Source: Alphaproteobacteria bacterium | GTDB lineage: Bacteria; Pseudomonadota; Alphaproteobacteria; Micavibrionales; Micavibrionaceae | DNA: 64,000 bases | Direction: 5' to 3' | NCBI GenBank assembly: GCA_021775965.1 | Contig: JAJFGV010000043.1 | Location: 1 to 64,000 of the forward strand | Shown: in pieces, positions 1 to 64,000 of the stretch | How the letters are laid out: each line of letters opens with the position of its first letter | How positions within the stretch are numbered: position 1 is the first letter of the stretch | Made by a program: the position numbers and the translations under genes | Notes under the pieces: model-generated | What the model was told of the DNA's origin: nothing | Seen by the model: the letters and a program-made list of their open reading frames with translations, nothing else | The model's database searches: none

Positions 1-489
1 CTCAATCGCGCCGCCTTTGGCATCTTTCACGGCTTTGGCAACATCTGGTGTCACAGTTCCCAGTTTCGGGTTCGGCATCAGGCCTTTCGGGCCCAGAACC
101 TTACCAAGCTGACCCACCAGCGCCATCATATCCGGCGTGGCAATACAGCGATCGAAATCCATGTTCCCGGCCTTGATTTGTTCGGCCAGATCTTCAGCGC
201 CAACAATATCCGCGCCCGCGTCTTTGGCTTCCTTGGCTTTGGCATCCTTGGCAAACACAGCGACTTTTACGCTCGCGCCCGTACCGTTGGGTAAAGAAAT
301 CATACCGCGCACCTGCTGATCGGCATGCACAGGATCAATACCCAAATTCATCGCAATCTCGACAGTTTCATCAAATTTGCGTGCCTTGGCTGCGTCTTTG
401 AGGATTTTAACCGCCTCATCAAGTCCATAGAACTTGTTGCGATCAACTTTTTCGCCTGCAGCTTTCATATTTTTACTTTGTTTTGTCAT
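1..489 (-). CDS. rplA: 50S ribosomal protein L1 (partial, C-terminus off window)
   Basis: Ribosomal protein L1 forms the L1 stalk of the 50S subunit and helps release E-site tRNA. In many bacteria it also represses its own operon. The minus strand reads [15 protein letters not shown] from an ATG at 489, and the 163 visible residues include the conserved L1 segments [13 protein letters not shown] and [17 protein letters not shown]. The gene runs off the left edge, so about a third is missing. Only two bases separate the rplK stop from this start, so the two are surely co-transcribed. Identification is firm; the C-terminus cannot be checked. Confidence 0.96.
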
Positions 490-491
490 GA

Positions 492-920
492 TTAGCCCTC
501 CAACACTTCGACGCCCATAGAGCGTGCGGTGCCTTCAATGATTTTCATCGCTGCATCAATGTCATTAGCATTGAGATCAACCATCTTCGCTTCGGCGATC
601 TCTTTGACCTGTGACTTTTTGATATGGCCAATTGTTTCGCGGCTCGGCGTACCGGAGCCCTTCTTCAGCTTGGCTGCTTTCTTGATGTAATAGCTCGCCG
701 GTGGCGTTTTGGTAATAAAATCAAACGACCGATCCGCATAAACCGTAATCACCACAGGGATTGGAATGCCCTTTTGGTCATCGGTTTTGGCGTTAAACGC
801 CTTACAAAATTCCATGATATTGACGCCGTGCTGTCCAAGCGCCGGGCCGACTGGCGGAGCGGGGTTCGCTGCGCCGCCTATGATTGTCAGGTTAATATAA
901 CCCGAGATCTTCTTTGCCAT
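492..920 (-). CDS. rplK: 50S ribosomal protein L11
   Basis: L11 binds 23S rRNA at the GTPase-associated centre and supports EF-G and stringent-factor function. The 142-residue product is full length for the family. It begins [13 protein letters not shown] and carries the proline-rich N-terminal switch ([18 protein letters not shown]) and the C-terminal RNA-binding domain ending [11 protein letters not shown] clear AGGAGAAAG ribosome-binding site precedes the ATG at 920. It sits between nusG and rplA in the standard secE-nusG-rplK-rplA order. Confidence 0.98.
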
Positions 921-1010
921 TTTCTTTCTCCTGTTTCAGAGTTTGTGGTCCGGCTATGACTGACCTTCCACATAATTCACGGCGGAACTTATAGTCACCG
1001 CCTCAAAACG

Positions 1011-1544
1011 TCAAGCTTTTTCAACCTGCCCGTATTCCAGCTCGACCGGCGTCGAACGACCAAAAATCGACACAGACACCTTAAGACGGCCTTTTTCCTC
1101 GTCGATTTCCTCGACCGTGCCATTAAACGAAGCAAACGGACCGTCATTGACCTTAACCTCTTCGCCGATATCGTAGATCACGGATGGACGCGGACGCTCG
1201 ATGCCTTCCTGCACCTGTTGCAGAATGCGCTGCGCTTCGGCCTCGGAAATCGGCACGGGCTTGTTGCCACCGGCCCCCAAAAAGCCACTCACCTTCGGCG
1301 TGTCTTTAATCAAATGCCATACATCATCATTCATATCCAGCTTGGCCAGCACATAGCCCGGGAAAAATTTACGCTCGGCGTTCACACGCTGACCGCGCTT
1401 GACCTGCACCACTTCTTCGGTCGGCACCAAAATTTCGCCAACATACTCCTCAAGGCCCAGTTTCTTGGCCTTATCCTGAATGGCTTCGGACACCTTGTTT
1501 TCAAAACCTGAATAAACGTGCAGTACATACCAGCGCAATGACAT
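1011..1544 (-). CDS. nusG: Transcription termination/antitermination protein NusG
   Basis: NusG binds RNA polymerase through its NGN domain and couples it to Rho or ribosomal S10 through its KOW domain. The chosen start at 1544 gives 177 residues beginning MSLRWYVLHVYSG, the usual NusG N-terminus, behind a good AAAGGAAAA ribosome-binding site. A longer frame to 1604 adds 20 residues without family support. The KOW region is visible near the C-terminus (VNDGPFASFNGTVEEID). It lies directly downstream of secE, as in most bacteria. Confidence 0.97.
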   Translation of the reverse strand: MSLRWYVLHVYSGFENKVSEAIQDKAKKLGLEEYVGEILVPTEEVVQVKRGQRVNAERKFFPGYVLAKLDMNDDVWHLIKDTPKVSGFLGAGGNKPVPISEAEAQRILQQVQEGIERPRPSVIYDIGEEVKVNDGPFASFNGTVEEIDEEKGRLKVSVSIFGRSTPVELEYGQVEKA

Positions 1545-1622
1545 TGTTTTTTCCTTTGCTTGTTCCATTTTCCTAATTCCTAAATTCGGCGCGAAGCAAC
1601 GCAAAGCGTTGTTCGCATCTTT

Positions 1623-1820
1623 TTAAAGCCCAAAGCCCATGATCCAGCGGATCAACATGGCAATGATCTGATCGGCAAAATACAGAAAGATCGAGGCAAA
1701 CGTGACCATAATAAACACCGCAATCACGCTGACCGTGGTTTCCTTGCGGGTCGGCCAGGTCACCTTTTTCATCTCCGAGCGCACCTGGCGGATATATTCT
1801 GCTGGTCCTGATTTTGCCAT
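1623..1820 (-). CDS. secE: Preprotein translocase subunit SecE
   Basis: SecE is the clamp subunit of the SecYEG translocon. The start at 1820 gives 65 residues: MAKSGPAEYIRQVRSEMKKVTWPTRKET, then one transmembrane helix ending in MIRWIMGFGL-like sequence. The VTWPTRKE segment is the SecE signature. AAAGGATTG lies just upstream of this ATG, so I prefer it to the longer frame starting with TTG at 1865. No tRNA-Trp gene is visible upstream, although many proteobacteria have one there. Confidence 0.95.
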   Translation of the reverse strand: MAKSGPAEYIRQVRSEMKKVTWPTRKETTVSVIAVFIMVTFASIFLYFADQIIAMLIRWIMGFGL

Positions 1821-2007
1821 GTTTTTCAATCCTTTAAGCGTATTTAGCATCCCTTTTCCGGACAAGGGCCTGTAAACGCATCTTGCGTGAAAAGAACCAT
1901 TTTGTCAGGGAATACGAGGGTTTTACACCAGAAAAACGCAAAACACCAGAAAAATTATTCCCAATCTTTATAGACCTTTATATATGATCTTTTAACTAGA
2001 TTTGGGG

Positions 2008-2013
2008 TATAAT
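2008..2013 (+). promoter_or_regulatory. Possible sigma-70 -10 box
   Basis: A consensus TATAAT lies about 22 bases upstream of the TTG start at 2035 in an AT-rich stretch. The matching -35 region (around 1985) is weak. A transcript starting about 7 bases downstream would have a short leader carrying only the AGGGGAG ribosome-binding site. This is a sequence match only. Confidence 0.35.
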
Positions 2014-2034
2014 ATACGGCAGGGGAGAAACAAA

Positions 2035-2616
2035 TTGGGCACTAAAGAAGAACAAACAAACGCACTTGATCCGCGTAACAACCGCGAGAACGGTGAACGC
2101 CTGCGGGTCCTCAATCGTGAGCTATTCCTCAAAGGCAAAACCATCATCAGCCAGGGCGATGAAGCGTTCCGCGCTTATTATATAGAAGAAGGCCATGTCG
2201 AGATCAGCATCATCGAAGACGGCGTCGAACTCAAAGTAACAGAGCTTGGCCCCGGCAATATTTTCGGTGAAATGGCCCTGATAGAAGAAGGCCCGCGCAC
2301 CGCCACCGTCAAGGCGCTCGATGATGTCAGCACGACAGTGATTTCCCGCGATGAAATTAAAGGCAAAATCGACAGCATTCATGACAAAGCCATCCGCGCC
2401 TTGATTGATTTACTGGTGACGCGCCTGCGCGAAGCCACCGAAGGCCAGATCCACCATTACAAAAACCTGGCGCAGTTCCAGGACCGCGTCACCGGAATCG
2501 TTGACCGCGTTGATCTTGGCATTGATGAAAGCAAACGCGATGGCTTCCGCGATGAAGTCGCGCCGCTGCTCGATGATTTGCAAAAAGTTCTGGATCGCTA
2601 CCAAAAAGGTGGGTAG
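2035..2616 (+). CDS. Cyclic nucleotide-binding domain protein
   Basis: A 193-residue soluble protein with one cNMP-binding (CAP-type) domain in its first 120 residues. Visible landmarks are ISQGDEAFRAYYIEEGHVEI and the phosphate-binding cassette GPGNIFGEMALIEEGPRTATVKA. The C-terminal part is helical and I see no DNA-binding helix-turn-helix, so it is more likely a stand-alone sensor or scaffold than a CRP-type transcription factor. The TTG at 2035 follows AGGGGAG with good spacing; the frame extends to 2002 without support. A related single-domain protein lies at 9034-9429. Ligand and partner are unknown. Confidence 0.85.
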   Translation: MGTKEEQTNALDPRNNRENGERLRVLNRELFLKGKTIISQGDEAFRAYYIEEGHVEISIIEDGVELKVTELGPGNIFGEMALIEEGPRTATVKALDDVSTTVISRDEIKGKIDSIHDKAIRALIDLLVTRLREATEGQIHHYKNLAQFQDRVTGIVDRVDLGIDESKRDGFRDEVAPLLDDLQKVLDRYQKGG

Positions 2617-2625
2617 GATAGCCCT

Positions 2626-2766
2626 ATGATTGGTGAATTAGTACAAGGCATGCTCGGAGAGGTCTTTGGCGATAGCGCGGATGACGATAGCATCGAAAAT
2701 AGACGCATCGCCGCTTTGCCATGGAAAGTCACGAAGCTCGGCATTGCCCTCGGCGGACCTAAATAA
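2626..2766 (+). CDS. Small hypothetical protein (46 aa)
   Basis: A 46-codon frame opens 9 bases after the stop of the cNMP-domain gene, reading MIGELVQGMLGEVFGDSADD and ending LGIALGGPK. An AGGA ribosome-binding site at 2615-2618 lies 7 bases before the ATG. I recognise no family and see no transmembrane segment or signal peptide. The spacing suggests co-transcription with the upstream gene. It may be a real small protein, but a chance frame of this size is possible. Confidence 0.5.
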   Translation: MIGELVQGMLGEVFGDSADDDSIENRRIAALPWKVTKLGIALGGPK

Positions 2767-2798
2767 TCTCTAAAATATAAAACCCACAACCCCCTACC

Positions 2799-2824
2799 GT
2801 CATCCCGGCGCAGGCCGGGATCCA
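2799..2824. repeat. Palindromic intergenic repeat, copy 1
   Basis: A palindrome reading GTCATCCCGG, a short loop, then CCGGGATCCA. It matches the element at 3839-3862 in inverted orientation, and its arms recur in the compound element at 54749-54872. It resembles a REP-type dispersed palindrome. It lies between the convergent ends of the small ORF and the nuclease gene, so it may also act as a terminator hairpin. Confidence 0.75.
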
Positions 2825-2836
2825 TTGTGAAGAGAA

Positions 2837-3676
2837 TTATAGATTTGAGACTTTCAAACTATCTTCTTCTGACTTGGCTTTTTTCTCTTTTTCAAGCTCT
2901 AAAATATTTGAACTTTTTTGTTTAGCTTTAGTTTTACGAAGCGCCTTTTTTGCCGCCTTTGTTATCAATTTTTTTGCCTGATCTGCTTTTTCGCCTTCGA
3001 CAATTTCCCTTTTGAGAACTTCCGTCTCAATCATTGAAGAAATTTCATCTTCAGTGATTTTAATGTCAGTAGATATACGCCTGAGTTCTCTTCTTAAAAC
3101 TTTGGCGACTGGCTCCGTAAGCAAAAGAGCACCAATAGTAAAACGATTCAAATATTGTTGTAATGAATGGTGCTCCTCAATTTTTGCTTTTTTCCAGCCT
3201 TCTTTTGCAAGAAGAGCAAGCATTTCTATGTCCTCATTTTTCTTGTGTGAGATATCAAGGATATTAAAATGCAGGACTGTTTCAAAGCCTATCGGCTTAC
3301 CGAAAGTTACTTTGTATATTCTCCATTCAGCCCCATTTGTAAGCCCAACCCATTCAATTCCTTGATTAGCTGCATAATCAACGGCTTGCTTTATATGCTG
3401 ATCTTTCAATTCAATTCCTATTGCCTTGACCTCAAGTAAAAATGCAAGTTCACCGTCAAGCTTAACGGCAAGATCACAAAATGTACCTCGTATTGCATAC
3501 TCAGACGTAATCTCTGTATATTTATCGTAGCCAAAAACAGATTCTAACATATCTGTTATCACCACAACGGTATCTGACTCATTTATATCCCTTGCCTTCG
3601 CAGACTTAACAATTGGCTGGAAATGTTTGAGAGATTTTTTAATACGCTCAATAGCTTTGGCTGGAATAGACGACAC
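2837..3676 (-). CDS. HsdR N-terminal-like PD-(D/E)XK nuclease domain protein
   Basis: A 279-residue protein whose first half resembles the N-terminal nuclease domain of type I restriction subunits. It has an acidic residue in TFCDLAVKLD followed by LLEVKAIG, which fits the D...ExK active site, and then the family-typical GLTNGAEWRIYKV. The rest is helical with a Lys-rich tail. No helicase, methylase or specificity subunit lies nearby, so it is not a complete restriction system. The GTG at 3676 follows AAGGAGAAAG; the ATG at 3727 lacks a site. The gene is AT-richer than its neighbours and flanked by palindromes, which suggests acquisition. Confidence 0.7.
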   Translation of the reverse strand: MSSIPAKAIERIKKSLKHFQPIVKSAKARDINESDTVVVITDMLESVFGYDKYTEITSEYAIRGTFCDLAVKLDGELAFLLEVKAIGIELKDQHIKQAVDYAANQGIEWVGLTNGAEWRIYKVTFGKPIGFETVLHFNILDISHKKNEDIEMLALLAKEGWKKAKIEEHHSLQQYLNRFTIGALLLTEPVAKVLRRELRRISTDIKITEDEISSMIETEVLKREIVEGEKADQAKKLITKAAKKALRKTKAKQKSSNILELEKEKKAKSEEDSLKVSNL

Positions 3677-3838
3677 GACCTTTCTCCTTAAAAGTAACAG
3701 GAAACAGTAAGCTTTAGATTTAGCCACCTAAAATTGTAATTTACAAGAAAAATACCATTTTATAGAAAGCATTAAAAGTTATGTAATTTAAACTTCGTGT
3801 CTTCGTGGTTAAAAAATTCCTTTCTTATATTACAAGTA

Positions 3839-3862
3839 GATCCCGGCTTTCGCCGGGATGAC
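3839..3862. repeat. Palindromic intergenic repeat, copy 2
   Basis: GATCCCGGC, loop TTTC, GCCGGGATGAC: a near-perfect hairpin. It is the inverted counterpart of the copy at 2799-2824, so the two copies bracket the nuclease-domain gene. Confidence 0.75.
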
Positions 3863-3978
3863 AAGGAGGGTGTAGGAATCTCTGTGCACTCCTATCTCAC
3901 TCTGTGTCCTCTGTGGTAAAAAACCTTGACAAACTAGGATATATTTCCTATATTATCAGCATGAAAAACAAGACAAAA

Positions 3979-4057
3979 AACCACAAATAGACACGAATGC
4001 ACACGAATAGAAAATGGCATTGAAACCATTCGTGTTACTTCGTGTCCATTCGTGGTT
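3979..4057. repeat. Large imperfect palindrome of TTCGTG repeats
   Basis: Two arms of about 32 bases (3979-4010 and 4026-4057) are inverted copies. Most differences are A/G transitions that still allow G-T pairing on one strand. Each arm contains repeated (A)CACGAAT units and ends in AACCAC/GTGGTT. The loop is about 15 bases. No coding potential is visible. Confidence 0.7.
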
Positions 4058-4198
4058 AAAAACGAAAAAATCAGACCCGAAATACGGGGCCACAAAATAT
4101 ACAATCACCCGAACAAACAATTAAGCCCCTACCCCCCTATCCAAAAAATGAAGAACGAACTCGGTAACTCTAAAAATGAAATAAAAACAAAAGGATAA

Positions 4199-4218
4199 GG
4201 AAGGGCCCACCCCCTTCC
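4199..4218 (-). terminator. Possible terminator of the gcv operon
   Basis: On the minus strand, GGAAGGG, a short loop and CCCTTCC form a stem followed by a moderately T-rich tract (TTATCCTTTTG), 56 bases beyond the gcvPB stop. The tail is imperfect. Confidence 0.5.
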
Positions 4219-4274
4219 CCGAAAAAACGGCGAACGAAAAGAAGGACTGCGATTATGTTAGTAAAAACAAAAGC

Positions 4275-5753
4275 CTACGAACCGCTCCACCTAAGCACAG
4301 GATTGCGCGCGGCTTTAACCTCATCCAGCCGCCTTCGCGGCGTCGATTCAGGAAATTCATGAAATTTATCGGTGTCGCCCGCCCGCACATCGGCGGCGAA
4401 ATCTTTCATCACCGAAATAAAACCATCAATCGTTTCCTTGCTTTCGGTTTCGGTCGGCTCGATCAACATCGCACCGGAAACCACAAGCGGAAAATACACT
4501 GTCATCGGATGGAACCCATTTTCGCACAGCGCCTTGGCCATATCCAACGTCGTAACGCCTGCATCCTTCTGGTTTTTATCCGACAGCAAACATTCATGCA
4601 TGCACGGGCCTTCAAACGGCACATGGAAATCATCGGAAAGGCGGGCCATAATGTAATTCGCAGAGAGCACCGCATCTTCGGCGACTTGTTTCAAACCGTC
4701 GGCGCCGTGGCTCATCATATAGGCAAGCGCGCGCACATGCATACCGAACTGCCCCTGAAAAGCCTTCAACCGCCCAAGCGTGTCGGGCCGCGCATCTTCC
4801 CATTCGAGGCTATAGGTTTCACCGTCCTTCGCCACCGTCGGAACCGGAACATAAGGCGCCAGCTCTTCGGTGGTACAAATCGGACCCGAACCCGGACCAC
4901 CGCCGCCATGGGGCGTTGAAAAGGTTTTGTGCAAATTGATATGCATGACATCAACGCCAAAAGCGCCGGGACGGATTTTGCCGACCAGCGCGTTAAAATT
5001 CGCGCCGTCGCAATAAAAATATCCCCCGGCCTTGTGCAGGATATGCGCGATTTCTTGCATCTCGGATTCAAACAAGCCGCAGGTATTTGGATTGGTGACC
5101 ATCATGCCGGCAACGTCCTTGCCATCGCCGAGCGCTTCCATGAACGCTGCAACGGTAAGCCTTCCGGTGTCCTTGGTCGAGATGGTTTTGACACTGTAGC
5201 CGCACATCGCCGCCGTCGCCGGATTGGTGCCGTGCGCAGAATCGGGAATGAGCATGACGGTCCGTCCCTTGTTACCCAGCTGTTCATGCGCGCGCTTAAT
5301 CGTCATCACGCCAGCCAGTTCGCCATGCGCTCCAGCCGCAGGCGCGAGGCAAACACCAGGCAAACCAGTGAGCTCGGCCAGCCAGTTTTGTAGCTCATAC
5401 ATGAGTTTGAGCGCGCCTTGCACAGTGGATTCGGGCTGCATCGGATGGATCTGCGCAAAGCCGGGAAGTCGCGCCAGTTTCTCATTGAGACGCGGATTGT
5501 GCTTCATGGTGCAGGAGCCAAGCGGAAACAAGCCGTGATCGATCGAGTAATTCCAGGTGCTCATCTTGACGAAATGGCGAATGGCTTGCGGCTCCGATAC
5601 CTGCGGCAAACCAATCGGTCCACGCGCGCCGGTTCCAGTACGAAGCGCAGTGTTTTGCGGCTCCGGAAAATCAACACCGGGATGATCACAGCGCTCCTTC
5701 TCCCACAGAAGGTTTTCTTCATAGTGCAAACCGCGATTGGCCTCTGCGCTCAT
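4275..5753 (-). CDS. gcvPB: Glycine dehydrogenase (decarboxylating) subunit 2
   Basis: The C-terminal, PLP-carrying half of the split P-protein. With gcvPA it decarboxylates glycine and transfers the aminomethyl group to the lipoyl arm of GcvH. The 492 residues include HINLHKTFSTPHGGGGPG, where Lys276 is the expected PLP lysine, and the conserved FPLGSCTMKHNPR near residue 78. The ATG at 5753 overlaps the gcvPA TGA by four bases. The longer frame to 5780 adds nine residues inside gcvPA and is not preferred. It is the last gene of the operon. Confidence 0.96.
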   Translation of the reverse strand: MSAEANRGLHYEENLLWEKERCDHPGVDFPEPQNTALRTGTGARGPIGLPQVSEPQAIRHFVKMSTWNYSIDHGLFPLGSCTMKHNPRLNEKLARLPGFAQIHPMQPESTVQGALKLMYELQNWLAELTGLPGVCLAPAAGAHGELAGVMTIKRAHEQLGNKGRTVMLIPDSAHGTNPATAAMCGYSVKTISTKDTGRLTVAAFMEALGDGKDVAGMMVTNPNTCGLFESEMQEIAHILHKAGGYFYCDGANFNALVGKIRPGAFGVDVMHINLHKTFSTPHGGGGPGSGPICTTEELAPYVPVPTVAKDGETYSLEWEDARPDTLGRLKAFQGQFGMHVRALAYMMSHGADGLKQVAEDAVLSANYIMARLSDDFHVPFEGPCMHECLLSDKNQKDAGVTTLDMAKALCENGFHPMTVYFPLVVSGAMLIEPTETESKETIDGFISVMKDFAADVRAGDTDKFHEFPESTPRRRLDEVKAARNPVLRWSGS

Positions 5754-7027
5754 GCCAAAACCTCCTTCAGTGCATCGCAAAGCAACTCAATATCAACATC
5801 GGTCGTCATCTCAGTCGCGCAAAGCAGAAGCTGGTTATCATCGAGCGCATATCCGGCAACAATGCCTTTGCTGATCAACGCTTCGACTACTTCGGTAGAG
5901 GGCTTTGAAAGCTCAATTACAAACTCGTTAAAGAACGTCTCTGAAAGTAGCTTCACACCTTTTACCTGCGCAACACCATCAGCCAACCGACAAGCCGCTT
6001 CATGGTTAAGCTTTGCCAGTTGCCGGAAACCATCTTCACCCAGCAAACTCATATGCACAGTAAACGCGAGCGCACAAAGCCCCTGATTGGTGCAAATATT
6101 GCTCGTCGCCTTTTCGCGCCGGATATGTTGTTCACGCGTTGAAAGCGTCAGCACGAAACCGCGTTTACCATCTTTATCCTCGGTCATGCCGCAAAGCCGC
6201 CCCGGCATTTGCCGCAGGTATTTTTCCTGACAGGCAAAAAACCCAAGATGCGGACCGCCGAAGCTCATTGGCAAGCCAATACTCTGCGCTTCACCGCAAA
6301 CGATATCGGCCTCAACTGGCGCTGGAAGCAGGCCGAGCGAGACAATCTCATTCACCACAACAACCAGCAACGCGCCGGTTTCGTTGCATTGACGTCGCCA
6401 GTCTTCATAAAGTTCCGGCTTGCCGTAGAAATCAGGCGACTGAATAATCACGCAGGCCGTATCATCATCCGGCGCACCGTCTTCCAATGTAGAACCCAGA
6501 TTACCCATATAGGATTTAAGCGTGCCACGGTAATGTGGATGCAGCGCATTGCCAATTACGACTTTGGAGCGTTTGGTCACGCGCATCGCCATCAGTGCCG
6601 CTTCCGCCGTCGCGGTCGCACCGTCATAAAGCGAGGCATTGGCAACTTCCTGTCCGGTTAGCTGCGCAATGAAAGTTTGAAATTCAAAAATCATTTGCAG
6701 CGTGCCCTGCGCGATTTCCGGCTGGTACGGCGTATAGGCTGTCAAATATTCGCTGCGCTGAATGATGGTATCAACCGAGGCCGGAATATGGTGGTAATAA
6801 GTTCCGGCGCCGAGAAAGAACGGTCCTTCTGGTGCGGCCATGTTTTGATTGGCGTAAGCTCCTAATGCGCGCTCAACTTCCAGCTCACCCTGATGCAAAG
6901 GTAGATTGGCCAAACCATCAATGAAAGCGTCTTTGGGAACATCCTTAAACAGCTCATCAACGCTCGAAGCGCCGACAGCCTGCAACATCTCGGCGCGGCT
7001 TTGTTTGGTTTGCGGAAGATAGCGCAT
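5750..7027 (-). CDS. gcvPA: Glycine dehydrogenase (decarboxylating) subunit 1
   Basis: The N-terminal half of the split P-protein, structurally a PLP-enzyme fold that has lost the cofactor lysine and forms the active dimer with GcvPB. The 425 residues begin MRYLPQTKQSRAEMLQ and include GPFFLGAGTYYHHIP, YTPYQPEIAQGTLQ and CTNQGLCALAF, all typical of subunit 1. The length is slightly short for the family (about 445). An AGGAA site precedes the ATG. The upstream hypothetical gene ends immediately before it. Confidence 0.96.
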   Translation of the reverse strand: MRYLPQTKQSRAEMLQAVGASSVDELFKDVPKDAFIDGLANLPLHQGELEVERALGAYANQNMAAPEGPFFLGAGTYYHHIPASVDTIIQRSEYLTAYTPYQPEIAQGTLQMIFEFQTFIAQLTGQEVANASLYDGATATAEAALMAMRVTKRSKVVIGNALHPHYRGTLKSYMGNLGSTLEDGAPDDDTACVIIQSPDFYGKPELYEDWRRQCNETGALLVVVVNEIVSLGLLPAPVEADIVCGEAQSIGLPMSFGGPHLGFFACQEKYLRQMPGRLCGMTEDKDGKRGFVLTLSTREQHIRREKATSNICTNQGLCALAFTVHMSLLGEDGFRQLAKLNHEAACRLADGVAQVKGVKLLSETFFNEFVIELSKPSTEVVEALISKGIVAGYALDDNQLLLCATEMTTDVDIELLCDALKEVLA

Positions 7028-7465
7028 TTAAATTCCTACATTTAAAAATGGGTTTATTAATTCTTTGTATTTTTCTTTCTCAAATTCATATGGGCCAATA
7101 TTTTTATATTCTCGAATCTCCTCATAATCATTTTCATATCCGAAATCAGACCAAATGAACGAAGTATCAGTTTCAGAAATTTTTATCGTTATAGCTCCGC
7201 ATCCCACGTCACCACATTCAGGACACACATAAATACAAAACCTTTCTGAATCTAAGGAGGCCTTTTCTTCTAATAAAATCTCTTTAGCAGCTATCTTGTT
7301 ATATTTTTCATTGGACCAATCAGCAAAAATTCCAACCATATCCAGATCACCTATACCAATAATCTCTGACAGTGACTTTCCATCAATCAAAAAATCATGA
7401 TGGTTCACCTCTGTCTGGTCGCGAGATCCGCTTCGCTTCTCTGGTTTCAAACTTAATGTATACAT
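7028..7465 (-). CDS. Hypothetical protein inserted in the gcv operon
   Basis: A 145-residue soluble, acidic protein with a striking CPECGDVGCGAITIKI segment (about residues 89-104) followed by FIWSDFGYENDY. I recall similar Cys-rich segments in uncharacterised bacterial proteins but cannot name a family. No signal peptide or membrane segment is seen. Its TAA abuts the gcvPA ATG and its start lies 8 bases after the gcvH stop, so it is part of the operon transcript. It is AT-richer than the flanking gcv genes, consistent with insertion. An immunity-type or regulatory protein is possible but unsupported. Confidence 0.65.
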   Translation of the reverse strand: MYTLSLKPEKRSGSRDQTEVNHHDFLIDGKSLSEIIGIGDLDMVGIFADWSNEKYNKIAAKEILLEEKASLDSERFCIYVCPECGDVGCGAITIKISETDTSFIWSDFGYENDYEEIREYKNIGPYEFEKEKYKELINPFLNVGI

Positions 7466-7473
7466 GTAATTTC

Positions 7474-7851
7474 TTAGTCTAAGCTTTCAGTAAATTCTTT
7501 ATATTTGGATTCATCCATCAGACCTTCCAACTCAGATGGATCATTAATTTTAATCCTGGCGATCCAGCCATTTTCATTGGCAGGCTTCTTGATCAGCTCG
7601 AGATCATCGGCCATGGCAGAATTCACCTCGACCACTTCACCGGCGACAGGAGAATATACTTCGGCGGCCGTCTTCACCGATTCCACCACGGCGAAATCAT
7701 CGCCCTTGCCAACTTTTTTACCGACTTCGGGCAATTCAACAAATACCAGATCGCCCAGAGCTTCCTGCGCGTAACCCGTTATGCCGATGGACACAACATC
7801 ACCGTCAACAGAAACCCATTCATGATCCTCGGTATATTTGATCTCAGCCAT
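7474..7851 (-). CDS. gcvH: Glycine cleavage system H protein
   Basis: The lipoyl carrier that shuttles the aminomethyl intermediate between the P, T and L proteins. The 125-residue product begins MAEIKYTEDHEWV. Lys60 in VVESVKTAAEVYSPV is the lipoylation site, and the helical NENGWIARIKI segment follows. Length is normal. An AAGGAGAAATT ribosome-binding site precedes the ATG, and gcvT ends 11 bases upstream. Confidence 0.97.
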   Translation of the reverse strand: MAEIKYTEDHEWVSVDGDVVSIGITGYAQEALGDLVFVELPEVGKKVGKGDDFAVVESVKTAAEVYSPVAGEVVEVNSAMADDLELIKKPANENGWIARIKINDPSELEGLMDESKYKEFTESLD

Positions 7852-7862
7852 AATTTCTCCTT

Positions 7863-8972
7863 CTACGCAGCGCGCTTCTTCATCGACTTTGTTTTGGCCG
7901 GAACGAACGGCATTGCCGCTACTTCCGCAGGGATATTCCGGCCCCTAACATTCACAAAAATCTTTTCGCCCATATTCGCTAGTGAGCTTTCAATGTAGCC
8001 CTGCCCAATCGATTCTTTCAAGACGGGAGAGAAGCCGCCGCTGGTTAATCCCCCAATTTTCTGATCTTTGGAATCCCTGATTTCTGCGCCTTCGCGGGCA
8101 ATACCTTTGTCCAAAAGCCTGATCCCAGCCCGCCGCCGGGCTGTGCCTTGCTCTTTTTCCTTTAAAACACGCTCTGCACCAATAAAGCCGGTATTGCTCT
8201 TGCCAATCACCCATGAAAGATCCGCCTCGACCGGCGAAGTTTCCGAATCGATATCATGCCCATATAAGGGGTAACCCATCTCGAGGCGTAGCGAATCACG
8301 CGCCGCCAAACCGATGGGTTTAACCGAATTATGATCCAACAATTTTTTCCAGACCATCGCCGCGCTATCATTTGGCACGCTCAGTTCAAACCCGTCTTCG
8401 CCGGTATAGCCCAGCCGCGAAATAAACACATCACCCACGCCTTCTATCTGAGTGTCCATGATCCACATATAAGGCAAGTCAGATGCGTCGATACCAAAGC
8501 ATTCGCGCAAAGCTATTTCTGCTTGTGCCCCCTGCAAAGCAAGTAAGGCGTGATCCTCAAGATGAGTAAACTTCAAATCATCAGGAAGATTTTTCTGTAT
8601 CCATTTAATGTCCTTTTCCTTACAGCCCGCATTGATCACTGCAAAAAACTTGCCATCGGAAAGACGGGCAATAATAAGGTCATCAATAATGCCGCCGCCC
8701 TCATTGGTCAAAACTGTGTATTGCGCGCGGCCATGTTTTTTCTTTTGAAAGGACGACGGCGTCAGGCGCTCAAGAAATTCGGCCGCGCCCAGGCCCTCTA
8801 TAGTCACCTGCCCCATATGCGAAACATCGAACAGCCCGGTATGACTGCGTACCCATTCATGTTCTTTCAGCACGCCCTCATCATAATAAAGCGGCATGTC
8901 ATATCCGGCGAACGCGCCCATCTTAGCGCTGAGTGCCTGATGCGATTCGTATAATGGGGTGGTTTTGAGCAT
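7863..8972 (-). CDS. gcvT: Aminomethyltransferase (glycine cleavage T protein)
   Basis: Transfers the methylene group from aminomethyl-lipoyl-H protein to tetrahydrofolate and releases ammonia. From the ATG at 8972 the product has 369 residues: MLKTTPLYESHQALSAKMG, GLFDVSHMGQV, RLGYTGEDGFELSV and the C-terminal barrel GGLTSGGFSPVLKESIGQGYI, all family-typical. Upstream TTG/GTG codons extend the frame to 8987 without support. It is the first gene of the gcv operon. I looked for a glycine riboswitch in the short leader and saw none. Confidence 0.96.
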   Translation of the reverse strand: MLKTTPLYESHQALSAKMGAFAGYDMPLYYDEGVLKEHEWVRSHTGLFDVSHMGQVTIEGLGAAEFLERLTPSSFQKKKHGRAQYTVLTNEGGGIIDDLIIARLSDGKFFAVINAGCKEKDIKWIQKNLPDDLKFTHLEDHALLALQGAQAEIALRECFGIDASDLPYMWIMDTQIEGVGDVFISRLGYTGEDGFELSVPNDSAAMVWKKLLDHNSVKPIGLAARDSLRLEMGYPLYGHDIDSETSPVEADLSWVIGKSNTGFIGAERVLKEKEQGTARRRAGIRLLDKGIAREGAEIRDSKDQKIGGLTSGGFSPVLKESIGQGYIESSLANMGEKIFVNVRGRNIPAEVAAMPFVPAKTKSMKKRAA

Positions 8973-9002
8973 GCTAGAAACTAGCAAAAAAATGGCGCGG
9001 AC

Positions 9003-9024
9003 ATAAGCCCCATTTTGGGCTTAT
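9003..9024 (-). terminator. Hairpin between cNMP gene and gcvT
   Basis: ATAAGCCC and GGGCTTAT form a perfect 8-bp stem with a 6-base loop. On the minus strand the stem is followed, after nine bases, by a run of seven T. It probably ends transcription of the cNMP-domain gene before the gcv operon. Confidence 0.6.
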
Positions 9025-9033
9025 CCCAAAGCC

Positions 9034-9429
9034 TTACAGTGAGCCAGCCTGGTCGATATCAATCAGAACCTCATTAACCTCTTTCATCCGGTCAAGCAAC
9101 GTATCAATGACTTTCTTAACGAGAGGGTGCGCATCTCGCATATGCTCGTGGAGACTATCGGGTGTGATGACATATGCAGTCACATCTTCTTCGGCTTTAA
9201 CCGAAAGCGTGTAGTGATTAAAACGCAAAATTGCCATTTCGCCAAAAATCTCGCCAGGTCCGAGCAACGCCATCACCGGCTTGTCATTGTCCTCATCCTG
9301 GTAAACTTTGGCGGTGCCTTCTTTGATAATATACGCTGCCTCTGCTTGTTCGCCCTTGCCAACAATGCGCTCGCCTTTTGCAAAGGTTTTTGTTTCTGTA
9401 CTTTGATCGAGAAAATCTTCAAGTCTCAT
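9034..9429 (-). CDS. Cyclic nucleotide-binding domain protein
   Basis: A 131-residue single-domain cNMP-binding protein. Visible motifs are IVGKGEQAEAAYIIKEGTAK and the cassette LGPGEIFGEMAILRFNHYTLSVKA. The canonical arginine after the cassette appears replaced (NHYTLS), so the ligand may differ from cAMP or binding may be lost. There is no DNA-binding domain. It is a shorter relative of the protein at 2035-2616. Function unknown; probably cytoplasmic. Confidence 0.85.
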   Translation of the reverse strand: MRLEDFLDQSTETKTFAKGERIVGKGEQAEAAYIIKEGTAKVYQDEDNDKPVMALLGPGEIFGEMAILRFNHYTLSVKAEEDVTAYVITPDSLHEHMRDAHPLVKKVIDTLLDRMKEVNEVLIDIDQAGSL

Positions 9430-9659
9430 GATTACCTACTAGTTTGAGAAGTTCGTTACAACGATATGGTCGACATGAGCGGGTAAAGATATAAAAAAGA
9501 GCAAAGATTTCAACGCGCTCAATCCGATTCATATTTTAGATGTTATACTCACAATGTTAAAAAATCTCCGGCAGGTCAAGAGAATTGGGCATCTACATAC
9601 CGCCTCAATAATAGAGTAAATACCCATTATCTTTTATTTTTCAGCCACGGCACTCAAAA

Positions 9660-11219
9660 TTATTGGCTCTTGCAATCGCTTTGTGCGCTCACCAGACCCC
9701 AGCCATAGGTTTTATCATGACCTGGGGCACCAAGATCTTTGGCATTTTGTTTCAGAGATTCCACGATAAGGTCATGAGAAAGCGATCCATTGCGCAACAG
9801 GCTTTGTGCCGCCACAGCCAGAGCGTGTGGTACGGCGTAGGACGTGCCCGATTTATACGCGCCAGTGCCCCCTTCCTGCGCCGACCATATATCAACACCG
9901 GGGGCGGAAAAATCGATATAAGCACCACGATTGGCTTGCTTATAAACGTGCGAAGCCGCATCAATGGCGGTCACGGCAATCACATTATTAAGCGCAGCCG
10001 GATAAACCGGTGGTGCCTGCGCACCATTATTGCCGGCAGCTGCAAAAACCAGCCCACCTTTGGACGATGTTTTTTCAAAGACGCTGCTGAGAATGCGGTT
10101 CGGTTTATCACCGGCCAGCGAAATATTAATTAGCCGTACTTTGTTTTTAAGCATCCAGTCCAGCGCCTGCGCCACCGCTTCGGCCGTGGCGATATCATCG
10201 CCTTTTGGTGCTTTCCTTAGAACCGTCGCCGCGTAAAGCTTAGCACCCGGAAGCATCCCGTAATAGCCGCTTTCCGGTGCATTACCGATTAGAATGGAGG
10301 CAATCGCTGTGCCATGGGCACGGTCGGGCTGGCCTTTGTTATCAAGGAAGTTTTTGGCAACAATTTTCTGGCCCCTAAAAGCTGAATGGCTTTGATCGAT
10401 ATCGCCATCAATCAAACCAATAGAAAGTTTGTTGACACCCTTGAGGCAACCCGGTGCAGCAGGCCACTTAACCTTGGCCGGCGCATAAAGACGTGGCGCG
10501 CCGGAGGAATGGTAGTGGTGATTGCGGTCAATTTCTGCGCTCGGAAAGATCTTGCGCATGTCTCTAATGACATAGACAATATCGCCATCCAAAACATCAA
10601 GAACCATCAAAACATCACCGAAACTGGCAAGATTATGATGGCGTAGAATTGGATATTCTTTTTCTTTTGCGTAAGATTCAATCTCACTGGCGATTTCACG
10701 CGACGCCAAAATCAAAATCTCGCCAGCCTCAGCATCAACATCAACGGATGCTACAACGGGGTTTTCCAAACGCTCTTCCTCATAAGGGCAAAGACGAACA
10801 GTAATATCTGTGCGCTCAATAACCTTGTCGGTCCGACGTGCGTCAACCAGCACGATGCGATAGTGCTCACTATCATATATGGCTTTTTCCGTTGGGATTT
10901 TAACCATCAAGCGTGTTTCGCTTTTATTAAGAACCTGCAGAGGGAGCACAGTGCTGTTATCCGCCAATGCGGGCAGCACATTCTCAAGTGCGGAAAGCGA
11001 ACGACCATTGAGCGCCATCATATCGCCGGGACGGGCGCAGGCACTGGCAATACCGGTAATGACAGGTTTGTTGTCTTCACGATCAGGGGCGCGATCACGT
11101 GCAGGGTCCCGCGGCTGCACGGGCGCTGCACCTGGCGGCGGAGCATTGGGATCGATTTGCGCAAAAGATGGCGCCGAAACTGCAAAGATTAAAATCGTGA
11201 AAATAATGAGTGCGCGCAT
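9660..11219 (-). CDS. Secreted subtilase (S8 family) serine protease
   Basis: A 519-residue exported protease. Residues 1-20 form a signal peptide ending PSFAQ, followed by a Pro/Asp-rich linker and an N-terminal region of about 240 residues without a recognised domain. The catalytic domain shows Asp271 (GLIDGDID), His302 (AHGTAIAS), the oxyanion Asn in AAAGNNGA and Ser460 in GTSYAVPHA, so the triad is intact. It starts 1 base after the anti-sigma stop and is the last gene of the sigma/anti-sigma unit. A role in processing surface proteins of the island, or in sigma-pathway proteolysis, is inference. Confidence 0.9.
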   Translation of the reverse strand: MRALIIFTILIFAVSAPSFAQIDPNAPPPGAAPVQPRDPARDRAPDREDNKPVITGIASACARPGDMMALNGRSLSALENVLPALADNSTVLPLQVLNKSETRLMVKIPTEKAIYDSEHYRIVLVDARRTDKVIERTDITVRLCPYEEERLENPVVASVDVDAEAGEILILASREIASEIESYAKEKEYPILRHHNLASFGDVLMVLDVLDGDIVYVIRDMRKIFPSAEIDRNHHYHSSGAPRLYAPAKVKWPAAPGCLKGVNKLSIGLIDGDIDQSHSAFRGQKIVAKNFLDNKGQPDRAHGTAIASILIGNAPESGYYGMLPGAKLYAATVLRKAPKGDDIATAEAVAQALDWMLKNKVRLINISLAGDKPNRILSSVFEKTSSKGGLVFAAAGNNGAQAPPVYPAALNNVIAVTAIDAASHVYKQANRGAYIDFSAPGVDIWSAQEGGTGAYKSGTSYAVPHALAVAAQSLLRNGSLSHDLIVESLKQNAKDLGAPGHDKTYGWGLVSAQSDCKSQ

Positions 11220-11220
11220 A

Positions 11221-11814
11221 TCAATTCTCTACCTGCACGCTCTCAACAAGATCTCCGCGGCTCTTCAAAGCCTGAACTGCCTGCTGAATATCATCATCGG
11301 TTGAAAGGTGATAAACGCCAAGCGCTGACGGCCCTTCAACAATGCTCAAATTCAGACCAAGCAACAACCCGCGAATATTGGACTCAGTTGCATCCGGCGC
11401 AAAGGTCACGCTGATATCGGCTGCAGATGGCCCGCCCGCGGCAACCAATGTACCGTTTTGAAGCCAATGCGGCGCGACAATAACCGTCTGGATCATTAGC
11501 AGCACACAAGCCGCAACCGCTATCGCGCGCCATGTCCGGTTTTGCTCGCTCGCAATCTTTGACCGCGCCAGCGCAATTGGATCGCTTTTTAATTTTTCCT
11601 GTTCCAATGATTTTTGCAAACGCTTGAGGCCTAACTCGCCAGGAGAATTTTCAACCTCCTGCGCTTTGACTTCCTCGCGCATCCGTTCAAGAAAGTGGAG
11701 CTCCCCTTTCAAAGACGGATCATCTATGATCGCCTGCTCGACTTTATCTTTTTCTTTGCCTTCCAATGTTCCATTCACATAGAAGGGCAAAAGTTCCATG
11801 ATGTCCTTATTCAT
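11221..11814 (-). CDS. Anti-sigma factor (membrane-anchored)
   Basis: A 197-residue single-pass membrane protein. The N-terminus MNKDIMELLPFYVNGTLEGKE matches the LLPWYVNGTL-type opening of ECF anti-sigma factors, but the zinc-binding His/Cys motif is absent. A transmembrane helix follows at about residues 96-114 (IAVAACVLLMIQTVIVAP), and an extracytoplasmic domain of about 80 residues completes it. The ATG overlaps the sigma-factor stop by four bases, the usual arrangement for cognate pairs. Predicted to hold the sigma factor at 11811-12365 at the membrane. Confidence 0.85.
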   Translation of the reverse strand: MNKDIMELLPFYVNGTLEGKEKDKVEQAIIDDPSLKGELHFLERMREEVKAQEVENSPGELGLKRLQKSLEQEKLKSDPIALARSKIASEQNRTWRAIAVAACVLLMIQTVIVAPHWLQNGTLVAAGGPSAADISVTFAPDATESNIRGLLLGLNLSIVEGPSALGVYHLSTDDDIQQAVQALKSRGDLVESVQVEN

Positions 11815-12365
11815 GATCTTTCCTCCATACGGCCCTGAAGACAGTGCTTCATCGCCTTTTTGGCATGGAACATACGCGTTTTTACAGTGTTCTCAGGACA
11901 GTCCACGATCTTGGCAATTTCGCCGTAAGCCATATCCTCAAAGAAAGCGAGCTGCATCACAGAGCGGTGCGCTTCCTTAAGTGTTTCCAGACAATGGCGG
12001 ACATGGCCCGCATCATCTTGGCTAATCATGCACGAAACAGCATCCGGCGTTTCATCAACAATCTCCGGGAAATTATCTTCATCGATTAGCATTGGCTTTT
12101 TCTTTCGCATTCTATCCATCGTCTTGTAATAGGCTATTCCAAATAACCAGGTTGATACTTTAGACCTTCCTTCAAATGTTCCGGCCTTTCGCCAGACTTC
12201 CAGGAACGTCTCATTAAGTATGTCGGAGGCTTCGAAGGAATCGTTCAATTTTGACAAAATAAATCTGTAGAGGCGATTTTCGTATAGGCGGAAAAAATCT
12301 GCAAAGGCTTTCTCATCGCCCTTTGCGACCTGTTGAAGCAGTTCTACGGATTCTTTTTCGCTCAT
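11811..12365 (-). CDS. ECF-family RNA polymerase sigma factor
   Basis: A 184-residue sigma factor with region 2 (FFRLYENRLYRFILSKL, then DILNETFLEVWRKAGTFEG and STWLFGIAYYKTMDRMRKK) and region 4 (AFFEDMAYGEIAKIVDCPENTVKTRMFHAKKAM). The length is normal for ECF sigma factors and no extra domains are present. The cognate anti-sigma gene overlaps its stop. It follows the exported-protein gene at 12382 by 16 bases, so it is probably read from an upstream promoter. The shared TGAACC-N16-CGWCW promoters at 17092, 17861 and 18010 are its likely targets. Confidence 0.93.
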   Translation of the reverse strand: MSEKESVELLQQVAKGDEKAFADFFRLYENRLYRFILSKLNDSFEASDILNETFLEVWRKAGTFEGRSKVSTWLFGIAYYKTMDRMRKKKPMLIDEDNFPEIVDETPDAVSCMISQDDAGHVRHCLETLKEAHRSVMQLAFFEDMAYGEIAKIVDCPENTVKTRMFHAKKAMKHCLQGRMEERS

Positions 12366-12381
12366 TTTATGGGCCTATATT

Positions 12382-13587
12382 TTAAGGCATATTTATGGTG
12401 CGGGGGGTTGAGGCCCCAAGCACTTTTCCGCTTTTGCTAAAAGCGCGAACATGCCATTGGTAAGTACCGCCGGACTGCAAATGAGCCAACGATAGCCCCT
12501 GCAATGACAGCGTTAAATTCTTACCTGCGACCAGCTTGCCAGTCAGAGGCAAAACCGGATTATCTTTAAATATTTCCACCTGATAAGCATGCGCCCCTTC
12601 AATTGGCGGCCATGAAAATACGGTGTCCTTTTCAAGTGACGCGCCATTGACCGGACCAATTACATCCATATTGGCAGCAGCCAAACCGGATTTATCGGCA
12701 TTATCCTGCAAAACGAAATAACGCAGGATCGGAATTTCAAATCCGGTTGTGGTGTCCTGAACCGAAAACGATACAAGATGCAAACCGCTTAGCTTCGTTG
12801 GCAATGGCGGGCTGACAATACGGGCGCGGCCTTCGCCGGAGCTCACCAGCTGCTGCCTCACAACCTGCAGCACGCGGCGTCCACCGCCGCCAAGACTGGC
12901 TGAGGCATCAACAACGCGCCATTCGCCGCGCAAAACACCGTTATTGTTAAAGGATACATCGGCCACGGCATGCAGCTGGTCACCCTGACGCACAACATCG
13001 GTGCGCGCGGCATTTTCAAAGGAAAGCTCAATCCGGCGCACGGCCAAATCTCCGGCACCACCCAATGTTGCGAACAAACTGATGGCTCCCGGCAATGCTG
13101 TTTGCGTATCGGTGAATACCCTTGTGATTGTCGCTGTGCCCGGCGCTGCTCTTGAAATCATTTTGGCCAAAGCCGGAGTCAGCACAAGGGTTTCATTAAA
13201 AACCAATGTCTCGGATGCAGCTGGCGCAAGAATAACGCCGGTCTGACTGAGTAGGCCACCGAATGTGGCAACTGTCGCGCCATTAATGCGCAACTCCGCA
13301 CTGGCAGATGTCGTCGTTCTCGCGATAGTGAGTGCAGCCTCTGTTCTGTTCACCTGCCATGTTGCGCTGATCGAGGCTGGATTTTTGATCGACACACTGA
13401 CCATCGCTGGCGTCACGATCACGGTATTGACGTTAGCACGCGCCGCACCCGGTACGCCCGCTATGGACATGCCCATCACAGCCAACCCCAGAACCAGCCT
13501 AACGGCTAAATGAGAGCGGCGCCCTGACCCGAAAAACGGTAAAGACCTGGTAATTTGTTTCATCCTGTATTGCACTTGCGTTTCCAT
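12382..13587 (-). CDS. Exported protein with C-terminal fibronectin III-like region
   Basis: 401 residues: a long basic N-terminus, then a hydrophobic signal segment (LVLGLAVMGMSIAGVPGAARA), then beta-rich sequence. The C-terminal 95 residues (DVIGPVNGASLEKDTVFSWPP to YQWHVRAFSKSG) read like an Ig/FnIII-type sandwich used in surface or periplasmic binding. I recognise no catalytic motif. The ATG at 13587 has an excellent GGAGG site and lies inside the end of the upstream barrel gene, an 89-base overlap. A second ATG at 13563 also starts a plausible signal peptide. Probably works with the adjacent outer-membrane barrel. Confidence 0.75.
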   Translation of the reverse strand: METQVQYRMKQITRSLPFFGSGRRSHLAVRLVLGLAVMGMSIAGVPGAARANVNTVIVTPAMVSVSIKNPASISATWQVNRTEAALTIARTTTSASAELRINGATVATFGGLLSQTGVILAPAASETLVFNETLVLTPALAKMISRAAPGTATITRVFTDTQTALPGAISLFATLGGAGDLAVRRIELSFENAARTDVVRQGDQLHAVADVSFNNNGVLRGEWRVVDASASLGGGGRRVLQVVRQQLVSSGEGRARIVSPPLPTKLSGLHLVSFSVQDTTTGFEIPILRYFVLQDNADKSGLAAANMDVIGPVNGASLEKDTVFSWPPIEGAHAYQVEIFKDNPVLPLTGKLVAGKNLTLSLQGLSLAHLQSGGTYQWHVRAFSKSGKVLGASTPRTINMP

Positions 13588-15562
13588 TAAAGTCCTCCAT
13601 CGACCCTCTTACGGCCAAAGCCAGTCCAGGGCGGTTTGTTTGCGGGGCGAATAATGTCCATTCAGCCTCACTGTTTACAACGTGTCTATCAGGTGTGTCG
13701 CCACTTCCGGCCGCAAGGTTCAAATTATAATCAAATCGTGCTGTAACCTTGTCTGGAACCACAATTCCCGAGACGCCTAGCTGTAAATTCGTATTATATG
13801 TCGTGGTGGCAAAATCCTCGTCCCTGAAGCTGCCAACCTGGACCCCACCATTCAGATCCAGCCTGTCGCTCACCGTCCACCCCGCGTTAAAGCCCGTGAG
13901 GTTATTCACCGTATCGCTGGAAATATTGGCATGATCTTCATATTGCGACACGGTATGCGATCCCGACCAGTACCAACTGCTATAGCTGGTGCCGAATCCA
14001 AAAGTCGTAGAATCAGAAACGCTATTGGTATCGCCCGGTATATATCCGGCCGGTGTGTCCATCCGATCGGAATCAGAAACAAAGCCGGAAAAATTTATAT
14101 AAGGCGTGCCCAGAAACGAAAGGCTGCCTTCCTGCGGATTAAAATTATAGGACGTATTGAAATTAAGGCTGCGCAACCGGTCCGTCGGCACATTGGCAAG
14201 ATCATCAACATTATTGGTTTGATGCAGCAACTGCAGGCCGGCCGATAAAGAACCCCAGTAAATATTAGTGTAAGCGCTATAGGCATCATGATCGGCGGCA
14301 ATGCCCTGATTGGCCAGTGATGCGAAGAACGTGTCAATGCGTTCATATTTCCCGCCAACAACAATATCGGCAGTTTTATCGAGGAAAACCGGACTGTCAA
14401 AAGGGCGCGCTTCAACGCCAATGGAGTGCGCACCGCTGCTGTCCTCTTCAAGCGCGCCCGCACCATCACTATCATAGTCGGACATGGCATATTCACCGCG
14501 CAAAGTTAAACGCCCGCCAAAAAATCCTTTATCGGCAATCACGCCATAGCCTGAACCTTGTGGTCCTGTGCTGCCGCCGGCCACACCGAAACCACCATCA
14601 TCACCTTCACCATCATAATAAAGTCCGGTAATGCGCAGGCCATGCAGATCATTAGAAAACGGGCGGAATGACGTTGTCACACCTTCGAGACGGTCCTTGC
14701 TATCATGCAGCCCGCTAAAATCGCGCGCACCGGCCACCGACATGGGACGAAAAGCAAAGGTCGTTGCCTGCACGCGCTCGTCAGATGTCCCAACTTTTAA
14801 TGATGCGCCCCGGCGGTAAAAATTAGAAAACAAAAAGGAATTCACGCCTATATCGTGATGGCCCAATATCGCCTTGCCGCTTATTGTTTCGCCAGTATAG
14901 GCGGCAGTAATATCATACTCGCCAAGATCGACAGCATTGCCGGTCTGTGCCAGATTGCGATCGCTTTGCACTAGGTAATTGGCGCGGCCTGTGACCGACA
15001 AACGGCCGCTGCTGGCTTCACCGTTTAAATCACCGCCACCGGAAATAATCGTATGATTGGGCTGATCCGGCCCCAGATCTTCTTCGAACAATCTATTACT
15101 CGCTTCCGTCATGGTATCGGCGGAAAAGGAAGAACTGCGCAGCCAGCTTTCGGCTGCCGCAATTTCGCTTTGTGACGGCTCGGTTGTGGCTACATCACCC
15201 GATGCAACGGTTTCTCCCGTATTGCCGTCAATGTTAAAACTCCACAGGCCAATTTCTTCCGCTGATCCTTCAGATGATATTCGCAAGAGCCTTACAACAT
15301 GCACGCCTGATGATAACGGCTCGACCAGGCGATACAAAAAATCACCGCCATCCAGAGACAAAAGCGCGGTGATATCAATCCCGTCCAACTCAACACCGAG
15401 CGTCGTCAATTCCATCACATCCAGATCACCCGGCAGATCAATCCGCATTGGCGATCCCGCATCCGCAGGCGCATCAAAATTGGCTGACCAATCGGCAAAA
15501 GCCACGCCGGGAACCGACAAGGCTATAAAAGCGGCTGAATATATAAGCGATCTGAATCTCAT
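13499..15562 (-). CDS. Outer-membrane beta-barrel protein
   Basis: 687 residues with a signal peptide (MRFRSLIYSAAFIALSVPGVAFA), an Ig-like N-terminal domain of about 100 residues (DWSANFDAPADAG to LWSFNIDGNTG), an acidic linker, and about 500 residues of alternating, aromatic-rich strands with Gly/Asp/Ser turns typical of outer-membrane barrels. It ends near an aromatic (APLSFSR) rather than with the usual terminal Phe. I cannot assign a named family and see no TonB box or plug. It is followed by an overlapping exported-protein gene. A porin, or an export or assembly pore for the island's secreted proteins, is inference. Confidence 0.75.
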   Translation of the reverse strand: MRFRSLIYSAAFIALSVPGVAFADWSANFDAPADAGSPMRIDLPGDLDVMELTTLGVELDGIDITALLSLDGGDFLYRLVEPLSSGVHVVRLLRISSEGSAEEIGLWSFNIDGNTGETVASGDVATTEPSQSEIAAAESWLRSSSFSADTMTEASNRLFEEDLGPDQPNHTIISGGGDLNGEASSGRLSVTGRANYLVQSDRNLAQTGNAVDLGEYDITAAYTGETISGKAILGHHDIGVNSFLFSNFYRRGASLKVGTSDERVQATTFAFRPMSVAGARDFSGLHDSKDRLEGVTTSFRPFSNDLHGLRITGLYYDGEGDDGGFGVAGGSTGPQGSGYGVIADKGFFGGRLTLRGEYAMSDYDSDGAGALEEDSSGAHSIGVEARPFDSPVFLDKTADIVVGGKYERIDTFFASLANQGIAADHDAYSAYTNIYWGSLSAGLQLLHQTNNVDDLANVPTDRLRSLNFNTSYNFNPQEGSLSFLGTPYINFSGFVSDSDRMDTPAGYIPGDTNSVSDSTTFGFGTSYSSWYWSGSHTVSQYEDHANISSDTVNNLTGFNAGWTVSDRLDLNGGVQVGSFRDEDFATTTYNTNLQLGVSGIVVPDKVTARFDYNLNLAAGSGDTPDRHVVNSEAEWTLFAPQTNRPGLALAVRGSMEDFNGNASAIQDETNYQVFTVFRVRAPLSFSR

Positions 15563-15603
15563 TACCTATTTTCCTGAGGCTTCATAAAAGGGGTCCTCAT
15601 AAA

Positions 15604-15631
15604 ACCGGGCCAGTTTATAAGCTGGCCCGGT
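15604..15631 (-). terminator. Terminator or attenuator between two exported genes
   Basis: ACCGGGCCAG and CTGGCCCGGT form a perfect 10-bp stem with an 8-base loop. On the minus strand it ends in TTTTATG, 49 bases after the stop of the 15680 gene. The short T-run suggests partial termination, so the barrel and sigma genes could be read through at a reduced level. Confidence 0.75.
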
Positions 15632-15679
15632 CCCTAATTTATACCATAATCACCTGTTTTGTAAGGGTAAAAGTGATCA

Positions 15680-17020
15680 TTAATTTAATGGTGCACGCTT
15701 TGGCTTAGGCGCTGGTTCCGCAGGAGCCGCTTTACCCAAAGGAGCCCGAGCTGGCTTCGCCTGGAATTTTCCCAGCTTTGGTGTCTCACCACCATCGCTA
15801 TCTGCGTAACCACCGACTTGACCATTACCGCCCTGAAGCTGACCATTCAACTGAGGCACACAGCGGTGCTTATAGACAGCTGTGTCCTGAATATCCCACT
15901 GGCTCCAGTTGCCCATCTTGGGCTTAAAGCGCGCCTCAAGCTGCATGTTGTGGTTATAGGTCTTGTTGTTCAGGATCATCATGAATGAGTACTTATCCTC
16001 GGCCAGCATTTCCTTCAGCGGGAACTCAAAGTCGATATGAGCATTGTTGTTCCCATTTGCAGGATTTTTTATCAGATTTTTGCTCTCATAGTAATTCCCG
16101 TAGTCAGCATACTGATTACTTTTCGCAACAACGCGGAATTGAACATTCCCCAATTGATTACCGCCCATTGTGTAGTTAAAGCGGATCATAGGGTTTGCGT
16201 CCGGCAAGCACTTCCCATTGTAATGTGGAAGATTGGCCATGAAGTCCGCACCATTCAGTATAAACGGCTGATCGCCTTCGTCAAACTGGTTGGGCACACC
16301 GCCGCCACCTTGAAGCTGCGCATTGAGAACAGGAGTCTCATTGAGGCCCGGATCACCTTTATATTTTATCTGAATGGTGTGATCCTTGGTTTCATAACCG
16401 AGTGAGGCTTTGTTGGGGTTGTTCTTTTTCCCGCAAGCGCCGCTTAATGAAATTGGCCGCTGCAGAACAAGTTCCTGATCCTGTTGATAGAACTCAAGAT
16501 CCGTCCCATTAAACGCCTGACGGGCTTTTTCAAGTTCTTCCAAAGGATCAACACGCAGGGCCGGATGACCATTCTTGACCTGATTTAGGGGCACAGTAAA
16601 TACTTCGCCGCCGTATTCTGCATTAGGATAATCACTGTCTGTATAACCAGGCTTAGCGGTCTTGTCATAAAGCGCACTGGCCGAATTAATAGCCCCGCCG
16701 TCATCCATAATATTCACAGGGCCAAAAAAGTGCTTCGAACCTTTGAACATAACATTTGAGCCTTTACATTCGACAAGGCCAGCAACTTCAAACTGCATCA
16801 CAGTCGTTTTCACATCAAGGTCCAAAGCATTTAAATGCTTATTGGCTGATGCATTTTCAATGTTAATAATTGCTGCCATGCCCGTAAGGTCGATATCGAC
16901 ATTCTCGACATATTGAGAGCTAGCTTGCGCCGCATGAGCTGTTTGAGATGCTGCGCCCAGGCCAAGAGCCAGAACGGATGCACCTAGTATTAAAGTCTTT
17001 AGTGTTTTCGTCGTTTTCAT
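15680..17020 (-). CDS. Exported hypothetical protein
   Basis: 446 residues from the ATG at 17020, which has an AGGAGAAAG site; the frame extends to 17044 without support. A signal peptide (TLILGASVLALGLGAASQTAHA) precedes the mature protein. Four Cys are visible in the mature part. A Gly-rich LQGGGG/LQGGNG segment occurs twice (about residues 240 and 395), and the tail is Pro/Lys-rich. No known domain or catalytic motif is recognised. The predicted extracytoplasmic beta content and the N-terminal similarity to the 17177 gene product suggest a secreted structural or binding protein. Upstream lies an ECF-type promoter. Confidence 0.8.
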   Translation of the reverse strand: MKTTKTLKTLILGASVLALGLGAASQTAHAAQASSQYVENVDIDLTGMAAIINIENASANKHLNALDLDVKTTVMQFEVAGLVECKGSNVMFKGSKHFFGPVNIMDDGGAINSASALYDKTAKPGYTDSDYPNAEYGGEVFTVPLNQVKNGHPALRVDPLEELEKARQAFNGTDLEFYQQDQELVLQRPISLSGACGKKNNPNKASLGYETKDHTIQIKYKGDPGLNETPVLNAQLQGGGGVPNQFDEGDQPFILNGADFMANLPHYNGKCLPDANPMIRFNYTMGGNQLGNVQFRVVAKSNQYADYGNYYESKNLIKNPANGNNNAHIDFEFPLKEMLAEDKYSFMMILNNKTYNHNMQLEARFKPKMGNWSQWDIQDTAVYKHRCVPQLNGQLQGGNGQVGGYADSDGGETPKLGKFQAKPARAPLGKAAPAEPAPKPKRAPLN

Positions 17021-17091
17021 TGTCTTTCTCCTAATTATTGTCATGTTTTAAACTATGTTTCACAGCCGCACAACGCCGCTGTTATAGGTTC

Positions 17092-17118
17092 AGTCGTAAG
17101 GGGGGCGGGAAAGGTTCA
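17092..17118 (-). promoter_or_regulatory. ECF-type promoter TGAACC-N16-CGACT
   Basis: On the minus strand TGAACC (17118-17113) is followed after exactly 16 bases by CGACT (17096-17092), about 72 bases upstream of the 17020 start. The same spacing and boxes occur at 17861-17887 and 18010-18036. A second TGAACC at 17087-17092 lacks a matching -10 box. Confidence 0.75.
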
Positions 17119-17125
17119 AATAAAA

Positions 17126-17151
17126 AAAGAGCGCCGGGAAAAGCGCTCTTT
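17126..17151. terminator. Rho-independent terminator
   Basis: AAAGAGCGC and GCGCTCTTT form a 9-bp stem with an 8-base loop. On the minus strand it is followed by a run of T. It lies 25 bases beyond the 17177 gene stop, so it ends that transcript just before the promoter of the next gene. Confidence 0.9.
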
Positions 17152-17176
17152 TTATATAATTAATATGTGAACTACA

Positions 17177-17794
17177 CTAGCCTGCAGGCTCAACACAATG
17201 GCCTGAATAGATGTTGTTCAGTTCATTGTTTTCATTCACTTCACTTTTGGAATCGACAATAAACATGAAGCTTGCTTTGCCATTTTTCCAGGCCGAAGCA
17301 GGAATGTTGAAAAAGATTTTGGCCGGGGTAAAACCGGGACCAGCATCTGTATAGGAATCTTCCTGTGTTTGATCTGGATCTGCCGGATCAGCATTCGGGA
17401 AGATTACTTTGTTGTGGAAGTTTCCACCGGGTTTTGTGCCATTATTCTTAACGCTAGTCAGAACAACTTTTGCAACGCCGCCACCTTGATTGGAACCACA
17501 AAAGCCTGAGTTTGGCGCGCCCGGAAGTGGACCGACAGGATTAGGGGCCAAAGGCTCCAGATCTGTCCATTCTTTTGCACTCAAGCCACCGGGACCTGTT
17601 GGTGGCGGCGTATGGCCACGCTTTTGAATTGTACCGGCGGTAGGGGGTGTTGGGTCAGTTGGCGTTGGGGCCACATTAACATGTGGTTTTGTACGCTCGA
17701 ATTGTGCCTTGGCAGCTTCAGCTGAATCGGCCAGTAACACGCCACCCATCAATAAAGATGCAGCAGCAATCATGCTTAAAGTTCTCGTTTTCAT
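17177..17794 (-). CDS. Exported protein with CARDB-like domain
   Basis: 205 residues with a signal peptide (MKTRTLSMIAAASLLMGGVLLADSAEA), a Pro/Thr-rich linker (residues 40-90) and a C-terminal beta domain. The segment FMFIVDSKSEVNENNELNN has the D-x-N-x-V-x-E-x-N-E-x-N-N pattern of CARDB adhesion domains. Two Cys (CGSNQGG and the C-terminal HCVEP) could form a disulphide. It has its own ECF-type promoter and a strong terminator, so it is monocistronic. Probably a surface or periplasmic protein; partner unknown. Confidence 0.8.
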   Translation of the reverse strand: MKTRTLSMIAAASLLMGGVLLADSAEAAKAQFERTKPHVNVAPTPTDPTPPTAGTIQKRGHTPPPTGPGGLSAKEWTDLEPLAPNPVGPLPGAPNSGFCGSNQGGGVAKVVLTSVKNNGTKPGGNFHNKVIFPNADPADPDQTQEDSYTDAGPGFTPAKIFFNIPASAWKNGKASFMFIVDSKSEVNENNELNNIYSGHCVEPAG

Positions 17795-17860
17795 TGTATT
17801 TCTCCTAAAAGTTTAAGTTTTCAAAAAATCCTGACGCTCATTCGTCATTCATAAATTCTC

Positions 17861-17887
17861 TGTCGTAGAGACCATAGTAAAGGTTCA
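17861..17887 (-). promoter_or_regulatory. ECF-type promoter TGAACC-N16-CGACA
   Basis: On the minus strand TGAACC (17887-17882) and CGACA (17865-17861) are separated by exactly 16 bases. The -10 box is 66 bases upstream of the 17794 start, matching the promoter layout of the 17020 and 18106 genes. Confidence 0.75.
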
Positions 17888-18009
17888 AAAAAACTTCTTT
17901 TAAACGGACACTCTTATATATAGATAAAATAGGGCATCACAAAAGAAATAATAAAAACTAGATAAAGGGCCTTAATTTTTGTAATTTATTCAACGCTTTA
18001 AATTATTTT

Positions 18010-18036
18010 TGAACCAATCGGATAGTGCCTCCGTCT
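18010..18036 (+). promoter_or_regulatory. ECF-type promoter TGAACC-N16-CGTCT
   Basis: TGAACC (18010-18015) and CGTCT (18032-18036) are separated by 16 bases, and the -10 box ends about 69 bases before the ATG at 18106. This is the best match of the three to the common ECF pattern (GAAC at -35, CGTC at -10). Confidence 0.8.
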
Positions 18037-18105
18037 AATCATTACTTTCACGAGTAACTTTAAACTTTAATTTTTAACAACAAACTTTAACCAAGGAGAA
18101 AGACT

Positions 18106-18594
18106 ATGAAACGCACATTAACCCTCGCACTGGCAGCAATCTGCCTGATCGGAACGGCTTATACTGGCAATGCTGCATTGGCAGACAGCCCAACACAACT
18201 CAAAGCCCAAACGGCACCAACAACGCCAGGCTTTAAAGCAACCCCTAAACCATCATCACCGGTGAGCCCGGTTGGTCAAGGCGCTGCCGGTAACTTTAAG
18301 CCAAACCCTAAGGGTCCTATTGATGGTTTTACAACCAACATCCCTGCGGTTATGAGCTGCATGCACGGCTACAGCAAGACTGACGAGCATGTGAATGGCA
18401 ACGGCGCCGTTGATCGTATGGAGTGTACTTCACCTATTTTTGAATGCCCGCATAAAAGCAAAGTCAAAAATAACAACGGTGCACCTGCCAATGGTCATGG
18501 AATTGATATTGTAAAAATTCCTGTCGGACCTGTCGGTGACAGCAATCGCTTTAAGATCGAATATACCTGCACCTATTTTTGGGCACAGGGATAA
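18106..18594 (+). CDS. Exported Cys-containing hypothetical protein
   Basis: 162 residues with a signal peptide (LTLALAAICLIGTAYTGNAALA), a Pro/Thr/Lys-rich linker to about residue 75, and a C-terminal domain with four Cys (SCMHGY, MECTSP, FECPHK, YTCTYF), suggesting two disulphides. No known family is recognised. The linker composition and small size resemble the 17177 product, and both have the same promoter type. An AAGGAGAAAG site precedes the ATG. Likely a secreted surface component of the island. Confidence 0.78.
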   Translation: MKRTLTLALAAICLIGTAYTGNAALADSPTQLKAQTAPTTPGFKATPKPSSPVSPVGQGAAGNFKPNPKGPIDGFTTNIPAVMSCMHGYSKTDEHVNGNGAVDRMECTSPIFECPHKSKVKNNNGAPANGHGIDIVKIPVGPVGDSNRFKIEYTCTYFWAQG

Positions 18595-18618
18595 GCGATA
18601 CCTCAACCCAACAAAAGA

Positions 18619-18648
18619 AACCGCTCCGGACTTCCGGGGCGGTTTTTT
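18619..18648 (+). terminator. Rho-independent terminator
   Basis: AACCGC-T-CCGG and CCGG-G-GCGGTT form an 11-position stem with one T-G wobble pair, closed by a 4-base loop and followed by six T. It lies 24 bases after the 18106 gene and overlaps the stop of the converging response-regulator gene. Confidence 0.9.
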
Positions 18649-19096
18649 ATTGGGCTAATTTTGGCAGCTTCACAGCACCAAGCCAGAAATCTTCTATAGA
18701 ACGTGCAATACTAACAAGCTTCGCCATATCACCGGGCTTCACGATATAGGCATTGGCATACGCCCTATAACAATTGGCCACATCCTGATCAGATTTTGCA
18801 CTGGAAAGCATAATCACCGGCATGCACTTTAGAACGTTATCCTCTTTAACGATCTTTAAAAGCTCTATGCCGGATATTTTGGGGATATTAACATCAAACA
18901 AGGCAAGGTCGGGAGTCGGCTGGTCAGCGTATTCCCCCTCCTGCCTTAAAATTTTTAGCGCTTGCTCGCCATTATCGGCAACAATCATATCAATTTCTGT
19001 TTCACATGACCCGAAAGCCTCTTTTGTAAGAAGAACATCCCCCGGGTTGTCATCGACAAGAAGGATACGCATCGACCTTTGATCAACAGCGCTCAT
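18647..19096 (-). CDS. Single-domain response regulator (Rcp1/CheY type)
   Basis: A 149-residue receiver domain without an output domain. The acidic pair Asp15/Asp16 (ILLVDDNPGD), phosphoacceptor Asp68 (LALFDVNIPK), the Ser of MLSSAK and Lys in YIVKPG are all present. The sequence resembles the Rcp1-type regulators that partner phytochrome-like kinases. Its ATG overlaps the stop of the adjacent histidine kinase by four bases, so the two form a cognate pair. The phosphate could pass to the Hpt protein at 20992-21381. Confidence 0.9.
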   Translation of the reverse strand: MSAVDQRSMRILLVDDNPGDVLLTKEAFGSCETEIDMIVADNGEQALKILRQEGEYADQPTPDLALFDVNIPKISGIELLKIVKEDNVLKCMPVIMLSSAKSDQDVANCYRAYANAYIVKPGDMAKLVSIARSIEDFWLGAVKLPKLAQ

Positions 19097-20961
19097 GCTG
19101 CTTCTCCTATCTTATTTTTGATGTCGGCTTTGGGCAGTAAAAAGTAGAATATGCTGCCTTCTCCAGCATTCGATTCAACCCATAGCCGACCACCCTTCAT
19201 TTCTACAATTTTTTTACAGACTGCCAGCCCTATACCTGTTCCTATATATTCTTGGTTGGTATGAAGTCGTTTAAACGGAGAGAAAATCTGTTGTTGGTAT
19301 TCTTCCTTAATCCCAATTCCGTTGTCCTTCACGGAAAAAATCCACTCGTCCTGTTTTTCAGTTACATCAACGTGAATTTTAGGAACATTGCCAGGATTTT
19401 GATATTTAATAGCGTTACAAACAAGATTTTGTATGAGCCTTGTAAAACGCACAGGATTACCGCTGATTACTGGAAGCGTACCAACGCTAATTTCTGATTT
19501 TGTTTCTTGTATCCTTTCAGATAGATTGTCGAGAACGACATCCATAATTGCTGAACAATCAACATCCTGAGACGTATCAACGTCATTGGTTATTCGTGAA
19601 TACTCAAGCAAATCATCAACAAGGGCCTTCATCCGCGCCGCGCCATCCACGCAAAACCCTAAATATTCTTTTGCCTTGTCGTCCAGCGTGCTTTCATATT
19701 TTTCTTTCAAGAGCTGAGAAAAGCTGGTCACCATGCGCAAAGGTTCCTGCAAATCATGGGCAGCAATATAAGCAAACCGTTCAAGCTCCTCGTTGGAATC
19801 GCTGAGTTTCTCGACTATATCCTCCAACTCTTTCTCTTTGGACTGATAGCCTTCCGTCATATGGTTTGCAAAATTAATAGCTCGGCGATTGGAACGGGAT
19901 AGCAAAATAAATATAGCCAAAAGCATAGCGTCAATCATCAGACCACCGAGCAAAATTGTCATTGGTTTGTTATTGCCCGCTTCCTTTCGAAATGATTTTG
20001 CGCTCCAAATATCAAAATTCCACATTCTGCCATAAAAACTAACATCAAATTGTTTTTTAAATAGGGGATTGGGATCAAAGTCTTTTTCATTTTCTGTATG
20101 TTCATTATATAAATCTGTATCTCCATCCGTAATCTGAATGCCGACATGACGCTTTTCTTTTTCAAGCGTCCCTGCCATTAATTTTTTAAAAACAAAGGGT
20201 GCATAGACCATACCAACAAAATTCTTTTGGCGCTCAACTTCAGTGCTATAGGTACCCCCCCTATAAAAAGGCGCATAAAACAAAAACCCCGGCGTTTTTT
20301 GCGCGTCCTGCACCAAAAAAATTGGCCCGGTAATCTGTGCTTCTCCACTATCGCGGGCATTCACGGCCGCTGTATGTCTGTTCGTCTCATGTGCTATATC
20401 AAGACCTACAGCCGCAGCATTTGTCTCAACAGGTTCAATATAAGTAATCGGCCAGTATTCATTTTTTTCGTGTGGCGGATGAATTTTATAATCCGGGCGA
20501 TCAAGATGTTGTAGCTCCAGATAACTCTTCATGCTTTCCGGCGTAACATAATGGATAACACCAATGCCGTTAATGCCGGGGTATTTTTTTTCAATTTGCA
20601 ATGTATCGCTAAAACGTTTCCATTCCTCGTAATCAATACCAAAACTTTGCGAATGAATGGCTGCCACCCCACCCCATAAGGCATCCTCATATTTTTGCAT
20701 ACGTTCGTATATCAACTCGGCGACTTGATCTGCTTCACGAGCAAAACGATTGCTTACTTTCTCATCCACCTGCTGCTTGGTAAAATACCAGGCACCAAAG
20801 GTCAGTAGCAATGAAAGGCCAATGACAACCCAATGCAACCAGTGCAGTTTTGCTGCCCTTTCAATGCTTTTTTTCTCCTGCAGGAGAGCATCCATATCGA
20901 TCAAAGCATCATTCATTCCTGGAACTTTCCTGGCTTTTATTGGAACGTTTTGTGCATCCAT
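19093..20961 (-). CDS. CHASE-domain sensor histidine kinase
   Basis: 622 residues: an N-terminal cytoplasmic stretch, a first membrane helix (about 46-62), a periplasmic CHASE-type sensor (about 70-330, including INGIGVIHYVTP and FLFYAPFYRGG), a second helix (about 337-358), a short coiled coil, then HisKA with His402 (AAHDLQEPLRM) and HATPase_c with N, G1 and G2 boxes (NLVCNAIKY, VKDNGIGI, GTGIGLAVCKK). It is orthodox, with no fused receiver. CHASE sensors bind small extracellular molecules; the ligand here is unknown. The receiver at 18647-19096 overlaps its stop, and the Hpt gene diverges 30 bases upstream. Confidence 0.92.
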   Translation of the reverse strand: MDAQNVPIKARKVPGMNDALIDMDALLQEKKSIERAAKLHWLHWVVIGLSLLLTFGAWYFTKQQVDEKVSNRFAREADQVAELIYERMQKYEDALWGGVAAIHSQSFGIDYEEWKRFSDTLQIEKKYPGINGIGVIHYVTPESMKSYLELQHLDRPDYKIHPPHEKNEYWPITYIEPVETNAAAVGLDIAHETNRHTAAVNARDSGEAQITGPIFLVQDAQKTPGFLFYAPFYRGGTYSTEVERQKNFVGMVYAPFVFKKLMAGTLEKEKRHVGIQITDGDTDLYNEHTENEKDFDPNPLFKKQFDVSFYGRMWNFDIWSAKSFRKEAGNNKPMTILLGGLMIDAMLLAIFILLSRSNRRAINFANHMTEGYQSKEKELEDIVEKLSDSNEELERFAYIAAHDLQEPLRMVTSFSQLLKEKYESTLDDKAKEYLGFCVDGAARMKALVDDLLEYSRITNDVDTSQDVDCSAIMDVVLDNLSERIQETKSEISVGTLPVISGNPVRFTRLIQNLVCNAIKYQNPGNVPKIHVDVTEKQDEWIFSVKDNGIGIKEEYQQQIFSPFKRLHTNQEYIGTGIGLAVCKKIVEMKGGRLWVESNAGEGSIFYFLLPKADIKNKIGEAA

Positions 20962-20991
20962 TATTGTTCACCCTATAAAAATTACAAGGAA

Positions 20992-21381
20992 ATGATTACA
21001 ATCAATGCTACCTTTCTAATTATGCTAGAAAGATCAGAAACTGTTCTCATTAATCCTCAAGCGATAGAATCCCTTAGGGAATCTATTAGCCCTGAACGTT
21101 CGACAGAAGTATTGCAGGAGTTTTTGTCTCTCTTAGAAGAACAGTTGGGCCTATTAAAACAATCATTCCAGGACCGTCAGAACACTGAATTTCAACGGCT
21201 CTGCCATAACATTACCTCCTCTGCCGGCATGGTGGGGGCTGTACGTTTACAAAACATGGCTTATGATATTGAGATTACATGTGAGAACGGTGATTATGAG
21301 GGTGCTTTTAACATGGCTGACACCTTGATGAGCTGCATTGATGAATCACTGGTAGCCATTAAGAAATATGTAGGGTCATAA
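20992..21381 (+). CDS. Hpt domain phosphotransfer protein
   Basis: 129 residues from the ATG at 20992. The Hpt histidine is His72 in CHNITSSAGMVGAVRL, inside a four-helix bundle pattern. The start is uncertain: AAGGA lies only about one base before this ATG, while the next in-frame ATG (21022) lacks a site. A longer open frame back to 20833 overlaps the divergent kinase gene and is not preferred. It probably relays phosphate between the receiver at 18647 and the regulator at 21404. Confidence 0.8.
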   Translation: MITINATFLIMLERSETVLINPQAIESLRESISPERSTEVLQEFLSLLEEQLGLLKQSFQDRQNTEFQRLCHNITSSAGMVGAVRLQNMAYDIEITCENGDYEGAFNMADTLMSCIDESLVAIKKYVGS

Positions 21382-21403
21382 AACCGGCAATATTCATTGC
21401 GCC

Positions 21404-22738
21404 CTAGGCAGATGGCTTTTTACGATATAGCGTCGCAGGACTGATCTTCAGATGATAGGCCGCCTTTTGAACATTGCCGTTGCAGGCTTCCAATGCATGC
21501 TTGATTGCCATTTTTTCAAGTTCACCGATAGGTATTATTTTCTGACCTGAGAATAAATTGGTTGTGGCAGAGCCGTTGTCTGAATATTTCTCTATCTCCA
21601 ATTCGGCGCCTTGAATCTCGTTTGGAATCATAGAAAATCTTACTACACCCCCATCCTCCATAACTGTAATGTTGCGCACAACATTTTGAATTTCCTTTGC
21701 ATTTCCCGGCCAGTGATAGCCTTCAAATATTTTTTTGACAGATTCTTCAAAACCCTGAAAATCCTTGTTTTCTTCCTTCCCGTATTTTTCCAGGAAATAT
21801 TGTGCCAAAAGAATGATATCTCCACCACGCTCTCGCAAAGGCGGCACCTCAACAGAAAGAACATGTAGATGATAATAAAGATCCTCACGAAAACGCCCGA
21901 CCTCTATTTCTCCAAGCGGATCCTTTGCTGTAGAACAAATAATCCTGACATTATCAACTTCACTTGCGCTTCGCCCTGTATCTTCAAAACGCTCCGTTTC
22001 AATAAACTGCAATAATTTTTTTTGTGCCTCATGATCTATATCGCAAACTTCGTCTAGAAATAACGTCCCTCCCTCAGCCCTCGACAAAACACCCTCAAGC
22101 CCAAAGATATTATGATCAATGTTTTCAGCCTGAATAGAAGAACAATTAAAGTGTATGAAAGGATCGGCATTTTGAGTACTAATTTCATGAATAGCCTGAG
22201 CACACAAAGACTTTCCAGCCCCCCTCTCTCCACGAATAAAAACAGGTTTATTACTGCCAGCAGCCGCCTCCAAAGTCTTATACAAAGCGCGCGAGGCGGT
22301 GGACTGGCCAATAAATCCATGAAAGTTTTCCTGCTCCAGAGATTTCTGGTACTCTGCAATCTGTTGATGAAGCTCAAAACATTGCAGAGCATTCTTAACT
22401 GTTGTTGTCAGCCTTTCTTTTTCAACGGGTTTTACAAGGTAATCTCTGGCACCATACTGTAGAGCCCTGGTTGCAGAGTCAGCAGCCTTCTCGCCTGTGA
22501 CAACAATAACCTCACAGCTTTTGCAAATACGATGTATATCCTGAATAAATTCTATCCCATCAACATCGGGCAGGTTTAAGTCGAGAAGAATAACAGCGGG
22601 TTGATCCCCCTTGATACTGTCAACGGCCTCATGGCCTGACGTTACCGCATGAATATCCAGCCCTTCATCTGATAGATATTCAGATAAAATAAGGCTCATG
22701 GCCGGATCATCTTCAACGATCAACGCTTTTCTTTTCAT
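21404..22738 (-). CDS. NtrC-type response regulator lacking the GAFTGA loop
   Basis: 444 residues: receiver (phosphoacceptor Asp53 in LLDLNLPDVDG, Lys103 in LVKPV), AAA+ domain with Walker A 170-177 (GERGAGKS) and Walker B 223-230 (GGTLFLDE), arginine finger region RFREDLYYHLHV, and a Fis-type helix-turn-helix at the end (GNVQKAAYHLKISPATLYRKK). Between FG at 212-213 and the Walker B only about ten residues remain, so the sigma-54-contacting GAFTGA loop is deleted. It therefore probably binds DNA and oligomerises but does not remodel sigma-54 polymerase. It is convergent with the Hpt gene. Confidence 0.92.
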   Translation of the reverse strand: MKRKALIVEDDPAMSLILSEYLSDEGLDIHAVTSGHEAVDSIKGDQPAVILLDLNLPDVDGIEFIQDIHRICKSCEVIVVTGEKAADSATRALQYGARDYLVKPVEKERLTTTVKNALQCFELHQQIAEYQKSLEQENFHGFIGQSTASRALYKTLEAAAGSNKPVFIRGERGAGKSLCAQAIHEISTQNADPFIHFNCSSIQAENIDHNIFGLEGVLSRAEGGTLFLDEVCDIDHEAQKKLLQFIETERFEDTGRSASEVDNVRIICSTAKDPLGEIEVGRFREDLYYHLHVLSVEVPPLRERGGDIILLAQYFLEKYGKEENKDFQGFEESVKKIFEGYHWPGNAKEIQNVVRNITVMEDGGVVRFSMIPNEIQGAELEIEKYSDNGSATTNLFSGQKIIPIGELEKMAIKHALEACNGNVQKAAYHLKISPATLYRKKPSA

Positions 22739-23014
22739 TTCAACATTCTTTACCCGAAATAAAATGGAAAACTCAGAGCCTTAGAACACGCAGAACAAAT
22801 ATATGCCTAAAGTATAAGTATTCTCTACATCACAAGGCAAAGCAAAAAGACTATTTTATTCTACGCAGATATAACTATTGTGATCCTATAAAAAATAGAA
22901 GGTCTATATTGAGTATAAATTCTCTATCAAGAGTGGCTCTGAGGTTACTACAACCGCTCTACGATGAATATGATTCATATCATGAACACTCCTCTTGCGT
23001 GTCTACAATCGTAT

Positions 23015-24955
23015 TCAGTCAGGCGATGCCATTTTCATTTCTTCCAGCTCCAGCCAGCGCGCTTCATAGCGCTCTAGTTTGACTTGTGATTCAGCCAGCG
23101 CTTTGGTGGCGTCATGAAAACCATCGGGATCGCGGCTATAAAAATCGCTATCTGCAAGCTTTTCTAAAAATGCCGTCACTTCTGCCTCAAGATTTTCAAT
23201 TTTCTGCGGTAGCTGCGAAAGTTCCCGCTCCAGCTTATATGTCAGTTTTTGAGAAACTTTTTTCTCTTCTTTTGCAATTGGTTTAGATTCTTTTTTCTTT
23301 TGGTCTTTTGACGACTTTTTTTGAAGTTCTTCGGTTTTCTTCTCCAGATAATCACTATAACCGCCGACGCAGCTATCGACCTTTCCATCACCTTCAAAGG
23401 CCAAAATTTTTGTCACGGTTTGATCCAGAAAATCCCGATCATGGGACACAACCAGAAGCGTACCCTTATATTGTGAAAGAATTTCCTCGAGCATATCAAG
23501 CGTATCCATATCCAAATCATTGGTTGGTTCATCCAAGATCAGACAGGTTTTTGGATTGGCCAGGATTTTGGCCAGCATCAAACGGTTTTTCTCGCCGCCC
23601 GAGAGCTGCGAAACCTTGTCTTGCGCCCGCGCCGGATCGAACAGAAAGTCTTTTAAATAGCCGCAAACATGGCGCTGCTTGCCCATCACATCGATATAAT
23701 CACCGCCGGAAGAAGACAACGTTTTCTTAAGACTGTCTGTAGGGTCAAGATCGCGGCGCTTCTGGTCAAAGTAAGAAAACTCCAGCTCTTTGCGGGTTTT
23801 TACCCGGCCCTGATCAGGCTCCATCTCACCGATAAGCATTTTCAAAAATGTTGTTTTTCCCGAACCGTTCTTTCCCAAAACACCAATACGATCACCGCGC
23901 TGAATACGCATTGAAAATTTATCAAGAATAACCATATCATCCCCTCCCCCTTGAGGGGGAGGGTTAGGGTGGGGGTGTAGAGAATCCGCTTTAGGCATAT
24001 CCCGTACACCCTCCCCCTTACCCCCTCCCTCAAGGGAGGGGGGAGAAGAAGGAAATGTTTTATAAACGTTATAAAATTCAGCAACGATTTTTGAACTGGC
24101 CTCAATATTTTTAAGGGGCTGAAGCTCGATTTTGGCGGTCGCACGACGATGAGACGATTCATCGGCTTTCAATTTATCGCGCATTTCACGCATCTGCTCG
24201 ACGCGGCGTACATTACGTTTGCGGCGCGCCTTCACCCCGCGACTGGCCCATTCGACCTCCTGCCCGACGATTTGCTTGCGGTTTTTCAGCTCGCGCTCTT
24301 CCTGCTCCAGCAGCATCGTCGACCATTCATCAAAATACTTAAACCCGCGCGGGCTAACTTTCAAACCCCCGCGATCCAGCCAGAACACCTGTGTGGTGAC
24401 ATTGGCCAAAAACGTACGGTCGTGCGAAATACAAAGCAACGTCCCGCGATAGGACTTCAAATACCCTTCCAGCCATTCAATCGCCTCCAGATCAAGATGG
24501 TTTGTCGGCTCATCCAGCAACAAGATATCCGGCTCTTCAACCAGCACCCGCGCCAACCCAGCGCGGCGCAGCTGCCCACCAGAAAGAATTGTCATCTGTG
24601 CCTGTGGATCAAGATGAAGTGCTTCGGCAATCATATCGACCTTATATATATGCAAGTCACGCTCTTCGTCCTTAATCTCGCTGAAAATATAATCAAAAAC
24701 GCTCTGACCTTCCTGCGGCGTGATATCCTGCCTGAGATAACCCGTCGTAACACCAAGCTCTTCCCAGCGTTCACCTTCATCCAGTTCCTGTACACCGGTA
24801 ATAATGTTCATCAGTGTCGATTTGCCCGCCCCATTCTTGCCGACCAGCGCAATACGGCTGCCGGCATGGATATTAAAAGCCAAATTTTCAAAGACTGGTA
24901 CTTCGCTATAGCGGATCATGGCATCTTTGACGGACAATAAAAGTGGCGGCGGCAT
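23015..24955 (-). CDS. uup: ABC-F family ATPase (Uup-like)
   Basis: A 646-residue soluble protein with two ABC ATPase domains. Domain 1 has Walker A at 39-46 (GKNGAGKS) and signature LSGGQLRRAGLAR (about 124-136). Domain 2 has Walker A at 361-368 (GKNGSGKT) and signature LSGGEKNRLMLAK. The C-terminus is a charged coiled coil, as in Uup. ABC-F proteins act on ribosomes or DNA intermediates, not in transport. Residues of about 303-339 are encoded by an in-frame palindromic repeat and look non-native. The 276 bases downstream contain a small ATGAAT-ATG-ATTCAT dyad but no gene. Confidence 0.88.
   Translation of the reverse strand: MPPPLLLSVKDAMIRYSEVPVFENLAFNIHAGSRIALVGKNGAGKSTLMNIITGVQELDEGERWEELGVTTGYLRQDITPQEGQSVFDYIFSEIKDEERDLHIYKVDMIAEALHLDPQAQMTILSGGQLRRAGLARVLVEEPDILLLDEPTNHLDLEAIEWLEGYLKSYRGTLLCISHDRTFLANVTTQVFWLDRGGLKVSPRGFKYFDEWSTMLLEQEERELKNRKQIVGQEVEWASRGVKARRKRNVRRVEQMREMRDKLKADESSHRRATAKIELQPLKNIEASSKIVAEFYNVYKTFPSSPPSLEGGGKGEGVRDMPKADSLHPHPNPPPQGGGDDMVILDKFSMRIQRGDRIGVLGKNGSGKTTFLKMLIGEMEPDQGRVKTRKELEFSYFDQKRRDLDPTDSLKKTLSSSGGDYIDVMGKQRHVCGYLKDFLFDPARAQDKVSQLSGGEKNRLMLAKILANPKTCLILDEPTNDLDMDTLDMLEEILSQYKGTLLVVSHDRDFLDQTVTKILAFEGDGKVDSCVGGYSDYLEKKTEELQKKSSKDQKKKESKPIAKEEKKVSQKLTYKLERELSQLPQKIENLEAEVTAFLEKLADSDFYSRDPDGFHDATKALAESQVKLERYEARWLELEEMKMASPD
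23941..24046. repeat. Palindromic G/C-tract element inserted in frame in uup
   Basis: Two inverted copies of a CCCTCCCCCTTGAGGG-type unit with GGGTTAGGGTGGGGGTG (and its counterpart) flank a spacer of about 27 bases. The whole has no stop in the uup frame and translates to a Pro/Gly-rich segment (SPPSLEGGGKGEG and HPHPNPPPQGGG). This composition is foreign to ABC ATPases and matches no known Uup part. It looks like a dispersed palindrome that landed in a permissive surface loop. Confidence 0.85.
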
Positions 24956-25037
24956 AGCTGGTTAACCTTTTGTGCTTTTCCCTAAAAGAAGCGCGTTGTA
25001 CCATATGTTAGCAATATTGCACAGGTATAGGTTGAAA

Positions 25038-25280
25038 ATGGGCTGGATAGTTTACATTCTGGAATGCGCCGATAAGAGCCTTTATACCGGCATCACCAAT
25101 GATATCGAAGCCCGCCTCAAAGCCCATGAAGACGGCAAAGGCGCGAAATACACCAAAGGGCGCGGGCCGTTTACACTCATATATAAGGAAGATTATGATG
25201 ACCGCAGCACCGCCTCAAAGCGTGAAATAACCATTAAGCGCCTCAGCCGGGAGGAGAAGTTAAAGCTCTGCAATACATAA
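25038..25280 (+). CDS. GIY-YIG domain protein (UPF0213-like)
   Basis: An 80-residue single-domain protein: MGWIVYILECADKSLYTGITND contains the VYIL/YTG pair equivalent to GIY-YIG, followed by the conserved GRGPFTLIYKE and ASKREITIKRLSREEK. Members of this small family are presumed structure-specific nucleases, but the biological role is mostly unknown. The open frame extends back to 24972; I chose the ATG at 25038 because the family starts there. It diverges from uup. Confidence 0.88.
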   Translation: MGWIVYILECADKSLYTGITNDIEARLKAHEDGKGAKYTKGRGPFTLIYKEDYDDRSTASKREITIKRLSREEKLKLCNT

Positions 25281-25355
25281 TTAATATTATGTCTGTTGCA
25301 TCTCATCCTTTCTTTGGGCATTTTAGGCTTTCCATCTGAAAACAGAGGATTATTT

Positions 25356-26318
25356 ATGGCCAAAATTGCGGTTGTTATTCCATGCTATAAATCACGCGAT
25401 CAGGTTCTTGATGTTCTGAGCGCTGTGCCTGATGCGGTTAACACAATCTATTGTGTCGATGATGCCTGCCCTGACAAAACCGGCGAACATATTCAGGAGA
25501 ACTGCAAAGACAAACGCGTCCAGGTCCTCACCCATGAAAAAAACCAGGGCGTCGGCGGTGCGATGGTCACGGGCTACAAAAAAGCCCTTGAAGACAATGC
25601 TGATATCATAGTCAAAATTGATTCCGACGGACAAATGGACCCCGCCATCATACCCCTTTATATTGGCCCCATAATGCAAGGACATGCGGACTACACCAAA
25701 GGCAACCGTTTTTACAATCCTGAATTTTTAGAAACCATGCCCAAGACCAGAATCTTCGGCAATGCAGGGCTGTCGTTTCTCAATAAATTTTCGACCGGCT
25801 ATTGGCGGGTTTTTGATCCAACAAACGGCTATACCGCCATTCATGCTGACGTTCTAAAACTCATGCCGCTGGATAAAATCAACAAAGGTTATTTCTTTGA
25901 ATCAGACATGCTGTTTCGTTTGGGAACGCTGCGCGCTGTGGTCAGAGACATCCCGCAACAGGCCTTTTACGGCGAGGAAGAAAGCAATTTGAGTATATCG
26001 CACGCGGTATATTCCTTTGCCGGCAACCACATTCGTAATTTCTTCAAACGCATTGTCTACAGCTATTTCGTCAGGGATTTTCAGGTTGCCTCTATCGAAT
26101 GGATTTTGGGCCCGGCTTTGATTTTATTCTCCACCATATTCGGTTTGGGACAATGGGCAGAAAGCGTCGAAAACCAAAGCGAAGCTTCGGCAGGCACCGT
26201 CATGTTGGCCGCGCTTCCTTTTATCGTCGGATTTCAACTGACCTTATCAGCGCTGCATTTTGACATTCAAAACCAGCCGAAAACGCCGCTCCATCTACTT
26301 GTAAGACCCGCAAGTTAA
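25356..26318 (+). CDS. Family 2 glycosyltransferase (polyprenyl-phosphate sugar type)
   Basis: 320 residues. The N-terminal GT-A domain has VVIPCYKSRDQ, VDDACPD and KIDSDGQMD (the DxD-type site), resembling dolichyl-phosphate mannose synthases. Two hydrophobic segments near the C-terminus (WILGPALILFSTIFGLG, VMLAALPFIVGFQLTLSALH) anchor it in the membrane. The ATG at 25356 has AGAGGA upstream; the frame extends to 25296 without a site. One base separates its stop from the next gene, a multi-pass glycosyltransferase that may use the lipid-linked sugar made here. Confidence 0.88.
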   Translation: MAKIAVVIPCYKSRDQVLDVLSAVPDAVNTIYCVDDACPDKTGEHIQENCKDKRVQVLTHEKNQGVGGAMVTGYKKALEDNADIIVKIDSDGQMDPAIIPLYIGPIMQGHADYTKGNRFYNPEFLETMPKTRIFGNAGLSFLNKFSTGYWRVFDPTNGYTAIHADVLKLMPLDKINKGYFFESDMLFRLGTLRAVVRDIPQQAFYGEEESNLSISHAVYSFAGNHIRNFFKRIVYSYFVRDFQVASIEWILGPALILFSTIFGLGQWAESVENQSEASAGTVMLAALPFIVGFQLTLSALHFDIQNQPKTPLHLLVRPAS

Positions 26319-26319
26319 C

Positions 26320-27669
26320 ATGGATAAATTCTACAAATTTGAACTGCCTATATTTTTTATCATTTTTGCGGCTGCCTTATGGATTGTCAAACCAAACACC
26401 CAGCAGTCATATGCCTGGCAGGGCGACGATCTGCGCTATATCAGCTATGCCGTTTCCCTACACAAACATAACGTTTTCGGATTGAGCAACAAGGATACAA
26501 ACGCCGCACCGCAACCCGGCAATGCCAACGCACCATTTTACCCAGCGTTAATAACCGGCGTTATGATGCTTGACCCTGCGTTTGCTGAAAGCATGATTTG
26601 TGCAATAGAAACAAATGGTGGTAGCGGCTGTGAAGAAAATTTTGAAAACTTTTTTATGCTGCAAACAGGATTAGCGCTGCTCAGTTTGTTTTTAATTTAT
26701 TTGACCGCGAAGCGTTTCAGCCATAGCCGTCTGACGGGATGGCTGGCCGCTGCTCTGGCGCTCGGCTCTGGGATTTTTAGCGAATTTTCCCATGCTTTTA
26801 TGACAGAAATTCTTATCCTGGCGGCGTTCTGCGGGCTTTTACTGTTATGCCAGATCTTTTACCAGGACCGACGCCTGCGCTGGATTGGCGCCATAGCACT
26901 CATGCTTGCGGTCCTCACGTTAACGCGCCCATCCTATCTTTACTTGTTCTACGGCTTTGCTGCATTTTTTGCAGTCATCGCGATAATGAACCGCACAAAA
27001 ACATCATGGCTAAATTTGGGCATTTTAATCATCGCCTTTACCGCCGCTATTTCTCCCTGGGCCATACGCAACAAAACCCATTTTAACTCCTTTACCCTCA
27101 CATCAGGTGGTTACGCCGAAGCCATTTTGGTCCAGCGCGTTAATTATAACCAGATGAGCTGGCCAGAAGTTGGCGTTTCCATGATTTACTTTCTACCTGA
27201 CTTTGGTGACTCTTTGGCAAAGAAACTTTTCTCTAAAGATTTGCACGACAAACTTGGATGGAACGAAGGATCATATTATATGCAGGGCTACGCCTCCCAC
27301 ATCACAGAATTGACAGATGAACTGGGCGGCCATGACAAAATACTCGGCCATTTAATCCGCGAAGAGATTCTAACTCTCAAACATATTGCGGTGAGCGTGC
27401 CCCTGGCGCTGCGCGGGACTTTTATTGCCAAATATTGGGGGCTGATCGGCTTTATTACCTTTATTGTTTTGCTCATACAAACATCGCGACGAAAGGACTA
27501 TACTATCCTTGTAATGAGCCTGCCGCTTTTTTATATGGTGGCGTTTCATGCCGGGCTATCGGTCAGCATTCCACGCTATAATCTTCCCCTTGTCATGCTT
27601 TATGCTTTAAGCATGGCGCACCTCATCAATATTTATGGTCAGAAACTTGTTACAAAAATCCGCACTTAA
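26320..27669 (+). CDS. Multi-pass membrane glycosyltransferase (GT-C type)
   Basis: 449 residues with about ten predicted membrane helices. The first extracytoplasmic loop carries acidic residues (WQGDDLRYISYAV), as in GT-C enzymes that take sugars from polyprenyl phosphate; PFYPALITGV follows. I cannot assign a specific family such as PMT or ArnT. It sits directly after the GT2 gene and overlaps the flippase-like gene by 35 bases, so it belongs to the same operon. Confidence 0.75.
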   Translation: MDKFYKFELPIFFIIFAAALWIVKPNTQQSYAWQGDDLRYISYAVSLHKHNVFGLSNKDTNAAPQPGNANAPFYPALITGVMMLDPAFAESMICAIETNGGSGCEENFENFFMLQTGLALLSLFLIYLTAKRFSHSRLTGWLAAALALGSGIFSEFSHAFMTEILILAAFCGLLLLCQIFYQDRRLRWIGAIALMLAVLTLTRPSYLYLFYGFAAFFAVIAIMNRTKTSWLNLGILIIAFTAAISPWAIRNKTHFNSFTLTSGGYAEAILVQRVNYNQMSWPEVGVSMIYFLPDFGDSLAKKLFSKDLHDKLGWNEGSYYMQGYASHITELTDELGGHDKILGHLIREEILTLKHIAVSVPLALRGTFIAKYWGLIGFITFIVLLIQTSRRKDYTILVMSLPLFYMVAFHAGLSVSIPRYNLPLVMLYALSMAHLINIYGQKLVTKIRT

Positions 27670-28627
27670 CAAACCAGTTTTATGGATCACTGCTTCTCTG
27701 ATCAGCATAGCACTACTCACGCTTGTTATCATGCAAGTCGATATAGCGCAGGCACGCATCATGCTTGCGAATTTATCCTGGTCTATGCTGGCCGTTGCGT
27801 TCCTGTTTTTACTTCTCGAAGGCATCATGACGGCGCTGCGCATCTGGCTGTTTGCGGGCAAGAAACCCTGCGTTGGATCAGCGTTAAAAGCCAATGCCTG
27901 GTATGTTCTTCTACTGGTTGTTCTGCCCGCCCGCCTTGGTGAAGTGGTGGCCATCGTGGTTTTCGAGCGCTATTTGGGCCAAAAATACGGCGCCGCCGCT
28001 ATGAGTATCGTGGCGCAACGCCTATATGATGTCATCGTCCTCGGCACATTTTTTCTGATCGCCTTGCTCGGCCTTGGTGATTTTATGGACAAAGAAATCA
28101 TGGGCATTGCCGCTGTCCTTTTGATCGGATTTTCTCTTTTTGTTTTGGTTCGCCTGGATATGTTTTTGACAATCTCCGCGCTCTTTTTTAAGAAAATGAA
28201 TATAGGGCATGCTGGCATAACAAAAAAAATTATGCGTCTTATTCTACAAGCCCGCCTCTATAGCCGTCACAATCTCAACCGCCGCGATATTCCGATGGCT
28301 TTAATCCTTACCATCGGCAAATGGGTCAGCAATCTGGCAGCGCTCGTCTTTTTGTTTATGGCGTTGCATCTCGGGCTATCATTTTTTGAAAATATTATCG
28401 TTGCCAGCGCCTATAATTTTTTGGCCATTATCCCCCTCCAAACCATTGGCGGTATTGGCGTCGGAGAAGCAGGGCTGGCCTTGCTTCTGGTGGGTATGAG
28501 CCTCACAGCCTCGGTTGCCGCCGGGGCCAGTTTGATGATCCGTTTTGTAATTCTGCTCTTTCCGTTTATATTCTGGGGGATGGTCATGGGCGGATTACGA
28601 TTAAAGGAAGGCCCCAATGAGAGCTGA
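27635..28627 (+). CDS. Flippase-like integral membrane protein (UPF0104/LPG synthase TM type)
   Basis: 330 residues, about eight membrane helices. The sequence LPARLGEVVAIVVFERYLG, followed by IPLQTIGGIGVGEAGLALLLVGM, matches the membrane domain shared by lysylphosphatidylglycerol synthases and UPF0104 proteins. The soluble aminoacyltransferase domain of MprF is absent. Such stand-alone domains are often linked with glycolipid pathways. The first 35 bases overlap the preceding gene. Confidence 0.8.
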   Translation: MVRNLLQKSALNKPVLWITASLISIALLTLVIMQVDIAQARIMLANLSWSMLAVAFLFLLLEGIMTALRIWLFAGKKPCVGSALKANAWYVLLLVVLPARLGEVVAIVVFERYLGQKYGAAAMSIVAQRLYDVIVLGTFFLIALLGLGDFMDKEIMGIAAVLLIGFSLFVLVRLDMFLTISALFFKKMNIGHAGITKKIMRLILQARLYSRHNLNRRDIPMALILTIGKWVSNLAALVFLFMALHLGLSFFENIIVASAYNFLAIIPLQTIGGIGVGEAGLALLLVGMSLTASVAAGASLMIRFVILLFPFIFWGMVMGGLRLKEGPNES

Positions 28628-29309
28628 TACGGATGTAGATGCACGTTATAAATTTTTGCGCGATCGCCACGGCGAAGCAAACCCGCAAGCCAATGGCTAT
28701 CGGTTGAGCAGTTTTTTTGCACGGGAACAACGCATTTTGCTCGCGGCGCTGGATAAAAATAACGGCCCGTTCCTTGATGTCGCCTGTGGCTCTGGCCTCA
28801 TGTTGGAACCATTGTTAAAAGACGGCCATAAAGTCTACGGCCTTGATTTCAACGAAGATGCCTGCAAAGCAGCAACACAAAATAGCATTGCCATCCTGCG
28901 CGGAGATGCTTTTAATATGCCGCTGGCGGATAATACCATCGGTCAAATCGTCAATTGCCAGTTTTTAAACCAGCAACCACCCGCACAAACGCAGAAATTT
29001 ATCGAAGAAAGCGCGCGCGTCCTAAAGTCCGGCGGCCAACTCATTATCCTCTGGCGTCATGCGCGTTCCATGATCCACAAAACGTCCCATGCCGTGTTCA
29101 CCTTTATGGACCGCTTTACCGGCCAGCCGCCTTTCCCGCAATATGAACACCCGATGCAAGAAGTACAGAGCTTTGCAGAAACTGCCGGGTTGAAAGTGAA
29201 ACAAAAGGCCGTTACCCTGCCGTTTCTAAAACGCGATATGATTTGTGCAGATGGCTTCACTGCAAAAACCATCGGCGCCTCTCTTTTTATAGTGTTGAAA
29301 AAACCATGA
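28617..29309 (+). CDS. SAM-dependent class I methyltransferase
   Basis: 230 residues with motif I FLDVACGSG (about 57-65), the acidic end of strand 2 (VYGLDFNEDA), RGDAFNMPL and VLKSGGQLIIL, as in methyltransferase 11-type enzymes. Substrate unknown; the operon suggests a glycan or lipid carrier. The ATG overlaps the previous gene by 11 bases, and its TGA overlaps the next ATG by four. Confidence 0.88.
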   Translation: MRADTDVDARYKFLRDRHGEANPQANGYRLSSFFAREQRILLAALDKNNGPFLDVACGSGLMLEPLLKDGHKVYGLDFNEDACKAATQNSIAILRGDAFNMPLADNTIGQIVNCQFLNQQPPAQTQKFIEESARVLKSGGQLIILWRHARSMIHKTSHAVFTFMDRFTGQPPFPQYEHPMQEVQSFAETAGLKVKQKAVTLPFLKRDMICADGFTAKTIGASLFIVLKKP

Positions 29310-30316
29310 AAATTTTTGTACTGAAAGACAACAAAAAACAGGCGTGGAATGAATTTGTTCACGCCAACCCGCAAGGCACATTTTTTCACCTGGCCGAATG
29401 GAAGGATGTGATTGAACTGGCCTTTGGTTGCAAGACTTATTATATCTACGCTGAAGAGGATGGGGTTATTACCGGCGTTTTACCGCTAGCGCTTGTGAAG
29501 CGCCCCATATTCGGCCCCGCTCTTATCTCCACCCCACTTTGTGTTTATGGCGGTGCGCTAGGGCAGGCGCAGGAATTGGAGGCGGCCGCGGCAAAAAAGG
29601 CACAAGCACTAGGCGTCCAATACCTAGAGCTACGCGGCCAAACAAAAGGCCATCATGACTGGCCGGTCAGCGACAGGTTTTATACCTTCCGCCGCACTCT
29701 GTCGAAAAACAATGAGGAAAACCTGAAAGCGATCCCACGCAAACAACGCGCCGAAGTGCGCAAGGGCATCGAAATTAACCTGCAAACAAGCTTTAGTCAG
29801 GATGTTGATATTTTTTATAAAGTTTATGCAGAAAGTGTACGCAACCTTGGCACACCCGTTTTTTCGAAGAATTACATTGAAACTCTCATTAATGTTTTCG
29901 GCGATGCTTGCGAAATTACAACCATCGGACATCAGGGAACAGCGCTCACCAGCGTTCTCAGCTTCAAATACAAGGACCAGATTTTACCCTATTACGGCGG
30001 CGGCCTGCCCGATGCGCGGCATTTTAGCGCCTACCCCTACATGTACTGGAAAGTCATGGAGAGAGCGGCAGAAGAAGGATTTAGAATTTTCGATTTCGGC
30101 CGTTCAATGGAAGGAAGCGGCGCTTTTTCTTTTAAAAAGAACTTCGGGTTTGAGCCACAAAAACTGGCCTATCAATATCATCTAGTGAAAGCACAGGAGC
30201 TGCCCGATATGGACCCGGATAGTCAACGCAATAAATTGCTGACTGATGCGTGGAAATTACTGCCGCTACCAATCGCAAACAGGTTGGGGCCACTTTTGTA
30301 TCCGGTTATAATGTAG
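29306..30316 (+). CDS. FemAB-like GNAT-fold protein
   Basis: 336 residues from the ATG at 29306 (overlapping the methyltransferase stop). It contains THPxxxFxLxEWK-like sequence at the start (NPQGTFFHLAEWKDVI), a central GNAT-like region (KEIxRKQRAEVRKG type: AIPRKQRAEVRKGIE) and FRIFDFGRSMEGSGAFSFKKNFG, typical of the FemAB-related proteins found beside PEP-CTERM/exosortase polysaccharide loci. FemAB proteins move aminoacyl groups to peptidoglycan precursors, but the substrate of this subgroup is not known. The gene converges with the polysaccharide deacetylase, overlapping it by 11 bases. Confidence 0.82.
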   Translation: MKIFVLKDNKKQAWNEFVHANPQGTFFHLAEWKDVIELAFGCKTYYIYAEEDGVITGVLPLALVKRPIFGPALISTPLCVYGGALGQAQELEAAAAKKAQALGVQYLELRGQTKGHHDWPVSDRFYTFRRTLSKNNEENLKAIPRKQRAEVRKGIEINLQTSFSQDVDIFYKVYAESVRNLGTPVFSKNYIETLINVFGDACEITTIGHQGTALTSVLSFKYKDQILPYYGGGLPDARHFSAYPYMYWKVMERAAEEGFRIFDFGRSMEGSGAFSFKKNFGFEPQKLAYQYHLVKAQELPDMDPDSQRNKLLTDAWKLLPLPIANRLGPLLYPVIM

Positions 30317-31133
30317 ACGGATCGACAACATTTGTAATGCTATCAAAATTCTGATCCTTAAACGGCACAGAAAATTCAAAACTTTCTGCAAGCCTCTCAA
30401 GCTTGTTAAAAGTGTTCTTTCTGTTCATCCAGAGCAATAAACTGACTGGGGCGGAAGCGCCCTTAATCCGCCAGTTTTTCTCTTCAGGATCGAAATCATA
30501 AGGATGGCAATAGGTCCATAGAATCACGCTATCACCGGCCTTTTTGGCCTTATTTTCAATCACACCAAAAGGCAAATAACGAAAATAAAACCCACCAAGA
30601 TAGGGCATTAAAAACGGCCCAACTTTCCCGATAGGCGCTGGGATTTCAATCAAACCATTTGACCATCGAAACGGCGAAGACGGCGCGCCAGGAAACCCAT
30701 GAAGCGGATTGGGCGCCGGAAGAACACTGGAGGAATACTCAAGCCCCAGCTCTTTTAAAATATCAACGGCCCAAAGCGTGTCGCGGGTCAAAGAAAAAAT
30801 AGGCGCGCGATATCCTACAATCTTTTCACCGGTAATATCTTCTAATATATCCTTGGCCCGCTTCGTATGGTCCCGAAACTGCCCGCTATCCTGCTTGGTC
30901 AGCGGCGTATGATCATAGGAGTGATGGGCAATTTCATGCCCTGCGTCATGGATACGTCGTATAAGCTGCGGATTTTTTTCGGCCAAAGTACCAACCGTAA
31001 ACACCGTGGCCTTTATCGCCCGCTCATTCAAAAACTCCAGAATTTTTTCGGTAACAACCGAATAGCGCTCCGGAACACTCTCATCGGGGCGATGATCTTC
31101 CAGATCCAATGTAAATGTAATCGACGTTGCCAT
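30306..31133 (-). CDS. Polysaccharide deacetylase with DUF3473-like C-terminus
   Basis: 275 residues, NodB-type. Visible are the catalytic TFTLDLEDH (Asp pair), the metal ligands HEIAHHSYDHTPL, RAPIFSLT and the C-terminal YFRYLPFGVIENKAKK...WTYCHPYDFD, the arrangement of exosortase-associated deacetylases. No signal peptide is seen. It follows the FAD monooxygenase gene with a one-base TGATG overlap, and converges with femAB. Probably trims N-acetyl groups from a cell-surface polysaccharide made by the neighbouring module. Confidence 0.88.
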   Translation of the reverse strand: MATSITFTLDLEDHRPDESVPERYSVVTEKILEFLNERAIKATVFTVGTLAEKNPQLIRRIHDAGHEIAHHSYDHTPLTKQDSGQFRDHTKRAKDILEDITGEKIVGYRAPIFSLTRDTLWAVDILKELGLEYSSSVLPAPNPLHGFPGAPSSPFRWSNGLIEIPAPIGKVGPFLMPYLGGFYFRYLPFGVIENKAKKAGDSVILWTYCHPYDFDPEEKNWRIKGASAPVSLLLWMNRKNTFNKLERLAESFEFSVPFKDQNFDSITNVVDPSTL

Positions 31134-32281
31134 CAGACCTTTGAATATTTCATTTTAAAGTAATTTCGAAACACAATGTTCGGCACGAACCGCATCAGCC
31201 CATCACGGATCATATGGTTTTTGGCGCTCATCGGCACATACCATTTTACGGCACTGCGCGTCGCCGGCATAATATCCTCAATGATCGGCCGCATCTCCGT
31301 CTCATAAGCCCTGAAGGCCGTTCCCACCTCATCATGCTCGATCAGTACGTTACACAATCGACACGCCCCGGCAAAAGCCGCCGCCGCGCCGCGCCCGGAA
31401 AAAAGCGTCAGACAATGCGCCGCATCTCCAACCAAAACAGAACGCCCCTTATGCCAGACTGGCATATCAACCTGGCTCAGAACATCCATATAAAATGGCT
31501 CGTCTTTCGGGCAATGCTCAAGCACCTTCGCCGTTGTCGCGCTCGTTCCCTCGTAAGCTTTTAACAAATGATCGCGGCGTTGACCAGGCGGCGGCAAATG
31601 ACGATCTTTATTCGCCCAGACAAACACCGCGCCGATATCATCCTGCAACGTATTAAACACCGCCATATAGCGATCGCGCTCCATATGGGTCGCAAATTTA
31701 CTCTCAATATTAATTGCATTGGGCAAACGAAACGCCGCGACATGAAGATCGAGATAATCGCGTCCATATTCGCTTTCATCAAAAACCAGCTTACGCACCG
31801 CGGAATGCAGACCGTCCGTACCAATCACCACATCAAATTCTTCCTCAGCGCCGGACGCAAACGTAACCTTCGCCGCTGGTCCGCTATCATCAATCGCCGT
31901 GATCTGATCGCCAAAACGAATATCGGCAACGGATTTTGCATGTTCATAAAGAACCTGCGCCAGATCATCGCGCATGATCTGAATAATACTGAGGCCATCA
32001 AACATTTTGGAATAATTTAGGTCCAGCAGGTTCCGCCCCGTGCGATCATGATAGCTGGAAGATCGAATACGCATATCATAGGGCTTTAAGTCAGAAACCA
32101 GCCCCATCTCCTCAGCAAAGATATACGCCTGATGTGAAAGCGCTACCAAAAACCCGCCGACCCGCGTTGCTTCCGATTTTTCAACAACAACAGGTTTAAA
32201 GCCAGCTTTGGCCAGACGAATGGCGGTGGTTAAACCGGCAATCCCCGCCCCACTGATCAGAATTTTTCTGCCCTTTTTCAT
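31133..32281 (-). CDS. FAD-dependent aromatic-type monooxygenase
   Basis: 382 residues in the p-hydroxybenzoate hydroxylase/UbiH fold. The dinucleotide motif is ILISGAGIAGLTTAIRLA, the second FAD motif DVVIGTDGLHSAVR and the third VLVGDAAHCLTLFSGRGA. The start at 32281 is chosen because the preceding residues to 32317 lack family support. Substrate unknown. It heads a two-gene operon with the deacetylase. An AGGGCCT/AGGCCCT hairpin lies upstream at 32303-32323. Confidence 0.85.
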   Translation of the reverse strand: MKKGRKILISGAGIAGLTTAIRLAKAGFKPVVVEKSEATRVGGFLVALSHQAYIFAEEMGLVSDLKPYDMRIRSSSYHDRTGRNLLDLNYSKMFDGLSIIQIMRDDLAQVLYEHAKSVADIRFGDQITAIDDSGPAAKVTFASGAEEEFDVVIGTDGLHSAVRKLVFDESEYGRDYLDLHVAAFRLPNAINIESKFATHMERDRYMAVFNTLQDDIGAVFVWANKDRHLPPPGQRRDHLLKAYEGTSATTAKVLEHCPKDEPFYMDVLSQVDMPVWHKGRSVLVGDAAHCLTLFSGRGAAAAFAGACRLCNVLIEHDEVGTAFRAYETEMRPIIEDIMPATRSAVKWYVPMSAKNHMIRDGLMRFVPNIVFRNYFKMKYSKV

Positions 32282-32417
32282 GCCGCCAAACCTATAGGCT
32301 GAAGGGCCTAAGAGCAAGGCCCTATAATTTTCATAGTAATCACAACCAAACGTGACAACATCAATCGGGCTGTGCTACGCATAGCGCAGGCAAACAACTA
32401 CCCTAGGGGAAAACAAC

Positions 32418-33185
32418 ATGAGATTATTAATTCTGACGGCCTTGCTATCCTGCACACTGGTTATTTCGAATGCTGCCGTTGCGCAGGACTGGTGGAAAAG
32501 AGCGCAGGAGGTCATGAACTCCGACACGGGCAGCCAGGTCACGCGCACACTCAGCAATAGAAATTCTGCGACATCTAATCTTACCAATGGTGAAATTGGT
32601 CTGGGGTTAAGAGATGCCCTGCGCGTTGGCACCGAACGGGTTGTTGGAAATCTTGGCACACAAGATGGATTTAATCTCGACCCTAAAATTCACATTCCGC
32701 TGCCCGGAACCTTGGCCCGCGTAGATTCTGCCCTATCAACAATAGGTATGAGCTCACTAACCGATGATCTTGAACTGCGCCTCAACCGCGCCGCCGAAGC
32801 AGCAACCCCCAAAGCCAAAGAATTGTTCATCACAGCCATCAGCGAGATGAGCATAGACGATGCTAAAAATATTCTGACAGGACCACAGGATGCCGCCACA
32901 CAATATCTAAGAAAAACCATGGGGCCCGGCCTGGGAAAAGAAATGCAGCCACTGGTCAGCAAAGCGCTTACTGATGCCGGCGCCATAAAGGCTTACGACC
33001 GCACCATGGGTCAGTACCAGGCAATCCCTTTCATGCCGGATGTAAAAGCAAATTTGAATGACTATGTCGTGAACAAAGCCATGGACGGCATCTTTTACTA
33101 CGTCGGACAGGAAGAGGCGGCCATCCGCACAAATCCCGCCAAACGCACGACTGATATCCTTAAGAAAGTCTTCGCCTCACGATAG
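32418..33185 (+). CDS. Exported DUF4197 family protein
   Basis: 255 residues with a signal peptide (LLILTALLSCTLVISNAAVA). The mature part matches DUF4197: LTNGEIGLGLRDALRVGTERVV, KIHIPLPGTLARV, LNRAAEAATPKAKELFITAI, ILTGPQDAATQYLRKTMG. The family is widespread and periplasmic; its function is not known. The stop lies 18 bases before the helicase stop, so the genes converge. Confidence 0.9.
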   Translation: MRLLILTALLSCTLVISNAAVAQDWWKRAQEVMNSDTGSQVTRTLSNRNSATSNLTNGEIGLGLRDALRVGTERVVGNLGTQDGFNLDPKIHIPLPGTLARVDSALSTIGMSSLTDDLELRLNRAAEAATPKAKELFITAISEMSIDDAKNILTGPQDAATQYLRKTMGPGLGKEMQPLVSKALTDAGAIKAYDRTMGQYQAIPFMPDVKANLNDYVVNKAMDGIFYYVGQEEAAIRTNPAKRTTDILKKVFASR

Positions 33186-33203
33186 AAGTAAAAGCCGACC
33201 GGC

Positions 33204-34712
33204 CTACGCCGCCCTGCTAGGTTTCTTGCCTCTATGCTTTTTTGCGTGTGGCTTGGCTGTGATATAGCGTGATGCGGGCTTTTGTCCATTACCATCCTGA
33301 CGATGTCTTTTTTCGCCATTCTGCTGACTCTTACCGTTGTTCTGGCCTCTCTTCTGACCATCCTTTTGACCGTTTTCATTACGGCTTTCCTGTCTATCTC
33401 CCTGACCATTCGCCTTACGGTTCTCCTGACCGCGGGCTTTACCAGCCTCAGGGCGTCCTTCAGCGCGGCCTTGGCCTTCAGAACTTCCACCTTCAGAACG
33501 CCTATGTGAACGTTGCTTTCTTTGGCCCGCATACCCACCGGATTTTCCGCCTGGCTTGCCTGAAAAAGGCTTTTTCTTGCCATATGCGCCCGGTACGCGG
33601 CGCGCGCCTTGCGGAGCTTGTGCCTTTTTGGATGGATCAAGCAATTGCTCAATTGCACTCCATTTGCGGCCCTCTTGCGAAGAGACAAAGCTCAAAGCAG
33701 AGCCCTGCGCTCCGGCTCTCGCCGTTCTGCCCATACGGTGAATGTAATCTTCGGCCACCTGAGGCAAATCATAGTTAACCACGTGTTCGATATGCGGCAC
33801 ATCAAGACCACGCGCAGCAATATCAGTCGCAACCAATATTCTAAATTTTTTGCGGCGAAAATTATTCATCACAGTATTGCGTTTGTTTTGTCTTAAATCA
33901 CCATGCAGTGCATCGGATTCAAATCCATCGCGGCGCAAATTTTTGGCCATTCTTTCTGCGCCATGCTTGGTTTTGATAAAGATAATAACCGAACCACTCC
34001 GATCATGAAGCTGCAACACAAGCTCTTTATATTTTTTATCCTGCTCAATGCGAATAACGTCCTGCTTGATATTCAGCGCTACAACATTGGTTGCACCCAT
34101 CGAAACGCGCTCAGGATTGGTCAGATATTTGCTTGAGAGCTTTATAATGGCATCCGGCATGGTCGCCGAAAACATGAGTGTCTGGCGTTTTTTCGGCATG
34201 AACCTCAAAATTTTATCAATCTGCACGCCAAAGCCCATGTCCAGCATGCGGTCAGTTTCATCCAAAACCAAAAACCCTGCATCATGCAGCTTCAAAGTAC
34301 CACGCTCCAGATGATCGTTAATTCTTCCTGGTGTGCCAACAATAATGCGAGGCTGCGCGCGCAGCTGTGAAAGTTGTTTGCCCATCGACTCGCCGCCGAT
34401 AATAAAGGCGGTTTTGATCGGGCTTTTATAGCCAACCAATTGATGGATCACATCCAGAACCTGCTTGGCAAGTTCACGTGTTGGTGTCAGGACAAGCGCG
34501 GTACCGCGCGGATTACGCAACAATGATTCAACCAACGGAATAGAAAACGCAGCCGTTTTACCGGTTCCCGTCTGAGCGCTACCCAGAACATCGCGTCCCT
34601 GCAACGCCAATGGAATAGCTTTTGCCTGGATTGGTGTCGGGACTTTGTGGTCCATCTTGGACAATGATTTATTCAGCTCTTGCGACAGGCCGAAGCCTTC
34701 AAAAGTTTTCAT
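33204..34712 (-). CDS. DEAD-box family RNA helicase (RhlE-like, DETD variant)
   Basis: 502 residues. Helicase core: Q motif (PTPIQAKAIPLAL), motif I AQTGTGKT, Ib TPGR, motif II VLDETDRMLDMGF, III SAT, V ARGLDVP and VI HRMGRTARAG. Motif II reads DETD instead of DEAD, an uncommon change that keeps the catalytic Asp-Glu. Residues of about 375-500 form a low-complexity Gly/Arg/Lys/Gln-rich tail typical of RNA-binding RhlE homologues. These enzymes act in cold adaptation, ribosome assembly and RNA decay. Confidence 0.92.
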   Translation of the reverse strand: MKTFEGFGLSQELNKSLSKMDHKVPTPIQAKAIPLALQGRDVLGSAQTGTGKTAAFSIPLVESLLRNPRGTALVLTPTRELAKQVLDVIHQLVGYKSPIKTAFIIGGESMGKQLSQLRAQPRIIVGTPGRINDHLERGTLKLHDAGFLVLDETDRMLDMGFGVQIDKILRFMPKKRQTLMFSATMPDAIIKLSSKYLTNPERVSMGATNVVALNIKQDVIRIEQDKKYKELVLQLHDRSGSVIIFIKTKHGAERMAKNLRRDGFESDALHGDLRQNKRNTVMNNFRRKKFRILVATDIAARGLDVPHIEHVVNYDLPQVAEDYIHRMGRTARAGAQGSALSFVSSQEGRKWSAIEQLLDPSKKAQAPQGARRVPGAYGKKKPFSGKPGGKSGGYAGQRKQRSHRRSEGGSSEGQGRAEGRPEAGKARGQENRKANGQGDRQESRNENGQKDGQKRGQNNGKSQQNGEKRHRQDGNGQKPASRYITAKPHAKKHRGKKPSRAA

Positions 34713-35020
34713 GTTATTTTCTTTCTTAATTTATGTTCCAACAAAGCACTCTCCCGCGCACAACGCGCGGGATGAAGCCTCAAAGGGCCGTTAACTTATA
34801 AAAGTGAACTTTGTGGAAAAAGGAGTGATTTTTTGATTTCACGTATCCTTATTCATATTGGATACTTTTTCTGTAAGTTCTCAGCGTCTACTAAACGCAG
34901 CGGAGGTTATGGCAGGTTTTGTAGATTCTGTCAAACTTTTGTTTTCGCACCCAAATTTGAATCCCTTCCCTTTCTCCATAAAAGCTGCTAAATACCTCCC
35001 TGTCTGCATGTGCGCAGGCA
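34713..35020. other. Intergenic region upstream of the que operon
   Basis: Contains the divergent promoters of the helicase and the queuosine operon. A GC-rich CCCGCGC-ACAAC-GCGCGGG hairpin near 34752-34770 lies in the helicase leader. An open frame from 34858 has no ribosome-binding site and no family similarity, so I do not call it a gene. The riboswitch follows at 35021. Confidence 0.6.
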
Positions 35021-35059
35021 ACCGGTCGCGGACCTACCCGGTACGAACGAAAACAAGGA
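35021..35059 (+). promoter_or_regulatory. preQ1-I riboswitch with sequestered ribosome-binding site
   Basis: Stem P1 is ACCGG (35021-35025) with CCGGT (35038-35042). The loop begins TCGC and ends with a C (35037) just before the 3' strand, at the position that recognises preQ1 in known aptamers. The A-rich tail AACGAAAACAAGGA ends in the queC Shine-Dalgarno, which can pair with CC/CCT of the loop to form the pseudoknot. The pattern follows that of the well-studied Thermoanaerobacter preQ1-I aptamer (UCGC loop start, A-rich tail ending CAAGG). It precedes queC by 9 bases after AAGGA, so ligand binding should block translation. Confidence 0.85.
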
Positions 35060-35068
35060 CGTTAAGAA

Positions 35069-35770
35069 GTGAAAACAATTGTTATATGCTCCGGCGGACT
35101 GGATTCCGTCATTTTAGCCCATAAAGTGGCCAAAGAGCAGCAACTCACAGGATTAATCTCTTTTGATTACGGCCAGCGCCATAAAAAGGAACTGGAATTT
35201 GCGGCCTTGTGTGCAAAGCGTCTCGGCGTTCCTCATTCCATTATTAATATCTCCGATGTCGGCGCGGCACTGAGCGGTTCAGCTCTCACTGATGATATTG
35301 ACGTGCCGGACGGCCATTACGCCGAAGAGAGCATGAAGCTTACCGTTGTACCCAACCGCAACGCGATTATGCTCTCGATTGCCTACGGGATTACCAGCGC
35401 GCAAAAAGCCGAAGCTGTTGCCGCAGCCTTTCATGGCGGCGATCACTTTATATATCCCGATTGTCGCCCTTCTTTTGTTGAATCTTTCGAAACCATGCAA
35501 AATCAGGCGCTGGACGGGCTGTCCGAAATAAAACTCTACACGCCATATTTAAACCTGACCAAAGCCGATATCGCCGCCGAAGGCACGCGGCTGGATGTGC
35601 CACTTATCGAGACATGGTCCTGCTATAAAGGCGGAGAACAGCATTGCGGGCGCTGCGGCACTTGTGTTGAACGCCGTGAAGCCTTTCACCTGGCTGGCGT
35701 TAATGATCCCACAAAATATGATGATCCTGATTACTGGCAAAGCGCCGTTAAAAAAGCGGAGGCCGCGTAA
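35069..35770 (+). CDS. queC: 7-cyano-7-deazaguanine synthase QueC
   Basis: Converts 7-carboxy-7-deazaguanine to preQ0 using ATP and ammonia. The 233 residues include the PP-loop SGGLDS (8-13) and the zinc site near the C-terminus (CYKGGEQHCGRCGTC, about 186-200). The start is GTG at 35069, nine bases after the AAGGA that is part of the riboswitch. First gene of queC-queD-queE-queF; the stop overlaps the queD ATG. Confidence 0.97.
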   Translation: MKTIVICSGGLDSVILAHKVAKEQQLTGLISFDYGQRHKKELEFAALCAKRLGVPHSIINISDVGAALSGSALTDDIDVPDGHYAEESMKLTVVPNRNAIMLSIAYGITSAQKAEAVAAAFHGGDHFIYPDCRPSFVESFETMQNQALDGLSEIKLYTPYLNLTKADIAAEGTRLDVPLIETWSCYKGGEQHCGRCGTCVERREAFHLAGVNDPTKYDDPDYWQSAVKKAEAA

Positions 35771-36126
35771 TGTACACAATTTCCAAAGAATATCATTTTT
35801 CTGCGTCACATCAGCTGTTTCAATTGCCGGATGATCACCCATGCGCGCGTCTGCACGGCCACAACTATGTCGTGGAAGTAGAGTTACAATCAGAAACACT
35901 TAGCGATGTTGGTTTTGTCCGTGATTACCGCGAGCTTGATGCGCTCAAAATTTATATCGATGAAAAATTTGATCACCGGCACCTCAATGAGGTTCTGGGC
36001 GATAATAATGTGACGGCCGAACAACTGGCGCGGCATTTTTATGACTGGTGCAAAGTACAATGGGCGGAAGTCACAGCCGTGCGCGTTAGAGAAACTCCCA
36101 AAAGTACGGCGGAGTATCGAGCATGA
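35770..36126 (+). CDS. queD: 6-carboxy-5,6,7,8-tetrahydropterin synthase QueD
   Basis: Forms 6-carboxytetrahydropterin from dihydroneopterin triphosphate. 118 residues, with the zinc-binding histidines in FSASHQL and CARLHGHNY, the FDHRHLN motif and the terminal Glu of [11 protein letters not shown]. The start overlaps the queC stop (TAATG) and the stop overlaps the queE start (ATGA). Confidence 0.96.
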
Positions 36127-36833
36127 GCGAAAAAAACATCCGCATCAGTGAAATTTTTGGTCCGACCATACAGGGCGAAGGCGCTGTGATTGGCCAGCCC
36201 ACCGTTTTTGTCCGCACCGGCGGCTGTGATTACCGCTGCACATGGTGCGACACCTTATATGCGGTCGACAGCGAATACCGCCATCAATGGCAAGCCATGA
36301 GCGCTGAAGATATTTTTGCACGCGTGCAGGCGCTTGCAAAAAAACCTCTGATGGTCACATTGTCCGGCGGAAATCCCGCTATCCAACCATTAGGCCCACT
36401 GATCACATTAGGTAAAGAACATGGCTACCGCTTCGCACTGGAAACGCAAGGGAGCATCGCGCAGGACTGGTTCTCCAACCTTGATATTCTGACGCTTTCG
36501 CCCAAGCCACCCTCGAGCGGTATGAAAACCGACTGGAATGCCTTTGATGATTGTTTAAAAGCAGCAGGCAAAGGACCAGAAATATCACTGAAGATTATCA
36601 TCTTTGACGAGAATGATTATGCCTACGCAAAAGATACCGCTGAAAAATATTCGCACCTTCCAATTTACCTACAGCCTGGCAATCACACAACGCCACCACA
36701 AAATATTGACAAAAATGCGTTGAACGAACGCATGAACTGGCTCATAGAAAAAGTAAACAGTGACCAATGGTTTGAAGCCAGCGTGCTACCGCAGCTTCAT
36801 GTCATGCTCTGGGGAAATGAAAGGGGCGTATAA
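36123..36833 (+). CDS. queE: 7-carboxy-7-deazaguanine synthase QueE
   Basis: A radical SAM enzyme that contracts the ring of carboxytetrahydropterin. 236 residues with the CxxxCxxC cluster motif in [11 protein letters not shown] (about residues 36-46) and [17 protein letters not shown] at the start, both QueE hallmarks. [11 protein letters not shown] is the SAM-binding GGE-like segment, here GGN. It overlaps queD and queF at its ends. Confidence 0.96.
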
Positions 36834-37300
36834 TGACCAAAGAAAATATATACAAAGACTTAACCCAACTCGGTGGCAAAACCGCCCTGCCGACTAACCC
36901 CGACGAGGCTACCCTCGAGCGCGCACCCAATCCACAAAAGGACATGCAGTATAATGTCCGCTTTACCACGCCGGAATTCACTTCACTCTGCCCGATCACC
37001 GGCGCACCAGATTTTGCTCATCTGATGATTGATTACGTGCCGGGCAACTGGCTGGTCGAAAGCAAATCTCTCAAGCTCTTCCTCGGATCGTTCCGCAATC
37101 ACGGCGCCTTTCACGAAGATTGCGCGCTCTCCATAGCCAACAGAATCGTCAAGGAAATTGAGCCGCAATGGCTGCGCATTGGTGGTTACTGGTATCCACG
37201 CGGCGGCATGCCGATTGATGTGTTCTACCAGACCGGAAAGCAACCCGAGGATGTCTGGATTCCTGAACAAGACGTCCCGCCTTATCGCGGACGGGGGTAA
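36833..37300 (+). CDS. queF: NADPH-dependent preQ0 reductase QueF
   Basis: Reduces preQ0 to preQ1 with NADPH. 155 residues of the short, unimodular type. The nucleophilic Cys is in [11 protein letters not shown], followed by [23 protein letters not shown], the family signature. It is the last gene of the operon. Its product, preQ1, is the ligand of the upstream riboswitch, which closes a feedback loop. Confidence 0.97.
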
Positions 37301-37361
37301 GGTTATAAAAATACCGCTTACATGGTGATTTGATCGACTGATTTTGCTATGAATAAATAAG

Positions 37362-38417
37362 ATGACTGCCGATAGTATAATTGAAAAAACAATCGAATAC
37401 CTCTCTATCCCGGCTGTGGTGGGTTTTGAGCAGGTTTTTCTGAATTACCTCCAGGAAGATTTTAAAAAAATGGGTCTCAGTGTTTTCAACATTGACGGCG
37501 TTTTAAGTGTTGCCGGTAAAAACCCTTCCTCCGCCATTATCTGCGCCCATGTCGACCGTCACGGCCTCATCAGCCTCGGCAACGGCGAATACGCTTATGC
37601 GGCGCAATACATCAAGGAAATCAAATACGGTGAAAACAACCGCTCCTCTTATGCAACGCTTGAGAAAATCAGCGAACGCTTTGTCGAAGAAATCGTTTAT
37701 GCCTATGACCCCGAAACCGGCCAAAACCTTGGACAAGGAGAAATACAAGCTTGCCGGACCAGTATGGAAAACGGCGATTCTATCTTTCGCGTTCACTCAA
37801 TGCCGCATGTCGCTGCCGATGTTCCGCTGGCTTACGAACGAAGCGCCCGCAAGGAAAACGGCCATCTGAAAGGCCAGATTGACAACGCTTTGTCACTGGG
37901 TGTCGTCCATGCGCTTTTTGCCAATGGCTTTGAAGGCACCGCTTTGCTCACCACTGAAGAAGAGATCGGCAAAAGCTGGATTCATATTATGAATTATCTA
38001 GAAACGCATGATATCGAATCCAAAGACTTGATCGTGCTCGACACCAGCCCGTATAACGTCAATTCTGAGCCCATAGAAAAGGCCATGGTCATCTTCCGCA
38101 ACCGCGATAAAAGCGAAATATTCAATCCGGTGCTGGTTTCAAAATTGAAAAACAGATGCGAAGAACTCGGCCTCCCCTTTCAAGTCAAAGATGAATATAT
38201 GATAGAGCAAGGCAGAGATGTCGATCAATTTGGTTCAACTGAGCTGGGACGCCTGGTACAGGGATCGGAAGGGCGGTGGAACGGTGCAACCGTCCAGATA
38301 CCAACACATGCTTATCATACCAGTAACGAGACCACGACGGATCTGGCCATCGCAAACTGCTATAACTTTCTGCATAATATTTTGGTGGAAGATAAGATTA
38401 CTTTTTCAAATCAATAA
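37362..38417 (+). CDS. M42-like metallo-aminopeptidase
   Basis: 351 residues. The di-metal ligands are visible as ICAHVDRHGLIS, GQIDNALSLG, LLTTEEEIGKS, VLDTSPYN and ATVQIPTHAYHTSNET, in the order of M42/M20-clan peptidases. M42 enzymes are cytoplasmic, usually large tetrahedral complexes that trim peptides. The ribosome-binding site is weak. The 3' end overlaps the convergent AMIN lipoprotein gene by 20 bases. Exact substrate cannot be inferred. Confidence 0.82.
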   Translation: MTADSIIEKTIEYLSIPAVVGFEQVFLNYLQEDFKKMGLSVFNIDGVLSVAGKNPSSAIICAHVDRHGLISLGNGEYAYAAQYIKEIKYGENNRSSYATLEKISERFVEEIVYAYDPETGQNLGQGEIQACRTSMENGDSIFRVHSMPHVAADVPLAYERSARKENGHLKGQIDNALSLGVVHALFANGFEGTALLTTEEEIGKSWIHIMNYLETHDIESKDLIVLDTSPYNVNSEPIEKAMVIFRNRDKSEIFNPVLVSKLKNRCEELGLPFQVKDEYMIEQGRDVDQFGSTELGRLVQGSEGRWNGATVQIPTHAYHTSNETTTDLAIANCYNFLHNILVEDKITFSNQ

Positions 38418-39324
38418 CGATCCGCTCACCACCACCAGAGAGCGCCGGGTATTTACCCTGCTTGATAATCTCTGTCGATTTCTTCAGCTGCAGCACAAAG
38501 ATATTACCCGCACCATTATTGAACGTATCGACCTTGTAGGATTTCAGCACCGGCATGGACCGGAAATTTTCAAAGTCCGTTGGTGTTTTCCAACGCGCGT
38601 TTGGCAACTCAATCACCAAAATATTTTCTTCATTATCAAGATCAGCCGTGTACTTTGTGTTCTTGCTGGTGACATCAAAAACAATGCGGACCATGCCCGG
38701 ATGCTCACCGGTGCGAATGCCACTGACCACAGACGATCCATCTGCTGGCGCTGCCATTGGCCGTGCGCCAGGATCAACCGGTTTGCCAGTTGATGCAGAG
38801 GCCGGCGGCAATGACTGTGACGGCCCCGTCACTACTGGCGCCGCAACCATTGGTCCCTGCTCCCCAACCAACAAAGGTTGCGGCGGTTGCAAAACGCTCT
38901 TTTGTACATTCTGTTTCATAGCCACTTCAACATCGGCCAGTTTTTGCAACTTCGGCGCCATAATTTTTAGATCCTTGTGCATGGCAACCACAGCACGTTC
39001 CAAACGCCTGATCCGATCACCATCGTCTTTGAGATCGCCGGCGAAATAAGTCTCAAAATTCAACCCGAGACTACCAAGCGAACCACCGCTGCGCATTTCA
39101 ATCGGCTCAATATTTGAAAACATATCAGGCGGCATCATCGCGGCAATTGCGGCCTGCTTTTTCTTTTCTTCCGCTTCCAACCTTTTCTTGTTGGGATCGC
39201 TGCTCATAAACGCGAGTGGATCAACATCCCAGATCGGCGAATTACACGCCACCAACCCCGGTGCCAGCGCACAAAGCACAAGCAGAGAAACCAATGGTTT
39301 TTTATTTTTTATTAAACGTGGCAA
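38398..39324 (-). CDS. AMIN-domain lipoprotein
   Basis: 308 residues with a lipoprotein signal peptide (lipobox LVAC, Cys27). A charged Lys/Glu-rich and Pro-rich middle leads to a C-terminal AMIN domain (VVSGIRTGEHPGMVRIVFDVT to ERIVIDLKK). AMIN domains bind peptidoglycan or localise envelope proteins. The same domain, with the same RIGEHP/RTGEHP opening, ends the adjacent 1,114-residue barrel protein, so the two probably work together at the outer membrane/cell-wall interface. It lies 115 bases downstream of that gene. Confidence 0.85.
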   Translation of the reverse strand: MPRLIKNKKPLVSLLVLCALAPGLVACNSPIWDVDPLAFMSSDPNKKRLEAEEKKKQAAIAAMMPPDMFSNIEPIEMRSGGSLGSLGLNFETYFAGDLKDDGDRIRRLERAVVAMHKDLKIMAPKLQKLADVEVAMKQNVQKSVLQPPQPLLVGEQGPMVAAPVVTGPSQSLPPASASTGKPVDPGARPMAAPADGSSVVSGIRTGEHPGMVRIVFDVTSKNTKYTADLDNEENILVIELPNARWKTPTDFENFRSMPVLKSYKVDTFNNGAGNIFVLQLKKSTEIIKQGKYPALSGGGERIVIDLKK

Positions 39325-39439
39325 TGGTCAGGAACCCGAAATGAAAATCTTTAAAGACGCCCCTAAAGCCTACGGGCAGATATGGCAAAACGTCAATGAT
39401 TAGACCCCTGCATACCTTTAATCCGTGGGGATAGCTTTA

Positions 39440-42400
39440 CTATTGCGGCGCGCCTCTTTTCAGGAAATCGACATAAATCCTATTGGGGCGGCCATCCGCC
39501 GGCGGCAAGGTAGCGTTATAGAAAATTTCTACCGGTGAACGGGCGGTGAGCCTTAGCCGCGTACCGCTGCCACCATCAAGGCCCTGCACCTCACAGTCGC
39601 TGAATATCGGGTGTTTGCTGAGATCATGATATCTTTCCGCATCCCAGGCTGTACTTGGTAGATCAATGTTGATAACCTCCCCTCCATTCTCGGAACTGAT
39701 CTTATAGTCGGTCGGACCGGAGAGATCCATTACAAGGCGAACCTTGTAAGGATGCTCCCCGATCCTGACCGATCTGACAACGGCTTGGAATCCGCCGTCA
39801 GAAGAGTATGGAGCAGGCTGTAACGTTCCATCAGCTACCGGAGCGTGGTGTAGTTGGGCTACTCTACCACTTTCTCCGTCTGCCTCGTCGGCAGCCGAAA
39901 CTTCCGCAGCCTGCTCCAACAGGATAAGATCCACGCCATAGGCGAAGATCTCTTCGGAAGTTACCGATACGGTCATCGGCGGAACGTTAATCTCGTGAGA
40001 AGGCGAAACTTGCACTGTGTAAGTTCCGGGCTTCACAAATTCGAAAACATAGAAACCATCAGACAGCGTTGGGGCCTCTTGGAGGACAACGCCGTCATGA
40101 CTTAGAAGCTGGATGATTAATCCAGGTATCGGACGACCATCCGCAAAACGGACGGTACCGTCGATACTTCCACTCTCGATGAGAGCGAATTCGATGTAAG
40201 GTTTGGTGCGCGGGCGAAGGATCGTGCTATAGCCGTCCTTAATCGGCACCAGGAATGGATTGGGCAACGATTCCTGATCAACTTTAATATCAACAAGCCC
40301 CGGCGGCCCGGCGCCAAGAAGCTCTATATAACCTTCGCTATCGGATGGTTTGGTACGGAAATTATTGACGAAAACCTTGCCGCCTTCGACGGGTTCGTCG
40401 TCTCCCCCAAAGTCTCCATCTGAATCCTTATCATGGAAAAGCCGGACCTTAAGAGCCGTGCTATGCCCCTGATAATCAGTTGTGAGAATGTAATTTCCGT
40501 CTGGCCCGTCCGGCCCCAGCGTTGTGCTGGCCCGCAAGATCAGATCCAGCCCGTCTTCACTGTCCCAGTCGAGATCGGCGCTGCCCAGGAATGTTGAAAA
40601 ATCATAGCTGGCGTTTAATCCAACATGTGTTTCATTTGAATCATTGAGGCCCTGATCAATATCAATACCGGCACCAAATTTATCAAGATCCGAATAACGC
40701 AAATCAATACGCGCGGAATCTACCTCCGTCTCCGGATGAAAATCATACTTCAGTGAGGAGCGAAGATTCCACCTTGGCGACAAAACGGTATTAAGAGACA
40801 GCGCACCATCGGTCGATGTACGATCACCGTTCGTGTAACTTGTTCCAACTGTGTTTGAGAGCGTATAACGATCCCGGGACATAGATTGCGATGTGCTGGT
40901 ACGGGTTGATTTATTACCGTTTTCTCGCTTGATATGCTGCGTATCGGCACTCAGGCTAAGGCTACTATCTTCAAAACTAAAGGTTTTCGATGCCCTGAAC
41001 TCGCCTTCGAAAGTTTTGGCATTGGCGCCAAACCCGGCCTCTCGACTTTCAAAATCTTGTAAAAACGATGTTCTAAGCGACGTATTGACCCCGGCAAAAC
41101 CGGTACTAAAGCGTGTATCAACAATATTACCGCCATCAAGATCCTTGTAGAGCTCGACCTGCCCGGCCCCACCCAAAGCATTAAATTCGGCACCAGCTGT
41201 TACGTATTTTTTTTCTTCTCCTTCTATAAATGACGGAGTTTGCGTAAATGTCGCAAAGCCGGTCATCCATGGGCTAATACCGCGGTTAAGCCGTATATAT
41301 TTGGTGCTGTTTACATCCGTATCGGTTTTCTTGTCTTTGACATCAAATAACGGCACACCATTATCAAGAATACTGGCTTCCATGGTTGTCTGGCCGGGCC
41401 TGAGCTGCGTTCTCTTGATCCGGTAATCCTCGGCCCGTTCCTCAATTTGTCCCTGCGGTCCATAAAGAACGACACGCATATTGTTCCTGCCGTAATTTAA
41501 AGGCACATTTTCAAATCTGTACTGGCCCGTTTCATCGACAAAACCGAAATCAATTAATTCGCGCCCGCGATAAAGCTCAACTTCCCAGCCCGGCTCCGCC
41601 GTCCCGTCTACGGTAATTTCGTCAAAAGCCTGGTTTCGGGGCCTTGAAGATGTCGATAAATAAGCACCACGACCGGAATAAAATTTGCTGATCAGCGGGG
41701 AAGGTTTAGCGTCGACATCTCCGGCCTGAAGCAATTTTAAACCAAAAGGCAGTGAACCATCGCCCATATCCTGACGGGTTAGACGAAAACGCAAATTATT
41801 CAGATCAAGCGCTTCATCCCTGTCTGAAGTCATGTTGATAGTGTAATCGGCACTTGCACCCAGCATATCGCCGCGACCGGTTATATTCAGATTATTGGTG
41901 ATTTGATCTTCTTCCTGATCCCAGGAAACTGATTCTGATATATTGAAAAGAGGACGCCCAAGAAGTTTGTAAGTATTGGAAATAAACTCGAACTTAGGCC
42001 CGTCTTTTTCTTCTTCCTGTCCCGCCAGGCGCGCCTGCCTCTTTTTACGCTCTCTTTCCCGCTCATAAGGAAGAAGCTTTTTGGTTTTGATATCGACAGT
42101 CAGTTCAGAAAAATTGATTTCAAGGTCAAGCGGCCATATCTGATTAAGAATCTCCGGCGTAACATAAATATCACCTATATTCTGGCCAAGGTCCCTGACA
42201 ATAAAGCTTCCTTCAGGAAGCTCAAAACTTTCACCCCGAACTGTGAAAATGCCCCGGTTGACGTCAATGCTGTAATCATTCTGCGGGTCGAAGAACACGC
42301 CGCTGACCCGGCTATTCGCAAGATCGCCCTGTGAAGGAAAAAGAACAACCCGCGCCATACCAAGAACGGGAAGGTAATAATTGAAGCCTCTTTCAACACC

Positions 42401-42784
42401 GACGACTTCGGTGGAAATAAGCTCGTTCTTGCGACGAACAGCAAGAATAAGGTCGTAACTTTCTCCATCATCAGGAAATGCAAAAACGCCGCCCGCTTCA
42501 TCTGCGGCCGGTTCGATACGACTTAAGGGTTCGGATATATCGCCTGCCTCAGCAAGCTCATCCGTTATGGTCATACGCAAGGGTTCGGTGACTTTTTCAG
42601 GAGTCACCGGATCGACAATACTCGAAGGACCGTACACAATACCTTTTGTGCTCGTTGTTGCTGCCTGTACCGTAGATTCTTCAGCAGCCGAAGCCGAAAC
42701 TACATAAATATTTGCCAAGACCGCAATAGCGATCGCAGCGCAAAATATGCGCCTCAGAACGTTCCCATAATGATTTTTGCCCAT
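39440..42784 (-). CDS. Usher-like outer-membrane protein with C-terminal AMIN domain
   Basis: 1,114 residues. A signal peptide (about 10-33) leads to a periplasmic N-terminal region, a Lys/Arg-rich stretch, and a central region with an Ig-like insertion (VDGTAEPGWEVELYRG to YGRNNMRVVLYGPQGQ) that is typical of fimbrial ushers. A long beta-barrel region follows, then a carboxypeptidase-regulatory-like domain (GSIDGTVRFADGRPIPGLIIQLL) and an AMIN domain (about 1000-1110). The last is unusual for ushers. The upstream chaperone and pilin-like genes support a role in assembling and exporting surface fibres. Confidence 0.78.
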   Translation of the reverse strand: MGKNHYGNVLRRIFCAAIAIAVLANIYVVSASAAEESTVQAATTSTKGIVYGPSSIVDPVTPEKVTEPLRMTITDELAEAGDISEPLSRIEPAADEAGGVFAFPDDGESYDLILAVRRKNELISTEVVGVERGFNYYLPVLGMARVVLFPSQGDLANSRVSGVFFDPQNDYSIDVNRGIFTVRGESFELPEGSFIVRDLGQNIGDIYVTPEILNQIWPLDLEINFSELTVDIKTKKLLPYERERERKKRQARLAGQEEEKDGPKFEFISNTYKLLGRPLFNISESVSWDQEEDQITNNLNITGRGDMLGASADYTINMTSDRDEALDLNNLRFRLTRQDMGDGSLPFGLKLLQAGDVDAKPSPLISKFYSGRGAYLSTSSRPRNQAFDEITVDGTAEPGWEVELYRGRELIDFGFVDETGQYRFENVPLNYGRNNMRVVLYGPQGQIEERAEDYRIKRTQLRPGQTTMEASILDNGVPLFDVKDKKTDTDVNSTKYIRLNRGISPWMTGFATFTQTPSFIEGEEKKYVTAGAEFNALGGAGQVELYKDLDGGNIVDTRFSTGFAGVNTSLRTSFLQDFESREAGFGANAKTFEGEFRASKTFSFEDSSLSLSADTQHIKRENGNKSTRTSTSQSMSRDRYTLSNTVGTSYTNGDRTSTDGALSLNTVLSPRWNLRSSLKYDFHPETEVDSARIDLRYSDLDKFGAGIDIDQGLNDSNETHVGLNASYDFSTFLGSADLDWDSEDGLDLILRASTTLGPDGPDGNYILTTDYQGHSTALKVRLFHDKDSDGDFGGDDEPVEGGKVFVNNFRTKPSDSEGYIELLGAGPPGLVDIKVDQESLPNPFLVPIKDGYSTILRPRTKPYIEFALIESGSIDGTVRFADGRPIPGLIIQLLSHDGVVLQEAPTLSDGFYVFEFVKPGTYTVQVSPSHEINVPPMTVSVTSEEIFAYGVDLILLEQAAEVSAADEADGESGRVAQLHHAPVADGTLQPAPYSSDGGFQAVVRSVRIGEHPYKVRLVMDLSGPTDYKISSENGGEVINIDLPSTAWDAERYHDLSKHPIFSDCEVQGLDGGSGTRLRLTARSPVEIFYNATLPPADGRPNRIYVDFLKRGAPQ

Positions 42785-42965
42785 GAAACAGGACGGTAGT
42801 TAGTGTTAGAATAGCCCACCGGAATCATAACACGCCTTAGTTGAAAGATTTTGGAAAGGATAGAGGGGGAATCGTTTATCCACAGGGTTATTCAGCTTGA
42901 GTGAACAGATTTGTCCACAGCATCCTCCGATACGCTGCATTTCGTATTTCTTTGTATATAAAAAA

Positions 42966-42983
42966 GCCCCTGCTTACAGGGGC
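42966..42983 (-). terminator. Terminator downstream of the chaperone gene
   Basis: GCCCCTG and CAGGGGC form a perfect 7-bp stem with a 4-base loop. On the minus strand it ends in six T, so it terminates transcripts of the chaperone gene. The 240-base gap holds the likely promoter of the usher gene. Confidence 0.85.
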
Positions 42984-43024
42984 CTTTTATCGAACTTTGT
43001 TAATGGTGACTAGGGCGTATCGCC

Positions 43025-43882
43025 CTAACGTCGCACTTCTATCTGTGCGATAGGCTTGCGCCTATATTCAAAATCATCAGTGCCTGACAATTGCAGCTTT
43101 AAGCCATTGCATTGATCCAAAGCAAAATCTTTAGGAACAGCAATCTCTCGATTGAGAGCCTTTGCCTCCGCGTAGAGTTTGAGCACCCGCACAGGCACAG
43201 CTTTGGCGCCATCACAGATCAACTCGGACACGGGGTAAACACTACGCGTACTGTCATTATCCAAGACAAGCTGAATGAAATTTCCATCTTCCCTCTTCAC
43301 AAGCGACGCTTCTTTTAACGTGACACCAAGACTGGTTTTTCCCTGACGAAGAAAGACCGGAATAGAAACATTTGCGCGTATCTGCAAGGTGCCGCTTATT
43401 GTATGACTAGGGTCTGCCTTTTCTTGCGCAACGTCCTCTATCATAGGTTCTGTTTTGATCAAAAAATGGGAATGATACTCACCTTCCGGCAAATCGGCGG
43501 GGCGCCTAACCAGAAACCTTATTTTCTGATGCTCACCCGGTTTCAAAATAACCTGACGCGGCGAAAACCGCAGCATATCACCCACAGGCTGATAACCCGG
43601 ACTGTCTTCTCCCTCTTTAAGAAGCAGAACTTCTTTCCCATCAGGGGTTTGCGCACGGCGCTCCCATTCAAAGCGGTAAACGGTTGTGTTCTCACTGCCA
43701 TTATGTATGGTCAGCTTCGCCGATCTTTGCCGATCTTCAATCATCACACGCTTGGGCGAAATAAAAGTTGCCCATGCCTCCATGGCGGACCCGGCGAAAA
43801 CCAGGCCGAGGAAAAGAACAATTATAATCCTGTAATAAATTTTGGTTTTTGTTTTCATTGGTTCTTCTATCTGCTCCTTCAA
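43025..43882 (-). CDS. Fimbrial-type periplasmic chaperone
   Basis: 285 residues with a signal peptide (IIIVLFLGLVFAGSAMEAWA). The N-terminal Ig domain reads FISPKRVMIEDRQRSAKLTIHNGSE and MLRFSPRQVILKPGEHQKIRFLVRRP, the pattern of PapD-like chaperones of the alternative (ECP/CS1-like) kind. The C-terminal half carries a second beta sandwich. The longer N-terminus (MKEQIEEP) may be non-native; MKTKTKIYYR at about residue 9 is also possible. It is followed by the usher-like gene and preceded by a pilin-like gene whose stop is one base upstream. Confidence 0.85.
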   Translation of the reverse strand: MKEQIEEPMKTKTKIYYRIIIVLFLGLVFAGSAMEAWATFISPKRVMIEDRQRSAKLTIHNGSENTTVYRFEWERRAQTPDGKEVLLLKEGEDSPGYQPVGDMLRFSPRQVILKPGEHQKIRFLVRRPADLPEGEYHSHFLIKTEPMIEDVAQEKADPSHTISGTLQIRANVSIPVFLRQGKTSLGVTLKEASLVKREDGNFIQLVLDNDSTRSVYPVSELICDGAKAVPVRVLKLYAEAKALNREIAVPKDFALDQCNGLKLQLSGTDDFEYRRKPIAQIEVRR

Positions 43883-43883
43883 G

Positions 43884-44396
43884 TCAGTTGGCTGTAATTG
43901 ATATCTGCCCTATATAATTTCCTTTTGGCTGGCCGTCATTATAATTCATATTCGCCCCGACATTTATTGTTACTGTACCCAAAACCTGCGCCGGTGTAAA
44001 AGTCGCCTTGACTGCAGAAACCGTCCCACTGGTGGCACGCATCAGAAAATTATTTATTTTCATATTTGATGTGCCGTTGGTAATATTTATAAAATTGACG
44101 GTATAGGCAACCTTGACGTTCTTCGTAGGGCCTGGCCCGAGCGTCGAAAGGACACACTGACCGGGCTGTGGCGCTACCGTTGAAAGCAAGCAACCGTTGG
44201 AAGACGTTGCCCCGGTCGGATTAATCGCCAGCGAGCCGTTCGCGCAAGCCGCATGGTTGCCAAACCTTATTCCCTGGGAACAGGCTATCTGAAGCTGAGC
44301 AAAAGCCCCGCCACCATATGAAGCACTAAGGGCCAAAGCAGAAACTGTCACCAGAACCTTTTTTTGCTTTTTAGCTTTTTTGCCTTTTCTTTTCAT
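43884..44396 (-). CDS. Pilin-like DUF4402-type protein
   Basis: 170 residues with a very basic N-terminus, a signal segment (VLVTVSALALSASYGGGAFA) and a beta-rich domain that starts IACSQGIRFGN and ends PKGNYIGQISITAN. The terminal G-x-Y-x-G-x-I-x-I pattern matches DUF4402-type subunits that act as fibre components. Several Cys could form disulphides. Position next to the chaperone and usher genes fits a major or tip subunit. Confidence 0.75.
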   Translation of the reverse strand: MKRKGKKAKKQKKVLVTVSALALSASYGGGAFAQLQIACSQGIRFGNHAACANGSLAINPTGATSSNGCLLSTVAPQPGQCVLSTLGPGPTKNVKVAYTVNFINITNGTSNMKINNFLMRATSGTVSAVKATFTPAQVLGTVTINVGANMNYNDGQPKGNYIGQISITAN

Positions 44397-44489
44397 AGAA
44401 AATCTCTTGTTCTGGTTGACGGTAGGTCCTAGTTATATAAGCATCTCTAATACGATTCTTCTTTTAAGAAAAGGGCTGAAAGGCATTCC

Positions 44490-45749
44490 ATGGCTATTAT
44501 TGAAACAGACAATCCAGAAATCGAAAAAGAGCTGAAGAAGCTTGAAGCGTTGGTGGAAGAAGGCGGCGGCGGCACGCACTCTGATCTGCTTATTCACACC
44601 CATCAGGATGGCGGCCTCAGCATTGAGACAAAAGAGCCTATGCCCCCGGGAAAAGAAATTATACGCCTCTCACGCGATATCCTGCTGCCGGCCGATCAAT
44701 ATAATGTCAGCATTAAAAACGGCCAGTTTGATGTTCAGTTTCCTAAAAACAGCAATCTTTCAACGCTGCAAAAAAAATTAACAGAAAACATGATAGCGCT
44801 ATACAATCTGACTGATAAGGTTGCGCTCCATAAAAAACTTTCCTTCCTGCTTTCAATTTTTATCTATCCCGAGCTTGTTGACCTGCTGGCCAAAGGACGG
44901 CTTTTTGGCAACAATATGCGTCAGTGGGCAGAAAAAGCTGAGAAGGATCTACACGGAGAAGTGCTCGACCAGTTTGTCAGCGAAACCTTCCTCAAAACGA
45001 GACATCTTGGCTACAATGATCATTTTAGAACATCATCGGTCAGTATCCTCATGCCGATTGTCGATTTTATGAACCATCATTGGCAGGGCGCTGCCTTTAA
45101 TGTCGGTACCGGTGTGCGGCAGGGCGATCTGGCCGTGACCGCCAATCAGGTCGTGGATGGGAACAATGAATGCTATGCCTTTTATGGCATCATGGATGCG
45201 TTTGATACGCTTGTACGCTATGATTTTGTTGATGACTTCGCGCCGGTCGTACGCTCCATCCCCCTTGAACTTGAGGTGCCCGATTACGGAGTGATTAAGG
45301 TCAATAGCTTTCCTGGAGCAATCAACAAAAAGAAATTGCCGGAAAAACTTACGGACTTAAGTCGTTTTGTACCTGTCATGACCTTGAACGGGGAAGAAAA
45401 ATCTTTGAGCATTACGCATCTGATAATACCGACAAATGGATCACCAAGGGCATTGCGCCGCATTCTCTACGTATTGCTGGTCAATCTTATTGGGAAAGAG
45501 GCGGAAGAAAGCCTTTACGCACCATGGCTTCGTGAATCTGAACGTAAAATAATTGAAGAAAATAGCCGCTATTATAAAAAACTTCTCGATTTGCTGGACA
45601 AGCTTATACAAGAAAATGGCTCCAACCCTGGCCTAGATCGCGTGCACCACATGGCCAAATTGCAAATGAAAAAGCTTTCAGCATACATATATCTCGATGA
45701 TATGCCTGAACACAAAGAAAACAGGGCCTCGGTCTCTGGCAATTGTTAA
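44490..45749 (+). CDS. SET-domain-like protein, possible lysine methyltransferase
   Basis: 419 residues without signal peptide. The segment LMPIVDFMNHHWQGAAFNV (about 187-205) and CYAFYGIMDAFDTLVRYDFV (about 228-247) resemble the conserved NHxxxxN and YGxxxN/YGF motifs of RuBisCO-LSMT-type SET domains, where the Tyr and Asn make the SAM and lysine channel. The YGxxxN asparagine is replaced here. The C-terminal third is helical, as in LSMT enzymes. If real, it methylates proteins. A remote-homology test is needed; the neighbouring fibre genes could supply substrates. Confidence 0.55.
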   Translation: MAIIETDNPEIEKELKKLEALVEEGGGGTHSDLLIHTHQDGGLSIETKEPMPPGKEIIRLSRDILLPADQYNVSIKNGQFDVQFPKNSNLSTLQKKLTENMIALYNLTDKVALHKKLSFLLSIFIYPELVDLLAKGRLFGNNMRQWAEKAEKDLHGEVLDQFVSETFLKTRHLGYNDHFRTSSVSILMPIVDFMNHHWQGAAFNVGTGVRQGDLAVTANQVVDGNNECYAFYGIMDAFDTLVRYDFVDDFAPVVRSIPLELEVPDYGVIKVNSFPGAINKKKLPEKLTDLSRFVPVMTLNGEEKSLSITHLIIPTNGSPRALRRILYVLLVNLIGKEAEESLYAPWLRESERKIIEENSRYYKKLLDLLDKLIQENGSNPGLDRVHHMAKLQMKKLSAYIYLDDMPEHKENRASVSGNC

Positions 45750-45765
45750 CTTCAATGTCCACATC

Positions 45766-45907
45766 CCCCCGCAAACAAAGAAAGAGAAATGCGCCGAAAA
45801 CTCTGAATTTCGAGAACCGGAAGCGTAAATGTACTAAGGCGTACATGCGACCCGGAAGCGCAGAAATTTAGAGTTTGCAGGCCATTTATCGAACTTTGTT
45901 TCGGGGG
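45766..45907. repeat. Structured intergenic element, copy A
   Basis: Nested inverted repeats: an outer pair CCCCCGCAAACAAAG/CTTTGTTTCGGGGG (45766-45780, 45894-45907), an inner pair AAACTCTGAATTTC/GAAATTTAGAGTTT (45798-45811, 45863-45876) and a central ATGTA/TACAT pair. Between them lies a core, GAGAACCGGAAGCG...CCCGGAAGCGCA, shared with copy B at 49653-49820, whose arms have different bases but pair equally well. It begins 17 bases after the SET-like gene stop. Function unknown. Confidence 0.75.
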
Positions 45908-45913
45908 TAATAA

Positions 45914-45940
45914 AAAACCCCGGCACATGACCGGGGTTTT
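45914..45940. terminator. Bidirectional terminator
   Basis: AAAACCCCGG and CCGGGGTTTT form a 10-bp stem with a 7-base loop, with T-runs on both strands. It lies between the converging SET-like and pilin-like genes. Confidence 0.9.
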
Positions 45941-45963
45941 AAAACTCTTTAATTTTCGCGCTC

Positions 45964-46569
45964 TTAGTAAGCGGCAGTCAATGTAATCTGCTGCGTAAAG
46001 GCACCCTGAGGCTGTACAGCACCCCATGTTACGGTTGCACCAACCTTGATAGGGCCAGTCAGCGATGTAATGACGTAAGCTGCTTTCTTGGCTGTGGTAC
46101 CACCACCTGATGCCAAAGCTACTGACGCAGCACCGATATTGTCAAGAACAACAGTAGCGAGCTTCATCGTACCCACTGGACCACCAAGACCAACTGTCGC
46201 CCCAAGGACAACAGGGCCCAGACCGGCAACGGTCAAGTCAACCGGCGGCACAAGACTAACAGCGGTAAACGCAAATGATCCAGCCTGCGGCGTACCACCA
46301 ACGGCAACACCTTTGGTTAAAGCGATAGCACCAGCCGTGCTGATCGTCGCTTTACCACTTATGTTTGATGCAGCGTTTGAGCCGAATTGGACGTTTTTAC
46401 CGGCAGCAAGTTTAATACCTGTAATAAAACTACCTGTAACACTGATCTTGGCAGTAGCAGCATGAGCGCTGCTGATCAATGGTTGTGGCACAGCGCCACT
46501 AAGCGCAACAACGGCTGCACCTGCCACCGCCGCTGCTTTTTTCTTAATATGGGATTTCTTATATGACAT
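45964..46569 (-). CDS. Second pilin-like DUF4402-type protein
   Basis: 201 residues with a signal segment (VAGAAVVALSGAVPQPLISSAHA) and a Gly/Ala/Val-rich beta-domain of about 165 residues that ends GAFTQQITLTAAY, matching the C-terminal pattern of DUF4402-type subunits. Low-complexity composition makes finer assignment unsafe. It has its own terminator at 45914-45940 and is not contiguous with the chaperone gene, so it may be a separately expressed subunit of the same fibre. Confidence 0.68.
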   Translation of the reverse strand: MSYKKSHIKKKAAAVAGAAVVALSGAVPQPLISSAHAATAKISVTGSFITGIKLAAGKNVQFGSNAASNISGKATISTAGAIALTKGVAVGGTPQAGSFAFTAVSLVPPVDLTVAGLGPVVLGATVGLGGPVGTMKLATVVLDNIGAASVALASGGGTTAKKAAYVITSLTGPIKVGATVTWGAVQPQGAFTQQITLTAAY

Positions 46570-46938
46570 TAGCTAAGCTCCTTACTTTTCTAGTTTGGTA
46601 TTTCGATGTAACTCAGTATTGAAGCGTAAATATCCTTTTACGCCCTTATTATTCGCAAACCTTACTTGATTGCACGGTACCATAAAAAACAGACCTTGAA
46701 AAGCCACTAAAACCTGACACTGGCCAGATAGTAAAGGCTTCCCCTGCGTCACACCAAAGCATTTGCTGTAACTATAATAATAACGCCGTTTTGGTTAAAA
46801 TACCGTTTAAGTTATATGGCAACTATACTTAATAACATTCCCACATTTCTTATTTACTTCTGCGAGGGTAAGCACATATTATGCCTCCCTCAAGGTAAAA
46901 AAAGATTTATACACTGTATTATTCTGGAGAAAATATTT
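46570..46938. other. Intergenic region without genes
   Basis: 369 bases between two divergent genes. It contains a perfect GCGTAAA/TTTACGC dyad (46624-46643) close to the pilin-like gene start, and AT-rich promoter-like sequence near 46780-46830. An open frame extends upstream of the TPR gene from 46816 but has no ribosome-binding site. Confidence 0.6.
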
Positions 46939-49329
46939 ATGACCTCGTCAAAAGCAAAAGAAACTCAAGCCACAGAAGAAGATCAGCCGAAAGTCACACT
47001 GGATGAAGCATTAAAGCTTGCCCAGGGACACCATCAATCCGGCAACTACATTCTGGCAGAGCGCACATATCGCGATATCCTGCGGGCCGTTCCCGACCAT
47101 TTCCCGACAACGCAGTTTCTGGGTGTTCTGCTATTCCAGTCCGGTAACTACGATGAAGCCAAGGATTTTCTCAAACTGGCGCTTGAAACAGAGCCGGAAG
47201 ATCACGCCTGCTGGAACAACTATGGCGGCGTTCTGACTGCTCTTAATGAATATGAAGAAGCTCTGGAGGCTTATAACGAGGCCCTAAAAGTCCAGCCCGA
47301 GTATCTGGACGCCCTGAATAATAAATCCTATACGCTCTGGCTTCTGGAGCGATTCGAAGAATCTGAAGAAGCCTGTCATAAGGCACTTAAGATGGCCCCT
47401 AACAACATCGTGGCCCTCAACAATCTTGGGATCATTCTATCCAAGCGCATCAAATATGAAGAATCACTCGATGTCTGGGAAAAAGCCAGCAAAATAAACC
47501 CTAACGAGGCGATGATCTGGATCAACTGGGGCAACAGCCTGCGTGAAATGGGGCGGCTCGCTCTTTCAGAAGAAAAATGCCTCAAAGCCTTTGAACTGGC
47601 CCCGAAAAACCCTGAAGCCCTAAATAATCTTGCCAATGCGCTGCGCGACCAGGGCAAACCCGAAGAAGCTGTCGAACTCTATAGAAAAGCCACCAATATA
47701 AAACCGAACTATCACGAAGCGCATAACAACATGTCGATTGCCCTTACTGATAACTGCCACTTTGAAGAGGCGGCTATAGCCGCGCGTTATGCTGTCGCCT
47801 TCAAGGATGACTTCGCCGATGGCTATAGCGCTCTTAGTAAATCCTTGTGCCAGCTCGGTGAATACGAAGACGCTCACAGGGCGGCGCAGCGCGCCATTCA
47901 TCTTGACCCAGACAATGCCGCTACCTATCTCGATCTCGCTGATGTATTGCTTCGTGCCGATCAGCTTGATGATGGTGAAGCCGTTCTACAAGAAGCATTA
48001 AAACGTGAGCCTAATTCAGCCCGCGCCTATCTGAAGCTCTCCGAAATTCGTGAAAATATGACCAACTTCGAGGCCGCGCACGAAGCCATCGATAATGCGC
48101 TTAAGCTCAGCCCCGACATGGTTCAGCTTTGGCTACGCAAAGCCATGATTTACTATGTAGGGGGTGACGTAAACAACGGACTTGAAACAATCGATAAGGC
48201 ACTTACAATCTCTCCAAAATGGCCACTGGCTATGCATCACAAAGCAGAAATGCTTGTCTCCCTCAACCGTAATGACGAAGCGCAAGAACTGGTCCACGAG
48301 GTATTGTCTTTGGACCCCAACCTGCCAGGTTCCTATGCAACATTAACAGCTCTTAAAAAATTCAAATCCGAGGATGACGAAGACTTCGTGGCAATGAAAG
48401 CGCTGGAAGAAAATATTGAAACCTACGGTCAGGACCTGACAGCCGTATTTTATTACGCCATGTCCGATGCCTATGAACACATGGGTAAATACGAAGAATC
48501 ATTTGACTATCTAACGCGCGCAAGTGAACTCAAGCGCAAAGCTGTTCCTTATGTCACCTGGAAGGACATCGATTTTAACAGCCTTATCAAGGCAAGATAC
48601 ACACCTGACTATCTGGCACAGTTCGAAGATCAGGGCTCCGATTCAAATGTACCTGTCTTTATTGTTGGCATGCCGCGCTCCGGCTCAACCCTGACCGAGC
48701 AAATCCTCGCAGCACACCCTGAAGTCTATGGCGCCGGCGAATTATCAGCCCTTGGAAAAATACACAAACTTGTTGCTATGGAAGGTATCGAAGAAGCTCA
48801 AATTCTGGCCGACAGATATATCGAACTGGCCCATGCCAAAAAAGAAGCACAACATACCCGGGTTACCGATAAAATGCCGGCTAACTATATGTATATCGGC
48901 TTTATCAATTCCATCTTTCCAAACGCTAAAATCATTCATACGCGCCGCAACCCGATTGATACCTGCCTGTCCTGCTACAAGCAGAACTTCGCACGCGGGC
49001 AATACTGGTCCTATGACCTTGAGGAACTGGCCGCAGCCTATAAACGCTATGAAGGGCTCATGGAATATTGGCGTGAGGTGCTGCCCGGGCGCTTCCTGGA
49101 AATTGATTATGAAGACACCGTAAATGATTTAGAAAATCAGGCCCGCAAGCTCATCGACTATGTCGGCCTTGAGTGGAACGATGCCTGCCTTGAGCCGCAC
49201 AAACAAAAACGTGCTGTTTTTACGGCCAGCAAGGCCCAGGTCACAAAGCCTGTTTACAACACATCAGTTGAAAAATGGAAACGCTACGAAGAACAGCTCC
49301 AGCCCCTTATCGAAGCACTGAAGGCGTAA
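46939..49329 (+). CDS. TPR-repeat sulfotransferase
   Basis: 796 residues from the ATG at 46939, preceded by GGAGAAAA. Residues of about 20-540 are tandem tetratricopeptide repeats (repeated A-L-N-N-x-G pattern: ALNNKSYTLWLL, ALNNLGIILS, ALNNLANAL). The C-terminus is a PAPS-dependent sulfotransferase with the 5'-phosphosulfate loop FIVGMPRSGSTLTEQ (about 574-588) and HTRRNPIDTCLSCYKQNF (about 666-683). The TPR part probably selects a protein or glycan acceptor. No export signal is seen. Confidence 0.9.
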   Translation: MTSSKAKETQATEEDQPKVTLDEALKLAQGHHQSGNYILAERTYRDILRAVPDHFPTTQFLGVLLFQSGNYDEAKDFLKLALETEPEDHACWNNYGGVLTALNEYEEALEAYNEALKVQPEYLDALNNKSYTLWLLERFEESEEACHKALKMAPNNIVALNNLGIILSKRIKYEESLDVWEKASKINPNEAMIWINWGNSLREMGRLALSEEKCLKAFELAPKNPEALNNLANALRDQGKPEEAVELYRKATNIKPNYHEAHNNMSIALTDNCHFEEAAIAARYAVAFKDDFADGYSALSKSLCQLGEYEDAHRAAQRAIHLDPDNAATYLDLADVLLRADQLDDGEAVLQEALKREPNSARAYLKLSEIRENMTNFEAAHEAIDNALKLSPDMVQLWLRKAMIYYVGGDVNNGLETIDKALTISPKWPLAMHHKAEMLVSLNRNDEAQELVHEVLSLDPNLPGSYATLTALKKFKSEDDEDFVAMKALEENIETYGQDLTAVFYYAMSDAYEHMGKYEESFDYLTRASELKRKAVPYVTWKDIDFNSLIKARYTPDYLAQFEDQGSDSNVPVFIVGMPRSGSTLTEQILAAHPEVYGAGELSALGKIHKLVAMEGIEEAQILADRYIELAHAKKEAQHTRVTDKMPANYMYIGFINSIFPNAKIIHTRRNPIDTCLSCYKQNFARGQYWSYDLEELAAAYKRYEGLMEYWREVLPGRFLEIDYEDTVNDLENQARKLIDYVGLEWNDACLEPHKQKRAVFTASKAQVTKPVYNTSVEKWKRYEEQLQPLIEALKA

Positions 49330-49339
49330 GTATTAATAC

Positions 49340-49642
49340 ATGAGTGTTTGGGACGATCCGGAAGCAAAAAAGCAGAAAAAGCTTAACAAATGTATGCGAA
49401 ACGCCGTCTTCGCTCTGGGGGTTGGCATTGGGCTTTTATTGCTCATCGCCTTTTACCCGGACAAGGAAGGTGCTGAAAATATAACAAAAACTTTCAGCAC
49501 CCTTAGCTGGTGCCTTATCCTTTACGGAACCACTCTACTGGCCACTGTCATTTTTAAGCGGGACTGGGCCCCACCCATGAATACCCTTCTCACATGGATC
49601 GTTGTACCTGCGTATGTAGTCTACGTTTTTGCAGGCCAGTAG
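49340..49642 (+). CDS. Small hypothetical membrane protein
   Basis: 100 residues: a basic N-terminus (MSVWDDPEAKKQKKLNK) followed by three predicted membrane helices (ALGVGIGLLLLIAF, LSWCLILYGTTLLATVIF, LLTWIVVPAYVVYVFAGQ). I recognise no family. It starts 10 bases after the TPR-sulfotransferase stop and is probably co-transcribed. Its 3' end is immediately followed by structured element B. Confidence 0.7.
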   Translation: MSVWDDPEAKKQKKLNKCMRNAVFALGVGIGLLLLIAFYPDKEGAENITKTFSTLSWCLILYGTTLLATVIFKRDWAPPMNTLLTWIVVPAYVVYVFAGQ

Positions 49643-49652
49643 CGAACCATCC

Positions 49653-49820
49653 TTAGGGCGTGTCATCAGTTGAAGGATTTTGCACCGAAAACAGCGGGTT
49701 TCGAGAACCGAAAGCGCAAATGTATTCTACATACATACGAACCGGAAGCGCAGAAACACGCTGTTTGCAGGCCACTTGTGCCCTTTAGGGTAAAAGACGA
49801 TAACTGATGGCACGCCCTAA
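49653..49820. repeat. Structured intergenic element, copy B
   Basis: Outer inverted repeats TTAGGGCGTGTCATCAGTT/AACTGATGGCACGCCCTAA (49653-49671, 49802-49820, 18 of 19 pairs), an inner pair AAACAGCGGGTTTC/GAAACACGCTGTTT (49689-49702, 49753-49766) and a central ATGTA/TACAT. Core bases GAGAACCG(A)AAGCG and CCGGAAGCGCA, plus TTTGCAGGCCA, match copy A at 45766-45907; stem arms differ yet still pair. It starts 10 bases after the preceding stop codon. Confidence 0.75.
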
Positions 49821-49923
49821 AATCACATAAAAATAGTGCATCGACTGGCAATTAATTTTACACTGGAAGGCGGTGTAAATATCCTTCCTTCTATGATTCC
49901 ACAACCTGAAAAAGAACACATAC

Positions 49924-52900
49924 ATGTCTGATCTCGTAAACAAAGCGCTGAAACAACTTCCTGCCAAAGCAACAGCTGACCAGAAAAAATTTCTTAAAAC
50001 CATCAGCGCAGATATTCCCGACGAAGATATGGATTTATTCGAACCGGCACTTTTTGCAAAAATGGCGCTGACGCATTACGAGCTTGCAAAAAAGAAAGGG
50101 CAGGGAAAACCAAAACTAAAGATTTACTGCCCCGCCATAAAAGGGCAGACAAAACGCAAAACCATTATTGACCTTGTCAGTGATGATCTTGCCTTTCTTA
50201 TTGATTCAATTGCGGCTGAAATTAACAAACACGATCTCCTTATTCATCTTTTGGTCCACCCGCTCGTCTATGTTCAATACGATAAATCCGGCCGCTTAAA
50301 GGACATATCGGAAAAACCACAAGACAATTACAAAACCCAGTCTCATATCCATGTGCAAATTCATGAAACGCTGTCACAGGAAGAGCTGTCCGCCCTGGAG
50401 GCAGGACTATACACAGCGATCGATGATGTCTTTACGGCCAACCAGGACTGGCGGGAGATGCTCGAACAACTCAAGCTGAGCCAGGAACAGCTGGCTGCCT
50501 CCAAGACCAAAAGGCCGCCCAAGGAAATAGAAAAATACTGTGCCTTTCTCGACTACCTCTACAATAATAATTTTACGCTTCTGGCTTACCGTGAATATGA
50601 ATTCGTTACACGCGGCGGCACACTCAAAAGCAAAACCGTCAAAGATTCCAGCCTCGGTTTGTTGCATGATGAAGTCCGGCCCGCCTATATCAGCGAAAGC
50701 GAAGAGGGCCTGCCACGCAACCTTCAGGAATTAAGGCGCGACCTGGCACCGGTTTCAATCTCAAAAACCAATCGCCTCTCCACCGTTCACAGGCGCGTTC
50801 CGATGGACGCCATCGCCGTTAAAACCTACAAGCCGGACGGCAGCATCAAAGGTGAAAAGCTTTTCCTTGGCTTGTTTACCTCCGTGACCTATTCCCGCAG
50901 TGTCAGCGACGTGCCCTATTTACGGCAAAAAGTCGAGGACACCATCCACGCTTCTGGTTTTATTCAGGGCAGCCACGACCGCAAAGCCCTGCGCCACATC
51001 CTTGAAAAATATCCACGCGATGAATTATTCCAGATCGAAGTGGGTGAGCTTCTCAAAATTGCCCAGAACATTCTGCGCCTGCAGGAGCGCCAGCGCATTG
51101 CCCTGTTTATGCGCCGCGATCCTTTTGGCCGCTACATTTCCTGCCTGGTTTATGTGCCACGTGATCGTTTCGGCACCAAACTCCGAAAATCAATTGTCGC
51201 CATCCTGGAGCAGGAACTGAACGGTACCTGCAGTGATTTTTATACCACCATGGATGATTCGGTTTATGCCCGGGTGATGTGCATCGTCAATGTAGACCAA
51301 AAAAATCCACCAAAATACAGCCCCGGCCATATTGAAAAAATGCTGCAGGAAACCGGGCAAACCTGGCCGGAAATGCTCTCTGATGCACTTGTTCAGACAC
51401 TGGACGATGAAGACACAATCACAAGGCTCACACTGAAATATGATGAATCTTTCCCGGTGGCCTATACGTCCCGTTTTCTGGCCAAACACGCCGTTTTTGA
51501 TATCGACAAAATCGAAAAAACTTTAGAAACAGGCCGCGTCATTTTACATCTCTACCGTCCGGATGAAGCAGCCGAGAATCAACTGCGTATGAAAGTTTAC
51601 CATCCCGGCTCACCGCTTACGTTGTCCGATGTTATGCCGATCATGGAAGATATGGGCCTGCGCGCTATTTCCGAACTACCCTTTGAAATCAAGCCGGGAC
51701 GTGAAGATCAATCCGTCTGGATTCATGACTTCCTTCTTGAAATGCCGGAAGATCACGGCTCTGTTGTTATCGAAGACGTCAAAGAAAACTTTGAAACGGC
51801 TTTTACCAAAATCTGGTACAACGAAATGGAAAGCGACGGGCTCAACAGACTTGTTCTCGGCGCCAGCGCCAGTTGGCAGGAAGTTACCATTCTGCGCGCC
51901 TATGTCCGCTACCTGCGCCAAATCCGCTATCCGTTTAGTCGCCCCTATATCGAAAGAGCTTTAACCGAATACCCGGATATCAGCCGCCTGATCGTTGATC
52001 TTTTCAAAGCGCTCCACGATCCGGCCAACGGAAACAAAGGTGAAAAACTCGCCGAGACCTGTGAAAAGAAAATAAACAAGGCACTCGAAGACGTTGGCTT
52101 GCTCGATCAAGACCGCATCTTACGCAATATGGTCGCGATGATCAAAGCCACCATGCGTACCAATTTCTTCCAGACTGGTAAAGATGGTGAACCAAAGCCC
52201 TGCCTGGCACTTAAATTAAAAAGCAGTGAGGTTCCCGATCTGCCGGAGCCAAAACCTTTTGTCGAAGTTTTTGTTTATTCAACGCGCGTCGAAGCCATTC
52301 ACTTGCGCGGCGACATGATTGCCCGTGGCGGCTTACGCTGGTCCGACCGTCACGAAGATTTCCGCACCGAAGTGCTGGGCCTCATGAAGGCGCAAATGGT
52401 CAAAAACGCCGTCATCGTACCGATGGGCGCCAAAGGCGGCTTTGTCGTCAAATCCGATATCAAAGACCGTGATGAATTTTTCAAAGAAGGCGTGGAGTGT
52501 TACAAAACTTTCATTCGTGGCCTGCTCGACATTACCGACAACCGCAAGGGCAATAAAATTGTCCCGCCGAAAAAAGTCGTGCGCCGCGATGGCAACGATC
52601 CCTATCTGGTTGTTGCCGCCGACAAGGGAACCGCAACTTTTTCCGATATCGCCAACGGATTGTCGCAAGATTACGGCTTCTGGCTCGATGATGCCTTCGC
52701 CTCAGGCGGCTCGGCTGGTTATGATCACAAAAAAATGGGTATCACAGCTAAAGGCGGCTGGGAATCGGTCAAACTGCATTTCCGCCAGCTCAATCACAAC
52801 ACCCAAACCCAACCCTTTGACGTCGTCGGCATCGGCGATATGGGCGGCGATGTGTTTGGCAACGGTATGCTACTATCGAAAGAGATTCGTCTGATCGGCG

Positions 52901-54720
52901 CGTTTAATCATATGCATATTTTCTGTGATCCCGATCCCGACACAGCCGAAAGCTTTAAAGAAAGAAAACGCCTGTTCGATAAAATAAAAGGATGGGGCGA
53001 TTACGATGAAAAGAAACTCTCCAAAGGCGGCCGCATTTATTCCCGCAGCGACAAAACCCTGACACTGACGCCGGAAATCCGCAAACGCTTTGACATCGAC
53101 AAAGAAAAAGTCACACCCAATGAATTGATGCGCGCCATGCTCCTATCGCGCACCGACCTTCTCTGGTTTGGCGGCATTGGCACCTATATCAAAGCCACCA
53201 GCGAAACCCACGCTGATGTCGGCGACAAAGCCACCGATGCGCTGCGCATCAACGGCTCCGAGCTCCGCGCCAAAGTCATCGGCGAGGGTGCCAATCTCGG
53301 TGTGACTCAATTGGGCCGCATCGAGTTTGCCGAAAATGGCGGCCTGATCAACACCGACTTCCTCGATAACTCCGCCGGTGTCGATTCCTCTGACCACGAA
53401 GTGAACATCAAAATTTTAATGTCCGATGTCATGGGTGCCCCATCAAGCAAAATGACCGTTGCAGCGCGCAATACATTGCTGGAAAAAATGACTGATGAAA
53501 TCGCAGAACATGTCTTGCGCAACAATTACCAGCAAGCACAAGCCATTTCCCTGGCAGAGCTCCAGGCCCGTGAAAACCTCCAGATACAGGAAGAATACAT
53601 CCAGGAGATGGAGCGCAAACAGGGCCTCAGCCGGAAGATTGAAGGCCTGCCCGATACTGAAACAATTCAAAAGCGCCTGCGCAACGGCAAGGGCATGACG
53701 CGTCCCGAGCTTTGCGTTCTGCTCTCTTACGCCAAAATTAATTTCACGCAGGATCTGCTCGACAGTGACATCCCTGATAATCCTGACATGCAGAGCTGGC
53801 TGATGAATTATTTCCCTGAGCCTTTGCGCGTTAAATACAAAAAAGAAATTCAAAGCCACCGTCTGAAACGCGAAATCATTGCCACCGTCATGGCAAACTC
53901 GCTTGTCAATCGTATGGGTCCGACCTTCCTGAAATCCACCCGCGATAAAACCGGCGCCTCTCCCGCCGATATCGCCCGCGCCTATATCATCGTCCGCGAG
54001 GCCTTTGGTCTACGCACGCTGTGGGACGAGATTGAAGCACTCGACAATGAAGTCCCCGCAGAAGTTCAGATGAAAGCCATGCGAGATGTTTCAAATCTGG
54101 CCGAACACGCCATCAACTGGTTCCTGACGCGACTTGGGCGTAATCTGGATATTTCTCAGGACATTAAAGACTATAGCAAGGGCATCGATGCCCTTCGCCA
54201 AAACCTCAATGCGCTGGCCACCCACGATCTTAAACAATCAATCGAACAAAGGCAGCAAGCACAATTGCGTGATGGGCTGCCAAAAACCCTCGCCAAAAAA
54301 ATTGCATTACTTCCGGCACTGTCATCGGCCTGCGACATTATCCGCATTGCGCTTGAACAAAAAACCGATGTCATCAACACCGCTCGTGCCTATTTCGAAT
54401 TGGGCGAAAAATTCCATCTGTCATGGCTGCGTCAACAAGCGCGCTTCCTGCCAGCCGATGATCATTGGAGCACTGAGGCAACCGCGGGTCTTGTCGATCA
54501 ACTCTATGGCTGTCAGGCCGGTCTCACCGTTCGCATTTTAAAAGATGCCAATGGCAAAAATGGTAAAGACAGCTCTCCGGTCGAAAAATGGATGAAGAAA
54601 CATGAACATCAGGCAAAGCAGCTTGACCCGCTCTTTGCCGAGCTACGCCGCGCCGGGACAATTGATCTGGCGATGCTGATTATTGCCGAGCAGCGGCTTC
54701 GTAATCTTTATGGTGGTTAA
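49924..54720 (+). CDS. gdhB: NAD-specific glutamate dehydrogenase (large class)
   Basis: A 1,598-residue enzyme of the 180-kDa NAD-GDH class that oxidatively deaminates glutamate to 2-oxoglutarate. The N-terminal half carries ACT-like regulatory regions. The catalytic core begins near residue 780 and shows RGGLRWSDRHEDFRTE and VPMGAKGGFVVK (about 835, containing the catalytic lysines) and the dinucleotide-binding GIGDMGGDVFGNGML. Length is normal for alphaproteobacteria. It stands alone between element B and a palindromic repeat. Confidence 0.95.
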   Translation: MSDLVNKALKQLPAKATADQKKFLKTISADIPDEDMDLFEPALFAKMALTHYELAKKKGQGKPKLKIYCPAIKGQTKRKTIIDLVSDDLAFLIDSIAAEINKHDLLIHLLVHPLVYVQYDKSGRLKDISEKPQDNYKTQSHIHVQIHETLSQEELSALEAGLYTAIDDVFTANQDWREMLEQLKLSQEQLAASKTKRPPKEIEKYCAFLDYLYNNNFTLLAYREYEFVTRGGTLKSKTVKDSSLGLLHDEVRPAYISESEEGLPRNLQELRRDLAPVSISKTNRLSTVHRRVPMDAIAVKTYKPDGSIKGEKLFLGLFTSVTYSRSVSDVPYLRQKVEDTIHASGFIQGSHDRKALRHILEKYPRDELFQIEVGELLKIAQNILRLQERQRIALFMRRDPFGRYISCLVYVPRDRFGTKLRKSIVAILEQELNGTCSDFYTTMDDSVYARVMCIVNVDQKNPPKYSPGHIEKMLQETGQTWPEMLSDALVQTLDDEDTITRLTLKYDESFPVAYTSRFLAKHAVFDIDKIEKTLETGRVILHLYRPDEAAENQLRMKVYHPGSPLTLSDVMPIMEDMGLRAISELPFEIKPGREDQSVWIHDFLLEMPEDHGSVVIEDVKENFETAFTKIWYNEMESDGLNRLVLGASASWQEVTILRAYVRYLRQIRYPFSRPYIERALTEYPDISRLIVDLFKALHDPANGNKGEKLAETCEKKINKALEDVGLLDQDRILRNMVAMIKATMRTNFFQTGKDGEPKPCLALKLKSSEVPDLPEPKPFVEVFVYSTRVEAIHLRGDMIARGGLRWSDRHEDFRTEVLGLMKAQMVKNAVIVPMGAKGGFVVKSDIKDRDEFFKEGVECYKTFIRGLLDITDNRKGNKIVPPKKVVRRDGNDPYLVVAADKGTATFSDIANGLSQDYGFWLDDAFASGGSAGYDHKKMGITAKGGWESVKLHFRQLNHNTQTQPFDVVGIGDMGGDVFGNGMLLSKEIRLIGAFNHMHIFCDPDPDTAESFKERKRLFDKIKGWGDYDEKKLSKGGRIYSRSDKTLTLTPEIRKRFDIDKEKVTPNELMRAMLLSRTDLLWFGGIGTYIKATSETHADVGDKATDALRINGSELRAKVIGEGANLGVTQLGRIEFAENGGLINTDFLDNSAGVDSSDHEVNIKILMSDVMGAPSSKMTVAARNTLLEKMTDEIAEHVLRNNYQQAQAISLAELQARENLQIQEEYIQEMERKQGLSRKIEGLPDTETIQKRLRNGKGMTRPELCVLLSYAKINFTQDLLDSDIPDNPDMQSWLMNYFPEPLRVKYKKEIQSHRLKREIIATVMANSLVNRMGPTFLKSTRDKTGASPADIARAYIIVREAFGLRTLWDEIEALDNEVPAEVQMKAMRDVSNLAEHAINWFLTRLGRNLDISQDIKDYSKGIDALRQNLNALATHDLKQSIEQRQQAQLRDGLPKTLAKKIALLPALSSACDIIRIALEQKTDVINTARAYFELGEKFHLSWLRQQARFLPADDHWSTEATAGLVDQLYGCQAGLTVRILKDANGKNGKDSSPVEKWMKKHEHQAKQLDPLFAELRRAGTIDLAMLIIAEQRLRNLYGG

Positions 54721-54748
54721 ACGACAATCAATCACCACCTACCTACCG

Positions 54749-54872
54749 TCATCCCCGCGGCAAAGCGAAGCTTTGCTTAAACAGCGGGGATCCATATGTC
54801 AGCAGCAAAGCTGCTGTCTTTTCTGGATCCCGTTCGTGTTAATTCTGCTACGCAGAATACCAACGGGATGAC
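54749..54872. repeat. Compound palindromic repeat
   Basis: Opens with GTCATCCCCGC and closes with CAACGGGATGAC, with internal GCGGGGATCCA and CTGGATCCCGTT arms. Smaller hairpins lie inside (AAGCGAAGCTTTGCTT, AGCAGCAAAGCTGCT, ATTCTGCTACGCAGAAT). The outer words match the palindromes at 2799 and 3839. It lies between the convergent gdhB and ubiA genes and could terminate both. Confidence 0.75.
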
Positions 54873-54880
54873 GAATATGG

Positions 54881-55795
54881 TTAAACAAAGCAACACGCCG
54901 CCAGAACGATCAGCCCAAAATCACGGTTCGCTTTAAATATCTTCAAAGAGCTTTCGGGATTATCCGGCTCCCAGTTTTTCACCTGCCAATACAAATGCCC
55001 GGCCAGCGCCAGCACAAAAACCGGCCACAAAACACCGCCAGCGCCCATAAGAAAAGCCAGCGCCAGCAAAACCAAAGACGCGCCGTAAAACCCACTTACC
55101 CATTTTTTACTGCTCTCGCCAAATTTCAGCGCCGTTGATTTTATCCCGGCCACCAGATCATCTTCCTTGTCCTGATGCGCATAAATCGTATCGTAACCCA
55201 GCGTCCAGAAAATCCCTGCCCCGTACAAACAAAGCGCCGGCAAGCCAACAGCGCCACTCACCGCGCTCCAACCCATCAGCGCACCAAAATTAAATGTCAG
55301 CCCCAAAAACGCTTGCGGCCACCAGGTCAGCCGCTTCATCAACGGATAAGCGACAATCAACGGCACAACCATGAACCCCAGCAATACCGTTACAAAATTC
55401 ATCTGCAGCAAAATCGTCAGCCCCGTCAGCAACAGCCCTGCCAAAAAAACCATCGCCGCCATGGGTGAAACCGCACCCGATGCCAGAGGCCGCGCTTTTG
55501 TCCTCTCAACTTTTTGATCGATCTTGCGATCCCACAAATCATTGATCACGCACCCGGCCGCCCGCATTACCACCGCGCCAATACCAAACAGCGCCACATA
55601 ACCCCAGTCAGAGGCGTTCATCGCCATAATCCCACCAGAGGCCAGCGCAATCGCCCACAAGCCGGGGAGCAGCAAAAGCCATATCCCGACCGGTCGATCC
55701 AGCCGCGCCAGATAAGCAAAGACCCGCAGCTTTTCCGGGAAAACCTGCTCCACCCAGCCATCGCTCTTGATATCCGTATGTGCTTTCGTGTTCAC
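54881..55795 (-). CDS. ubiA: 4-hydroxybenzoate polyprenyltransferase
   Basis: A membrane prenyltransferase of ubiquinone synthesis. About 304 residues with eight or nine helices. The two Asp-rich motifs are NDLWDRKIDQKVERTKARPL (near residue 80) and YDTIYAHQDKEDDLVAGIKS (near 205), as in UbiA. The start is uncertain: GTG at 55795 is proposed; another frame runs to 55822 and would overlap the divergent rsmE start. Confidence 0.92.
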   Translation of the reverse strand: MNTKAHTDIKSDGWVEQVFPEKLRVFAYLARLDRPVGIWLLLLPGLWAIALASGGIMAMNASDWGYVALFGIGAVVMRAAGCVINDLWDRKIDQKVERTKARPLASGAVSPMAAMVFLAGLLLTGLTILLQMNFVTVLLGFMVVPLIVAYPLMKRLTWWPQAFLGLTFNFGALMGWSAVSGAVGLPALCLYGAGIFWTLGYDTIYAHQDKEDDLVAGIKSTALKFGESSKKWVSGFYGASLVLLALAFLMGAGGVLWPVFVLALAGHLYWQVKNWEPDNPESSLKIFKANRDFGLIVLAACCFV

Positions 55796-55802
55796 TAGGG
55801 TT

Positions 55803-56528
55803 ATGACTCTCACGCGTTTCACAAAATATCCTCGCCTTTATGTCGAGCAGGCCCTTAGCCAAAATGCAAGTCCTAAGCTCGAAACCCCGCAGATTCACTA
55901 CCTCAAAAACGTGCTACGGATGAAAGAGGGCAGCCTTGTACGATTTTTCAACGGCTCCGATGGTGAATGGATCGGCGCGGTTGTATCCCTTGGCAAAAAG
56001 GACGCCTACTTTAAACTCACCGAGCAAACCAAACCACAGCCTGAACCGAAAAACAAAGCCCACCTTATCTTTGCGCCGATTAAAAAACAGCGTATGGATT
56101 TTCTTGTCGAAAAAGCCGTCGAGCTGGGCGTTACTGATTTTCACCCGATCCTTACCCATCACAGCGAAGTGCGCAAAGTTAATGCGGAGCGAATCGCCGC
56201 CCAAATCACCGAGGCCGCCGAGCAATGTGAACGACTCGACATGCCGCAACTACACAAACTCGAGACTCTGGAAAAGCTACTCGCCGCATGGGACAGCAAA
56301 ACCAAGATCACGGCCTGTCTTGAATATTATGACGCACCACATATCTCGGAAATTACCTTTGATAACGACAAAGCCTTTATCATCGGCCCGGCCGGCGGCT
56401 TTGAAGATGCTGAAAAAGAGACGATCACAAGCTACGACTTCGTACAGCCCGCCGATCTTGGTGAAACCCTGCTGCGGGCTGAAACAGCCGCTCTAAAATG
56501 CCTCAGCTTTATTGACAGAAGATCATAA
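55803..56528 (+). CDS. rsmE: 16S rRNA (uracil-1498 N3) methyltransferase
   Basis: A SPOUT-class enzyme that methylates U1498 of 16S rRNA. 241 residues from the ATG at 55803: PRLYVEQALS, HYLKNVLRMKEGSLVRFFNG, and the C-terminal knot motifs FIIGPAGGFEDAEKETI and LGETLLRAETAAL. The family-typical GPEGG reads GPAGG here. Only 7 bases separate this start from the proposed ubiA start, so promoters must lie inside the opposing genes. Confidence 0.94.
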   Translation: MTLTRFTKYPRLYVEQALSQNASPKLETPQIHYLKNVLRMKEGSLVRFFNGSDGEWIGAVVSLGKKDAYFKLTEQTKPQPEPKNKAHLIFAPIKKQRMDFLVEKAVELGVTDFHPILTHHSEVRKVNAERIAAQITEAAEQCERLDMPQLHKLETLEKLLAAWDSKTKITACLEYYDAPHISEITFDNDKAFIIGPAGGFEDAEKETITSYDFVQPADLGETLLRAETAALKCLSFIDRRS

Positions 56529-56676
56529 TTTTCGTGTATTTTTTTGGGGTATAACACGCAAGCGCATGTATCTCACAACTTGCATTTTGTATACGGTATT
56601 TTTAAGTGTATCACCTTGAAGAAATCAGGCATATTATAGGACGTTGAAGGACTCAGGCGAGATCAAAGATTTACCA

Positions 56677-59122
<2,446 letters not shown>

Positions 59123-59162
59123 CACCCAAATTTGCTATTTTTCCTATAGATATGCTATTTAT

Positions 59163-59576
59163 ATGGGCATGAACGCGGTAAAAGCACTATATCTGCCTGA
59201 AATGGCCCTAGATTTTCATGAAAAAGCCCAAGAAGGGCGCATATACCAATGGCATGAAATCACAGGTGGAAAAGAGGCAGAAGAGGCAAAAATACTTGAA
59301 AATAGACCTCCTGACCAAAACAGAAGCCCTCTGGAAATCTTAACTACCCTGTTCAAACAACGCCGGATGGTTGACCTTATAGAAACAACCTTGGATATCA
59401 TTGCACAAGGCAATTTATCACCAGAAATGCAACACGACATGCTGGAACTTGCCGCAGAAGCCTTCAATTTCTACGATATCCCCAGCACTGACAGAAAACG
59501 CCTTTATTGGCCCTTAAAGGACCTCCTTGAAGATGAAGGCATAGAATTTGGTATCCCGGAACTCCGCTTCGCCTAG
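59163..59576 (+). CDS. Hypothetical protein in the cox operon
   Basis: 137 residues, soluble, no signal peptide, no Cys. The C-terminal half is helical and acidic (LEILTTLFKQRRMVDLIETTLDIIAQ). I recognise no family. It lies between coxA and ctaB, where alphaproteobacterial operons usually go straight to ctaB. No ribosome-binding site is clear; two TATGCTATTT-like repeats precede the start, and a second ATG (59169) is possible. Perhaps an accessory assembly factor; this is a guess from position only. Confidence 0.6.
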   Translation: MGMNAVKALYLPEMALDFHEKAQEGRIYQWHEITGGKEAEEAKILENRPPDQNRSPLEILTTLFKQRRMVDLIETTLDIIAQGNLSPEMQHDMLELAAEAFNFYDIPSTDRKRLYWPLKDLLEDEGIEFGIPELRFA

Positions 59577-59612
59577 CTTGCATCTGATGCGCTGGTAGCG
59601 TATTCAAAGTCT

Positions 59613-60509
59613 ATGACCACCACCCACGCACCCACCACACACACAAACACCGAAGCGACAGTTTCGGATTTCTTTTCCCTGCTTAAACCGCGCGTCATGA
59701 GCCTTGTGGTCTTTACCGGCTTTGCAGGCATGTGGGTCGCTCCGGATGCATCAACCCTCCACCCTTTCCTCGCCTGCGTTGCCATGCTGTGCCTGGCCGT
59801 TGGCGCGGGCGCGGCGGGCGCGATCAATATGTGGTATGACCGCGACATCGACGCCGTGATGAACCGCACAAAATCCCGCGCCATTCCAATGGGCCGCGTT
59901 GTCCCGGCCGAAGGGCTGGCGCTCGGCATTATTCTCTCAATCATCTCCGTTATGATTATGGGGACGGCACTGAACTGGCTGGCGGCAGGATTACTGGCCG
60001 TAGCGAATTTATTCTACGTGTTCGTCTATACCATATGGCTGAAGCGCTCGACACCGCAAAATATTGTCATTGGCGGTGCCGCCGGTGCCTTCCCGCCACT
60101 GATCGGCTGGGCAGCCGTCACCGGCGACATTTCACTCTACCCCATCATCCTTTTTGCCATCATCTTCTTCTGGACGCCGCCACATTTCTGGGCGCTGTCG
60201 CTTTTTGCCAATGAGGATTACAAACGCGCCAAGATCCCGATGCTCACCGTCACCGCCGGCGCGCGCAGCACCAAAATCCAGATGCTAATCTACACACTCG
60301 TCCTACTGCCCGTCACTTTGGCGCCATGGCTTATGGGCTATACCGGCACGCTTTACGGGTTCAGCGCCGCCCTGCTCAGCGGCTTTTTTGTCTTCACATC
60401 CATCCGTGTTCTAACCAGCGATAACCTCAAAAACGCGCGCCTCATGTTCGGTTATTCGGTTTTTTATCTCTTTGCTTTGTTTCTGGCCCTGATGATTGAT
60501 AAGATGTGA
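59613..60509 (+). CDS. ctaB: Protoheme IX farnesyltransferase
   Basis: Makes haem O from haem B, the first step of haem A synthesis for the oxidase. 298 residues, UbiA fold with about nine helices. The Asp motifs are NMWYDRDIDAVMNRT (near 72) and ALFANEDYKRAKIPML-like sequence (near 200). Its stop lies one base before the CoxF-like gene. Confidence 0.96.
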   Translation: MTTTHAPTTHTNTEATVSDFFSLLKPRVMSLVVFTGFAGMWVAPDASTLHPFLACVAMLCLAVGAGAAGAINMWYDRDIDAVMNRTKSRAIPMGRVVPAEGLALGIILSIISVMIMGTALNWLAAGLLAVANLFYVFVYTIWLKRSTPQNIVIGGAAGAFPPLIGWAAVTGDISLYPIILFAIIFFWTPPHFWALSLFANEDYKRAKIPMLTVTAGARSTKIQMLIYTLVLLPVTLAPWLMGYTGTLYGFSAALLSGFFVFTSIRVLTSDNLKNARLMFGYSVFYLFALFLALMIDKM

Positions 60510-60510
60510 T

Positions 60511-60639
60511 ATGCCCCATAGCGCCTTACATAAAAAGAAACTGAAGAAAAACCTAGCCGTTCTAGGCCTGATTTTTGGCTTCTGCGCCCTGGTCTGGGCG
60601 ATCACAATGATAAAAATAGCGCAGAACGGTCACTTATAA
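60511..60639 (+). CDS. CoxF-like small membrane protein
   Basis: A 42-residue protein reading MPHSALHKKKLKKNLAVLG, then one membrane helix (LIFGFCALVWAITMIKIA) and a short tail ending GHL. Its position between ctaB and ctaG, basic N-terminus and single helix match the CoxF protein of alphaproteobacterial oxidase operons. It starts one base after the ctaB stop and ends immediately before the next ATG. Confidence 0.75.
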   Translation: MPHSALHKKKLKKNLAVLGLIFGFCALVWAITMIKIAQNGHL

Positions 60640-61416
60640 ATGAGTGAATCATACCCCCGCCACCATCCGGACATTGTACTGATTACCGGCGCCACTGGTG
60701 ATTTCGGCAAAGCCTTTGCGCAGCGTTTTGCTGCTCTGGGTGCAAAGCTTATCCTGCATGGCCGCTCGCAGGAAAAACTGGATGCACTGGCAAAAACACT
60801 CGATGCCGATGTTCATACCATTCTATTCGACATTACTGATAAAGTGGCGATGAAAGCCGCACTCGATAATTTACCCGAAACATTCCAGAATATAGACCTG
60901 CTGATTAACAATGCTGGTGGTGCGCTGGGCGCTGACCCGGCTTATCAAGCCGACCCGGAAGACTGGGAAACCATGATTGATATTAACAATAAAGGTTTGG
61001 TTCTTATGACCCGGTTTGTTCTGGATGGCATGGTAAAGCGCAAACGCGGCCATATCATCAATATCGGCTCAACAGCCGGAAGCTATCCTTACCCCGGCGG
61101 TCATGTTTATTGCGCAACCAAGGCTTTCGTAAAGCAGTTCTCGTTAGCTTTGCGCGCTGATCTACAGGGCTCCAATATCCGCGTAACCAATGTTGAGCCG
61201 GGCATGGTCGAAACACAATTCTCCCTCAAACGCTTCAAGGGTGATGCCGAAAAAGCCAAAGGCGTTTATGCGAACACCACCCCACTAACGGCTAAAGACG
61301 TTGCTGAGAGTGTATTTTGGGCTGCAACCCTGCCTGCGCATTTCAACGTCAACCGGCTGGAAATTATGCCCACTGTTCAGTCTTTTGGAGCCTTGCCTGT
61401 TGAACGTTTTGATTGA
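60640..61416 (+). CDS. Short-chain dehydrogenase/reductase
   Basis: 258 residues, YdfG-like. Motifs: ITGATGDFGKAF (NAD(P) loop), LINNAGGALG, INIGSTAGSYP (catalytic Ser) and VYCATKAFVKQ (Tyr and Lys). These enzymes reduce 3-hydroxy acids such as serine or threonine derivatives. The gene starts directly after the small CoxF-like gene. Its place inside the oxidase cluster is unusual and does not indicate a role in oxidase assembly. Confidence 0.9.
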   Translation: MSESYPRHHPDIVLITGATGDFGKAFAQRFAALGAKLILHGRSQEKLDALAKTLDADVHTILFDITDKVAMKAALDNLPETFQNIDLLINNAGGALGADPAYQADPEDWETMIDINNKGLVLMTRFVLDGMVKRKRGHIINIGSTAGSYPYPGGHVYCATKAFVKQFSLALRADLQGSNIRVTNVEPGMVETQFSLKRFKGDAEKAKGVYANTTPLTAKDVAESVFWAATLPAHFNVNRLEIMPTVQSFGALPVERFD

Positions 61417-61472
61417 GATGGCAATTTGTTGTACCCTGAAGGGGTAAGGCCAATCTCGCTACGGAGTCCACC

Positions 61473-61841
61473 ATGAAAACCACGATATTTCCCTTTTTAA
61501 TGATGATCCTCATGCTTGGCTGGAGCGCCCCGGCCAGTGCGCAGGGACAGGTTCTTGAATGCGGCGAAGCCCTTGCGACAGAGCTAAACACAGACAACAC
61601 GGCCGATTATTGCAACTTCTATGATCGCAGGCTGGATTATGCGCAAAAACGTAAAGATCTACGCAATGACATAGATCAGCGCCGCAAAAATTATGAAGTC
61701 CCGCGAAACCAAGCCATCGAGACATATCGCCAGGACCTGGAGGATAAATATTATCCTAAATCTGGTGGCGAAGAAGGCCCTGTGGACATGATAAATATGA
61801 CCGCGAAAGATGACGATCTTCTTTCCGCCGATATGAAATAA
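61473..61841 (+). CDS. Exported hypothetical protein
   Basis: 122 residues with a signal peptide (TTIFPFLMMILMLGWSAPASAQ). The mature part is helical, highly charged and contains two Cys (LECGEAL, ADYCNFY). No known family is recognised. It lies between the SDR gene and ctaG and has an upstream GGAG ribosome-binding site. It could be a periplasmic helper of the oxidase, but only position suggests this. Confidence 0.7.
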   Translation: MKTTIFPFLMMILMLGWSAPASAQGQVLECGEALATELNTDNTADYCNFYDRRLDYAQKRKDLRNDIDQRRKNYEVPRNQAIETYRQDLEDKYYPKSGGEEGPVDMINMTAKDDDLLSADMK

Positions 61842-61853
61842 CTATTTTTTATC

Positions 61854-62465
61854 ATGCACAAACCTGATGATTCCGACCTGACCCGCAAAAACAGGAGGAC
61901 AGGTCTGTTTGTCCTGCTGGCTGTGATCGGCATGATCGGCGTGTCCTTCGCATCCGTGCCGCTCTATAGGCTCTTCTGTCAGGTCACAGGATTTAACGGC
62001 ACAACACAAGTCGCGCAAAACCTGCCAACAGAAATCCTCGAGCGCAAAGTCACCGTTCACTTCAACGCCGACACAAACCGCGCCCTGCCATGGGATTTCA
62101 AACCCGAACAACGCGAAATTGCCGTGAATATCGGCCAGCGTGCTTTGATTGCTTATGCCGCCCATAACAAAACCGCCAAACCCACCGCTGGCACCGCCAT
62201 CTATAACGTCACGCCACTCAAAGTTGGCAAATATTTCCACAAAATCCAGTGTTTTTGCTTTGATGAGCAGATTTTAGGCCCCGGACAAAAGGTCTCGATG
62301 CCGGTTATGTTTTATGTCGATCCAGCGATGGCTGAAGACCCCGGTATGGATGATGTTTCTGTAATTACGTTATCGTACACTTTTTTCCCGGCTGACTCTT
62401 CTGCGCTTGAACAAGCGCTCGAGGCCTTTTACAATGAAGATAGCGTTTCGCAGGCAACCCACTGA
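61854..62465 (+). CDS. ctaG: Cytochrome c oxidase copper chaperone (Cox11)
   Basis: Inserts copper into the CuB site of CoxA. 203 residues: short cytoplasmic N-terminus, one membrane helix (VLLAVIGMIGVSFASVPLYRLF) and a periplasmic domain with the copper motif IQCFCFDEQ (about 131-139) and MPVMFYVDP. All copper-binding Cys are present. It follows the small exported gene by 12 bases. Confidence 0.96.
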   Translation: MHKPDDSDLTRKNRRTGLFVLLAVIGMIGVSFASVPLYRLFCQVTGFNGTTQVAQNLPTEILERKVTVHFNADTNRALPWDFKPEQREIAVNIGQRALIAYAAHNKTAKPTAGTAIYNVTPLKVGKYFHKIQCFCFDEQILGPGQKVSMPVMFYVDPAMAEDPGMDDVSVITLSYTFFPADSSALEQALEAFYNEDSVSQATH

Positions 62466-62503
62466 TTACCCCATTCACGTCACCCCAGTACAGGACATAA
62501 AAA

Positions 62504-63358
62504 ATGGCCGGAAATATTGAATACACCACGACAGGCAAACCGCACCCCTATCATCTGGTGCGCCCCAGCATCTGGCCCCTGATTGGCGCGCTGGCGGCGG
62601 GTATTCTGGGCATGGGCGCTGTCATGTATATGCATGACGTGAAAGTTGCGGGCATACCGGTCGGCCTGAAAGGGGTCATCATCGGTCTTATCTCCGTTGC
62701 ACTGGTCATGTTTTTTTGGTGGAAAGATGTCATTTTTGAATCCGTTGTTGAAAAAGCGCACACCTCCGAGGCCCAAACCGGGCTGCGTTACGGCATGGCG
62801 CTGTTTATCTCTTCGGAGGTCATGTTTTTTGTCGCCTTCTTCTGGGCGTTTTTCAATGCCGCGCTTTTTCCGGTTGAGGCCATCGGTTTTGTCTGGCCAC
62901 CGGAAAACATCGAAATTATTGAACCCTTTACCCTACCCTTCCTGATGACCATGATCCTGCTGCTTTCGGGTTGCACCGTGACATGGGCGCATCACGCGAT
63001 CCTTGACGGCAAAAACGACGAAGCCAAACAGGCGCTCGGCATCACCGTTCTACTTGGCGTTATCTTCCTTGGCTTTCAAATCTTTGAATACGCGCATGCC
63101 GCTTTTGGTTTCACTGACGGCATATACCCCTCGACCTTCTTCATGGCCACCGGCTTTCACGGCTTCCATGTTTTTGTCGGTACGATCTTCCTGTTTGTGT
63201 GCTGGCGCCGCGCGCATAAGGGGCACTTCACGCCGGATCGACATTTCGGTTTCGAAGCCGCCGCCTGGTACTGGCATTTTGTTGATGTCGTCTGGTTGTT
63301 CCTGTTCATCACCATTTACTGGTGGGGCAACACAGCCGGTGTCGACTTAAGACCGTAA
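62504..63358 (+). CDS. coxC: Cytochrome c oxidase subunit III
   Basis: A structural subunit that stabilises the oxidase and proton uptake. 284 residues, seven helices, with KPHPYHLVRPSIWPL at the start, GLRYGMALFISSEVMFFVAFFWAFF, FHGFHVFVGTIFLF and AAWYWHFVDVVWLFLFITIYWWG at the end, as in the family. It lies 38 bases after ctaG. Confidence 0.97.
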   Translation: MAGNIEYTTTGKPHPYHLVRPSIWPLIGALAAGILGMGAVMYMHDVKVAGIPVGLKGVIIGLISVALVMFFWWKDVIFESVVEKAHTSEAQTGLRYGMALFISSEVMFFVAFFWAFFNAALFPVEAIGFVWPPENIEIIEPFTLPFLMTMILLLSGCTVTWAHHAILDGKNDEAKQALGITVLLGVIFLGFQIFEYAHAAFGFTDGIYPSTFFMATGFHGFHVFVGTIFLFVCWRRAHKGHFTPDRHFGFEAAAWYWHFVDVVWLFLFITIYWWGNTAGVDLRP

Positions 63359-63364
63359 GTAAAA

Positions 63365-63727
63365 ATGACCCCAGATTTTGAAATGTTAAAGCTTGGGCTG
63401 GCCTGTAAATGCCCAAGCTGCAAAGCGGGCAATTTGTTCAAACCCGGACTGCTGACACTCACCCTCAAAGACAAATGCGAAAGCTGCGGCCTTGATCTCG
63501 CCAAAAACGACAGCGCCGACGGCCCTGCCGTGTTCCTGATTTTCATTCTCGGATTTGCGCTAGTGCCACTGGCCCTGCTGGTTGAATTCACCCTGCACCC
63601 ACCGTTATGGCTGCACGCTATCATATGGAGCGTGGTGGCGCTTGGCATTACACTCGGCACATTAAAGCCACTGAAATCCTATATCATCGCCCTGCAATTC
63701 AAACACAGACCGGAGGATTGGGAATGA
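63365..63727 (+). CDS. DUF983 family membrane protein
   Basis: 120 residues: an N-terminal zinc-ribbon (CKCPSCKAGNLF and KCESCGLDL) followed by two membrane helices (FLIFILGFALVPLALLVEF, IIWSVVALGITLGTL). DUF983 proteins occur regularly between coxC and surf1 in alphaproteobacteria; their function is not established. The stop overlaps the surf1 ATG by four bases. Confidence 0.9.
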   Translation: MTPDFEMLKLGLACKCPSCKAGNLFKPGLLTLTLKDKCESCGLDLAKNDSADGPAVFLIFILGFALVPLALLVEFTLHPPLWLHAIIWSVVALGITLGTLKPLKSYIIALQFKHRPEDWE

Positions 63728-64000
63728 GCATCAAACTCCCCTTCTGGGCTACCATAATGACCGTGCTCGGCATTGCCGTTCTGTGCACTCTCGCCAACTG
63801 GCAACTCCAGCGCCTTGCCTGGAAAAGCGAGATCATCGCAAAACTCGACGCGGCCTATGAAAGTGAAAACTCAAAACCTCTAGACATCGAAAACTTTGAA
63901 GACGGTGACTTCACCTATGGCCACGTCAGCGGAACATTTCTTCCACACAAAGCCCTACTCCTCGGGCCACGAACCAAAGACGAAAAGATCGGCAATCATT
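63724..64000 (+). CDS. SURF1 family oxidase assembly protein (partial)
   Basis: The first 92 residues are visible: MSIKLPFWATIMTVLGIAVL, one membrane helix, the family-typical ANWQLQRLAWKSEII and then the start of the periplasmic domain (YGHVSGTFLPHKALLLGPR). SURF1 helps deliver haem A to CoxA. The gene runs off the right edge; its second helix is not seen. Confidence 0.9.
   Translation, partial: MSIKLPFWATIMTVLGIAVLCTLANWQLQRLAWKSEIIAKLDAAYESENSKPLDIENFEDGDFTYGHVSGTFLPHKALLLGPRTKDEKIGNH

Follow-up and report, generated by a model that had tools for sequence, protein, structure and literature searches.

The window, a stretch of 64,000 nucleotides analysed at its full length, contains what is probably, judged from sequence comparison, the promoter set of a local and self-controlled regulon of an ECF sigma factor. 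Five perfect matches to the motif TTGAAC-N17-CGWC-N2-A, and no more, occur in the window, all within one 6-kb locus. Three of them are intergenic and two, P2 and P3, lie on the sense strand inside genes. Comparison of codon use in related loci shows that P2 and P3 are under selection as DNA, beyond what the encoded proteins need.

Genes of the sigma locus

The order of genes on the minus strand is secreted 446-aa protein, barrel-like protein, Ig-like protein, ECF sigma factor, anti-sigma factor and S8 subtilase. Two further genes for secreted proteins diverge from the stretch 17795-18105. The predicted genes are:

9660-11219, minus strand: exported S8 subtilase with a propeptide-like domain of its own in the structure model (Peptidase_S8, 119.4 bits, cut-off 21.8)
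11221-11814, minus strand: anti-sigma factor, 197 aa, overlapping the sigma gene (zf-HC2 below cut-off, 16.5 of 22.2 bits)
11811-12365, minus strand: ECF sigma factor, 184 aa (Pfam Sigma70_r2, 48.2 bits, cut-off 24; Sigma70_r4_2, 47 bits, cut-off 25.7)
12382-13587, minus strand: Ig-like exported protein, 401 aa, first gene after P2 (a weak label, Ig_Rha78A_N being below cut-off at 18.1 of 27.4 bits)
13499-15562, minus strand: barrel-like outer-membrane protein, 687 aa, the gene that holds P2 (the label is a reading of the sequence)
15680-17020, minus strand: secreted 446-aa protein of no known family, the putative target of P1
17177-17794, minus strand: secreted 205-aa protein (CARDB-like below the Pfam cut-off, 18.2 of 22.7 bits)
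18106-18594, plus strand: secreted 162-aa protein of no family

The sigma factor scored 85.8 of the 236.15 bits required by the RpoE equivalog TIGR02939 and, of the best 25 among 101 NCBIfam models, none but the general ECF superfamily TIGR02937 was above its cut-off. The zf-HC2 domain was just above cut-off (22.9 bits) in the homologous anti-sigma factor of locus L025. In the model of the anti-sigma factor (mean pLDDT 80.8, pTM 0.35), the N-terminal part is helical and is followed by a long helix, which we read as holding the membrane segment, and a periplasmic beta-alpha-beta-beta-alpha-beta domain. In the subtilase, D271, H302 and S460, which we take to be the catalytic residues of the S8 family, were invariant in 13 of 13 aligned sequences (alignments without L051, L052, L056 and L061, which had a partial S8 frame or none, and, for the modelled alignment, without L053, whose masked bases were read as X). 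The best PDB match of the subtilase model was pro-subtilisin with its propeptide in place. The barrel-like protein matched no Pfam family at cut-off; its homologs are present in relatives. The stretch beside the locus, 18647-22738, encodes a receiver protein that stands alone, along with a CHASE histidine kinase and a response regulator of the sigma-54 type.

Motif sites in the window and in the genome

The five sites are:

17093-17118 (17092-17118 with the fifth -10 base, CGACT), minus strand: P1, TGAACC-N16-CGAC, 72 nt before the start codon (17020) of the 446-aa gene
17862-17887 (17861-17887 with the fifth base, CGACA), minus strand: TGAACC-N16-CGAC, 67 nt before the start codon of the 205-aa gene
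18010-18035 (18010-18036 with the fifth base, CGTCT), plus strand: TGAACC-N16-CGTC, 70 nt before the start codon of the 162-aa gene
13697-13722, minus strand: P2, TGAACC-N16-CGAC, inside the barrel-like gene on its sense strand, 109 nt before the Ig-like gene that opens the sigma operon
12222-12247, minus strand: P3, TGAACG-N16-CGAC, inside the sigma gene on its sense strand (codons 40-48), 407 nt before the anti-sigma start codon

An earlier note on this DNA had described the three intergenic sites as promoters of one architecture. Each is indeed an exact TGAACC-N16-CGWCW with 16 bases between the boxes, and the distances to the start codons, counted from the last CGWC base, are as similar as it had claimed. 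The set was incomplete, the minus-strand site P2 and the variant P3 having been overlooked. That chance was unlikely, as had also been argued, agrees with the 4 exact matches of TGAACC-N16-CGWC in the window against a mean of 0.23 over 100 shuffles (largest 2), with the clustering at the locus and with the recurrence in relatives. A scan for sigma-70 promoters was uninformative (13 found, 12.2 in shuffles).

In the genome from which the window comes (2.93 Mb, 122 contigs), plain TGAACC-N16-CGWC matched 13 times and its reversed control 5 times. The strict motif, in which A or T and then T precede TGAACC, had 4 matches, all at the locus, and 0 in the reversed control; a T directly 5' of TGAACC was found in 0 of the 9 plain matches off the locus. 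The looser pattern TTGAAC-N17-CGWC gave five extra, scattered matches (5 of the 10 with that spacing), four of them inside ORFs of at least 100 aa on either strand and one with the downstream A. With free spacing this pattern matched 49 times against 40 in the reversed control, which is near background. The earlier note had looked to a genome-wide scan for a regulon upstream of exported-protein genes; such a regulon was not supported, the strict matches being confined to the locus. The regulon thus looks local, as far as motif counts can tell, and not like a genome-wide set of exported-protein genes.

Intergenic sites and their targets

The 446-aa gene was found in 5 of 135 genomes of the order, the same five that carry the anti-sigma gene (5 of 142) and the sigma gene (including the sigma genes of G090 and G097). 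The motif stands 63-73 nt upstream of all five copies, and no copy was found that had kept the gene and lost the site. In one of these genomes, G035, the 446-aa gene lies on a different contig from the sigma gene, and its site had already come up in the pattern search, ahead of any search for the target. The 205-aa gene occurs in 2 of 135 genomes of the order; in the counterpart of its site in L050 the box is TGAACT. The site of the 162-aa gene is found at the same position in L050/L024.

Transcription from P1 may also continue past the 446-aa gene and include the barrel-like gene. Between these two genes, at 15602-15634, a long G+C-rich inverted repeat was seen by eye that could be a leaky terminator; it is absent from the listing of the terminator scan, which overall found no more such sites than in shuffles. 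A terminator-like hairpin at 17153-17124 on the minus strand stands behind the 205-aa gene, and its T-tract runs into the TTGAACC box of P1. In the same genus (L024:10946-12088, corresponding to L050:5460-6900) there is an extra secreted gene between the 446-aa and barrel-like genes with an exact TGAACC-N16-CGAC site of its own; this gene is missing from the window.

From 24 loci, 70 sites were collected: 19 in sigma genes, 13 in long barrel-type ORFs, 30 with a target gene and 8 without. Among the 30 are a copy of P2 in an ORF that is truncated by the end of its contig (L062) and a match in a sigma gene (L110). Of the 30 target-gene sites, 28 have an A three bases downstream of CGWC, a base that had not been searched for (binomial P 8e-14 at 0.28, overstated because the loci are related). 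At P3 this A is the constrained third base of an ATA codon. The -10 box is CGA in 80 % and CGT in 20 % of the 30 sites. A crude signal-peptide rule makes 23 of the 30 targets look exported, compared with 100 of the 319 ORFs in these loci (P 1.6e-6).

Distribution of the locus

A scan of named genomes yielded 17 relatives at 42-97 % identity (L050-L066), from records labelled Micavibrio, other Alphaproteobacteria, Methylophaga, Pseudomonas aestuarii and a delta-labelled MAG. Scans of the class and the phylum added six genomes at E 1e-60 or better (L106-L111). L078 and L079, being the same as L051 and L052, were kept out of the counts, L055 is the contig of L025, and L080-L084 and L092 come from the same genomes as L106-L111, which were counted once. 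An anti-sigma homolog was present beside the sigma gene in 18 of 18 loci searched, and in most long loci the barrel-like and Ig-like homologs precede the sigma gene. The barrel match is weak (24-25 %) in L058, L065 and L066; in L064 and L111 the sigma, anti-sigma and subtilase genes are present and no Ig-like or barrel gene was detected. The MAG CAJXUS01 carries two copies of the sigma locus on different contigs (L059 and L060), both with P2 and P3.

Within the genus, G003 has a sigma gene of 97 % identity and all of its 4 strict matches at the same locus, and G001 and G002 have no sigma match at E 1e-20, no locus target and one scattered strict match each. About one scattered strict match is also common in other genomes that have no sigma gene. 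The earlier note had proposed the motif as that of the regulon of the adjacent ECF sigma factor and had suggested a comparison with related genomes. The recurrence of the motif in orthologous loci supports this proposal, from which we infer that the sigma factor reads the sites.

Intragenic sites P2 and P3

The frequency of the intragenic sites was compared with that expected after codon resampling, in which the codon usage of each locus was applied, the protein was kept and a site anywhere in the gene was counted. P3 was found in 20 of 25 sigma orthologs against 1.0 expected and P2 in 14 of 18 barrel homologs against 0.31 expected, leaving 5 and 4 sequences, respectively, without the site. 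Methylophaga sp. OBS4 (L057) carries P2 and lacks P3. After thinning to less than 75 % sigma identity, P3 remained in 13 of 18 (P 1e-17) and P2 in 10 of 13 sequences (P 4e-19), and at less than 65 % identity in 6 of 10 (P 1.5e-7) and 5 of 8 (P 6.6e-9). Independence of related sequences is assumed in these resampling and binomial P values, which give orders of magnitude only.

Across 18 sigma orthologs aligned by codon, codons agree about as often as expected at nearly all positions (mean excess 0.05). Codons 39-49 contain a fixed set: AAA (15/15), TTG (15/18), AAC (16/16), GAT (17/17), GAA (13/13), GAC (17/18) and ATA (14/15). The remaining spacer codons are free, leaving two constrained blocks, and the sixth box base of P3, the G of TGAACG, is fixed by the Asp codon. 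A lone codon outside P3, that of Phe21 (TTT, 11/11), is equally fixed. In a sliding scan of 10 codons, the eight top windows of the sigma gene (18 sequences) fell on P3, with a best excess of 0.37 (z 3.6), and those of the barrel-like gene (10 sequences) fell on P2, with a best excess of 0.43 (z 5.0); L058, L065 and L066 were outside the barrel scan, yet were counted as P2 misses in the resampling. Smaller peaks were found at codons 110-119 of the anti-sigma gene (excess 0.14, z 4.1) and codons 150-159 of the S8 gene (0.16, z 3.5). The peak of the Ig-like gene (excess 0.31, z 4.7) is at its start, where the barrel-like gene overlaps it, and was taken as a positive control of the scan. An overlapping gene as the cause of the constraint on P2 and P3 was rejected, as the signal lies in two blocks with a mostly free spacer.

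Individual substitutions also separate the DNA from the protein. A change of Leu to Met with TGAAC kept was seen in L062, L109 and L110 at P2 and in L084 at P3. Conversely, L082/L108 keep the P3 amino acids KLND...ADIL in other codons and have lost the motif. Among 34 more distant ECF genes of 23-44 % identity (L017-L023, L067-L074, L085-L091 and L094-L105), none has TGAAC at the aligned place of P3 (alignment read by eye). In 11 of the 34, TGAACN-N16-CGAC occurs elsewhere in the ORF, so that a single intragenic match means little alone; seven of the 11 (L094-L100) are mutually similar, with about 40 % identity, and in these the match falls on the first codon of the reading frame as called.

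Proposed regulation

In the model proposed here, the sigma factor (11811-12365) would recognise TTGAAC[C/G]-N16-CGWC-N2-A, and the intergenic copies would drive the genes of exported proteins. P2 would drive the genes of the Ig-like protein, sigma factor, anti-sigma factor and subtilase, a positive autoregulation. A transcript from P3 would carry the anti-sigma and subtilase genes without a full-length sigma gene, amounting to negative feedback, and active sigma factor would then make more inhibitor than sigma. A signal would reach the sigma factor through the membrane anti-sigma factor and the subtilase. The sites, their recurrence in relatives and the selection on P2 and P3 are the observed part of this model; the reading by the sigma factor, the direction of feedback and the route of the signal are inferred.

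Alternatively, P3 may be another DNA or RNA element, for example a decoy or pausing site for the holoenzyme or a translational operator, with the intergenic sites and P2 being promoters. This is unlikely, although P3 has TGAACG rather than TGAACC, lies 407 nt from the anti-sigma gene and includes a spacer codon, GAA, that is also constrained (13/13). Its boxes, spacing and downstream A are identical to those of the intergenic sites, its constraint falls in two blocks with most spacer codons free, and a working sigma-E promoter is described inside rpoE of E. coli in the available part of PMC8595263. It is quite improbable that the sites belong to another sigma factor or DNA-binding regulator, of which the neighbouring sigma gene would be merely one target. 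The genome does hold further ECF-like genes, with 7 candidates at a first look (1 at E 1e-20 or better). Against this reading, AAC and CG boxes are of the ECF type (PMC8103513, as far as its account is available), and the sites, the sigma gene and the target co-occur, the locus target being absent from G001 and G002 together with the sigma gene.

Conservation of the encoded residues, and the matches elsewhere in 11 of the 34 distant ECF genes, would be compatible with P2 and P3 being by-products of protein conservation and codon preference. We regard this as very improbable in view of the 20 of 25 and 14 of 18 sites seen against 1.0 and 0.31 expected, the loss of the site with the same residues in L082/L108 and the retention of TGAAC through Leu-to-Met changes; the codon scan, moreover, did not show equal constraint across the rest of the genes checked. 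The probability that the three intergenic matches arose by chance is negligible: the boxes are short and strict matches are scattered in genomes that have no sigma gene, but clustering, recurrence and the unsearched downstream A all speak against it. Reading by the adjacent sigma factor, with P2 and P3 as promoters, is the preferred explanation.

Periplasmic domain of the anti-sigma factor

With the C-terminal domain of the anti-sigma factor as query, Foldseek ranked POIA1, an I9-type inhibitor (E 0.013), and a subtilisin propeptide (E 0.026) first and second, with no match at E 0.001 or better. Structure comparison of the domain (VIA) gave a best Z of 8.1 (rmsd 2.5, 63 aligned) against 7.8 for unrelated folds, unrelated ferredoxin-like folds scoring nearly as high as propeptides. 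No propeptide or I9 family was matched in Pfam, and nothing in a PDB sequence search with the anti-sigma profile, at E up to 1 in both cases. Profile comparison of the domain with the pro-domain of the neighbouring S8 protein gave E 0.0059 (probability 6 %) and, in its global version, E 0.095. Because the sequence support is weak, the propeptide-like domain is put forward as a hypothesis.

Tentatively, and with the odds rather against it, the neighbouring subtilase may dock on this domain as on its own propeptide. Release or cleavage, set by the barrel-like, Ig-like or secreted proteins, would free the sigma factor, and P3 would keep the anti-sigma factor and subtilase in excess. If true, this would represent a class of proteolytic signalling in which protease and inhibitor-like domain are divided between an enzyme and an anti-sigma factor.

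Comparison with known ECF systems

The predicted system shares with canonical autoregulated ECF systems, in the available text of PMC8103513, an AAC-type -35 box, a CG-type -10 box, an overlapping anti-sigma gene and sites upstream of its own operon. The 184-aa sigma factor has sigma2 and sigma4 domains only, a putative cognate anti-sigma gene is in the same operon, the canonical AAC at -35 and CGT at -10 correspond to TGAAC and CGWC (CGA being commoner here), and positive autoregulation is predicted from P2, which lies 109 nt ahead of the gene that opens the sigma operon. What sets it apart from the canonical systems is the intragenic position of the sites that serve its own operon and the close neighbourhood of the remaining regulon.

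The nearest counterpart of P3 is rseA P3 of E. coli, a sigma-E promoter inside rpoE that drives rseABC with a 228 nt leader (PMC8595263, in the part available). Common to both, if P3 acts as predicted, would be a promoter within a sigma gene, a transcript with the anti-sigma gene and an additional promoter for the whole operon. Here, in contrast, the sigma subfamily and the boxes are others, and the site occupies an early part of the gene, which leaves 407 nt to the anti-sigma start, compared with the 228 nt leader. The co-encoded protease is a subtilase, whereas DegS and RseP serve in E. coli. P2 resembles the situation of Caulobacter sigV, an autoregulated ECF gene with its promoter inside the upstream gene cabp (PMC13171946), in that the ECF gene would be driven from upstream coding sequence. 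The sigV boxes differ, and in the accessible account of sigV no promoter inside the gene itself was seen. In group ECF54, as far as its description in PMC8999054 is available, the ECF gene is also near a subtilase gene and proteolysis has been proposed; that group, with subtilase and CHAT proteins in its context, is described without an anti-sigma factor, whereas here an anti-sigma gene overlaps the sigma gene.

ECF boxes, autoregulation and a promoter inside a sigma gene are thus already known. No description of this locus, with its two intragenic sites kept as DNA across distant Proteobacteria, was found in the open-access literature. The locus offers a case of probable regulatory sequence held by selection inside coding DNA across distant Proteobacteria, at a locus GC of 39 to 71 %. 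The constraint is visible as a fixed set of codons, TTG AAC GAT ... GAC ATA, and nested sigma promoters may in this way be findable from sequence alone. In Micavibrio-labelled and other bacteria, the motif provides a predicted promoter for an ECF system that is so far uncharacterised. The wiring that it suggests, with activation from P2, restraint from P3 and a subtilase beside a propeptide-like anti-sigma domain, would be directly testable by synonymous recoding.
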